NCBI GenBank assembly: GCA_947581665.1
Contig: CANPVI010000002.1
Span: 1 to 38,716 of the forward strand
Direction of reading: 5' to 3'
Origin: an uncultured Atopobiaceae bacterium
GTDB lineage: Bacteria > Actinomycetota > Coriobacteriia > Coriobacteriales > Atopobiaceae
DNA length: 38,716 nt
Each line of letters begins with the position of its first letter. The first letter of the stretch is position 1. Position numbers and translations under genes: made by a program. Positions 1 through 38,716 of the stretch are shown piece after piece. Under the pieces are notes generated by a model. That model was not told the DNA's origin and did not search any database. It saw nothing but the letters and a program-made list of their open reading frames with translations.

Positions 1-579
1 CTCCCTGAGCGTGGCCTCGGGATAGACCTTGCCGGTGGGGTTGTTCGGAGAATCGACCACGATGGCGCAGGTCTTGGCCGTGATGGCGGCCGCGACGGCG
101 TCGACGTCGATGTCGAAGGTCTCCTGGTCGGCGAGCACCTCCACGCACCGCGCGCCGGCGGCCTCGATCCACAGCTTGTACTCGGGGAAGTAGGGCGCGA
201 TCACGATGATCTCGCCCTCGCCCGGCTGTGTGAGGGCGCGGAAGGTGGCCGCGAGGGCGGGCGCGGCGCCCGCGGTGAGGAAGAGGTCGGTGGCGGCGTA
301 GTCCACGCCATAGCGGCGGTTGAGTGAGGCGGCCACCGCCTGACGCGCCTCGGGAAGGCCGACGGCCGGCGTGTAGCCGTGGAGGGCCATCGACGGAAGC
401 GTGAGCGCGCGCTCGATGGAGGCGCGGACCTCGTCCGGCGCGGGCGCCGAGGGGTTGCCGAGCGAGAAGTCGAAGACCTTGCCCGCGCCGATGGCGGCCT
501 TGCGGCCCGCGGCGTAGGCGGCGATCTCGCGGATGGACGACTTCTCGGAGCCGTACTGGAACATTTCAGCGTTGATCAT
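1..579 (-). CDS. Pyridoxal-phosphate aminotransferase, class I/II (N-terminal part, cut by window edge)
   Basis: The first 193 codons of an aminotransferase enter from the left edge; no stop is reached. It begins MINAEMFQYGSEKSSIRE, with ATG at 577-579 preceded by AGGGGAG. Fold type I features are visible: a small-domain lead with FSLGNPSAP near residues 38-46, ALHGYTPAVGLPEARQAVA near 65-83 (the usual HGYTP..G...LR segment), the glycine-rich LTAGAAPAL cofactor-phosphate region near 101-109, and VDSPNNPTGKVYP near 176-188, which carries the Asn that binds the cofactor. The catalytic lysine would lie beyond the window. The family transfers amino groups between amino acids and 2-oxo acids in the cytoplasm; the donor (aspartate, aromatic or other) cannot be read from this half. 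It lies 58 bases after ftsH on the same strand and may be its last co-transcribed partner. Confidence 0.9.
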   Translation of the reverse strand, partial: MINAEMFQYGSEKSSIREIAAYAAGRKAAIGAGKVFDFSLGNPSAPAPDEVRASIERALTLPSMALHGYTPAVGLPEARQAVAASLNRRYGVDYAATDLFLTAGAAPALAATFRALTQPGEGEIIVIAPYFPEYKLWIEAAGARCVEVLADQETFDIDVDAVAAAITAKTCAIVVDSPNNPTGKVYPEATLRE

Positions 580-637
580 GGCGAGCTCTCCCCTCGCGGT
601 TCGTGCGTCATGGATTTTAAGCTTCCCGCGCGCTGGC

Positions 638-2929
638 TCAGTCGTCGGACTCCGTTGGCTCGGGATCGCCCTTTGCGTCCACCTCGGCGTCGGAGGCCTC
701 GAGCTCGCGTGCCGCAGCCGCCTCGGCGGCGATCGCCGCATCGGCCGCGCGCACTGCGGGATCAGCCGACGGCTTGTCGCCCGTGGCCGCAGAGACGTCG
801 CGCTCCTCCTCGTCCGCCTCGTCCAGGCCACCGTCGGCGAGGGCATCGCCTGCGGGGGCCACGTCGGCGCCCTCCTCGGCGGCTCTCGCGTTCGCGGCCT
901 CCTCGGGATGCGCGGCGAGGTAGTCGTCCCAACGGTCGTCGAGGAGCGCCTTCACGGCCTCGCCCTCCACCGTCTCGCGCTCGAGCAGCACGGACGCCAT
1001 GAGGCGCATTTGATCGGCGCGCTCCTCGAGGATCGTCCTCGCGCGTTCGTGGGCCTCGCTGATGATGCGGCTCACCTCGGCGTCGATGCGATCGGCGGTC
1101 TTAGGGGAGTAATCCTGGTGCTGCGCGTAGTCGCGCCCGAGGAAGACCTCGTGCTGCGCCTCGCCGAACACCTGCACGCCGAGCGCGTCGCTCATGCCGA
1201 GGCGCGTGACCATGTTGCGCGCGAGCTTCGTCGCGCGCTCGAGGTCGTTCGAGGCGCCCGTCGTGATGTCGTCGCAGAAGAGCTCCTCGGCCGTGCGTCC
1301 GCCGAGCAGCACCGCGATGCTGTCGAGCATGGTGCTCCGGCTCTCGAGGAAGCGATCCTCCTCCGGCAGCGAGAGCGTGTAGCCGAGCGCCTGGCCTCGG
1401 GCGATGATCGAGATCTTGTGCACCGGGTCGGCGTCTTCGAGCACGTGGCCCACGAGCGCGTGGCCGCTCTCGTGGAAGGCGATGGTCTTGCGCTCGCGCT
1501 CCGTGATCACGCGGCTCTTGCGCTCGGGGCCGGCCACCACGCGCTCCATGGCCTCCTCGATCTCGGCTTGGCCGATGGTCGGGAGGTTCCTGCGCGCGGC
1601 GAGGATGGCGGCCTCGTTCATGAGGTTCATGAGGTCGGCGCCCGTGAAGCCCGGCGTGAGCTTCGCGAGCTCGGCATAGGAGACCTCGGGGGCGAGCGGC
1701 TTGTTCGCGCCGTGGACGCGCAGGATCTTCTCGCGGCCCACGAGGTCGGGCCGGTCGACCGTCACCTGGCGATCGAAGCGCCCGGGGCGCAGGAGCGCGG
1801 GATCGAGGACGTCGGGGCGGTTCGTGGCGGCGATGAGGATGACGGTCTCCTTCTCCTCGAAGCCGTCCATCTCCACGAGGAGCTGGTTCAGCGTCTGCTC
1901 GCGCTCGTCGTGGCCGCCACCGAGGCCGGCGCCCCTCTGGCGTCCGACCGCGTCGATCTCGTCGATGAAGATGATGGCCGGTGCCTGCGCCTTCGCCTGC
2001 TTGAAGAGGTCGCGCACGCGGCTCGCGCCCACGCCCACGAACATCTCCACGAAGTCGGAACCGGAGATGGAGAAGAACGGCACGCCCGCCTCGCCGGCCA
2101 CGGCCTTCGCGAGGAGCGTCTTGCCCGTGCCGGGAGGGCCGACGAGCAGCACGCCGTGGGGGATCTTCGCGCCGAGGCGGCGGAAGCGCTCGGGCTCGGC
2201 GAGGAAGTCGCGCACCTCGCGAAGCTCCTCCACGGCCTCGTCGATGCCTGCGACGTCGTCGAAGGTCACGTTCGGCCGCGTGGCCTCGTTCGTCTGGGCC
2301 TTCGTCTTGCCGAACTGCATGGCGTTGCTGTTCTGGTTCTGCATGCGGCTCATGAAGTACACCATCACGCCCACCAGAAGCAGCGTGGGGATGAGCGAGA
2401 AGAGGAGCGAGCTCAGGAAGTCGCCGTCGGAGGTGTCCACCACGTAGGTGACGGACGGGTGCTTCGCCATGAGCTCGTCGAGGCTGTCGACTCCGGCGTA
2501 GGTGCTCGTGTAGTAGATGGGCGCCTCGCCCGCGTCCTTGGCCTCGTCGCTCACCCACACCGTGCCCTCGAGCGCGCCGCTCTCGGTGTGGAAGGTCACG
2601 GACTGCACGAGCCCCTGCTCGACGGCGAGCGTGAACTCGTTCGTGGGGATGTTGATGGTCGTGGCGTTGTTCTGCGTGGTGGGGCCGGAGAAGGTCCAGA
2701 AGAGGTAGATGCCGCAGATGATGGCGATGATGAGGTAGATGAGGGTCACGCGGCCGTTGGAATGCGGGCCCTGGGGGTTCGAGGGGCCCACCGGTCCGAG
2801 CGGACCGCCGTTTCCGCCGTCATCGCCGTGGTTCACGCCACTCGGTCGCGGCGGCCGCGAGCCGTCATGGCCCGCGAAGCGGGTGGCCCGCACGTGCGCG
2901 GAGCTTGTGGAACGTTCGAAGATAGCCAT
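638..2929 (-). CDS. ftsH: ATP-dependent zinc metalloprotease FtsH
   Basis: Membrane-anchored AAA+ protease that removes misassembled membrane proteins and short-lived regulators. The 763-residue product has membrane helix 1 near 61-80, an extracytoplasmic domain, and helix 2 near 170-193. The AAA module has Walker A GPPGTGKT at 264-271, Walker B IIFIDEID at 319-326, and the second region of homology [17 protein letters not shown] near 370-386. The peptidase site has HESGH at 486-490 and the third zinc ligand, Asp in ASNDLE, at about 563. All catalytic residues are present. The approximately 60-residue N-terminal lead is Gly/Pro-rich and the last roughly 100 residues are acidic and Ala-rich; both look disordered. 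The ATG at 2929 lies 24 bases after the hpt stop. The tilS-hpt-ftsH order is a widely conserved bacterial neighbourhood. Confidence 0.97.
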
Positions 2930-2953
2930 GTTCGTGCCCTGGGTTCGAAGACG

Positions 2954-3520
2954 CTAGGAATAGACCTCGGGCTTCAGGACGCCGAGGTAGGGAAGGTTGC
3001 GATAGCGCTCATCGTAATCGAGGCCGTAGCCCACCACGAAGGCGTCGGGCACATGCGCGCCCACGTAGCGCGGAAGCACCGCGCTCCTCTGCCCCGGCAC
3101 GTCCTTCACGAGGAAGGCGGCGATCTCGATGGAGCGGGGCCCGCGGCTCTCGAGGTTCTTGATGAGGTAGTTCAAGGTGATGCCCGTATCGAGGATGTCC
3201 TCGACGATCACGATGTCGCGGCCCTCGATGGGCGTGTCGAGATCCTTCAGGATGCGCACGACGCCCGAGCTCTTGGCGGCCGAGCCGTAGCTCGAGACGG
3301 CCATGAAGTCGATCTGCATCGGGCAATGCACGGCGCGGATGAGGTCGGCGAAGAAGACGACGGCGCCGCGCAGGATGGCGATGAAGAGCGGGTTCGATTC
3401 CCGGTAGTCTTCCGCGAGCTCCTCGCCCATGCGCTTGACGATGCCCTTGATGTCGGCCTGGGAGAGGAGGACGCACTCGATGTCCTCGTGGCTCGGCACG
3501 CGCCCTTCGTCGTGATCCAT
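2954..3520 (-). CDS. hpt: Hypoxanthine phosphoribosyltransferase
   Basis: Purine salvage enzyme that joins hypoxanthine (and usually guanine) to PRPP to form IMP or GMP in the cytoplasm. The 188-residue product has the usual family length. The PRPP-binding loop IVIVEDILDTGITLNYL lies near residues 96-112, the AILRGAVVFFADL segment near 48-60, and the purine-contact segment DAFVVGYGLDYDERYRNLPY near the C-terminus. An upstream TTG at 3523 is possible, but ATG at 3520 sits eight bases after GGAGGA and is preferred. It follows tilS by 62 bases and precedes ftsH by 24 bases on the same strand, so the three are probably one operon. Confidence 0.96.
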   Translation of the reverse strand: MDHDEGRVPSHEDIECVLLSQADIKGIVKRMGEELAEDYRESNPLFIAILRGAVVFFADLIRAVHCPMQIDFMAVSSYGSAAKSSGVVRILKDLDTPIEGRDIVIVEDILDTGITLNYLIKNLESRGPRSIEIAAFLVKDVPGQRSAVLPRYVGAHVPDAFVVGYGLDYDERYRNLPYLGVLKPEVYS

Positions 3521-3582
3521 CAAGGTTCCTCCTCAAAGCCCCGCAGGCGACGCGACGCGCGCTCGCGGGAGCATCACGGCAA

Positions 3583-5139
3583 TCATCCGAGCGTTAATAG
3601 TACCAACGTGGCCGTGGAGGGCGTCACGCGAGCCCGTTCATCGGCGCGAATGCCGGCCACCCATACGATTTCGCCCTTCGGCCCCCGCCTCACCACCGGC
3701 ACGCGCGCGCGTTCGCGCGCGGGCACGCCGGCGTCCGCGAGGAGGTCGGAGAGGCGCTTCGAGCGCCCGTCCATCCCGAGCGGGCAGAGGACCTCGCCCA
3801 CCTCGGGCGGCCCCACCCAGAGCCTCGAGGCGGGATCCTTGGGCGAGAGACCGCAGGCCTCGGCGTCGAGCATCACCGCCCGGCCCTCGTACTCGAGGCC
3901 GAAGGTGCGCGCGGCGGCTACCACGTCCAAGGTGTGCGCGGTGCTCCGGAAGCGCGCCTCGAGCACGGCGCGCGGCCCGTCGAGCTCGCGCTCTTCGCCC
4001 TCCTCGCGGAGCGCGTTCGGCACGAGCGGCCCGAGGACGAGGCGTCCCGGTACGCCGAGCCAGCCCGAGGAGAGCGCCTCCTGGGCGCGGCGCGCGCGGA
4101 TGATGAGGACGCCGTGGTCCATCGCCACGTCCACGCCGAGGGGCGTGGTGAGGCTCCCGGACCCCGCCGCCACGAGCTCGAGCACGCGGTTCACATGGCG
4201 CGCCTCGAGCCGCGCCATCGGCTCGGCCTCGAGGATCGCACTCCGCACCACGCGCCTCGCGATGGCCACGTCCTCGAGCGAGAGCGCGGCGCCATCGAGC
4301 AGGCAGTACCCGTCGTCCGCCTCGATCGTGAGGACGCGCCTCGCCTCGGCGGCGAGGCCCGTGAGGTAGGCGTCCTCGTCGCCGAGCAAATCGCAGGTGG
4401 AGGAAAGCGCCAAGGCGAGCTTCGGGTTCCTCGCCTTGGCGGGCGGCACGAGCTCGCGCCGCACGTAGTTGCGCAGGTAGCGCTCATCGTCGTTCGTCGA
4501 ATCCTCGCGCCAGATGATCCCGTGCATGCGGCAGGCCTCGCAGAGCTCGTCGTGCGTGCGATCGAGGAGCGGGCGCACGATGCGGTTCCTCCTGCGCGGG
4601 ATGGAGGAGAGCCCCGCCGGTCCCGAGCCGCGAAGCGCGTTCATGAAGAACGTCTCCACGCGATCGTCGGCCGTGTGGGCGGTGAGGATCCGCGCGTCGC
4701 CGGGCCTCGTGCCCGCCTCCTCCGAGAGGCGATTCGCGAGCTCGTTGGCGGCCGCGTAGCGCGCGTCGCGCGCCACGTCCTCGAAGCTGCGCCCATGGCT
4801 TTGCGCGGCGAGCGCCGGCACGTCCCTCGAGATCACGGTGCAGGGGATGCCGAAGCGCGCGGCGAGCTCGCGCACGAACTCCTCGTCCTCCTCGGCGTCG
4901 ATCGGACGCGTCTGGTGGTTCACGTGGAGCACGTGGAGGCGCTCCCGGCCGATGCGCGCCGTGCCGCGACCGTCCTCGATGTCGAGCGTGGAGGTGGCGG
5001 CGAAGAGGAGGAGCGCCGAGCTGTCGGCACCGCCGGAGACCATGAGGACCACGGGGGCGCCGTGGGCCGCACTCCCCCTGCCGCTCGCCCGCTCGAAGGG
5101 CGAGCCCTGGTGGCCGAAGCGCCGTGCCACGCTCGTCAC
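3583..5139 (-). CDS. tilS: tRNA(Ile)-lysidine synthetase TilS
   Basis: Converts cytidine 34 of tRNA-Ile(CAU) to lysidine using ATP and lysine, which switches decoding from AUG to AUA. The 518-residue product has the N-type PP-loop LMVSGGADSSALL near residues 32-44, followed by LHVLHVNHQTR near 69-79 and the typical TAHTADDRVETFFMNALRGSG segment with its conserved acidic and Arg residues. The C-terminal part has WVGPPEVGEVLCPLGMDGRSKRLSDLL, the TilS C-terminal tRNA-binding domain. The start is GTG at 5139, preceded by GGGGAGG at eight-base spacing. It is the first gene of the minus-strand tilS-hpt-ftsH block and is divergent from the MBL-fold gene at 5257. Confidence 0.95.
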   Translation of the reverse strand: MTSVARRFGHQGSPFERASGRGSAAHGAPVVLMVSGGADSSALLLFAATSTLDIEDGRGTARIGRERLHVLHVNHQTRPIDAEEDEEFVRELAARFGIPCTVISRDVPALAAQSHGRSFEDVARDARYAAANELANRLSEEAGTRPGDARILTAHTADDRVETFFMNALRGSGPAGLSSIPRRRNRIVRPLLDRTHDELCEACRMHGIIWREDSTNDDERYLRNYVRRELVPPAKARNPKLALALSSTCDLLGDEDAYLTGLAAEARRVLTIEADDGYCLLDGAALSLEDVAIARRVVRSAILEAEPMARLEARHVNRVLELVAAGSGSLTTPLGVDVAMDHGVLIIRARRAQEALSSGWLGVPGRLVLGPLVPNALREEGEERELDGPRAVLEARFRSTAHTLDVVAAARTFGLEYEGRAVMLDAEACGLSPKDPASRLWVGPPEVGEVLCPLGMDGRSKRLSDLLADAGVPARERARVPVVRRGPKGEIVWVAGIRADERARVTPSTATLVLLTLG

Positions 5140-5256
5140 GCTCCTCGCCTCCCCTCGCGTTTAGACATCCGATGCCGCCAGGTACACACTACCCCCAAGT
5201 GCGCGGACGCGATCCCGCCGTCGCGCGCAACGATGCGAACGCTCAAGGGGAGGCCC

Positions 5257-6075
5257 ATGGCAGGCGTGCTCACGCTCCACGTACTCGGTTCCGGCTCGAA
5301 GGGCAACGCCGCCATCGTCGAGGGCCCCGAGGGAAGCATCCTCGTGGACTGCGGCCTCGCGCGCCGCACGCTCATCTCCCGAGCCGCGGAGCTCGGCGTC
5401 GACGCCGAGGACGTGCGGCTCGTGCTCATCACCCACGAGCACACGGACCACATCCGCGGCCTCGAGGTGTGGTCTCGCCACTGGGAGGGACCGATCGTGG
5501 CGAGCGGCGGCACGGCCACCTCGCGCCGGCTCGTGGGGCTCGGCGTGGAGCGAGTGGCGGTGGGCGCGCGCTTCGAGGCCGCCGGCATGGCCGTCCGCAC
5601 CCTCGCCACGAGCCACGACACGCGCGAGCCGATGGGCCTCGTCTTCGAGGCCGCGGGCGAGCGCCTCGCCATCATCACCGACACGGGCGTCTTTCCCGAG
5701 GAGGCGCTCGAGACGGCGAGGGGCGCGAGGATCATCGCGCTCGAGAGCAACCACGACGAGGGCATGCTCGCCGAGGGACCCTACCCTTGGGCGCTCAAGC
5801 GGCGGATCTCCTCGGAGTACGGGCACCTTTCGAACGCGCAGGCGGCCGAGGCGGCGGCGGGGATCGTCACCTCGGCCACCGAGACGCTCGTGCTCATGCA
5901 CCTCTCCGAGGAGAACAACCTGCCTTCGCTTGCCGTGCGCGCGTGCGCCGAGCGCCTCGGCGCCGAGCCCGCGAACGCCACCTTCACGAGGGCCGTGCGC
6001 ATGCGACGGGAGGACGACGCATCTCCACTTGAGATTGTGTGCGCCTCGCAGACGCGTCCGATGACGTTCGGCTGA
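5257..6075 (+). CDS. MBL-fold metallo-hydrolase, YycJ/WalJ-like
   Basis: A 272-residue metallo-beta-lactamase-fold hydrolase. It opens with LTLHVLGSGSKGNAAIVEG, and has the zinc motif THEHTDHIRG (HxHxDH) near residues 63-72, the later ligands in TSHDTREPMG and IITDTGVFP, and ESNHDEGML near 160-168. This matches the YycJ/WalJ group, whose members are proposed exo- or endonucleases or phosphodiesterases; the substrate is not established by sequence. A long open frame extends upstream to 3934, but it runs antisense through tilS. ATG 5257 has AAGGGGAGG at 5245-5253 and begins exactly at the conserved domain. An in-frame ATG at 5233 lacks a good site. It is divergent from tilS with a 117-base gap. 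Confidence 0.93.
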   Translation: MAGVLTLHVLGSGSKGNAAIVEGPEGSILVDCGLARRTLISRAAELGVDAEDVRLVLITHEHTDHIRGLEVWSRHWEGPIVASGGTATSRRLVGLGVERVAVGARFEAAGMAVRTLATSHDTREPMGLVFEAAGERLAIITDTGVFPEEALETARGARIIALESNHDEGMLAEGPYPWALKRRISSEYGHLSNAQAAEAAAGIVTSATETLVLMHLSEENNLPSLAVRACAERLGAEPANATFTRAVRMRREDDASPLEIVCASQTRPMTFG

Positions 6076-6128
6076 GTGCGCCGCGCTATCATCCAGCCAT
6101 GGGCCCGGATCGTCTTCAGGGAGGGTAC

Positions 6129-6563
6129 GTGGCGGCCTCCGACACCTCACACACGCCGCGTCCGAACGCGGACGACGTCCAGCGCGCGCCGAATGATTCG
6201 ACGGTTTCCGTGGGTGGCCGCAAGGCCTTCTCCCACGAGCCCAAGCCGCGCAAGACGCAGCCTCCCGCGAGCGTGACGAGCGAGGATTTCGCCACCACGG
6301 ACTACGCCGAGAGCACGAACTTCACGAGCAAGGGCGCGCCGCGCGTGTCCGATGGCGGGTATCGCCGCTCGCGCTCGGGCGAGAAGCGCATGAGGGAAAC
6401 CCTCCGCTACGGCCAGTACCTCGAGGTCCCCAAGGGAAAGCAGCCCATCTTCCAGCAGCAGAGGAGCTCCAGGCGCACGGCGCTCGTCGTCGCGGCCATC
6501 CTCGTGGCGTTGGCGGTGGTGCTCTTCTTCTGCTGGATGTTCTTCTGGCGATCGATGTCCTAG
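6129..6563 (+). CDS. Small tail-anchored membrane protein of unknown function
   Basis: I do not recognise the family. The 144-residue product is hydrophilic and probably disordered over its first 110 residues, rich in Ser, Thr, Pro, Arg and Lys. It ends in one hydrophobic helix (TALVVAAILVALAVVLFFCWMF) with only six residues after it, so it should be a C-terminally anchored, cytoplasm-facing protein. The GTG at 6129 has AGGGAGG at 6118-6124. In-frame starts further upstream, at 6039 and 6099, have no site, and 6039 overlaps the preceding gene. It begins 53 bases after the MBL-fold gene on the same strand, so co-transcription is likely, and it converges on the PASTA gene. No enzymatic motif is visible. 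Confidence 0.72.
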   Translation: MAASDTSHTPRPNADDVQRAPNDSTVSVGGRKAFSHEPKPRKTQPPASVTSEDFATTDYAESTNFTSKGAPRVSDGGYRRSRSGEKRMRETLRYGQYLEVPKGKQPIFQQQRSSRRTALVVAAILVALAVVLFFCWMFFWRSMS

Positions 6564-6593
6564 CGCTCCGTCCCCATCGCCCTTGCGCCGGCG

Positions 6594-8297
6594 CTAGGCG
6601 ATCCCCGCCCCCTGGAGGACGAGCGCGGCCGCCACGTCCGCGAGCGAGCCGTCGTAGCCCTCCACGTCGATGCCCGCGTCCGCGAGCTCGCGCTCGAGGT
6701 CCGACGTTTTCTCCATGCCCACCATGGCCCGCGCGCCGGACGCCGTGCCCTCCGTCGCGTCCCGCCAGATGACGACGTACCACGTACTCTCCCCCATCTG
6801 CGAGGCCTTGGCCACGTAGGTGGCTCCCTCGTGCGCGGTGGTCTCGTCACCCTCGCCGGAGGAGGTCGTGGTGGTCTGGGAATCGGAGCGCAGGCCGCAC
6901 GCGTTCATCACCTTCGTGATGGAATCCTGCGTGGGCTCGAAGTCGCCGCCCGTGCCGGTGAGCGCAAGGCACGCGCCGATCGGCGCCTTGCCCTCGGCGA
7001 GGAGGTTCGGCGGGAAGAGCTGGAAGCCGCGGGGGATGGAAAACGGCAGCGGCGAGAAGCCGATGGCCTCGATGCGCAGGTCGTCCGCCTCGTCCTCGGC
7101 GCCGCCGAAGCCCGCCGTCCACGCCATCGAGAGCTCGCCGTCGGTCTCCTTGGCATAGGACACGGCAAAGCCCGCATCCTGGAGGAAGCTCGACACGTCC
7201 TCGGGCTCGAAGCGCAGGAACCCCGCGAGGTCGAAGGCGCTCTGCGGGTACGGCGAGGACACGCTCACGTCCACCGACTGCCCCTCGCGGAGCTCGGTGC
7301 CCGCGGCGGGATCGGTGGAGACGACGCGCCCGGCCTCCACGTCCTCGGAGGGCACGTAGGACACGCTCCCCGTGAGGCCGGCTCGCTCGAGCGCGGCGAG
7401 CGCCGCCTGCTCGGCCAGCCCGATCACGTCCGGCACGGTGTAGGGCTGCGCCACCACGAGCGTGACCACGTCCTCGGCGGACACCTTCGTGCCCGCGACG
7501 GGCGAGACCGCGATGACGGTGCCCTTGGGGTCGGACGCGTTTTGGTATTCGAGCCGCAGCTGGTCGATGCCCGCGGCGGAGAGCTTCGCGCGCGCCTCCT
7601 CGAGCGGGAGCCCCTCGACGTCGGGCACGAGGCGCAAGATGCCGATGCCGAGCTCCACCGTGCGGCCGAGCGCGATCCTGCGCCCCGCCTGCGGCTGCAT
7701 GGAGACGACGGTGCCCGCGCCGTCGTCCACGACGACCGAGCTCACCTCCACCTCGAACCCAGCCTCCGTGAGGGTGGCCGTGGCCTCGGCCTCGGACATG
7801 CCCATGACGTCGGGCACGCTCACGCCACCCCAAAGCTCGAGGCGCCAGCTCACGAACGCGATGGCGACCGCAGCCACCACCACGGCGGCGATCGCGGCGA
7901 AGACGTAGGGCCGCTTCGAGCGGCGATTCGGCATGCCGGCGTCGGGATCGTCGAGCACCGGCGCCGGGGCGGGCGCGGCGCTCTCGTAGTGGGACGGCGG
8001 CACCTCGACGTCGAGGCCATCTCCGTCGAGCCCGCGATCGTCCGCGGGATCCGGATCCTCGGGCGCGTCGAGCAGGGTCGTCTCGCCCGGAAGCACCGTC
8101 TCCTCGCGCCGGCGCGCCACGCGGGTCCCATCGCCCGCCGCGGGGCGCGAAACCTCGGTGGGCTCGTTTCCGGAATAGCGCACCACGCGCGTGGAATCGG
8201 CGTACTCGGGCTCGCTATTGGAACCGATGATCTGGCCGCAGCGGTGGCAAAACGCCGAATCGTCGGCGAGCTCAGCCCCACACCTCGGACACTTCAT
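6594..8297 (-). CDS. Zinc-ribbon, single-span membrane protein with three PASTA domains (no kinase)
   Basis: The 567-residue product starts with a zinc ribbon (CPRC at 3-6, CHRC at 17-20), followed by an acidic, probably disordered cytoplasmic linker. One membrane helix lies near 130-150. Three PASTA repeats begin at VPDVMGMSEAEA, VPDVEGLPLEEA and VPDVIGLAEQAA (about 160-350), and an outside C-terminal domain of about 210 residues follows that I do not recognise. PASTA repeats in other proteins bind peptidoglycan fragments or beta-lactams, but this protein lacks the Ser/Thr kinase domain usually joined to them. ATG 8297 puts the zinc ribbon at the N-terminus; GAGGGG is close upstream. In-frame starts at 8309 and 8342 are alternatives. 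It follows nadE by 54 bases and may be its co-transcribed partner. A cell-wall sensing role is inference. Confidence 0.85.
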   Translation of the reverse strand: MKCPRCGAELADDSAFCHRCGQIIGSNSEPEYADSTRVVRYSGNEPTEVSRPAAGDGTRVARRREETVLPGETTLLDAPEDPDPADDRGLDGDGLDVEVPPSHYESAAPAPAPVLDDPDAGMPNRRSKRPYVFAAIAAVVVAAVAIAFVSWRLELWGGVSVPDVMGMSEAEATATLTEAGFEVEVSSVVVDDGAGTVVSMQPQAGRRIALGRTVELGIGILRLVPDVEGLPLEEARAKLSAAGIDQLRLEYQNASDPKGTVIAVSPVAGTKVSAEDVVTLVVAQPYTVPDVIGLAEQAALAALERAGLTGSVSYVPSEDVEAGRVVSTDPAAGTELREGQSVDVSVSSPYPQSAFDLAGFLRFEPEDVSSFLQDAGFAVSYAKETDGELSMAWTAGFGGAEDEADDLRIEAIGFSPLPFSIPRGFQLFPPNLLAEGKAPIGACLALTGTGGDFEPTQDSITKVMNACGLRSDSQTTTTSSGEGDETTAHEGATYVAKASQMGESTWYVVIWRDATEGTASGARAMVGMEKTSDLERELADAGIDVEGYDGSLADVAAALVLQGAGIA

Positions 8298-8351
8298 GGC
8301 CCCTCGCATTCGTCGCCGCGCGCCGCGCGCGCCATCGCCCACGCTTCCATC

Positions 8352-10322
8352 TTAGGGCTTGAGCGCATCCACCTCGTCCAGCCACAGGCGAGCCACCGCG
8401 TCCGACGCGAGGCGAAGGTCACCCCGCGGCGAAAGCGCCACCGAGCCCACCTTCGGGCCGTCGGGCAGGCAGCTCCGCTTGAACTGCTGCGAGAAGAACC
8501 GCCGGTAGAAGACCCTCATCCACGAGAGGATGGCCTGCGCGTCGTAGGCGCCGTCGAAGGCGATCCTCGCGAGGCGGTAGACCTTGCGCGGCCGGTGCCC
8601 CATGCGAAGCATGTGGTAGAGGAAGAAATCGTGGAGCTCGTAGGGGCCGATGAGGTCCTCGGTCCTCTGCGAGATCTTGCCCGAAGAATCAGCCGGCAGG
8701 AGCTCCGGCGAGACCGGCGTGTCGAGCACGTCGACAAGCACGCGGGCGAGCTCCTCGTCGGCCTCGGGCGTCTTCGCCTCGCTCTCCCCCGCGCGCAGGC
8801 GCGCGAGCTCGGCCTCGTGGCGCACGAGGTGGCGCACGAGGGTCTTCGGCACGCCCGCGTTCACGCCGTACATGGACATGTGGTCGCCGTTGTAGGTGGC
8901 CCAGCCGAGCGCGAGCTCGGAGAGGTCGCCGGTGCCCACCACCAGGCCGCCCTCCTGGTTCGCGATGTCCATCAAGAGCTGCGTGCGCTCCCTCGCCTGC
9001 GCGTTCTCGTAGGCGGTGTCATGCACGGAGGGGTCGTGCCCCATGTCCTTGAAGTGCTGCTCCACGGCGGCGACGATCGAGATCGTGCGCGTCTGCGCCC
9101 CGAGGGCCCTCGCCATGCCGAGGGCGTTCTCGAGCGTGCGGTTCGAGGTGCCGAAGCCCGGCATCGTGATGGCGAGGATGCCGCGGCGATCGAGCCCCAG
9201 CTGGTCGAAGGCGCGCACCGTCACGAGGAGCGCGAGCGTGGAATCGAGGCCGCCGGAAATGCCGATCACCGCGCGCGTGCACCCGGTGTGGAAGAGGCGC
9301 TTCGCGAGCCCGAGGGATTGGATGTTGAGGATGTCCTCGGAGCGTTGCCCGAGCTCGGAGGTGTCGCTGGGCACGAAGGGATGCGCGTCGACCGTGCGCG
9401 TGAGCGCGGTCCTCTCGAGGGCGAGCGAGAAGGGGGTCTCGAGGTAGCCCGCGGCCTTGGGCGTGGGCGCCGTCCGGTAGGTGGTCATGCGCAGGCGCTC
9501 TGCGGCGAGCATCGCCACATCGACCTCCGAGATGGCGCGGCCATCGCCGAAGGGTTGGGCCTCGGCGAGGAGCCGGCCGTTCTCCGCGATGAGGTCGTGG
9601 GCGGAGAACACGAGGTCATCGGTCGATTCGCCCCAGCCCGCGCTCCCGTAGAGGTAGCCGCAGATGAGGCGCGCGCTCTGGCCCACCACGAGGCTTCGAC
9701 GATAGTCCGCCTTCCCGACGAGCGCATTCGAGGCCGAGAGGTTGCAGATGAGGGTGCAGCCCGCCTGCGCGAGGCCGATGCTCGCAGGATCGGGCACCCA
9801 GAGGTCCTCGCAGATCTCCGCGCCCACCACGAGCTCGGGGAGCTCGGTGCACCGAAAGACCTGCGCCGCGCCGAAGGGCACGTCCTCGTGGCCCGCGAGG
9901 TCCACGAACGAGACCTCGAGGGGGCCGGGCGTGAAGTGGCGCCCCTCGTAGAACTCGTTGTAGGTGGGGATGTTTCGCTTCGGCACGAGCCCGAGGAGCC
10001 TGCCGTGCGCCACGAACGCGGCCGTGTTGTAGAGGTTTCCGGAGAGCGCCACCGGCAAGCCGACGATGGAGAGGCAATCGCACGCGGCCGTCTTCTCGAC
10101 GAAGCGCGCGAGGCCACGCTCCGCGGCCCCGAGGAGGAGCGGCTGGCGCAGGAGGTCCTCCACCGTATAGGCGCAGAGGCAGAGCTCGGTGAGCGAGACC
10201 ACCTTCGCGCCCTCGAGCGCGGCCCAGCGCACGCCCTCGATGGCGCGCTCGACGTTGAAGTCCACGTCAGCCACCCGCACCTCGGGCGACACCACGGCAA
10301 CCTTCACGAATCCATCGCGCAT
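8352..10322 (-). CDS. nadE: Glutamine-dependent NAD+ synthetase
   Basis: Last step of NAD synthesis: amidates nicotinic acid adenine dinucleotide with ATP, taking ammonia from glutamine. The 656-residue, two-domain form is seen. An N-terminal nitrilase-type glutaminase carries the catalytic triad Glu46 (LTELCLC), Lys115 (VPKRNIP) and Cys171 (AEICEDLW). A C-terminal synthetase carries the PP-loop SGGLDS at 356-361 and the VVGTGDLSELALGWATYNGDHMSMY segment. ATG 10322 has AAAGGAG upstream. It lies 90 bases downstream of the tsaB-rimI-tsaD fusion on the same strand. All expected catalytic residues are present. Confidence 0.96.
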   Translation of the reverse strand: MRDGFVKVAVVSPEVRVADVDFNVERAIEGVRWAALEGAKVVSLTELCLCAYTVEDLLRQPLLLGAAERGLARFVEKTAACDCLSIVGLPVALSGNLYNTAAFVAHGRLLGLVPKRNIPTYNEFYEGRHFTPGPLEVSFVDLAGHEDVPFGAAQVFRCTELPELVVGAEICEDLWVPDPASIGLAQAGCTLICNLSASNALVGKADYRRSLVVGQSARLICGYLYGSAGWGESTDDLVFSAHDLIAENGRLLAEAQPFGDGRAISEVDVAMLAAERLRMTTYRTAPTPKAAGYLETPFSLALERTALTRTVDAHPFVPSDTSELGQRSEDILNIQSLGLAKRLFHTGCTRAVIGISGGLDSTLALLVTVRAFDQLGLDRRGILAITMPGFGTSNRTLENALGMARALGAQTRTISIVAAVEQHFKDMGHDPSVHDTAYENAQARERTQLLMDIANQEGGLVVGTGDLSELALGWATYNGDHMSMYGVNAGVPKTLVRHLVRHEAELARLRAGESEAKTPEADEELARVLVDVLDTPVSPELLPADSSGKISQRTEDLIGPYELHDFFLYHMLRMGHRPRKVYRLARIAFDGAYDAQAILSWMRVFYRRFFSQQFKRSCLPDGPKVGSVALSPRGDLRLASDAVARLWLDEVDALKP

Positions 10323-10412
10323 GGGGGCTCCTTTTCCCGTGTGGGCCGGCGTGTGCCTCGATCCTACGGCGCGCGGCGCGCGAGCACGGCCGCACCTCGG
10401 TGACGCAACGCC

Positions 10413-12788
10413 CTAGAGCGGCAAGTTGGGATCGGCGTCCATCGTGAGCGGCGAGGTCTCGCCCGCGCGGAGCTTACGGGCCCCCACGAGGGCGATCATG
10501 AGCGCGTTGTCGGTGCAGGCGTCGATCGGTGGCACGCTCACACGTACACCCCGCGCCTCGAGCGCGCGGGCGAGCGATTGGCGAAGCGCCTCGTTGGCCG
10601 CCACGCCGCCACCGAGGCAGAAGTCCCTCACGCCGGCCTCCTCCACCGCGCGCAGCGCCTTGGCCACCTGCACGTCGACGACGGCCGCCTGGAAGGACGC
10701 CGCCACGTCCGCCGCGTTCACGCTCTCCTTTGCCCGCGCCTTCCCCTCGAGGTAGGTGACCACGGAGGTCTTGAGGCCGGAGAGGGAGAAATCGAGGCCG
10801 TGGGTGTGCAGGAGCGCGCGCGGGAAGTCGATTGCCTTCGGATTGCCCCGCGCGGCGAGCCGGCTGATCGCGGGGCCGCCGGGGTAGCCCAGGCCGAGCG
10901 CCTTCGCCACCTTGTCGAAGGCCTCCCCCACCGCGTCGTCGATCGTCTGGCCGAGGATCTCGTAGGCGCCCCAATCGCGCACGAGCACGAGCATCGTGTG
11001 GCCGCCCGAGACGAGGCTCGCCACGAACGGCGGCGTGAGCTCGGGGTTCACCACGAGGTTCGCGAAGAGGTGGCCCTCGAGGTGATTCACGCCCACGAGC
11101 TTGAGGCCCGCCGCAGCGGCGAGGCCCTTCGCGAAGGCGATGCCTACGACGAGCGCACCCACGAGCCCGGGGCCCTGCGTGACGGCCACGGCGGAAAGCT
11201 CGCTCGCCGTAAGCGCGCGCATGCCGAGCGCCTCGCCGGCCTTCGCCATGGCCTCCTCGAAGACGCCGACAAGCGCCTCCGTGTGCTTCCTGGAGGCGAT
11301 CTCCGGCACGACGCCGCCGAAGCGCGCGTGGAAGTCGATCTGGCTCGCCACCACCTGCGAGAGCACCTCGCCCTCGACCGTGGCCACGGACATCGCGGTC
11401 TCGTCGCAGGAGGTCTCGATGGCGAGGATGAGGTCGCCGAGCTCCTCGAGTTTCGCCCGCTCGGGGGCCGGGCGCTCGAGGGGAGCGGGCGGCCAGGGGC
11501 GCGCGGGGAGCGCGGTTTCGGCGAGCACCTCGTCGCCGCCCGCGAGTGGGAGGTCCACCGAGAGCACGAGCGCGTCCTTGCCCGTGCCGTAGTAATCGCG
11601 CCTGCGCCCCACCTCGACGAAGCCGAGCGCGTCGTAGAGGCGGCGGGCCTCGCCGTTTCCCTCGAAGACCTCGAGGCTCGCCGTGCGCGCACCGAGTGCG
11701 AGGCCGCTTGCGGCCACGCGCGCGAGCAGGCGCTTCGCGATGCCCTCGCGCCGCCTCGCCGGCTCCACGACCACGTCGAGGATCTCGAGGTCGCTTCCGC
11801 AGAGGCGTCCGCCGGCGTAGGCCACGAGGCGGCCTTGGTCGTGCGCCACCCACCACGGGTGGGCCGGATCGGCGAGCTCCTCTTGGAACATGGCCTCCGA
11901 CCACGGCGTATGCGAGCTCTCGGCGAAGACCGCGTCCTCGAGGAGGGCGAGCGCGGAGAGGTCGGCGAGGCCGAGCGGGCGAATCTGCAGGTGGCGATCG
12001 GCGAGCGCGTCGGCCACGCCGGTGATGCGCGCGCTCTCGGGCTCGGGGAGGCCGAGGCGCTTGAGCTCGTTCTCCTCGGCGTCGGAGAGGCGCGTGTAGA
12101 CGGGGAGCAGGAGCGCGGGATCGCCGGGGTCGTCCTCGTCAAAGTTCCAAGGCGCCGCGAAGGAGAGCGCGAGGCCCTCGCCCGAGGGGTGCCAGAGCTC
12201 CTCGGGAAGGGTGGTGGCGAGCCCGGAGGCGGCGAACGCGTCGCGGTACTTCACGAGCCCATCGCCCGTGAGCGTGATCCGCCCCGCGTCGTCGCGCGAG
12301 GCCCACGCCTCCACGGCGACGGGCACCTTCGAGACGGTCTCCGCGTCGAAGAGCCGGTGCGCACCCGTATCGTCGAGCGAGAAGAGCCCGGGGTAGACCT
12401 CGCGGCGCATCGCGTCGAGCACCACGCCGAGAAGCCCGCGCGCGCCCACCCTCCACGCGCGCCACGCGCATGCGTCGAGCGTCGAGGCGCCGAAGAGCGG
12501 CTTTTGCGCGCCGAGCGAAAGGCCCTTGGCGCAGGCCACGCCGATGCGCACGCCGGTGAAGGAGCCGGGGCCACGTCCCACGAGGTAGGCATCCACGTCG
12601 TCGAACGCGAGGCCCGCCTCGGCGAGCGCCTCCTCGAGGCTCCGCACGAGCTCGACGTTCGACTGGCGCCGGCACGGATGGTCGCGCGTCGCGAGGAGCC
12701 GAAGCGCGCCGTGGCCCCGCGCGGGATCCCCCTCGAGGACGGAGGCGCAGAGGAAATCGCTCGAGGTGTCGAATGCGAGGATTACCAC
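10413..12788 (-). CDS. tsaD: TsaB-RimI-TsaD fusion: t6A37 tRNA modification and N-acetyltransferase
   Basis: One 791-residue polypeptide holds three proteins that are usually separate. Residues about 1-245 are TsaB (VILAFDTSSDFLC; GRGPGSFTGVRIGVACAKGL), the scaffold for threonylcarbamoyl transfer. About 265-412 is a GNAT acetyltransferase of the RimI type (LEILDVVVEPARRREGIAKRLL acetyl-CoA loop, FEGNGEARRLYDALGF), which in other bacteria acetylates ribosomal protein S18. A Pro/Ala-rich linker follows. About 452-791 is TsaD (ILAIETSCDETAMSV, metal motif HLEGH at 569-573, SGGHTML, LGGGVAANEALR), which places threonylcarbamoyl on A37 of ANN-decoding tRNAs. GTG 12788 has AGGGGAGG five bases upstream and overlaps the tsaE stop (GTGGTAA). 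An in-frame opening further upstream, to 12971, lies inside tsaE and is not needed. No stop or frameshift separates the parts. Confidence 0.95.
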   Translation of the reverse strand: MVILAFDTSSDFLCASVLEGDPARGHGALRLLATRDHPCRRQSNVELVRSLEEALAEAGLAFDDVDAYLVGRGPGSFTGVRIGVACAKGLSLGAQKPLFGASTLDACAWRAWRVGARGLLGVVLDAMRREVYPGLFSLDDTGAHRLFDAETVSKVPVAVEAWASRDDAGRITLTGDGLVKYRDAFAASGLATTLPEELWHPSGEGLALSFAAPWNFDEDDPGDPALLLPVYTRLSDAEENELKRLGLPEPESARITGVADALADRHLQIRPLGLADLSALALLEDAVFAESSHTPWSEAMFQEELADPAHPWWVAHDQGRLVAYAGGRLCGSDLEILDVVVEPARRREGIAKRLLARVAASGLALGARTASLEVFEGNGEARRLYDALGFVEVGRRRDYYGTGKDALVLSVDLPLAGGDEVLAETALPARPWPPAPLERPAPERAKLEELGDLILAIETSCDETAMSVATVEGEVLSQVVASQIDFHARFGGVVPEIASRKHTEALVGVFEEAMAKAGEALGMRALTASELSAVAVTQGPGLVGALVVGIAFAKGLAAAAGLKLVGVNHLEGHLFANLVVNPELTPPFVASLVSGGHTMLVLVRDWGAYEILGQTIDDAVGEAFDKVAKALGLGYPGGPAISRLAARGNPKAIDFPRALLHTHGLDFSLSGLKTSVVTYLEGKARAKESVNAADVAASFQAAVVDVQVAKALRAVEEAGVRDFCLGGGVAANEALRQSLARALEARGVRVSVPPIDACTDNALMIALVGARKLRAGETSPLTMDADPNLPL

Positions 12789-13321
12789 GATGCCTCCCCT
12801 GCGTCGAGGGCCCGCGCGAGCGCCTCGCCCCGCGCTCCCACACCGCGCGCGACGATCACGCGCGCCGGTTCCGCGTCGAGGTCCTCCGGGCGGGAGGGCG
12901 CCGCGTCCTCGCGTGCGAGCGAGATCTCGAGGCGCTCCGGGCTGAGGAGCTTCGCGAAGGGCGCGCCCCACTCCACGAGCGACGCGCCATCCTCGCCGAC
13001 GACGTCCAATGCCCCCGCCTCGCCGAGCTCGCCTTGGCCCGAGGAGGGGTCCAGGCGGTAGAGGTCGAGGTGATGGAGCGGGATGCGGCCTCCGTAGTGG
13101 CTCACGAGGAGGTTGAACGTGGGGCTCGTGACCTCGCCCTCGGCGCCAAGCGCCCTCGCGACGCCCTTCGTGAGCTGGGTCTTTCCCGCACCGAGCTCGC
13201 CTTCGAGGATCACGACGTCGCCCTCCTCGAGAAGCGCGCCCAGAAGCTCGCCGAGACGCCGCGTCGCCTCCTCGGAGGCCGAGCGCCAGCGCCCCTCCCC
13301 CACGCGCTCGAGCGCCGTCAT
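12782..13321 (-). CDS. tsaE: tRNA threonylcarbamoyladenosine biosynthesis ATPase TsaE
   Basis: P-loop ATPase needed for t6A synthesis with TsaB and TsaD. The 179-residue product has Walker A GELGAGKTQLTKG near residues 41-53, VTSPTFNLLVSH near 67-78, LHHLDLYRL and the LVEWGAPF segment (about 117-124), all typical of TsaE. The C-terminal roughly 40 residues, rich in Ala and Arg, are longer than usual. The start is ATG at 13321, overlapping the stop of the upstream glycosylase gene by four bases (ATGA). Its own stop overlaps the GTG of the tsaB-rimI-tsaD gene by seven bases. This tight coupling puts all bacterial t6A transfer components except TsaC in one transcription unit. Confidence 0.95.
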   Translation of the reverse strand: MTALERVGEGRWRSASEEATRRLGELLGALLEEGDVVILEGELGAGKTQLTKGVARALGAEGEVTSPTFNLLVSHYGGRIPLHHLDLYRLDPSSGQGELGEAGALDVVGEDGASLVEWGAPFAKLLSPERLEISLAREDAAPSRPEDLDAEPARVIVARGVGARGEALARALDAGEASW

Positions 13322-13935
13322 CGGGCGTCCCCCGCCTGCGGGTGCTCCGCGAGCCAACGCCCGAGGAGGTGGAAATCTGCCTCGAGGTCGTCCTGCTTAT
13401 CGCGCGAGTAGAGCGCGGCCGCCGGGTGGAAGACCGGCAGCACCGCGAAGTGGCCCACCTGGTAGATGCGCCCGCGCATCGAGGTGATGCCGCGATCGGT
13501 GTGCAGGATGAAGCGCATCGCGAAGTTGCCGAGCGCCACGAGGATGTCCGGCCAGACGCTGCGGATCTGCTCGCGCAAGAACGGCGAGCACGCCTCGATC
13601 TCGCCCGGCTGCGGGTCGCGGTTTCCCGGCGGGCGGCACTTGAGGACGTTTGCGATGTAGACCTCCTCGCGCGTGAGGCTCGCGAGCGCGAGGAGCGAAT
13701 CGAGGTTCTTGCCGGCGGCGCCCACGAAGGGCTCGCCTTGGAGGTCTTCGTTTCTTCCCGGTGCCTCGCCCACGAACATCACGCGCGCGTGCGGATCGCC
13801 CACGCCGAAGACGAGGTTCGTGCGCGTCTGAGCGAGCGCGCAGCGATGGCACTCGCCAAGGCACGCGCAGATGGCCTCGAGCGGCACCTCGCCCGGCCTC
13901 GGATGCGGATATCCCGGGATCTCAATTCCTGGCAT
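13318..13935 (-). CDS. Uracil-DNA glycosylase, family 4 (Fe-S type)
   Basis: Removes uracil from DNA as the first step of base excision repair. The 205-residue product has the family 4 motif [18 protein letters not shown] near residues 52-68, motif B VFHPAAAL near 171-178, and cysteines positioned for the 4Fe-4S cluster (ECHRC near 29-33, [12 protein letters not shown] and IEACSPF further on). ATG 13935 (MPGIEIPGY) is chosen, with GGGG nine bases upstream. A GTG at 13950 would add five residues. It follows alr by 48 bases and overlaps tsaE by four bases, so it is part of the same minus-strand series. Confidence 0.93.
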
Positions 13936-13983
13936 TGCCCAAATCCCCACAAAGGCGCTGATGCCCTGGGTCGCCCCCTCGCA

Positions 13984-15153
13984 TCAGACGTAAACCTTCT
14001 CTAAACGTAAACCGAAATCGCAGCACACCTCGTAGGAGATGGTGCCGCGCAGGCGCGCGAGCTCGTCGGCGGAGATCTCGTAGTCGCCATCGGTGCCCAT
14101 GAGCGTGACCACCTGGCCCTCGCGCACGGGATGGCGCTTCTGGAACTCGCGCGCGCCGTTCACCTCGACGGCGAACATGCACTGGTCCATGCAGATGTTG
14201 CCCACCTGGCGACAACGCATGCCGTCCACGAGCACCTCGGCGCGGTTCGAGAGCGTGCGCGCGTAGCCATCCGCGTAGCCGATGGGGATGGTGGCGATCT
14301 GCACGTTCGCGCGCGAGAGGCGGTACGTGAGCCCGTAGGACACGCCCGCGCCCGTCGGCGGCTGCGCCACGCGCGTGATGCGCGCCCGCACGCTCATGGC
14401 CGGCCGGAGGTCCACGAGGGGCTCGCAGTTGGGCGCCGGGTAGAGGCCATAGAGGCCGAGGCCCACGCGCACCATGTCGAAGTTCGTCTCTGGGTGCAGG
14501 ATCGTCGCGGCGGTGTTGTCGCAGTGCACGAGGCCCGGGTCGATTCTCGCGGCCTCGAGCGAGGAGATGAGGTCGCCGAAGCGCCGCACCTGGAGTTCGA
14601 AATCCCAGTCCCTCGGCACCTCGGCCGTGGCGAAGTGCGTGAACGTGCCCGCGCACGTGATGCCGCGGTGCCAGCCCACGGCCTGGCGAAACGCCGCCAC
14701 GTCCTCGGGCATGAGGCCGATGCGGCTCATGCCGGTGTCCACGGGCACGTGGTAGCGGGCCACCGTGTCCTTGCTCGCGGCCTCCTCACCGAGCGCGAGG
14801 GCGAAGTCCTCGTGGTAGGCGGAGGGCTCGAGGTCGAAATCCACGAGGTAGGGCACGGAATCGATCGGCGGCTCGGCGAGGATCGCGATGGGCTTGTCCA
14901 CTCCCGCCTGGCGAAGCTCGATGCCCTCGTCCACGGTGGCCACCCCGAAGGCGTCCGCTCCCGAGGCCATCATCGTGCGCGCGCACTGCACGGCTCCATG
15001 GCCATAGGCGTCGGCCTTCACGATGGCCATGAGGCGCTGGGTGCGGTCGAGCAGGCCCTTGAACTCGCGGGTGTTGTGGCGAATGGCGGAGCGGCTCACC
15101 TCCACCCAGGCCCAGCGGGTCTCGGGCGAGCGCGCGCTCGTGTCGGCGGACAC
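13984..15153 (-). CDS. alr: Alanine racemase
   Basis: PLP enzyme that interconverts L- and D-alanine to supply D-Ala for peptidoglycan. The 389-residue product has the cofactor lysine at 46 in MAIVKADAYGHG, the barrel segment VDTGMSRIGLMP, and the second-subunit strand VGNICMDQCMFAVEV. The length is normal for the family. It starts at GTG 15153, directly after the TAG stop of nnr (15154-15156) with no gap, so translation is probably coupled. This joins D-Ala supply to the glmM-glmS amino-sugar genes upstream. Confidence 0.95.
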   Translation of the reverse strand: MSADTSARSPETRWAWVEVSRSAIRHNTREFKGLLDRTQRLMAIVKADAYGHGAVQCARTMMASGADAFGVATVDEGIELRQAGVDKPIAILAEPPIDSVPYLVDFDLEPSAYHEDFALALGEEAASKDTVARYHVPVDTGMSRIGLMPEDVAAFRQAVGWHRGITCAGTFTHFATAEVPRDWDFELQVRRFGDLISSLEAARIDPGLVHCDNTAATILHPETNFDMVRVGLGLYGLYPAPNCEPLVDLRPAMSVRARITRVAQPPTGAGVSYGLTYRLSRANVQIATIPIGYADGYARTLSNRAEVLVDGMRCRQVGNICMDQCMFAVEVNGAREFQKRHPVREGQVVTLMGTDGDYEISADELARLRGTISYEVCCDFGLRLEKVYV

Positions 15154-16761
15154 CTAGGCCTCCCCTTCGCTCGCGAGGATGCGCTCCTCGAGGGCGTCGA
15201 GCGCGAGGCCGAGCCCCTCGGCCACGTCGAGCGCCATCACACCGCGCGATCCGCGGGCCTCCACGGCGAGATGGCCGGCGAGGCCATGGATCTCGCACCC
15301 GTAGGCGCACAGGAGCGGAAGCGAATCCGCCTCGCGGCCGCCGGTGGCGAGCAGCGCGCCCATCACGCCGGAGAGCACGTCGCCCGTGCCGGCCGTGGCA
15401 AGCGCCGGAGGTCCTGGGTTCGGCAAAAACGCGATGTCGACGCCCACGCACGCGCTCGCGGCGCCCTTCGCCACCACGCAGAGCTCCGAGCCACCATCGG
15501 CCCACACGATCTTCCGCGCGGCGTCGAGCGCGGCCGTGAGCGACCCGGGAGGGTTCGTGGCCTGGCCCACGAGACGGCCGAGCTCCTTGCGATGCGGTGT
15601 GAGCACGAGAGGCGCGCTCCTGCGGATGACCTCCGGATAGCGATCGAGGCGTCCGGAGGTGAGGCGCGAGAGGGCGTTCAGGCCGTCGGCGTCCACCACG
15701 AGCGGGCAATCGGTGGAGAGGAGCGCCTCGACGATGGCCTCGGTGTCGGGATTCACCTGGAGGCCGGGACCCACCACCACGGCCGAACGCTCGCGCGCGA
15801 GGCGGCAGATCTCGTTCTTCGCGGCGGCCGAGAACGTGCCCGTGCCCGTCGCGGGAAGCCCGATGACGGGGATCTCCACGAGATGCGTGCGGCACACGGT
15901 GGCGATCGGTTGCGGCACGACGAGCGTCACGTAGCCGGCGCCCGTGCGCGCGGCGGCGCGGGCGGCGAGCACGGCGGCGCCCACGTAGGGCACCGACCCC
16001 GCCACCACGAGCACGGAGCCGCGGGTGTACTTGTCCACGTCCGTGCGCGCCACCTGCAGGCAATCGACGTAGTCGGGCAAGTCGAGGCGCCAGGCCACCG
16101 GATCGGCCTCGAGCACGAGGTCGGCCGTCTGCGTGGCGAGCGGCGCGAGCACGATGTTTCCCGTGAGGGCGCGCCCGGCGCCCGCGAGCAGGCCGGGTTT
16201 CAGCGAGAGCATGGTCACCGTCGTGTCCGCCACCACGGCGCCCGCCGGCGCGAGGCCGGTCTGCGCGGAGAGGCCACTCGCCACGTCGATGGACACGACC
16301 TTCGTGGAGAGGCTGTTCACCACGTCGATCCATAGGTCGAACGGCGCGCGCGGCTCGCCCTCGAAGCCGGTGCCGAGCATGGCGTCGAGCACCACGTCGG
16401 AGCTCGCGACGATCTCCGCGAGCTCGTCCGAGGAGGGGCCGGGACGATACGGCACGCCCGCCGCCACGGCGCTCCTCGCCACCATGAGCGCGAGCGAGCC
16501 CTTGATGGTGGAGGGCTCCGCCGGGCACACGACCGTCACGTCCACGTTCGCGCGCTTCAGGAGCTCCGCGGCCACCCAGCCGTCGCCGCCGTTGTTGCCC
16601 GAGCCGCAGAGCACGCACACCTTGCCCGGCGTGCCGCCGTTCACCACTTCCTGGGCCGCAGCGTGGCCGGCCCTGCGCATGAGCTCGGCGAGGCTCACGC
16701 CCTCGAGCGTGAGGGCCTGCTCGACCCGCTTCACATCCTCCACGTTCAAGACCGGCTGCAT
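15154..16761 (-). CDS. nnr: Bifunctional NAD(P)H-hydrate epimerase / ADP-dependent dehydratase
   Basis: Repairs damaged, hydrated NADH and NADPH. The 535-residue product is the fused form. The N-terminal YjeF-type epimerase (about 1-215) has CVLCGSGNNGGDGWVAA near 48-64 and the LDAMLGTGFEG segment. The C-terminal kinase-like dehydratase (about 225-515) has GSVLVVAGSVPYVGAAVLAARAA near 244, LVVDADGLNAL, LVLTPHRKELGRLVG and the nucleotide site ATAGTGDVLSGVMGALLA. ATG 16761 follows the acpS stop by nine bases. Its place between acpS and alr is common in bacteria. All signature motifs are intact. Confidence 0.95.
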   Translation of the reverse strand: MQPVLNVEDVKRVEQALTLEGVSLAELMRRAGHAAAQEVVNGGTPGKVCVLCGSGNNGGDGWVAAELLKRANVDVTVVCPAEPSTIKGSLALMVARSAVAAGVPYRPGPSSDELAEIVASSDVVLDAMLGTGFEGEPRAPFDLWIDVVNSLSTKVVSIDVASGLSAQTGLAPAGAVVADTTVTMLSLKPGLLAGAGRALTGNIVLAPLATQTADLVLEADPVAWRLDLPDYVDCLQVARTDVDKYTRGSVLVVAGSVPYVGAAVLAARAAARTGAGYVTLVVPQPIATVCRTHLVEIPVIGLPATGTGTFSAAAKNEICRLARERSAVVVGPGLQVNPDTEAIVEALLSTDCPLVVDADGLNALSRLTSGRLDRYPEVIRRSAPLVLTPHRKELGRLVGQATNPPGSLTAALDAARKIVWADGGSELCVVAKGAASACVGVDIAFLPNPGPPALATAGTGDVLSGVMGALLATGGREADSLPLLCAYGCEIHGLAGHLAVEARGSRGVMALDVAEGLGLALDALEERILASEGEA

Positions 16762-16770
16762 GCGTGGCCC

Positions 16771-17313
16771 CTACTCTTCGCGCGTGGGCGAGGGATCGTT
16801 CGACGCGGCGTGCGTGCGCGCCTCCCCGGCCTCCTTCTGGGCGCGTTCGAGTTCGAGGACGATCGAGCGCGCCTCTTTGAATGATGACGCAAGGGCATCG
16901 CGCTCGCCCGCGCGAACCTTCTTCGCCGGCCGAGCGTCGCGGGTGATGAGCACGGCGTTCGCGCAGGCCACGGTATCGGTGTGGGAGAGCGAGAGCGCCA
17001 CCTCCTCCACGCCCATCTCAAAGGCGAGGCCCTGGGCGGTGCCGGCGAGGAGCGCCTCGGGGTGGCCGTCCTCGGCGTTCACCACCGAGACGTCCTTCCA
17101 GCCCATGCCCGCAAAGCCGCACCCGAGCGCCTTGAGCACGGCCTCGCGCGCGGCGAAGCGCGCGGCGTAGGACTGCTCGGGCTTCGCGCGGCGTTCGCAG
17201 TACGCGATCTCGTCGTCGGTGAAGAGCCGGCGCTTGAGGCCGGGCGTGCGCTCGAGGGCGCGGCGCATGCGCGCCACCTCCACCAGATCGACTCCGACGA
17301 GGAGCTTTCCCAT
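16771..17313 (-). CDS. acpS: Holo-[acyl-carrier-protein] synthase
   Basis: Transfers 4'-phosphopantetheine from coenzyme A to a serine of acyl carrier protein for fatty acid synthesis. Residues 1-125 match AcpS: VGVDLVEVARM with the magnesium-binding Asp9, FTDDEIAYCERRAKPEQSYAARFAAREAVLKALG with Glu57, and LSLSHTDTVACANAV. The product is 180 residues, against roughly 120-130 for typical AcpS. The extra 50 or so C-terminal residues are charged and helical-looking (ARPAKKVRAGERDAL onward) with no family that I recognise. ATG 17313 follows the glmS stop with no gap; GGAG overlaps the end of glmS. Confidence 0.93.
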   Translation of the reverse strand: MGKLLVGVDLVEVARMRRALERTPGLKRRLFTDDEIAYCERRAKPEQSYAARFAAREAVLKALGCGFAGMGWKDVSVVNAEDGHPEALLAGTAQGLAFEMGVEEVALSLSHTDTVACANAVLITRDARPAKKVRAGERDALASSFKEARSIVLELERAQKEAGEARTHAASNDPSPTREE

Positions 17314-19158
17314 CTACTCCACCGTCACCGACTTCGCGAGGTTGCGGGGCTTGTCCACATCGCAGCCACGGGCGAGCGCCACGTAGCGCGCGAGGAGCTG
17401 GAGGTGCACGACGTCCATCACGGGCGAGAGCCACTCGGGCGCGGGCGGCACGAGCAGGAGATAGCTCGAGAGCTGCGCCACGCGCACGTCGCCGTTCGTG
17501 GCGAGCGCGATCGTGGTGGCCCCGCGCGCGTTCACCTCTTGGAGGTTCGAGATCGTCTTGTCGCGCACATGGCTCTCGGGCACCACGACCACCACGGGAT
17601 AGCCCGGCTCCACCAGGGCGATGGGGCCGTGCTTCATCTCGCCCGCGGGATAGGCCTCGGCGTGGAGGTAGCTGATCTCCTTCAGCTTGAGGGCGCCTTC
17701 GCGCGCCGTCGTGGAGGAGACGCCTCGCCCGAGGAAGAGCGAGGAGCGCGCGTCGACGAAGGCCTGCGCAGCCACCTCGTCCTGCCAGGCACGCGAGAGC
17801 ACGATGCGGATGAGCTCGGGGGCGCGCTGCATCTCGCGGAAGCGCGCGCGCACCTCGGAAAGCGAGATGGAGCCGTTCGTGCGCGCGAGGAAGAGCGCGA
17901 GGAGCGCCGCCGCCACGAGCTGGGCCGTGTAGGCCTTCGTGGAGGCCACGGCGATCTCGGGGCCCGCCTGCACGTAGAGCACGCCGTCGCTCTCGCGCGC
18001 GGCCGTGGAGCCGAGCACGTTCGTGATGGCGATCACCTTCGCGCCCGCGGCCTGCATCTTCCTCGCGGAGGCGAGCGTGTCGGCCGTCTCGCCGCTCTGG
18101 GTGATGATCACGCAGAGCGTGTGGTCGGTGGTGAGGATCTCCTCGTAGTTGAACTCGCTCGCGCACTCCACCGTCGTCGGGATGCGCGCCCACGTCTCGA
18201 AGTACGTCTTGGCGATGAGCCCCACGTGCCAGGAGGTGCCGCACGCCACCACGTAGATGCGATCGATGGCGGCCACTTCCTCGGGCGAGAGGCGAAGTTC
18301 GTCGAGGACGATGCCGTCTTGCCCCAGGCGCCCCTCGAGGAGGCGCTCGATGGCCTCGGGCTGCTCGGCGATCTCCTTGGCCATGAAGTCGGGGTAGCCG
18401 CCGAGCGTGGCGGCCGAGGCGTCCCAGTCGATGTCGAAGGTGTCGGGCTCCGCGACCGGCGTGAGGTCGCTCTCGAAGACGCTCACCTCGCCTGTGGGGA
18501 GGAGCCGCGCGATCTGCCCCTCGCCGAGGTTCACGACGTGCGAGGTCGTGTGGGCGAGGGCGGTCACGTCGGAGGCGGCGTAGGCGCCATCCGCCGTGGA
18601 CGCGAGCACGAGTGGCGAGCCCTTGCGGCAGCAGAGGATCTCGCCCGGTGCGTCCGCCGAGAGGCAGGCGATGGCCCAAGACCCCTCGAGGCGCGAGGTG
18701 GCGAGCGAGACGGCGAGCGCGAGGTCCCCCTCGGCGGTGCCGGCGAGCGCCTCCTCCACGAGGTGCGCGATCACCTCGGAATCGGTCTCGCTCGCGAAGT
18801 GGTGGCCACGCTCCTCGAGCTCCGCCACCAGCTCCTGGAAGTTTTCAATGATGCCGTTGTGCACCACGGCCACGCGCCCGGAGCAGTCGCGATGCGGGTG
18901 CGCGTTCGCGTCCGAGGGCTCGCCGTGGGTGGCCCAGCGCGTGTGCGCGATGCCGGTCGTCTGGGTGGCGTCGAGCTCCTCGCAAAGCGCGGCGAGCGCG
19001 GCCACGCGACCCTTGCACTTCACCTCGGTGAGCTCGCCCGAGGGCGCCTCAAGCTCCACGCCCGCGGAATCGTAGCCGCGATACTCGAGCGTGCGAAGGC
19101 CCTCCAAGAGGAAGGGCAGCGCGGGATTGCCTCCGGTGTATCCGACGATGCCGCACAT
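17314..19158 (-). CDS. glmS: Glutamine-fructose-6-phosphate aminotransferase (isomerizing)
   Basis: First step of UDP-GlcNAc synthesis: makes glucosamine-6-phosphate from fructose-6-phosphate and glutamine. The 614-residue product has the N-terminal nucleophile Cys2 (MCGIVGYTG), glutaminase landmarks THGEPSDANAHPH and VVHNGIIENF, two SIS sugar-phosphate domains (CGTSWHVGLIAKTYFE, ITQSGETADTL; FLGRGVSSTTAREGALKLKEISY), and the C-terminal DVDKPRNLAKSVTVE closing the active site. ATG 19158 has GAAGGGGG upstream. It lies 55 bases after glmM and directly abuts acpS. No glmS ribozyme-like sequence is evident in the short leader. Confidence 0.97.
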   Translation of the reverse strand: MCGIVGYTGGNPALPFLLEGLRTLEYRGYDSAGVELEAPSGELTEVKCKGRVAALAALCEELDATQTTGIAHTRWATHGEPSDANAHPHRDCSGRVAVVHNGIIENFQELVAELEERGHHFASETDSEVIAHLVEEALAGTAEGDLALAVSLATSRLEGSWAIACLSADAPGEILCCRKGSPLVLASTADGAYAASDVTALAHTTSHVVNLGEGQIARLLPTGEVSVFESDLTPVAEPDTFDIDWDASAATLGGYPDFMAKEIAEQPEAIERLLEGRLGQDGIVLDELRLSPEEVAAIDRIYVVACGTSWHVGLIAKTYFETWARIPTTVECASEFNYEEILTTDHTLCVIITQSGETADTLASARKMQAAGAKVIAITNVLGSTAARESDGVLYVQAGPEIAVASTKAYTAQLVAAALLALFLARTNGSISLSEVRARFREMQRAPELIRIVLSRAWQDEVAAQAFVDARSSLFLGRGVSSTTAREGALKLKEISYLHAEAYPAGEMKHGPIALVEPGYPVVVVVPESHVRDKTISNLQEVNARGATTIALATNGDVRVAQLSSYLLLVPPAPEWLSPVMDVVHLQLLARYVALARGCDVDKPRNLAKSVTVE

Positions 19159-19213
19159 GACGCCCCCTTCCCGCGCGTTGCGCGCTCTGCCTTCGTCCAG
19201 TCTAGGCCGCTCG

Positions 19214-20542
19214 CTAGGAAAGCTCGCGCTCCACTACCTGCGCGATATGCTCGGCGCACCCATCGCAGTCCTCTGCGGAGGCGGCCTCCACCATCACACG
19301 CACGAGCGGCTCCGTGCCCGAGGCGCGCACGAGCACGCGACCGCGATCGCCGAGCTTGGCCTCCGCCTCGCGCACGGCGGCCCATACGGGCTCGCATCCG
19401 TCGAGATCGTCCTTGCGCACGCCGCTCACGTTGATGAGGCGCTGCGGGTAGCGTGTGACGATCTTCGCGAGCCTCGAGAGCGGGAGGTCGAGCTTCTTCA
19501 TGATGGCGAGCACCTGGAGCGCGGTGATGAGGCCATCGCCGGTGGAATTGTGTTCCAGGAAGATGATGTGGCCGCTCTGCTCGCCGCCGAGCATGGCGCC
19601 GTCCGCCACCATGCGCTCGAGCACGTAGCGATCGCCCACCTGCGTCTGCACGACCTTGATGCCCTGGCGCTCCATCGCGCGCACGAAGCCGAGGTTCGCC
19701 ATCACGGTGGACACGACCTCGTTTCCCGGCAGGAGCCCGAGCTCCTTCATCTGCACCGCGCAGATGGCGAGCATGGCGTCACCGTCCACCTCGTTTCCCT
19801 GCTCGTCCACGAAGAGCACGCGATCGGCGTCGCCGTCGTGGGCGAAGCCGCAGCACGCGCCCGTCTGCGCCACGAGCTCGCGCAGCTGGTCGAGGTGCGT
19901 GGAGCCGCAGTTCACGTTGATGTCGACTCCGGTGTAGCGGGTGTTGGTGGCGAATACCTCGGCGCCGAGGTCGCGAAGCGCCGCGGGGGTGGTCTTGCAG
20001 GCCGCGCCGTGCGCGCAGTCCACCGCGATCGTCATGCCCTCGAGGTCGCCCTCGATCGTGTCAATCGCGTGCGCCACGTACTGCTGACGCGCATGCTCCA
20101 CCTTCACCGGCTTGCCGACGCCGTCGCCCACGGGACGATCCTCGGGACGCGAGACGCCATGGTTGAGGTACTCCTCGATCTCGTCCTCCACCGCGTCGGA
20201 GAGCTTCTTGCCGTCGCCGGAGAAGAGCTTGATGCCGTTGAACTCGGGAGGGTTGTGCGAGGCGGAGATCACGACGCCACCATCGAGGCCGAGCTGGCGC
20301 GTGAGGAGCGCCACCGCGGGGGTGGGGATGATGCCGCAGAGGTGCGCCGTGCCACCCGAGCTCGTAATGCCCGCGACGAGCGAATCCTCGAGCATGATGC
20401 CGCTTCGGCGCGTGTCGCGCCCGAGCACGAGGTCCGGGCCCGCGTAGCGCACGAACGCCTGGCCCAGCCTAAAGGCGAGCTCGCAGGTGAGCTCGGTGTT
20501 CGCCACGCCGCGCGCGCCGTCGGTGCCGAAGATCCTGCCCAT
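19214..20542 (-). CDS. glmM: Phosphoglucosamine mutase
   Basis: Converts glucosamine-6-phosphate to glucosamine-1-phosphate for UDP-GlcNAc and hence peptidoglycan. The 442-residue product has the phosphoserine loop ISASHNPPEFNGIK (active Ser about 95), the metal loop HDGDADRVLFVD, the sugar-binding GGEQSGHIIF, and the phosphate-binding RASGTEPLVRVMVE near the C-terminus. ATG 20542 has GGGGGCGG upstream. A terminator separates it from rpsI, so it is likely the first gene of the long minus-strand series. It is immediately followed by glmS, the preceding step in the pathway. Confidence 0.97.
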   Translation of the reverse strand: MGRIFGTDGARGVANTELTCELAFRLGQAFVRYAGPDLVLGRDTRRSGIMLEDSLVAGITSSGGTAHLCGIIPTPAVALLTRQLGLDGGVVISASHNPPEFNGIKLFSGDGKKLSDAVEDEIEEYLNHGVSRPEDRPVGDGVGKPVKVEHARQQYVAHAIDTIEGDLEGMTIAVDCAHGAACKTTPAALRDLGAEVFATNTRYTGVDINVNCGSTHLDQLRELVAQTGACCGFAHDGDADRVLFVDEQGNEVDGDAMLAICAVQMKELGLLPGNEVVSTVMANLGFVRAMERQGIKVVQTQVGDRYVLERMVADGAMLGGEQSGHIIFLEHNSTGDGLITALQVLAIMKKLDLPLSRLAKIVTRYPQRLINVSGVRKDDLDGCEPVWAAVREAEAKLGDRGRVLVRASGTEPLVRVMVEAASAEDCDGCAEHIAQVVERELS

Positions 20543-20579
20543 AGCCGCCCCCCGTGCTCTTTCGTCCTCGCCCTTTAAG

Positions 20580-20615
20580 AAAAGGGGCCCGCCCGCCTGA
20601 AGGCGGACGAACCCC
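20580..20615 (-). terminator. Rho-independent terminator after rpsI
   Basis: Read on the minus strand, GGGG at 20615-20612 and the CCGCC/GGCGG stem around loop TTCA close onto GGGCCCC, followed by TTTTCTT. It lies 23 bases after the rpsI stop and before glmM, separating the ribosomal protein operon from the glmM series. Confidence 0.8.
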
Positions 20616-20637
20616 GGACACTACCTGCTCAAACGCA

Positions 20638-21039
20638 TTAACGCTTGGAGAACTGCGGACGCTTGCGGGCCTTCTTCAGGCCGTACTTCTTGCGCTCGAC
20701 CGCGCGGGCGTCGCGCTTGAGGTACCCGGCTTTCTTGAGCTCGGCGCGGAAGTCGCCGGCCTCGAGGAGCGCGCGGGCCACGCCGAGGCGCACCGCACCG
20801 GACTGCCCGGAGACGCCACCGCCGGAGCAGTTGGCGAACACGTCGAAGCGACCCTGGGTCTCGGTGACCTTGAAGGGCGCCGTGGCGGTGTCCACAAGCT
20901 GCTGACGGCCGAAGTACTCGAGCGCCGGCTTGCCATTCACCGTCACCTGGCCCGAGCCCGGCACGAGCCTCACGCGCGCAACGGCCTCCTTGCGGCGGCC
21001 GGTACCTGTGTAGACGACGGGAGTTTCTGCCTTTGCCAT
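20638..21039 (-). CDS. rpsI: 30S ribosomal protein S9
   Basis: Small-subunit ribosomal protein whose C-terminal tail reaches the P-site tRNA. The 133-residue product has [21 protein letters not shown] at its start, [21 protein letters not shown] in the middle and the invariant end [12 protein letters not shown]. It lies three bases after rplM, the standard L13-S9 pair, and shares its promoter. Confidence 0.98.
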
Positions 21040-21042
21040 GTG

Positions 21043-21480
21043 CTAGCCCTTCAGATCGATGGGGGTGGGGTTCTGGGCAGCGTGGGGATGCTCGGGGCCT
21101 GCGTAGACCTTGAGCTTGGTCAGCTGCTTGCGGCCGAGCGTGGTCTTGGGGAGCATGCCGCGCACGGCGTGCTCGATCACGCGCTCGGGGTGGGTCTCCA
21201 TGGCCTTCGTGAAGCTCTCGAAGGAGAGGCCTCCGAGGTAGCCGGAGTGGCGCCAGTACTGCTTGGACTGGGCCTTGTTGCCCGTGAGCCTCACCTTGGA
21301 CGCGTTCACGACGACGACGAAGTCGCCCGTGTCCACGTTCGGCGTGAATTGGGGCTTGTTCTTGCCACGGAGGATCATGGCCACCTGCGTGGCCAAACGG
21401 CCGAGGACGACGCCATCGGCGTCCACGAGCACCCACTTGCGCTCGACTTCACCCGGCTTTGCGGAGGGAGTGGACTTCAT
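21043..21480 (-). CDS. rplM: 50S ribosomal protein L13
   Basis: Large-subunit assembly protein. The 145-residue product has [34 protein letters not shown], the [11 protein letters not shown] segment and [22 protein letters not shown], all standard for L13. ATG 21480 has AAAGG about eight bases upstream. It is the first gene of rplM-rpsI and is separated from ssrA by a terminator and about 150 bases, where its promoter should lie. Confidence 0.98.
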
Positions 21481-21632
21481 GTCGCGAGGACCTTTCTTGG
21501 TTGCCGTGGGGCAGCTGGACGTCTGCCTTCGGGCGGCTCTTCTGATTCCACGGGGTATGGAGGCAAAAGAACCTCACGAGTGTACACCAACGAACGGAGC
21601 CGCTCGGCCTCGCTCCCTCCCCACAACCTCCA

Positions 21633-21668
21633 CAAAAGAGGCCCGCCCGGTGTCTTGCCGAGCGGGCC
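21633..21668 (-). terminator. Terminator after ssrA
   Basis: On the minus strand, GGCCCGCTCGG (21668-21658), a seven-base loop and CCGGGCGGGCC (21650-21640) form an 11-pair stem with one G-T pair, followed by TCTTTT. It starts ten bases after the tmRNA CCA end. Confidence 0.85.
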
Positions 21669-21677
21669 CTTCGTTTT

Positions 21678-22048
21678 TGGTGGAGGCGCGGAGGATCGAA
21701 CTCCGGTCCAAGCCAAACCCCTGACGGTTTTCTCCAAGCTCAGTCCATGGTTCGCATTCGAGCGCCTCGGGTCCACAGACAATCCCTCGGCGCCCTAGCT
21801 GGTTCGGCCTTTGGCCACGCCATACCGGCTACGTGCGCGGCCGCATCCCCGTGAGGTGATGCCTTCGGGTTCTTAGGGGAAGGTCCCCCGAAGACAGCTG
21901 CCGTCTATCGACTAAGCAGCGAGAGCCAGTTGAGGCTCAGCAGTACGAGTGTTGTCAATTCAATTTGACGGTACCCCTGTTTCACGTGGCGAGGAGACCA
22001 CGGCTTGCTTGCCGTCTCAAATCTGACCTGTCGAAACCAGTCGCCCCC
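21678..22048 (-). ncRNA. ssrA: Transfer-messenger RNA (tmRNA)
   Basis: Rescues stalled ribosomes with SmpB and adds a degradation tag. The 5' end GGGGGCGACTGGTTTCGAC is at 22048. The 3' end, at 21678, is a tRNA-like T-arm with GTTCGATCC and encoded CCA. The tag reading frame near 21950-21910 ends GCT CTC GCT GCT TAG (A-L-A-A-stop); read back from there it gives DNTRTAEPQLALAA, preceded by ATT and by an in-frame TGA, so the resume codon is ATT or GAC. The total is about 371 bases, normal for one-piece tmRNA. Stem-loops suited to pseudoknots follow the tag (for example CTTCGGGGGACCTTCCCC). No clear -10 box lies directly upstream of 22048; a longer precursor is possible. Confidence 0.95.
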
Positions 22049-22080
22049 GTTCGGGTCGTTGGGAGACCTCATCTGCGCGC

Positions 22081-22127
22081 GATTTTGCGGGCGCAACAAC
22101 CCACTGGGTTGTTGCGCCCGCAAAATC
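22081..22127. repeat. Perfect inverted repeat A (23-base arms, 1-base loop)
   Basis: Arms 22081-22103 and 22105-22127 are exact reverse complements around C22104; the outer six pairs are GATTTT/AAAATC and the tip is CCCA/TGGG. It lies 33 bases upstream of the ssrA 5' end. It lacks a following T-run on either strand, so it is not a standard terminator. Confidence 0.9.
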
Positions 22128-22193
22128 CCCCGCATCTAAGGCCCCACAACGCCCCTCACATCTCGGCTTGCCGGATGCGCCCCATCTAGCCAC

Positions 22194-22240
22194 GATCTCG
22201 GCCACTCACGTAGCGTTTAGTACGCTACGTGGCCGAGATC
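22194..22240 (+). repeat. Bulged hairpin repeat, copy B
   Basis: Outer stem GATCTCGGCCA/TGGCCGAGATC (11 pairs), a four-base bulge CTCA in the 5' arm, inner stem CGTAGCG/CGCTACG (seven pairs), loop TTTAGTA. It is the same element as copy C, which lies in the opposite orientation 154 bases away. Confidence 0.85.
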
Positions 22241-22393
22241 CTGTCTATCTGGGGCACCCCGACAAACCTCGCATATCAAGTGCTTCTGTTCTTTCGATCG
22301 TTGAAAGAGCTGGGCAATCTTACTGCAATCTTTTAAGGGTTACAGGTTCGGCCAAACATCAGCGAGAGGCTCTGGGGTGCCCGAGATGCGTGG

Positions 22394-22438
22394 GATTTTG
22401 GCCACGTAGCGTACTTCGCTACGTGAGTGGCCAAAATC
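22394..22438 (-). repeat. Bulged hairpin repeat, copy C (inverted relative to B)
   Basis: Outer stem GATTTTGGCCA/TGGCCAAAATC, inner stem CGTAGCG/CGCTACG, loop TACTT, and bulge TGAG in the 3' arm, the reverse complement of copy B's CTCA. Three outer pairs differ from B on both arms together (TTT/AAA against CTC/GAG), so pairing is kept. Confidence 0.85.
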
Positions 22439-22480
22439 GCGCGCAGATCGGGTGCACCAGAGCCTCGCAGCGTTAGCTCG

Positions 22481-22627
22481 TTAGCCCTCGTCGACCAGCT
22501 CGAACATGTCGGGGCCCACGCCGCACACGGGGCAGACGTAGTCATCGGGAAGCTGCGGCTCGTCGATGGTGACCTCGTAGCCACAGACGGTGCAACGGAA
22601 CGTATAGGTCTTCTTCTCGTCAGCCAT
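22481..22627 (-). CDS. Rubredoxin-type small iron protein
   Basis: A 48-residue one-electron carrier. Two CxxCG knuckles bind iron: FRCTVCGYEV near residues 8-17 and YVCPVCGVG near 28-36. The spacing is shorter than in classical rubredoxin (about 52 residues), and the usual Asp-Pro-Gly-Ile segment between the knuckles is missing, so it is closer to the rubredoxin-like domains of rubrerythrin or high-molecular-weight rubredoxin. ATG 22627 has AAAGGAG five bases upstream; an upstream in-frame start at 22669 lacks one. The flavin reductase 159 bases upstream on the same strand is a plausible redox partner, although a large palindrome lies between them. Confidence 0.9.
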   Translation of the reverse strand: MADEKKTYTFRCTVCGYEVTIDEPQLPDDYVCPVCGVGPDMFELVDEG

Positions 22628-22705
22628 GATGGCTCCTTTCATGGGCTCCACATCGAGCACGGGAAACATAGCTTAGCCGTTCCTACCCAATTTGCGCGTA
22701 ACCAT

Positions 22706-22767
22706 TTACGCCGGGAAGCCACTTCTTCGGTGCGGTACCGCACCGAAGAAGTGGCTTCCCGGCGTAA
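22706..22767. repeat. 62-base perfect palindrome without loop
   Basis: Bases 22706-22736 are the exact reverse complement of 22737-22767, centred on GGTACC. The palindrome begins 18 bases after the flavin reductase stop and ends upstream of the rubredoxin start. It could act as a terminator or mRNA 3' stabiliser, but no T-run follows. Confidence 0.92.
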
Positions 22768-22785
22768 GTTCGAGGAGGCGCCCGC

Positions 22786-23295
22786 CTAGCTCGCGACGTA
22801 GCTCGCGGCCTTCGGCGGGGTCTTGCCCTTCAGGACCTTGTGGTAGTAGCTGTAGCTCATGGGGGGCTCCTCGCCGAGGTCCTTGGTCTCGGCGACCTCG
22901 CCGATAAAGAGCATGTGGGTGCCCACGTCGATGGACTGGCTCACCGCGCAGGACACCATGCCGCAGGTGTGGAGCGTGGTGTAGGGGTCGCCGAACTCGT
23001 CGTAGTCCACCGGGATGTCGGCGAACTTGTCGAAGTCGAGCGAGGAGCGGAAGCCGAAGCGCCCGATGAAGGGCATGTCGGCCGTCTCGTCCACGATCGT
23101 GATCGCGAAGTGGCCGGCGGCGAGGATGCGCCCGCAGGTGACGTTCTCCTTGTTCACGGAGATGACCACTTGGATCGGGGTGGCGGTGACCTGCGTGGCG
23201 GTGTTGATGAGGCAGGCCGCGTAGCCCTCCTCGTTCTTGGCGGAGACGATGTAGAGGCCGTAGTGGTGCTTGAACATGACGGTGGGATCGACCAT
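22786..23295 (-). CDS. Flavin reductase family protein (FMN-binding split barrel)
   Basis: The 169-residue product matches the flavin reductase-like domain also found at the N-terminus of high-molecular-weight rubredoxins: GLYIVSAKNEEGYAACLINTATQVTATPIQVVISVNKEN (about 13-51), HFAITIVDETADMPFIGRFGFRSSLDFDKF in the middle, CAVSQSIDVGTHMLFIGEVAETKDL near 116-140 and the end MSYSYYHKVLKGKTPPKAASY. The last segment is typical of these anaerobe proteins. It probably binds FMN and moves electrons from NAD(P)H or a partner; the exact acceptor is unknown. ATG 23295 has AAAGGAG upstream. The rubredoxin gene next to it, read in the same direction, supports a redox pair. Confidence 0.92.
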   Translation of the reverse strand: MVDPTVMFKHHYGLYIVSAKNEEGYAACLINTATQVTATPIQVVISVNKENVTCGRILAAGHFAITIVDETADMPFIGRFGFRSSLDFDKFADIPVDYDEFGDPYTTLHTCGMVSCAVSQSIDVGTHMLFIGEVAETKDLGEEPPMSYSYYHKVLKGKTPPKAASYVAS

Positions 23296-23373
23296 GGGAG
23301 CTCCTTTGCTCGGCGCGTCGCGATGTCACGCCAATTGTGGCACGCGCGAGGGCCGACGCGCCCATCGCGGGAG

Positions 23374-23847
23374 CTAGCGGTTGAGCTCCTTCACCACGCG
23401 GCGCAGCTCGCGGTCGCTGTCGCGCTTGGCCATGTCCTGGCGCTTGTCGTAGAGCTTCTTTCCGCGAGCGAGCGCGATGGTGAGCTTCGCGCGGTTCCTC
23501 TCGTCGAAGTAGAGCTGGAGCGGCACGAGCGCCATGCCCTTCGCGCGGAGGTGCTCGTCGAGGTAGCGGATCTGGCGCTTGTGGAGCAGGAGCTTGCGAC
23601 GCCTGTCGGGGTCGCGGTTGGCGATGTTGCCGTGCGAGAAGGGCGGGATGTGGAGGCCGATCACCCAGGCCTCGCCGCCGCGCACGAGGCAGAAGGCCTC
23701 GCTGAGCGAGGGCGGGCGCTCGCGAAGGCTGCGCACCTCCGTGCCGGCGAGGACGATGCCCGCCTCGAAGGTCTCGAGGATCTCGTAGTCGTGGCGGGCG
23801 GCGCGGTTGCGGGCGATGACCTTGATCTCGGGTTTGCGCTCAGCCAT
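23374..23847 (-). CDS. smpB: SsrA-binding protein SmpB
   Basis: Binds tmRNA and delivers it to stalled ribosomes. The 157-residue product has the SmpB landmarks IARNRAARHDYEILETFEAGIVLAGTEVRSLRE, HIPPFSHGNIANRDPDRRRKLLLHK, KGMALVPLQLYF and the basic C-terminal tail GKKLYDKRQDMAKRDSDRELRR that enters the mRNA channel. ATG 23847 overlaps the upstream TPR gene's stop by eight bases; longer in-frame openings run antisense or through that gene. ssrA lies 1.3 kb downstream on the same strand. Confidence 0.97.
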   Translation of the reverse strand: MAERKPEIKVIARNRAARHDYEILETFEAGIVLAGTEVRSLRERPPSLSEAFCLVRGGEAWVIGLHIPPFSHGNIANRDPDRRRKLLLHKRQIRYLDEHLRAKGMALVPLQLYFDERNRAKLTIALARGKKLYDKRQDMAKRDSDRELRRVVKELNR

Positions 23848-24751
23848 CGAGCTCGTCCATGGGTTCGTCCGAGGGGATGGGCGGCTCTGGATCGGCTTCG
23901 GCACGTGACGCCACCTCGGCGTCCGCGTCGGCCACGAGCTCGGCGAGCATGCGGCAGGCCTCCTCGCCCACGAGATCGCGTGCGCGCACGAGGAGCGAGC
24001 CGGCGGCGCGATCGTCGCCCAGGGCCCGCGCGTCGGAGGCGCACATGATGAGGCAGATGGCGATCTCGGCGTTCGCGCCCTCGGGGATGCCGGCCTCGCC
24101 GAGGATGCGCACGATGTCCTCGTCGGAGAGTGCCGTGGGATCGGCGGAGGTGCCGGAGGCGTCGGCGATGAGGGCCGCCACCTCGGCGTCATCCGTGCCG
24201 AGACGCGCGGCGCACGCGAGGCACGCGGCCTCGAGCGCGTGCTCGTGGATGCTCGCGAAGTGGCGCGCGAAGTTCGCGTAGGCGCGCACGAGGTGCTCGC
24301 GATGGCTCGCCCGCTCGAAGACGCTGAAGGAGAGCGCGAGCCATTCCCGCTCGTCGCCCATGGAAAGGCAGACCTCGGCGAGGTCGAGGCGCCACGCGCA
24401 CTCCATGGGGTTCCAGCGCACGGCCTGCGAGAGCGCGGCGCGCGCGCCGGCGAGGTCGCCCATGTTCGCGAGGGCGAGGCCGAGGTCGGCGTAGACGCGG
24501 TCGTAGGGCTCGCCCACGTCGCGAAGCTCGCGGGGATCGTCCTCCACGCGGCGGTACGCGAGGCGCTCGAAGAACGTCGGGAAGCTGAACCACTGGAGCG
24601 AATCCGTGGTGGGGCAGTGCTCGGCGACGAAGGCCTCGATCTCGCCCGCGATGGCGCGAAGATCGCCCGCGGCACCCGCGAAATCGCCTGCGCCGAGCTT
24701 GAGCTCGGCGTTCAGGAGCCGCGTGACGAAGCGCTCGGGAGCCTCTGACAC
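23840..24751 (-). CDS. TPR-like helical protein of unknown function
   Basis: The 303-residue product is soluble and helical throughout. A TPR-like pair is visible near residues 85-150 (YADLGLALANMGDLAGARAALSQAV, then DLAEVCLSMGDEREWLALSFSVFERA). The first 60 residues (LLNAELKLGAGDFAGAAGDLRAIAGEIEAFV) look similar. The C-terminus is acidic. No catalytic motif, signal peptide or membrane helix is visible. GTG 24751 begins two bases after the ftsX stop and has AAGG upstream; its end overlaps smpB by eight bases. Translational coupling on both sides puts it in one unit with ftsE, ftsX and smpB. A role in division or trans-translation is possible but unproven. Confidence 0.82.
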   Translation of the reverse strand: MSEAPERFVTRLLNAELKLGAGDFAGAAGDLRAIAGEIEAFVAEHCPTTDSLQWFSFPTFFERLAYRRVEDDPRELRDVGEPYDRVYADLGLALANMGDLAGARAALSQAVRWNPMECAWRLDLAEVCLSMGDEREWLALSFSVFERASHREHLVRAYANFARHFASIHEHALEAACLACAARLGTDDAEVAALIADASGTSADPTALSDEDIVRILGEAGIPEGANAEIAICLIMCASDARALGDDRAAGSLLVRARDLVGEEACRMLAELVADADAEVASRAEADPEPPIPSDEPMDELDG

Positions 24752-24753
24752 CG

Positions 24754-25680
24754 CTAGACCTTGAGGTAGCGACGCATCGCGATGGCCGAGCCGAAGAGGC
24801 CGATCACCACGCCGATGGCGAGCATGATCACGTAGGTCCACGCGACGACGGCGGGATCGATCGTGAGCGTGAGGAACTGCAGGCTGTCGGCAAGGCGCGG
24901 CATGAGCACGCCCATGCCCACCTGCAGGCCGATGATGGCGAGGGCCGAGCCGATGAGCGCCTCGATGATGCCCTCCATGATGAACGGCCCGCGGATGAAG
25001 CCGTTGCTCGCGCCCACGAGGCGCATGATCGCGATCTCGCGACGGCGCGCGGCGATGGCGAGGCGGATCGTGTTGTTGATGAACACGAACGCCACGAAGA
25101 TGAGCATCACCACGAGTACGATGGCGATGATGCGGATGTAGTTCGCCACGGAGAAGAGCCGCTCGACGGTCTGCTGGCCGTACTGGATGGAGAGCTCCAC
25201 GTCCTCGGGATCATCGCACACGCTCTGGAACGCCGGGTCGGCCGCGAGCTTATCGGCCACGCCGGCCACTTCCTGGGGATCGGTGAGCTCGATCACGAGC
25301 GACGCCGGCACGGGGTTCTCGCCGTCGAGCGCCTCCACCGCCGCTGCGGCGTTCTTGTTCGACATCGTGGAGCGGTACTCCTCGAGGGCCTCTTCCTTGG
25401 ATTTGTAGGTCACCGTGTCCACGTACTCCCAGGTCTCGATGTCGTCTTGGAGCGCGTCGACGGCGGCCGAGGTGGCGTCGTCGGAGAGGAAGGCCTGGAT
25501 GGTGACCTGATCCTCCACCGAGCCCACCACGTTGGTGATGAGCGCGGAGCCGAGGATGAAGAACCCGATGATGAAGAGCGAGAGGAAGATGGTGACGATG
25601 GCTCCGAGGGCCGTCGACCAGCCGCGAAGGATGTGGTGGCCGGCCTCGCGAAGGGCGTAACCGAAATTAGAGGGCGCCAT
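24754..25680 (-). CDS. ftsX: Cell division protein FtsX
   Basis: Membrane partner of FtsE; the pair controls peptidoglycan hydrolases at the division site. The 308-residue product has four membrane helices: near residues 24-49, then after a large outside loop near 180-200, 228-250 and 275-300. The loop carries VTIQAFLSDDATSAAVDALQDDIETWEYVDTVTYKSKEEALEEY, typical of FtsX. RRREIAIMRLVGASNGFIRGPFIMEG is the conserved cytoplasmic loop. ATG 25680 lies inside the end of ftsE (14-base overlap) and AGGGGAGG precedes it. Confidence 0.96.
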   Translation of the reverse strand: MAPSNFGYALREAGHHILRGWSTALGAIVTIFLSLFIIGFFILGSALITNVVGSVEDQVTIQAFLSDDATSAAVDALQDDIETWEYVDTVTYKSKEEALEEYRSTMSNKNAAAAVEALDGENPVPASLVIELTDPQEVAGVADKLAADPAFQSVCDDPEDVELSIQYGQQTVERLFSVANYIRIIAIVLVVMLIFVAFVFINNTIRLAIAARRREIAIMRLVGASNGFIRGPFIMEGIIEALIGSALAIIGLQVGMGVLMPRLADSLQFLTLTIDPAVVAWTYVIMLAIGVVIGLFGSAIAMRRYLKV

Positions 25681-26938
25681 AGTAGCCGTAGCCTCCCCTC
25701 TCCTGGTCGCGCACGAGGTGGCCGTTCTCCAGCGCCACGACGCGCTTGCGCATGGAATCCACCATCTCGCGGTCGTGGGTGGCCATGATGACGGTGGTGC
25801 CGTTGCGGTTGATGGCCTCGAGCAGGCGCATGATGCCGAGCGAGATGGCGGGGTCGAGGTTGCCGGTGGGCTCGTCGCAGATGAGCAGCGGCGGCCGGTT
25901 CACCATGGCGCGCGCCACGGAGACGCGCTGCTGCTCGCCGCCGGAGAGCTGGTCGGGGAAGAGGTCCATCTTGTCCTCGAGGCCCACGAGGCGAAGCACC
26001 TCGGGCACCTGCACCTCGATGACCGCCTTGGGCTTGCCGATGCACTCGAGCGAGAAGGCCACGTTCTCATAGGTGGTGCGGTCCTGCAGGAGCTTGAAGT
26101 CCTGGAACACGCAGCCGATCTGCCTGCGCAAGAACGGCACCTTCCAGTTGCGCATCTTCGTGAGGCTCTGGCCGGCGACGAGGATCTCGCCGGAGGTCAC
26201 CTTGAGCTCGCGCGTGAGGAGGCGCAGGAAGGTGGACTTGCCGGAACCCGAGTGGCCGACGATGAAGACGAACTCGCCGGGGTAGATGTCGAGCGACACG
26301 TCCTCGAGCGCGGGCTTGTTCGGCTGCGCGGGGTAGATCTTCGTGACGTTGCGCATGGAGATCGTGGGCTCGAGGTCGCGATTGACCCGCGGCGCGTTCT
26401 CCTCGGAGCCGAGCGAGCTGTAGAGGCCATGCGGCGTGTAGCCGAGATCGGCGGCCTGCGCCTCGGGCGAGGTGGACGCCGTGACGGTCGTCACGGGGCC
26501 GGGCGCGGCGAACGGAGCATTCGAGGCGGCACCGGCCTGGACGCTCGGCACCGCGTGCGGAAGGTGCGAGACGGCGTAGGGGTCGGGCGCGGGCGGCGCG
26601 GGGACGGACGGCTTGGTCGCCGGCGCGGGGACGGACGGCTTGGTCGCCGGCGCGGCCCCCACGGGCACCTCGACCACGTCCTCGACGAAGGCGGCCACGG
26701 GCTCTGCCACAGGCGCGCTCGGTGGCACCTCGGTAAGGTAGTCGGGCACGCTCGCCACCGTGGGAACCACGGGCGCCACGTCGACGACTTCCGCCTCCTC
26801 CACCACGTCGAGCGACGGCTCGACGGCAGGCGCCCCGGGGGTGCCGGCGATGATGTTTGGCGTGTGATCCGCGCCCGGAACATCCGGAGTGGGACCTGCG
26901 GGCACGACGTCGCCGCCCCCGCGGAAATGATCTGCCAC
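25667..26938 (-). CDS. ftsE: Cell division ATP-binding protein FtsE with long disordered N-terminal extension
   Basis: Residues about 190-423 are a complete FtsE ABC ATPase: ISMRNVTKIYP, Walker A GHSGSGKST at 228-236, Q-loop CVFQDFKLL, signature LSGGEQQRV, Walker B LLICDEPTGNLDP, and switch His in IMATHDREMV. Typical FtsE is about 230 residues, so about 190 extra residues precede the domain. They are rich in Pro, Val, Ala and Glu, with a nine-residue perfect repeat (PATKPSVPA twice, residues 97-114) and no predicted fold. GTG 26938 has AAGGAG at six-base spacing. The downstream in-frame Met before the ABC domain (MRNVTKI) lacks a clear site. The reading frame and codon use are continuous, so the extension looks real. 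Confidence 0.93.
   Translation of the reverse strand: MADHFRGGGDVVPAGPTPDVPGADHTPNIIAGTPGAPAVEPSLDVVEEAEVVDVAPVVPTVASVPDYLTEVPPSAPVAEPVAAFVEDVVEVPVGAAPATKPSVPAPATKPSVPAPPAPDPYAVSHLPHAVPSVQAGAASNAPFAAPGPVTTVTASTSPEAQAADLGYTPHGLYSSLGSEENAPRVNRDLEPTISMRNVTKIYPAQPNKPALEDVSLDIYPGEFVFIVGHSGSGKSTFLRLLTRELKVTSGEILVAGQSLTKMRNWKVPFLRRQIGCVFQDFKLLQDRTTYENVAFSLECIGKPKAVIEVQVPEVLRLVGLEDKMDLFPDQLSGGEQQRVSVARAMVNRPPLLICDEPTGNLDPAISLGIMRLLEAINRNGTTVIMATHDREMVDSMRKRVVALENGHLVRDQERGGYGYYGAL
26600..26653. repeat. 27-base tandem repeat, two perfect copies, inside ftsE
   Basis: Bases 26600-26626 and 26627-26653 are identical. Each keeps the frame and encodes PATKPSVPA in the disordered FtsE extension. A recent slippage duplication is the simplest reading. 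Confidence 0.9.
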
Positions 26939-26979
26939 GGTGTGCTCCTTGAATCTGCGATTACGGACAGACAGCGGCA

Positions 26980-26985
26980 AGTATA
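26980..26985 (-). promoter_or_regulatory. Probable -10 box for ftsE
   Basis: TATACT on the minus strand lies 42 bases upstream of the ftsE GTG, in a 141-base divergent gap shared with the malic enzyme gene. The -35 match about 17 bases upstream is poor (TAGGGA), so this is tentative. Confidence 0.45.
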
Positions 26986-27079
26986 GCGGAGGATTGGCCG
27001 AGTCCCTAAAACTTGCATGGTACCCTCACGTTTGCGAAATCCGGCGCGCACGCGCCGCCACCCCACCACGGAGGAGCCC

Positions 27080-28261
27080 ATGGCCACAGACTACGCGGCA
27101 CTTTCAATGGAACTTCACGAGGAGCTCCGAGGGAAGATCGAGGTCACGTCCCGCGCGAGCGTATCGAGCGCGCACGATCTGTCGATCGCCTACACGCCCG
27201 GCGTCGCCGCGCCGTGCCTTGCCATCCAGCGCGAGCCCGAGCGCTCGTTCGAGCTCACGCGCAGGTGGAACACCGTGGCGGTCATCACGGATGGCAGCGC
27301 CGTGCTCGGGCTCGGCAACATCGGCCCCGAGGCCGGCATGCCCGTCATGGAGGGCAAGTGCGTGCTCTTCAAGGCGTTCGGCGGCGTCGACGCCATCCCG
27401 CTCTGCCTTCGCACGAACGACGTGGACGAGATCGTGCACACGGTGAGCCTCCTCGCGGGGAGCTTCGGTGGCATCAACTTGGAGGACATCGCGGCGCCGC
27501 GTTGCTTCGAGATCGAGCCCAAGCTCCAGGAGGCGGTGGACATCCCCGTCTTCCACGACGACCAGCACGGCACCGCCGTCGTGGTGGCGGCCGGGCTCAT
27601 CAACGCCCTCAAGCTCACGGGCAGGGACTTCGCGAGCCTGCGCGTCGTGCAAAACGGCCCGGGGGCCGCGGGAACGGCGATCATCAAGATGCTGCGCGCG
27701 CTCGGCGTGGAGGACATCGTGGCCGTGGACCGCGCGGGGATCGTCGAAGCGTCGCGCCCCGCCGGCTGTCCCGGCTACAAGGCCGAGCTCGCGATGATCA
27801 CGAACCCGCGCCACCTCACCGGCGGGCTCGCCGAGGCGCTCGTGGGTGCGGACGTGTTCATCGGCACGAGCGCGCCCGGCACGCTCTCGCAGGACATGGT
27901 CCGCACGATGGCGGCCGATCCGATCGTCTTCGCCTGCGCGAACCCCGACCCCGAGATCACGCCCGAGGACGCCCACGCCGCCGGCGCGGCGGTCGTCTCC
28001 ACGGGACGCTCGGACTACCCGAACCAGGTGAACAACGTGCTCGTGTTCCCGGGGCTCTTCCGCGGGGCGCTCGACGCGCGCGCGAGCCGCGTCACCGATG
28101 GCATGAAGGTTGCCGCGGCCTACGCGCTCGCGGGCCTCGTGGGAGACGACGAGCGTTCTTCGAGCTACATCATCCCGGAGCCCTTCGATCCCCGCGTGCG
28201 GGACGCCGTGGCGAAGGCCGTCTTCGACGCCGCGCGCGAAGGCGGGGTCGCCCGGGCGTAG
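27080..28261 (+). CDS. NAD(P)-dependent malic enzyme (malate dehydrogenase, decarboxylating)
   Basis: Converts malate to pyruvate and CO2 with reduction of NAD(P). The 393-residue product is the short bacterial form without the phosphotransacetylase-like tail of MaeB. Landmarks include LSIAYTPGVAAPCLAI near residues 34-49 with the general-acid Tyr, TDGSAVLGLGNIGPEAGMPVMEGK near 70-93 with the general-base Lys, LEDIAAPRCFEIE, VFHDDQHGTAVVVAAGLINAL with the metal-binding acidic residues, and the dinucleotide loop NGPGAAGTA. Cofactor preference cannot be read safely. ATG 27080 has GGAGGAG at 27070-27076; an earlier in-frame start at 27017 does not. It is divergent from ftsE and convergent with the lipoprotein gene. 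Confidence 0.94.
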   Translation: MATDYAALSMELHEELRGKIEVTSRASVSSAHDLSIAYTPGVAAPCLAIQREPERSFELTRRWNTVAVITDGSAVLGLGNIGPEAGMPVMEGKCVLFKAFGGVDAIPLCLRTNDVDEIVHTVSLLAGSFGGINLEDIAAPRCFEIEPKLQEAVDIPVFHDDQHGTAVVVAAGLINALKLTGRDFASLRVVQNGPGAAGTAIIKMLRALGVEDIVAVDRAGIVEASRPAGCPGYKAELAMITNPRHLTGGLAEALVGADVFIGTSAPGTLSQDMVRTMAADPIVFACANPDPEITPEDAHAAGAAVVSTGRSDYPNQVNNVLVFPGLFRGALDARASRVTDGMKVAAAYALAGLVGDDERSSSYIIPEPFDPRVRDAVAKAVFDAAREGGVARA

Positions 28262-28299
28262 CGCGAGGGAATCCGGCGAGGGGGGCGAGGGCCCCGCGC

Positions 28300-29844
28300 C
28301 TAGCCGCCGAGCACCGAGCCGTCGGCGAGGGTGAGCGTGTGGCCGTTGAAGTTCACCGTGCCGTGGTTCTCGAGCTCGGTGATCGAGCAGTCGGCGGTGA
28401 GCTTCCACGTGCACCCGGGCTCGACGATCACCGTGAGCGAACCGGGGTCATCCTCGCCGGGCCTCTCGAGGTTGATGGCACCCTCGAGCCGCGAGTTCTC
28501 GGTGAGGTGCACGGTCGCCCTCGAGAGGCGATCCACCACCACATCGCCCGAAAGCTGCTGGTGGACGCAGGTGAGCGTGGCGCTGCCGCCATTGGCTCCC
28601 GCCTCGCCCCAGCCGATCGAGCCGTCGTTTGCGGCCACGCGAAGCAGCGCGGCGTTCGCGTCGGCGTTCTGCACGCGCACGCCGTCGAGCGTGATGTCCG
28701 CGGTCACGTTCGTGACGAAGATGAGGTCGCCTGAGTTGTTCGTGAGCGAACCGCCGGAAAGCGCGAGGGTCGAGGTCTGCCTGGCCGCGCTGCGCTCACC
28801 GAAGACGAGGATGCCCTGCACGTTCACCGGCGCGTGCTCACCGCGACCGGTGTCCATGGAGCTCGCGATGGAGCAGGCGGAGAAGCTCGCCGACGCGCTC
28901 CCCGCGAGCACGAGCGCCTCGGCGTGCGCCGCCGTGAGCTTCGCGCCCTCTGCGGTGAAGGCCGAGGTCACCTGGAGCACCGGTGAATCGGTGCCGTTCG
29001 ACACGAGCTCGCCGCTCGCGACGCTGACCTCTCCGCGCGCCGTGGCGCGGATGGCCGGAGACTCCGTGCCCGAGGTGGTGAGCAGCGCGCCGTTCAAGGC
29101 GAGTGTGCCCTGGGCGCTCGCCACCACGGCGGGCGCGGAGGATTTCGTGGTCACGACCTCGGTTTTGTTCAGCACCGCCTCGGAGCCCTCGCCATAGGCG
29201 AAGACCCCGGCGGCGCCGTCGGCAGCCGACGTCACCGAGCCGCCATCCATCACGAGGCCGCCACCGCGCGAGACGAGGAGCGCGGAATCGAGCCCGAAGA
29301 GCCGCGCCTTCGAGAGGTCGGAGGGCTCGCCCCACTGCTCGACGGCGCAGTCCACGAGGATGACGTCGCGCGCGCTCACCCTGAGGGCGCTCTCATCCTC
29401 GGCGCGCGAGCGAAACTGCCGGCCGATGGAGGTGCCCGCCTCGCTGAGATCGGTCTTCGCGCTCCCCTGCTCGGCGGCTACGGTCTCTGCGTCCCTGGCC
29501 ACGGTGATGTCCGTGGCGCCATCTTCGAGCGCCACGAGCGTGATGAGGTCGTCGGTGGCGATGCCATCCGGCTCGAGCTCCTCGCCCGCGTCGGACACGA
29601 TGTGCGCCTTGGAGAGGTCGACGGTGATCGCGGCGTCGCCCGAGCGCTCGAACTCGTCGTCTTCCATATGGCCGGGCGCGAGCTGCAGGGTGGAGCCATC
29701 GACGCTTGCCACCTGGCCCACCACCTGCTCGCCGGGTTCGAGCTGGCTTGCCGCCTGGCCGCACGCCACGAGCACGCCGAGGGCCACCACGAAGGCGAGC
29801 GCGATCACGAGCATCGCGCGCACGTTGCCCTTGGGCTTGCCCAT
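28300..29844 (-). CDS. Predicted lipoprotein with beta-helix-like repeats, function unknown
   Basis: The 514-residue product starts with a lipoprotein signal (MGKPKGNVRAMLVIALAFVVALGVLVAC, lipid Cys at 28). The body is a run of short Gly/Ser/Thr/Ala/Val strands of about 20 residues, as in LALNGALLTTSGTESPAIRA, VSVASGELVSNGTDSPVLQV and LALSGGSLTNNSGDLIFV. These suggest a right-handed beta-helix, resembling carbohydrate-binding or adhesin-type surface proteins of gut anaerobes. There is no catalytic motif and no cell-wall sorting signal. ATG 29844 (GGGGAG just upstream) is chosen; ATG 29862 would add six residues. It converges on the malic enzyme gene and is divergent from the BTAD regulator. 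Confidence 0.8.
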   Translation of the reverse strand: MGKPKGNVRAMLVIALAFVVALGVLVACGQAASQLEPGEQVVGQVASVDGSTLQLAPGHMEDDEFERSGDAAITVDLSKAHIVSDAGEELEPDGIATDDLITLVALEDGATDITVARDAETVAAEQGSAKTDLSEAGTSIGRQFRSRAEDESALRVSARDVILVDCAVEQWGEPSDLSKARLFGLDSALLVSRGGGLVMDGGSVTSAADGAAGVFAYGEGSEAVLNKTEVVTTKSSAPAVVASAQGTLALNGALLTTSGTESPAIRATARGEVSVASGELVSNGTDSPVLQVTSAFTAEGAKLTAAHAEALVLAGSASASFSACSIASSMDTGRGEHAPVNVQGILVFGERSAARQTSTLALSGGSLTNNSGDLIFVTNVTADITLDGVRVQNADANAALLRVAANDGSIGWGEAGANGGSATLTCVHQQLSGDVVVDRLSRATVHLTENSRLEGAINLERPGEDDPGSLTVIVEPGCTWKLTADCSITELENHGTVNFNGHTLTLADGSVLGG

Positions 29845-30263
29845 GGTCTCCCCGCTTCCCATCGTGCGAAGGCGCGCTCCCCTGCGCTCGCCTCGCGCAT
29901 CTCCCGAACACAGTATGGGCCAGCCCACGAGATCATGGCCCCTCGTGCACACGTAAAACATTTCGAAATTTATGGATATTTCCAATGGGCCGATTCACAA
30001 TTGGGCTCGCCTCACGTCCAAACCCCCACGAAGACACATGGCCCTACCTCGGGGCTCTCACGCTTCACCCCGAAACGCGGAATACGGGGCAGCCCGCCTA
30101 CCTGCTGGTTGGGGTGCGGGCCTCGCACCTCGCGTTCGCTGAATCGTGGGGGTGGCCGCACGCTTCCCCTCAGTAGCGTCGCCATCCCGGAGAGTGCGCG
30201 GAAGGCGGCCTTGGGAGCCAGGGAGAAGCTCCGCGACCGCCCTCCTTGGCGAGGGGAGGACTC
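29845..30263. other. Divergent 419-base intergenic region
   Basis: It lies between the lipoprotein gene (minus) and the BTAD regulator (plus). A clearly AT-rich island at about 29950-30002 (including ATTTCGAAATTTATGGATAT) should hold the promoters, but I cannot fix exact boxes. From 30003 to 30250 the sequence is GC-rich, with partial stems such as GCCCGCC...GGTGCGGGC near 30093-30125, and could be a long leader. I see no tRNA or supportable gene. Confidence 0.6.
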
Positions 30264-32825
30264 ATGACGGGACGGGGAGAACTTTCAGGAGAGAGAAGGA
30301 CCACCGAGGAACTGGCATTGGCGATGGAGCTGCTCGAGCACGGTACGCTCGTCGAGCTTCAATCACTTGGATTCACCACCAGGGCACGTGACATCGACGA
30401 GGCGCTCTCGCGGCTGCCCCGGAGGATCGTCGTGGACCCGTGGTGCGGCTTCGCCTGCGCATCGTGCGACGACGCGTCCCGGCACGCGCTCTTCGCCCGG
30501 GCGGGGAAGCACCCCGAGCTCACGAGAGCCGTGCTCGAGGCCCTCTGCGCGCGAGGCGAGTTCGCCAGAGCCGGGAGCATCATCCGCGCGGCTGGCGGGG
30601 TGGAGGTCGGCGACCTCGTGGTTTCCCACTGCTTCGACTTCCTCAATCACGGCTTCAGGGAGCTCGTGGAGAACTACGTCTTCGACGACGCGTTCAAGGC
30701 CTCGCAGGTGGTGCGCACGCTCGTGTCCGCCGTGCTCAAGCTGCTGTTCACACCGCCGGACCGCTTCGGCCGGGCGCTCGTGGACGCGCTCGAATCCCTC
30801 CGCGCGCTCGAAGCGGGCACCTCGCGCGGCGACCTCACCGAGCGCGAGCACGTGCTTTGGACCCAGGCGCGCGCCCTCATGGGGCTCATCACCAGCTGGT
30901 CCACCTCGAAGACGATAAGCCCCTCGGAGGCGCTCACCCTGGGCGCCGCGCCCGTGGACGATGCACTCTCCCACACGCTCCTGAACCTCCAGGCCATCCA
31001 CGCCAACCGCCTGGACGGCGCCTACGAGCAGGCGTTCTTGCTCCTCCAGCGCATGGGGCCGGGCGGCGAGGAGCCCACGCTCGTCTCGTCGCTCGCGGCG
31101 GCTGAATACTTCGTGTGCGCCACGATCGCGGGCCGCGCGGTGCGCACGGAGGAGCGCGCCCTCTTGCATCGCGCGATCGATTTCCTCGACACGCAGGGCT
31201 TTCTCGTGCTCAGCCACTCCGTGGAGGGCTATGCGCTCGCGGTCCTCGGGCTCCTCGGGGAGGGAGGCCTCATCCCGCCCCTGCGCGACACGATGGAGCG
31301 GGTGGCACGGCACCCCGATTCGCGGCTGCGCGCGGCACTTCGGCTCGGGCTCGCCCTCATGCTCATTCGCAACCGGTCGCTTTTCGCCGCCTTCTCGATC
31401 ACGCGAAGCCTCACGGAGGACCTGCTCTGCGTGGGCGCCGAGACGCTCGCGCTTCTGGCCTACCCGGTGGAGACGCTCTCGCGCGAGCTCATGGGCGAGG
31501 CGGTGGAGGCCCCGCCCTCGGTGGAGAGCGAGGCCGCGCATCCCGCGCTCTCGTGCCTCGCGCGCCTCGTCTACGCCATCGCCTGCTCCATTCCCTCCAT
31601 CACCGACCACCTCGAGGAATTCTCCTTCGACGAGATGCTCGAGGAGGTCGTGCCCACTTTCGCGGTCGACGTCCTCGTGGAGCTCGTGCTCGAAAGCCCC
31701 TGGGACAAGGCCGGGATCTTTCGCCACCGCCTGCCCGCGCGCTGGGCGCGCCCCGGCCTCACCGCGCGCCTCGAGCTCGCCGACCTCGGGCTCTCCGGGC
31801 TCGCGGAGCTCTTCCCGCGCCTCTCGAAGCGAAGGGAGAGTCGCGAGACCGCCATCCTCGTGGCCGAGCCCACGGCGCACGCGCAACCCGCGCCCGCCCC
31901 GCGCCGCTCGCGCGCGAACGCGAAGGTCGATCCGCGCCAGCCTTCCCTCTTCGACGCACGGGCCACGGAGGAGGAGCCGCCCGCAATTCAGTTCCTCGAT
32001 GCCGAGACGCCGCTCTTGCAGCTCAAGCTCCTCGGGGACTTCGAGGTGATCGTGGGCGACCGCCGCATCGAGGAGGATGACTGGCGTCGCAAGGCCGCGC
32101 GCCTCATGCTCGAGATCCTCGCCATGGTGCCCACGCACTCCCTCACGCGCGCCGAGCTCTGCGAGCTCATCTGGCCGGATCGCGACTTCCTGCTCAGCCG
32201 CAACAACCTCTACTCGGTGGTGAGTTGCGTGCGCGAGACGCTCGGCTGCCGCGATGACAAGCCTCCCTACCTCGTGGTGGAGGAGGGTCGCATCACGCTC
32301 AACCCGAAGCTCGTGATGGTGGACGTGGACGAATTCGAGGCGCTCTGCAAGGAGGTGCTCTCGCACGCGGGCGATCGGACGTGGCGGCTCTCGCTCTGCC
32401 GCCACGTGAGCGCGCTCTACGCGGGCGGCCTGAGGATTCCCACGCAGGACGTGCGCGGCGACTTCGCGGCCAAGCAACGCACGCTCCATTCGCTCTACCT
32501 CGACGTGCAGGTGGAGGCGAGCGAGCTCGCGCTCAAGGAGGGACTCTCGAAGGAGGCGCTCTGGTTTGCCCAGACAGCGCGCGAGAAGGATCCGCTGCGC
32601 GAGGACGTGATGGCGTGCTACCTGCGCTCGCTTGCCGCCGACGGCCGCGCCAAGGAGATGGAGGACACCTTCGAGTCCTACCGCCAGCACCTCGCGCGCG
32701 AGCTGCGCGTCGTCCCCTCGGCGCGCATGGAGGCGCTCCATCACTCGCTCGCCCGCTGGCTCAAGAAGAACGAGCGTGGCGGCTATCCCGGAGAGCTCGA
32801 CCAGCGCATGCGAAGCCGCGGCTAG
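30264..32825 (+). CDS. Large BTAD-type transcriptional regulator (SARP-like C-terminal half)
   Basis: The 853-residue product ends in an OmpR-like winged helix (about 584-680: LQLKLLGDFEVIVGDRRI, KAARLMLEILAMVPTHSLTRAELCELIWPD, NNLYSVVSCVRETLG) followed by a BTAD tetratricopeptide-type domain (about 686-850, with GLSKEALWFAQTAREKDPLREDVMACYLRSLAADGRAKEME). This is the DNA-binding arrangement of SARP activators, but here it is at the C-terminus. Residues 1-530 are helical, rich in Leu, Ala and Arg, and I do not recognise them; there is no Walker A motif of an NB-ARC ATPase. A Pro/Arg-rich linker (about 532-575) joins the halves. ATG 30264 has GGGGAGGA at 30253-30260; an in-frame start at 30246 is weaker. 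Its target is unknown; the divergent lipoprotein is a candidate. Confidence 0.88.
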   Translation: MTGRGELSGERRTTEELALAMELLEHGTLVELQSLGFTTRARDIDEALSRLPRRIVVDPWCGFACASCDDASRHALFARAGKHPELTRAVLEALCARGEFARAGSIIRAAGGVEVGDLVVSHCFDFLNHGFRELVENYVFDDAFKASQVVRTLVSAVLKLLFTPPDRFGRALVDALESLRALEAGTSRGDLTEREHVLWTQARALMGLITSWSTSKTISPSEALTLGAAPVDDALSHTLLNLQAIHANRLDGAYEQAFLLLQRMGPGGEEPTLVSSLAAAEYFVCATIAGRAVRTEERALLHRAIDFLDTQGFLVLSHSVEGYALAVLGLLGEGGLIPPLRDTMERVARHPDSRLRAALRLGLALMLIRNRSLFAAFSITRSLTEDLLCVGAETLALLAYPVETLSRELMGEAVEAPPSVESEAAHPALSCLARLVYAIACSIPSITDHLEEFSFDEMLEEVVPTFAVDVLVELVLESPWDKAGIFRHRLPARWARPGLTARLELADLGLSGLAELFPRLSKRRESRETAILVAEPTAHAQPAPAPRRSRANAKVDPRQPSLFDARATEEEPPAIQFLDAETPLLQLKLLGDFEVIVGDRRIEEDDWRRKAARLMLEILAMVPTHSLTRAELCELIWPDRDFLLSRNNLYSVVSCVRETLGCRDDKPPYLVVEEGRITLNPKLVMVDVDEFEALCKEVLSHAGDRTWRLSLCRHVSALYAGGLRIPTQDVRGDFAAKQRTLHSLYLDVQVEASELALKEGLSKEALWFAQTAREKDPLREDVMACYLRSLAADGRAKEMEDTFESYRQHLARELRVVPSARMEALHHSLARWLKKNERGGYPGELDQRMRSRG

Positions 32826-32837
32826 CCGACCCGCATG

Positions 32838-32897
32838 TTCCGCCGCATAGCTCCAAAGGCTTCCGCGGCGTAGCCCAAAAGGCTTCCGCGGCGGAAA
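32838..32897. repeat. Short direct and inverted repeats between convergent genes
   Basis: AAAGGCTTCCGCGGCG occurs at 32855-32870 and 32878-32893. TTCCGCCGC at 32838-32846 pairs with GCGGCGGAA at 32888-32896. The stretch lies between the BTAD regulator stop and the DUF2207 gene stop and may end transcription in both directions. Confidence 0.6.
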
Positions 32898-32918
32898 GGG
32901 TTGGGGGATAGAGGATGG

Positions 32919-34961
32919 CTAGAAGGCGCCGCCGCCACCGCCGCCACCGACGCCTCCGCCGCCGCCCATGGAGAAACCGCCGCCGGCACCCGCGCCGGAG
33001 GCGTTCGCACTCGTGGCGACGGCGCCCGTCGATGCGGTGTAGCTCGCCTGGTATGCGTCTCCCAGGGCGCGCATGGGGCTCCACGGGCCGCCATAGCCCC
33101 AGTACCACACGTAGTAGGGGTAGAAGTACGGATCGTCCACCACGTGGGGCATGGCCACGCGCAGCTGGTCGATGACCTCGTCGGCCACGCCGAGGATCAC
33201 GGCGTAGACGAGGAGCTGGTTCCAGAGTCGCACGTCATCGGGCACGGCCTCGTCGATGCGTGTGAAGTCCTTGAGCCACGCGCGCAGCGCGAACGCCTTC
33301 GCGCGGATCTCGTCGGCCTCCTCGGAGTAGCCCTCGCACCTGCTCGCCACCACGCCGCAGACGACGGCGCCCACGATGGGGAGGATGAGGAAGAGGAGGA
33401 ACCACACGGGCGGCTCGAGCGCGATGAACGCGATGAAGCCCGCGACCGCGAGAAAGACGCAGATCACCGCGACCGCGTAGAGGCGGCTTCTCTGCTTGCC
33501 AGCCTCGTCGCTCAGGTAGCCCTTGGCCTCCACCTGCGCCTTCACGGTGCTCCGCCAGTCGTCGAGTGCCTCGGCGTAGCTGTTCGGGAACTCCTTCGCC
33601 ACACCCTTCATCTCGGAGAAGTCGAGCACGGGCTCGAAGTCGCCCCCCGCTCCCCCTGCCGTGGCCTCGGCCTCCGCCTCGTCGCGCATCTCCTGGAACG
33701 TGGGCGTCTTCGGCGCCACGAAGTCGAAGAGGAAGTCGAGCGCCGCCTCGTCGATGGGGTCGCTCACCGTGGCCGCGCCCTCCGCGCGCTGCCTGAGGCG
33801 GTAGTCGTCCTGCGCCTTGCTGCCGAAGATGCCGTGCTTGGTGGTGCTCACGTGGTCGAGGCCGATCGCGCGCTGATCGGTGAGGCGCATGAGCGTGGCC
33901 GTAAGTTCGGGGGCGCCGGGCTCGCCATTCACGAGCGCGCCCACCATTGCGGGATGGTCGTGGGAGGGCACGTCGCGCCAGTACTTCTCGTGGAAGCTCG
34001 AGCGATGCCGCTTCTTGTAGGACGCGCTCGTGGCGGCGGCGAAGATGATCGCAGCCGCGCCACCCCCGGCTACCACGCCGGTGGCGCCGTAGGTGATCGC
34101 ACGTGCCTGCGCGCGCTGGGCGTTCGCCTCCTCGGCCCAAGCCTCCTCCTCGGAGATGATGGTCTGGAGCTTCGCCTCGGAGCGCGCGGGCATGGTGAGC
34201 CACGAGAGCGGGAAGGCGATCCTCGCCTCCGCGAACTGGTCCGTGCCCACGCCCGGCACCTGGTAGATGACGTCGTCTCCCGAGAAGCTCACCGTGGAAT
34301 CGAGCGAGCCATGGCCCCACGCGCGCACGTTCTCGCCGGGCACCACCTCCTCGCCCGCAGGCACGGGAAGGTGCACCGTGCATGTGACGTCGTCGCTCAT
34401 CACGTCCCAGCCGTCGGACACGAACTTCCAATAGAGCTCGCCGGTGTCCGCCCAGGCATTGATGGCACCCACGAGGTCGTAGACCACGCGATACGTCACG
34501 TCCTCGTAGCTCGCGTCGTTATAGAGCGTCACGCGCACGAGGTTGCCGGTGTCCTCGACGGTGTAGGTGTGTGGGAGCTGGGCGCCGAAGGAGTCCTCGG
34601 TGAAGGGGGTGAACGCGCCGTCCGGCCCCACGATGCCCACGCTTTGCACGCGAGCCTCTACCTGCTCGCCCTCGGAGAAGCCCGTGCCGATCTCCCAGTA
34701 GACGCCGTGGAACTCGCCGTCAAAATCGAACGTGCGATCCTCCACCACGTCGAGCACGCCGTCCGGTTGTACCGTGGCGTTGATCACCGTGCGGCTCATC
34801 TCGTAGTCGTCCGCGAGCGCCGGCTGCGGCGCGGCGAGGAGCACCGCGCACGCCGCGAGCGCGGCCGTGACGATCCCGATGCCGAGCCGCGCTCCGCGAC
34901 GCCACCCCCGTGTCGAGTTCGGCCCGCTCCCCCGCACGTCATTTGAGTGTTTCAGGCGCAC
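32919..34961 (-). CDS. DUF2207 family membrane protein
   Basis: The 680-residue product has a signal peptide (hydrophobic run IGIVTAALAACAVLLAA, cleavage near ALADD, about residue 50). The extracytoplasmic DUF2207 domain follows (MSRTVINATVQPDGVLDVVEDRTFDFDGEFHGVYWEIGTG). Membrane helices lie near 275-300 and, as a pair, near 490-535. The C-terminal cytoplasmic part ends in aromatic YYVWYWGYGGPW and then a nearly pure Gly tail (last 15 residues). This layout is typical of DUF2207 proteins, whose role is unknown. GTG 34961 has GGGGAGG at eight-base spacing; a TTG at 34985 would add eight residues. It is divergent from the ferritin gene. Confidence 0.88.
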   Translation of the reverse strand: MRLKHSNDVRGSGPNSTRGWRRGARLGIGIVTAALAACAVLLAAPQPALADDYEMSRTVINATVQPDGVLDVVEDRTFDFDGEFHGVYWEIGTGFSEGEQVEARVQSVGIVGPDGAFTPFTEDSFGAQLPHTYTVEDTGNLVRVTLYNDASYEDVTYRVVYDLVGAINAWADTGELYWKFVSDGWDVMSDDVTCTVHLPVPAGEEVVPGENVRAWGHGSLDSTVSFSGDDVIYQVPGVGTDQFAEARIAFPLSWLTMPARSEAKLQTIISEEEAWAEEANAQRAQARAITYGATGVVAGGGAAAIIFAAATSASYKKRHRSSFHEKYWRDVPSHDHPAMVGALVNGEPGAPELTATLMRLTDQRAIGLDHVSTTKHGIFGSKAQDDYRLRQRAEGAATVSDPIDEAALDFLFDFVAPKTPTFQEMRDEAEAEATAGGAGGDFEPVLDFSEMKGVAKEFPNSYAEALDDWRSTVKAQVEAKGYLSDEAGKQRSRLYAVAVICVFLAVAGFIAFIALEPPVWFLLFLILPIVGAVVCGVVASRCEGYSEEADEIRAKAFALRAWLKDFTRIDEAVPDDVRLWNQLLVYAVILGVADEVIDQLRVAMPHVVDDPYFYPYYVWYWGYGGPWSPMRALGDAYQASYTASTGAVATSANASGAGAGGGFSMGGGGGVGGGGGGGAF

Positions 34962-35071
34962 ACGCGTCGCCTCCCCGTGGAACAATGGTCATGAATTCAT
35001 AGGCCCCATGATACCCAGCGTGGAAAGCGCGCCGCGCACCACTGGGCACCTGGCTGGACAAGGAGGAAACG

Positions 35072-35590
35072 ATGGCACTTTCGCCCGCTGTCGAGGAAAA
35101 GCTCAACACGCAGATCAACAAGGAGATCTACTCCGCCTACCTCTACCTCACCTTCGCCGACTACTACGAGGGCCGTGGCCTCAAGGGCTACGCGAACTGG
35201 TACATGGTGCAGGTGCAGGAGGAGCTCTCCCACGCCATGATCCTTCGCCGCTACCTGCTCGATAACGACGCCTCGCCCGTGATGCTCGCCATCGACAAGC
35301 CGGACAAGACCTTCGACGACGACCTCGCGCCGCTTCGCGCCGGCCTCGAGCACGAGCGCTACGTCACGAGCCTCATCAACGACTGCTACGCCGTCGCCTA
35401 CGCCGAGAAGGACTGGCGCACGATGAAGATGCTCGACTGGTTCATCGACGAGCAGGGCGAGGAGGAGACGAACGCCACCGACATGGTCACCGAGATGGAG
35501 CTCTTCGGTGAGAGCGCGGACGGCCTCTTCTCGCTCGACCAGAAGTACGCGGCCCGCACCTTCACGCCCACGACCAGCATGCCGATGTAG
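35072..35590 (+). CDS. ftnA: Non-haem ferritin
   Basis: Stores iron as a 24-subunit shell. The 172-residue product has the four-helix ferritin pattern and the ferroxidase residues: Glu18 (INKEIYSAY), Glu51 and His54 (QEELSHAM), the Glu of LEHERYV, and Gln/Glu of DEQGEEET. FtnA-type landmarks SAYLYLTFADYYEGRGLKGYANWY and WFIDEQGEEET are clear; there is no haem-binding Met as in bacterioferritin. ATG 35072 has AAGGAGG at seven-base spacing. The strong site suggests high expression. It is followed after 24 bases by gluQ. Confidence 0.96.
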   Translation: MALSPAVEEKLNTQINKEIYSAYLYLTFADYYEGRGLKGYANWYMVQVQEELSHAMILRRYLLDNDASPVMLAIDKPDKTFDDDLAPLRAGLEHERYVTSLINDCYAVAYAEKDWRTMKMLDWFIDEQGEEETNATDMVTEMELFGESADGLFSLDQKYAARTFTPTTSMPM

Positions 35591-35614
35591 GGCCCGCGAG
35601 CTCGGATCGTTCGC

Positions 35615-36640
35615 GTGGCCAACGCGCGTGGACACCTTGGGGGCCGCTCGCAAGGGCGGCCCCTCGCCGTGGTGGGGCGCTTCGCGCCGTCGCCCTCGGG
35701 GCGCATGCACCTGGGAAACGTCTTCTCGGCGCTCATCGGCTGGCTCGCCGTGCGTGCCGCGGATGGGCGCATGGTGCTGCGCATCGAGGACCTCGATCCG
35801 CGCACGCAGCGCCCCGAGGTGGCCGCCCAGCTCATCGACGACCTCGCGTGGCTCGGGCTCGATTGGGACGAAGGCCCCATCTACCAGCATGAACGTGGAG
35901 ATGTGTACGCGAGGGCGCTCGGCTCGCTCGATTCGAGGGAGCTTCTCTACCCGTGCTTCTGCACGCGGCGCGAACTCCACGCCGCGAGCGCGCCCCACGC
36001 GAGCGATGGCACCTATGTCTACCCCGGCACCTGCCGCCGCCTCCCCCGCGAGGAGCGCATCGCCCGGCTCGTCGAGGGACGGGCCCATGGCCTTCGGCTC
36101 CTCGTCCCGGATGCGGGGACCCCGAACGCGGTGATCGAGTTCGACGACATGGTCTACGGTCCCCAGCGCCAGGATCTCGTGAGCGAAGTGGGCGACATCC
36201 TCGTGCAGCGCTCCGACGGGGTCGTGGCCTACCAGCTCGCCTGCGTGGTGGATGACGGCGAGGAGGACGTCTCGCTCGTCATGCGGGGGCGCGACCTTCT
36301 CGGCTCCACGGCGCGCCAGATCTACCTCCAGCGGCTCCTCGGCTTTCCCGAGCCTCGCTACCTGCACGTTCCCTTGCTCGTGGCCCCCGATGGTCGCCGT
36401 CTCTCGAAGCGCGAGCGCGACCTCGACCTCGGCGCCCTTCGCGCGCGGCTTTCCGGCCCCGAGCCGCTCCTCGGCCGCCTCGCCGCCGCAGTGGGGTTCG
36501 CCGAACCCGGCGAGGCGCTCAGCGCCGATGCGCTCGTGGAGCGCTTTTCGCTCGAGAAACTGGCCGCACATCGCGAAGACATCGTGGTGGACGGGCAATT
36601 TCTCGCAACCCTCGGCGGGCGGGGGGCGCCGATGGGCTAG
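35615..36640 (+). CDS. gluQ: Glutamyl-Q tRNA(Asp) synthetase
   Basis: A truncated glutamyl-tRNA synthetase that attaches glutamate to queuosine 34 of tRNA-Asp. The 341-residue product has the GluRS catalytic core without an anticodon domain: HIGH-like motif GRMHLGN in VGRFAPSPSGRMHLGN (about 20-35), IEDLDPRTQRPE, the zinc site CFCTRRELH...YPGTC, and KMSKS-like LSKRERDLDLG. These zinc-site residues and the lack of the C-terminal half separate it from GltX. GTG 35615 is the longest start but has a weak ribosome binding site; GTG codons at about 35669-35672, directly before the domain, are alternatives. It ends 16 bases before tRNA-Ser, whose -10 box overlaps its stop codon. Confidence 0.9.
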   Translation: MANARGHLGGRSQGRPLAVVGRFAPSPSGRMHLGNVFSALIGWLAVRAADGRMVLRIEDLDPRTQRPEVAAQLIDDLAWLGLDWDEGPIYQHERGDVYARALGSLDSRELLYPCFCTRRELHAASAPHASDGTYVYPGTCRRLPREERIARLVEGRAHGLRLLVPDAGTPNAVIEFDDMVYGPQRQDLVSEVGDILVQRSDGVVAYQLACVVDDGEEDVSLVMRGRDLLGSTARQIYLQRLLGFPEPRYLHVPLLVAPDGRRLSKRERDLDLGALRARLSGPEPLLGRLAAAVGFAEPGEALSADALVERFSLEKLAAHREDIVVDGQFLATLGGRGAPMG

Positions 36641-36643
36641 AAT
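36638..36643 (+). promoter_or_regulatory. Probable -10 box for tRNA-Ser
   Basis: TAGAAT overlaps the gluQ stop codon and lies 13 bases before the mature tRNA 5' end. No good -35 box is visible at the usual distance. Confidence 0.45.
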
Positions 36644-36656
36644 GCCCTAGCACCAC

Positions 36657-36747
36657 GGAGAGCTGACCGAGTGGCTGAAGGTGCTCGCCTGCTAAGCGAG
36701 TAACGGGTGTGACCCGTTCTGGGGTTCGAATCCCCAGCTCTCCGCCA
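36657..36747 (+). tRNA. tRNA-Ser (anticodon GCU)
   Basis: 91 bases with encoded CCA. The acceptor is GGAGAGC/GCTCTCC, the anticodon stem CTCGC/GCGAG encloses loop CTGCTAA (anticodon GCT), the long variable arm ACGGGTGTGACCCGT is typical of serine tRNA, and the T-loop is GGTTCGAATCC. It reads AGC and AGU codons. It is followed by a terminator and then by duplicated copies of its own 3' end. Confidence 0.97.
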
Positions 36748-36754
36748 GCAAACA
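36726..36754 (+). repeat. 29-base direct repeat, copy 1 (tRNA-Ser 3' end plus GCAAACA)
   Basis: The T-loop half, acceptor strand, CCA and seven following bases of tRNA-Ser; repeated exactly at 36904-36932. Confidence 0.95.
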
Positions 36755-36757
36755 CAG

Positions 36758-36782
36758 GAGCCCGGCATCGCCGGGCTCTTTT
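36758..36782 (+). terminator. Terminator after tRNA-Ser
   Basis: GAGCCCGGC, loop ATC, GCCGGGCTC (nine pairs), then TTTT, starting 11 bases after the CCA. Confidence 0.92.
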
Positions 36783-36789
36783 CATGCGC

Positions 36790-36925
36790 TGGCGCAGAGC
36801 TGGGGATTCGAACCCGCGAGGGCTTCAGGCGCCAGTGGCGCCTGAAGGGCCGAGCGCGTGCTTTTCGCGCGAAGCCAGCAAAAATCGCGAAGCGATTTTT
36901 GCGTCGAATCCCCAGCTCTCCGCCA
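36790..36925 (+). mobile_element. 136-base tRNA-Ser-ended hairpin element (element 1)
   Basis: Ends 36790-36811 and 36904-36925 are 22-base inverted repeats with one mismatch, and both match the tRNA-Ser 3' end. Inside lie a 12-pair hairpin (36823-36847, CTTCAGGCGCCA/TGGCGCCTGAAG), a GGGCCGAGCG spacer, and an 11-pair hairpin GCAAAAATCGC-GAA-GCGATTTTTGC (36878-36902). No coding capacity. The term mobile element is provisional: the terminal repeats resemble those of a miniature transposable element, but no target duplication has been shown. Confidence 0.6.
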
Positions 36926-36932
36926 GCAAACA
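36904..36932 (+). repeat. 29-base direct repeat, copy 2
   Basis: Identical to 36726-36754. It is also followed by a terminator hairpin with the same ATC loop. Confidence 0.95.
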
Positions 36933-36934
36933 GT

Positions 36935-36961
36935 AAGCCGGCCCATCGGGCCGGCTTTTTG
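36935..36961 (+). terminator. Second terminator-like hairpin after the tRNA-Ser 3'-end copy
   Basis: AAGCCGGCCC, loop ATC, GGGCCGGCTT (ten pairs), then TTTT. It has the same position relative to the repeat and the same loop as the tRNA-Ser terminator, but a different stem sequence. Confidence 0.85.
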
Positions 36962-36988
36962 TTTGCTCGCGGGGAGCCGGGGATTCGA
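36962..36988 (-). repeat. Third, degenerate tRNA-Ser 3'-end copy (inverted)
   Basis: Matches the reverse complement of the tRNA-Ser 3' end plus GCAAA at 24 of 27 positions. Confidence 0.8.
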
Positions 36989-37137
36989 CTTTTACCGCGA
37001 GCTGAGGATGCGGACCGGGCGTTGCCCGGCCTATCAGTCCAAAAACGATCTCCCATGACGTCGAGGCGGAGGGTAGGGCGCGTATGCAAGGGAGCTCGAG
37101 CTCGAGACAAGGATTGAAGGAGCCCAACCGTGTTTGC

Positions 37138-37415
37138 GGTGCGGCGTGAGGGCTCGAGGGTCCAGTGGATCCTCGAGAGCGCATGGCTACGAACCCAAGC
37201 CATAGCGCCATGCGCACAGTCGACGCAAAATCGCTTTGCGATTTTGCTGGCCTGCGCTCCCTTCGGTCGCTCCGGCCCGCGAGGAGCCACAAGGGCTCCT
37301 CGCGCTCTCGGGTTCGAATCCCTCACGCTACGTCAATAGCTCCGGCTCTTCGCAAGATTCGCGAGCCTTTGCATTCTCGAGGATTCACCGGATCCTCGAG
37401 CCCTCACGCCGCACC
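37138..37415 (-). mobile_element. 278-base tRNA-Arg-ended hairpin element (element 2)
   Basis: Ends 37138-37177 and 37376-37415 are 40-base inverted repeats (37 of 40). Their outer 15 bases, GGTGCGGCGTGAGGG, equal the tRNA-Arg 3' end. Read on the minus strand, its core (37322-37220) follows element 1: GGATTCGAACCCG, a hairpin (37278-37304, 11 pairs, CGCGAGGAGCC/GGCTCCTCGCG), a GGGCCGGAGCG spacer, and GCAAAATCGC-AAA-GCGATTTTGC (37225-37247), then GTCGA. No gene inside. The mobile-element label is provisional. Confidence 0.6.
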
Positions 37416-37420
37416 GGAAA

Positions 37421-37448
37421 ACGCAAAGGGCCCGGCTTTGCCGGGCCC
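37421..37448 (-). terminator. Terminator after tRNA-Arg
   Basis: On the minus strand GGGCCCGGC, loop AAA, GCCGGGCCC (nine pairs), then TTTGCGTTTT, starting 11 bases after the tRNA CCA. Confidence 0.88.
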
Positions 37449-37458
37449 ATGCGTTCTC

Positions 37459-37535
37459 TGGTGCGGCGTGAGGGATTCGAACCCCCGACGTTCTGATTCG
37501 TAGTCAGGCCCTCTATCCAGCTGAGGTAACGCCGC
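37459..37535 (-). tRNA. tRNA-Arg (anticodon ACG)
   Basis: 77 bases with encoded CCA. The acceptor is GCGGCGT/ACGCCGC with discriminator A, the D-arm contains CTCAGCTGGATAGAG, the anticodon stem CTGA(C)/(A)TCAG encloses loop CTACGAA (anticodon ACG, read as inosine), and the T-loop is GGTTCGAATCC. It decodes CGU, CGC and CGA. Confidence 0.97.
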
Positions 37536-37547
37536 ATTGGAGTTTGA

Positions 37548-37576
37548 AGTATGGGAGCACGTCGGGCGAGTGTCAA
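37548..37576 (-). promoter_or_regulatory. Promoter of tRNA-Arg
   Basis: On the minus strand the -35 box TTGACA (37576-37571), a 17-base spacer and the -10 box CATACT (37553-37548). The mature tRNA begins 12 bases after the -10 box. This is the best sigma-70-type promoter seen in the window. Confidence 0.85.
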
Positions 37577-37641
37577 GCCAAAAGGGCTGCTCCGCGCCCT
37601 CATCACACATCGCGGGGCGTGCGGCCAAAAGGCGGGAGGCG

Positions 37642-38536
37642 CTAATGCACGCGCCAGAAACCGCTGCGTCGGCTACCCACGCGCTCGAGCTTGCCGGTGC
37701 GCTGGAGCTCGGCGATGTGACGGGCGCAGGTGCGCGGTGACATGCCGAGGGCCTCGGCCGCCTCGGCGATCGTGGCCTCCGGCCGCTCGAGGAAGTAGGC
37801 GAGTACGCGCTCGGGTCGTCCTGCGGGCGTGACGCCGCGGTTGAGCTTGTGCTCGAGGCGTCTGAGTCTCGGCGAGGCATCCCAGCATGAAGGTCGCATA
37901 GGGCGCGTCGTTGATCCTCCGACGCGATTCCGAGGCGGCCTCACGCTGCTGCGCGGCGCGATCCATCAGCACTTGCTCGAGCTCACCCCAGCGAAAGACC
38001 TGATTCCAGCGGGCGAGCATGAGGCGGTGCCAGAGCACTCCGGTGAAGCCCGAGGCACGGGCAAAGGGCTGGATGTAGTCGTACTCGTAGCGAAACACCG
38101 AGCTCGCGACGAGCGGGTGGAGATCGGTGCGGGCGTACCAGTCGAGCAGCGCCTCGAGCAGATGCGAGACGCGCGAAGCCGGCGCAGCCGCGTCCTCGGG
38201 AAGGGAGGCGCCCGCGTCCCGCGTACGCCAGACATCCCATGAGCCCAGGGCATCGGCGATGTGGGTGTTCAGGCGCATGAGGTCGGAAAGCGACGTGGGA
38301 TCGTAGGTGTCGAGCTTCACGCACGCCGCCTTCACCATCTCCGCCACGGCCGGGTCCTGGGCGGCGCCGATACCGCTCGCCTCGACGAGCTCGCGAAGCT
38401 GCGATGCGTGGATCTCGTGCGCGAGGGCGAGGTCACGCGGCGGCACCCGCTCCTCGAACGAGCCCACGAGCGTCCCCACCTCCACGCAGAGCCGCGTGAT
38501 GGGCGGGGTGATCGCGATGGGAGGCGCGTACTTCAT
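37642..38536 (-). pseudogene. Decayed Fic-family protein with C-terminal winged helix (frameshifted)
   Basis: The frame from ATG 38536 (MKYAPPIAITPPITRLC) carries a Fic fold up to about residue 222. The motif region HPLVASSVFRYEYDYIQPFARASGFTGVLW aligns with the Fic core, but the catalytic His is Gln (about 156), the acidic residue is Arg, GNGR is SGFT-like and the later Arg is Val, so AMP transfer is not expected. The usual [S/T]xxxE inhibitory helix is also not intact. Near 37865-37870 one extra base breaks the frame; the next frame continues as [54 protein letters not shown], a winged helix, to TAG at 37642. AAAGGAG lies 12 bases before the ATG. A sequencing error at the shift cannot be excluded, but the active-site loss is independent of it. 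Confidence 0.75.
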
Positions 38537-38599
38537 GAAGCCGAGTCGCTCCTTTTCCTGGGAAGGATGAAACGGACGCGTCGCGCGGAATGGATGAGC

Positions 38600-38640
38600 G
38601 AGGACCGCGGTGCCCAAGGGGGAGGGGCACCGCGGTCCTC
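38600..38640 (-). terminator. Hairpin after the right-edge gene
   Basis: Arms GAGGACCGCGGTGCC (38600-38614) and GGCACCGCGGTCCTC (38626-38640) are exact reverse complements around an 11-base loop. It lies ten bases after the stop of the gene at 38651 on the minus strand. No T-run follows. Confidence 0.65.
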
Positions 38641-38650
38641 GGGAGAGTGG

Positions 38651-38716
38651 CTAGAAGATGCCGACGAGGGCACCGAGGATGCCCACGGCGAAGAGCCCGA
38701 CGATGATGGCGATCGG
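38651..38716 (-). CDS. C-terminal end of a membrane protein (cut by window edge)
   Basis: The final 21 codons and TAG stop of a gene that enters from the right. The readable end PIAIIVGLFAVGILGALVGIF is a single hydrophobic helix with small residues, so the product ends in a membrane segment. The family cannot be named from this. The hairpin just downstream supports a real gene end. Confidence 0.6.
   Translation of the reverse strand, partial: PIAIIVGLFAVGILGALVGIF

Follow-up and report, generated by a model that had tools for sequence, protein, structure and literature searches.

The window analysed here, a stretch of 38,716 nucleotides, was taken from contig C2 of a draft genome of 1.73 Mb that is 88% complete. 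At 36657-37535 it carries a convergent pair of tRNA genes, tRNA-Ser(GCT) and tRNA-Arg(ACG), which were predicted by ARAGORN and match Rfam RF00005. The tRNA-Ser gene (36657-36747, plus strand) is the target of the element lying behind it, and the part found copied there is its 3' segment, 36722-36749. Gene and element are separated by a hairpin resembling an intrinsic terminator, GAGCCCGGC-ATC-GCCGGGCTC, with a T-run (36758-36782, plus). The element itself starts with an inverted copy of the tRNA-Ser acceptor and T-arm (X', 36788-36815, plus), whose 28 nt are 96% complementary to 36722-36749 across the intervening terminator, continues with a core of four hairpins (36813-36902, plus; covariance model match 36796-36918) and closes with a direct copy of the tRNA-Ser 3' end (X, 36904-36932, plus), which runs from the TCGA of the T-loop to the CCA plus 8 nt of trailer and is exact over its entire length. 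Within the core, hairpin P2 reads CCC-GCGA-GGG (36813-36822) and is followed by P3 with an AGT loop (36823-36847), P4 with a GA/GA internal loop (36848-36876) and P5 with a GAA loop (36878-36902), all on the plus strand, and the two copies can pair with each other, as 36904-36927 matches 36788-36811 at 96%. Further downstream, a second terminator-like hairpin (36936-36961, plus) and a second, decayed inverted copy of the tRNA-Ser 3' end (36960-36989, plus) are found, which together span 36948-36989 in the repeat analysis. The succession of terminator, inverted copy, hairpin core and direct copy that an earlier, sequence-only reading had described on this side was thus confirmed by the repeat analysis, and its coordinates are right.

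Behind tRNA-Arg(ACG), the target gene on the minus strand (37459-37535), the arrangement is more complex. A terminator-like hairpin, GGGCCCGGC-AAA-GCCGGGCCC (37428-37448, minus), precedes an outer inverted end (37370-37420, minus) made up of the inverted tRNA-Arg 3' end (37401-37415) and the hairpin CTCGAGGATCC..GGATCCTCGAG (37376-37400), and the corresponding outer direct end (37133-37183, minus) consists of a hairpin (37153-37177) and then a copy of the tRNA-Arg 3' end (37138-37152). The outer ends form an inverted repeat of 51 nt with 88% identity that bears GGTGCGGCGTGAGGG, the 3' end of tRNA-Arg. Nested between them is the core of a complete element (37212-37329, minus; P5 hairpin at 37225-37247), and since this inner element has its own inverted copy of the tRNA-Arg T-arm (37310-37328, minus; 19 of 19 positions), the locus is composite. 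Inverted ends carrying the tRNA-Arg 3' end are hence present as had been proposed, while the idea of a single simple element with 40-base ends has to be given up. The Ser and Arg elements do have common interiors, which share 19 nt at 95% and belong to one covariance model family (119.5 and 83.1 bits, respectively).

Genome G001 also has the hairpin module that flanks the Arg element, with its order inverted, in its elements at Arg-ACG and Ser-CGA. Some elements further contain, left of P3, an additional module of two hairpins, TTGACAGTCC-AGT-GGACTGTCAA and a GCGCAC.. stem, which others have right of P5 and inverted (L049, L089, L143; L138, L139; window 37138-37415), as if the elements were built from movable modules. 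The window also contains a tmRNA gene (21678-22048, minus), 3' of which no element is found; its tag peptide as given by ARAGORN, GSCLRGTFP, is without the usual Ala-Ala-type end and may be mispredicted.

Structure of the element family

The 3' flanks of tRNA genes were inspected in three genomes of the window's genus, and a covariance model was built from ten complete elements. In genome G005, the layout seen at the Ser and Arg genes occurs at about one fifth of the tRNAs, with decayed remnants at others. The elements measure about 140-220 bp and are gene-less, and no autonomous, integrase-encoding version was seen between the copies. Where they form tandem arrays, these hold different cores but always in the same orientation.

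Aligned, the ten complete elements fold into one closed multi-branch structure, in which P1 is formed by the inverted tRNA end paired with the direct one and encloses P2 (CCC-GNRA-GGG), P3 (a variable stem with an AGT or CTTGT loop), P4 (with the GA/GA internal loop) and P5 (with a GNA loop). Of its 46 pairs, 23 are changed on both sides, 95.6% of the alignment cells are paired, and none of 500 shuffles equalled this structure; in an alignment of 44 sequences, changes on both sides were found for 40 of the 46 pairs. G-T pairs account for only 1.0% in P3 and 1.8% in P5, though both stems are strongly variable, compared with 5.3% and 7.9% in the acceptor and T stems of tRNAs from the same genomes. 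The scarcity of G-T pairs, together with the loops of P5, which are mostly GNA, favours a structure that would be formed or corrected at the DNA level. It has been reported that template switching during replication both creates and maintains perfect hairpins (PMC8794818), and as such, covariation alone is no proof of an RNA function. This literature and the low G-U content weaken the view that the covariation demonstrates a functional RNA, and template switching may be what maintains the hairpins here. A search of Rfam 15 revealed no family matching the element, as only tRNA and tmRNA reach the gathering score and all others stay far below it; the matches obtained at permissive E-values were chance-level, microRNA-like hits to the palindrome of tRNA and terminator and were discarded.

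Distribution and target genes

With the covariance model, elements were detected in 49 of 140 genomes of the family Atopobiaceae (mostly drafts, one per species), representing 12 of 35 genera, in numbers of up to 14 per genome and in all six genomes of the window's genus. Many contigs of genome G000 end at tRNA genes or elements (C18, C30, C49, C55, C73, C77, C83, C97), so that its copy number is probably underestimated. Among 84,980 species, a 22-base pattern matched only in Coriobacteriia, in records from rumen, deer and termite named Eggerthellaceae, Coriobacteriaceae, Atopobiaceae or Coriobacteriales, and in two Ca. Saccharibacteria; within the Saccharibacterial order, 4 of 295 genomes match. 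The element is therefore present in two phyla, and the core pattern found no match in viral contigs.

Among the targets are tRNAs for Ser, Glu, Ala, Arg, Val, Lys, Phe, Thr, Leu, Trp, Gly, Asp and selenocysteine, and one Saccharibacterial element adjoins the 3' side of a tmRNA gene (Rfam RF00023), with an inverted copy that mirrors the T-arm of this very tmRNA including its non-canonical loop (GGGTGAGATCCCCC / GGGGGATCTCACCC). Elements lie on the strand of the tRNA, usually 43-57 nt 3' of it. A same-strand tRNA is found upstream of 79 of the 108 distinct matches, and for 69 of these it is within 75 nt; the remaining matches represent contig edges, antisense echoes of the palindrome, tRNA 3' halves and degenerate tRNA-like ends. 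Several of the 3' halves start close to the anticodon loop, and both they and the degenerate ends were probably displaced by ordinary islands. Four loci show a 3' half, a terminator and a complete element but no 5' half (L177 and L179, tRNA-Arg; L218, tRNA-Phe; L205, tRNA-Gly), the halves probably being remnants that were moved away when islands integrated at the anticodon loop. The search of tRNA 3' flanks for the core that the sequence-only reading had suggested hence turned up the same layout at many tRNAs of the genus and the family, and neither end sequences away from their matching tRNAs nor a prevalence of cores without matching ends, which would have made the link to the neighbouring tRNA a coincidence, was encountered over the 108 distinct matches.

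Occupancy is patchy between orthologous tRNAs within one genus, and decayed copies are present. In Coriobacteriales from the termite gut (L220, L200, L203, L213), the inverted T-arm follows the tRNA at a distance of about 10-35 nt and no clear terminator is seen, which means that the layout does not require one. A recurrent sequence, GGGGTTATAGGACA..ACGTGT(TGGTG), interrupts elements or directly follows tRNAs at L042 (G000), L088 (G001), L152 (G013) and L208, twice just 3' of hairpin P3, and resembles one end of an insertion sequence with a preference for element loci.

The direct copy starts in the T-loop, is on the same strand as the tRNA and runs to the CCA, and often extends into an identical trailer and a copy of the terminator, with at least 54 identical nt in several cases. 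Forty elements have a tRNA in range, and in 33 of them the direct copy matched the neighbouring tRNA better than any other among 102 different tRNA ends. At positions that discriminate between orthologous tRNAs of different species, the direct copies agree with their own tRNA 200 times versus 14 times with the other one, and the inverted copies 163 versus 46 times, these being counts from ordered pairs that are not independent of each other. No inverted copy was seen behind element-free tRNAs, from which it follows that this copy belongs to the element and, together with the 33 unique best matches, that the association of the ends with the neighbouring tRNA is not due to chance. Its extent differs: in the window's genus the inverted copy covers both T-arm and acceptor, whereas in genera g9 and g27 and in termite Coriobacteriia it is largely restricted to the T-arm, so that P1 need not be a full copy.

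Some of the ends also bear traces of their history. The inverted copy of a Val-TAC element has changed along with its tRNA, and the ends at L104 match an older state of tRNA-Glu and not the present one. Horizontal transfer was considered for the latter and dropped, as the direct copy corresponds to the tRNA-Glu of related genera and a later change of the tRNA is the simpler explanation. As Val-TAC and Ala-CGC elements look vertically inherited in two species, the matching of ends may in part reflect inheritance combined with palindrome correction. Between L084 (G005) and L142 (G000), neither the tRNA-Glu element nor the sequence directly flanking it shows any difference, while other tRNA flanks of these two species differ by about 8-20%; strong conservation and recent exchange would both account for this identity.

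The cores, in contrast to the ends, are not associated with the identity of the tRNA, as their similarity is 0.763 for the same tRNA in different genomes versus 0.752 for different tRNAs. From these comparisons, cores are exchanged between tRNAs, and in G001 the Ser-CGA and Arg-ACG elements are near-identical in P2-P4 and differ in their ends and in P5. The junctions of the elements are precise across tRNAs.

Possible origin of the element

The closest parallels are found in tDNA islands, which likewise take the 3' part of a tRNA or tmRNA gene as target, have a same-orientation fragment reaching from the T-loop to the 3' end at their far side and occur in tandem arrays, and for which the Islander criteria demand an integrase gene within the insert and a length of at least 2 kb (PMC4383910). 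The present insert is bounded by an intact tDNA and a same-orientation 3' fragment in just this manner; with its 140-220 bp, however, it is without genes, offers no room for an integrase and would be removed by Islander's filter, and it differs further by the inverted T-arm copy and by one core being common to many tRNAs. MITEs are also short and non-autonomous with inverted ends, but their terminal repeats are constant, whereas the ends of the element change with the target and the duplication, which passes the terminator, varies and is not of fixed length. Arrays of integron cassettes resemble the element arrays in that their units contain folded, variable palindromes of conserved structure (attC); by description they are set apart, as the element is seen without cassette genes, at tDNAs instead of an integron platform and with ends that are tDNA copies. 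The rtT repeats of E. coli tyrT, which follow a tRNA gene in tandem and include a copy of its 3' end, are presumably confined to one locus and one tRNA and free of a common multi-hairpin core with tRNA-dependent ends.

REP/REPIN sequences with their RAYT (Y1) transposases, IS200/IS605-type, are similarly short, non-coding, hairpin-forming and numerous in a genome, but the element is always found at tDNA 3' ends, with ends that vary with the target. Such an origin was rejected, as neither a constant end nor scattered extragenic sites were found and a Y1 transposase is missing from several element-rich genomes (G002, G003, G005 and G013, all element-bearing and 96-99% complete). An origin from retrons, group II introns or diversity-generating retroelements was rejected as well, as no RVT_1 reverse transcriptase was found in G002, G003, G005, G031, G156, G157, G159 and G164, although a past or transient source of this activity may be conceived. 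Thus, the survey of Y1 transposases and reverse transcriptases in several element-rich genomes yielded no enzyme linked to the element. In Rfam 15 and the open-licence literature, the scope within which we judge novelty, we found no named family with this layout, in line with the expectation of the sequence-only reading. A precise pair of empty and filled sites with intact flanks was not found among orthologs of the same genus: the flanks can be aligned, but empty sites are not reconstructable because divergence of the terminators obscures which of the copies is the original one.

From our point of view, the observations are tentatively best described by a non-coding hairpin core that is, or recently was, mobile, enters tRNA and tmRNA genes at the T-loop and has its ends copied from the target, a reading that we regard as quite possible while keeping considerable reserve. 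The main rival, which we consider unlikely, if worth attention, is that the elements are instead gene-less miniature tDNA islands. These would be circular cassettes of about 140-220 bp, each provided with a tDNA 3' end and a terminator of its own and integrated at the T-loop through a tyrosine recombinase supplied in trans. Matching ends would then arise since only a cassette with the right tDNA fragment regenerates the respective tRNA, and the displaced same-orientation fragment next to an intact tDNA, the T-loop as a known crossover site and the tmRNA as a favoured target are all familiar from tDNA islands (PMC4383910). The start of the direct copies in the T-loop, the constant orientation and the tandem arrays with different cores would fit, too, and all eight genomes checked contain at least one tyrosine recombinase gene. 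However, several element-bearing genomes have only one to three of these genes, counted without classification, which is the number expected of the Xer housekeeping enzymes alone. Moreover, the inverted T-arm copy is left unexplained, the ends would need to be swapped as the cores are not tRNA-specific, and ends carried in from elsewhere would blur the species-specific tRNA differences, which the ends in fact follow.

Rather improbable, in our estimate, is a structured RNA or DNA maintained by the host to act on the adjoining tRNA gene, be it as an extended terminator, in processing or antisense control, or as a decoy against integrating elements. The strong covariation, the conserved GNRA and GNA loops, the GA/GA internal loop, the fixed position past the terminator and the potential of the inverted copy to pair with the tRNA 3' end would agree with such a function, but not the patchy occurrence among orthologous tRNAs of one genus, the decayed copies and the swapping of cores between tRNAs; furthermore, G-U pairs are very few for an RNA, and the element lies mostly past the terminator and hence probably outside the tRNA transcript. 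We give even less credence to a replication artefact that involves no mobility, in which template switching at the palindrome of tRNA and terminator generated the duplications and quasipalindrome correction kept the hairpins. While template switching is able to make and keep perfectly paired hairpins (PMC8794818), X, terminator and X' constitute a long palindrome, the stems are near-perfect, and the Val-TAC inverted copy changed together with its tRNA, a precisely delimited core common to many tRNAs, many genera and two phyla cannot have arisen independently. The earlier proposal of an element that acquires the tRNA 3' end, or has it as its template, consequently agrees best with the exchange of cores, the matching ends and the tmRNA target, and its second suggestion, a repeat recombining with tRNA genes, is left as the alternative.

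For a core whose ends are copied from its target, mobility, a single-stranded route and a responsible enzyme are what we infer, and one can imagine the following course. The element's own sequence would be the core only, i.e., the four perfect hairpins P2-P5, and insertion would take place at the T-loop of a tRNA or tmRNA gene, where, plausibly by a single-stranded route, the core is joined to the strand broken in the T-loop. The 5' half of the tRNA would then prime re-synthesis of the 3' segment, resulting in a direct duplication of T-loop, acceptor, CCA, trailer and usually the terminator, and the tRNA gene would be kept intact because the copy adjoining its 5' half is complete. The growing strand might subsequently fold back, copy the T-arm in reverse, together with the acceptor in the case of the window's genus, and be ligated to the folded core, so that the inverted copy could pair with the direct one to form the closing P1. 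Palindrome correction by template switching during replication may thereafter keep the arms perfect.

Transposons and islands are identified through ends that stay constant or through the attachment sites they carry, a rule that ends copied from the target would break, and standard finders would miss an element that is this short, gene-less and variable at its ends. Its near-perfect and fast-evolving hairpins constitute a large natural set for testing how palindromes stay perfect. With slightly more caution still than for the origin itself, we consider it possible that the elements represent a new class of mobile DNA, which consists of a folded hairpin core only, inserts at the T-loop, takes both ends from its target, settles harmlessly behind any tRNA and is common to Coriobacteriia and Saccharibacteria. 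Such an element would be a natural, harmless way to place DNA behind any tRNA gene, and given that the elements occur in two phyla, one may ask whether they were passed between Coriobacteriia and Saccharibacteria.
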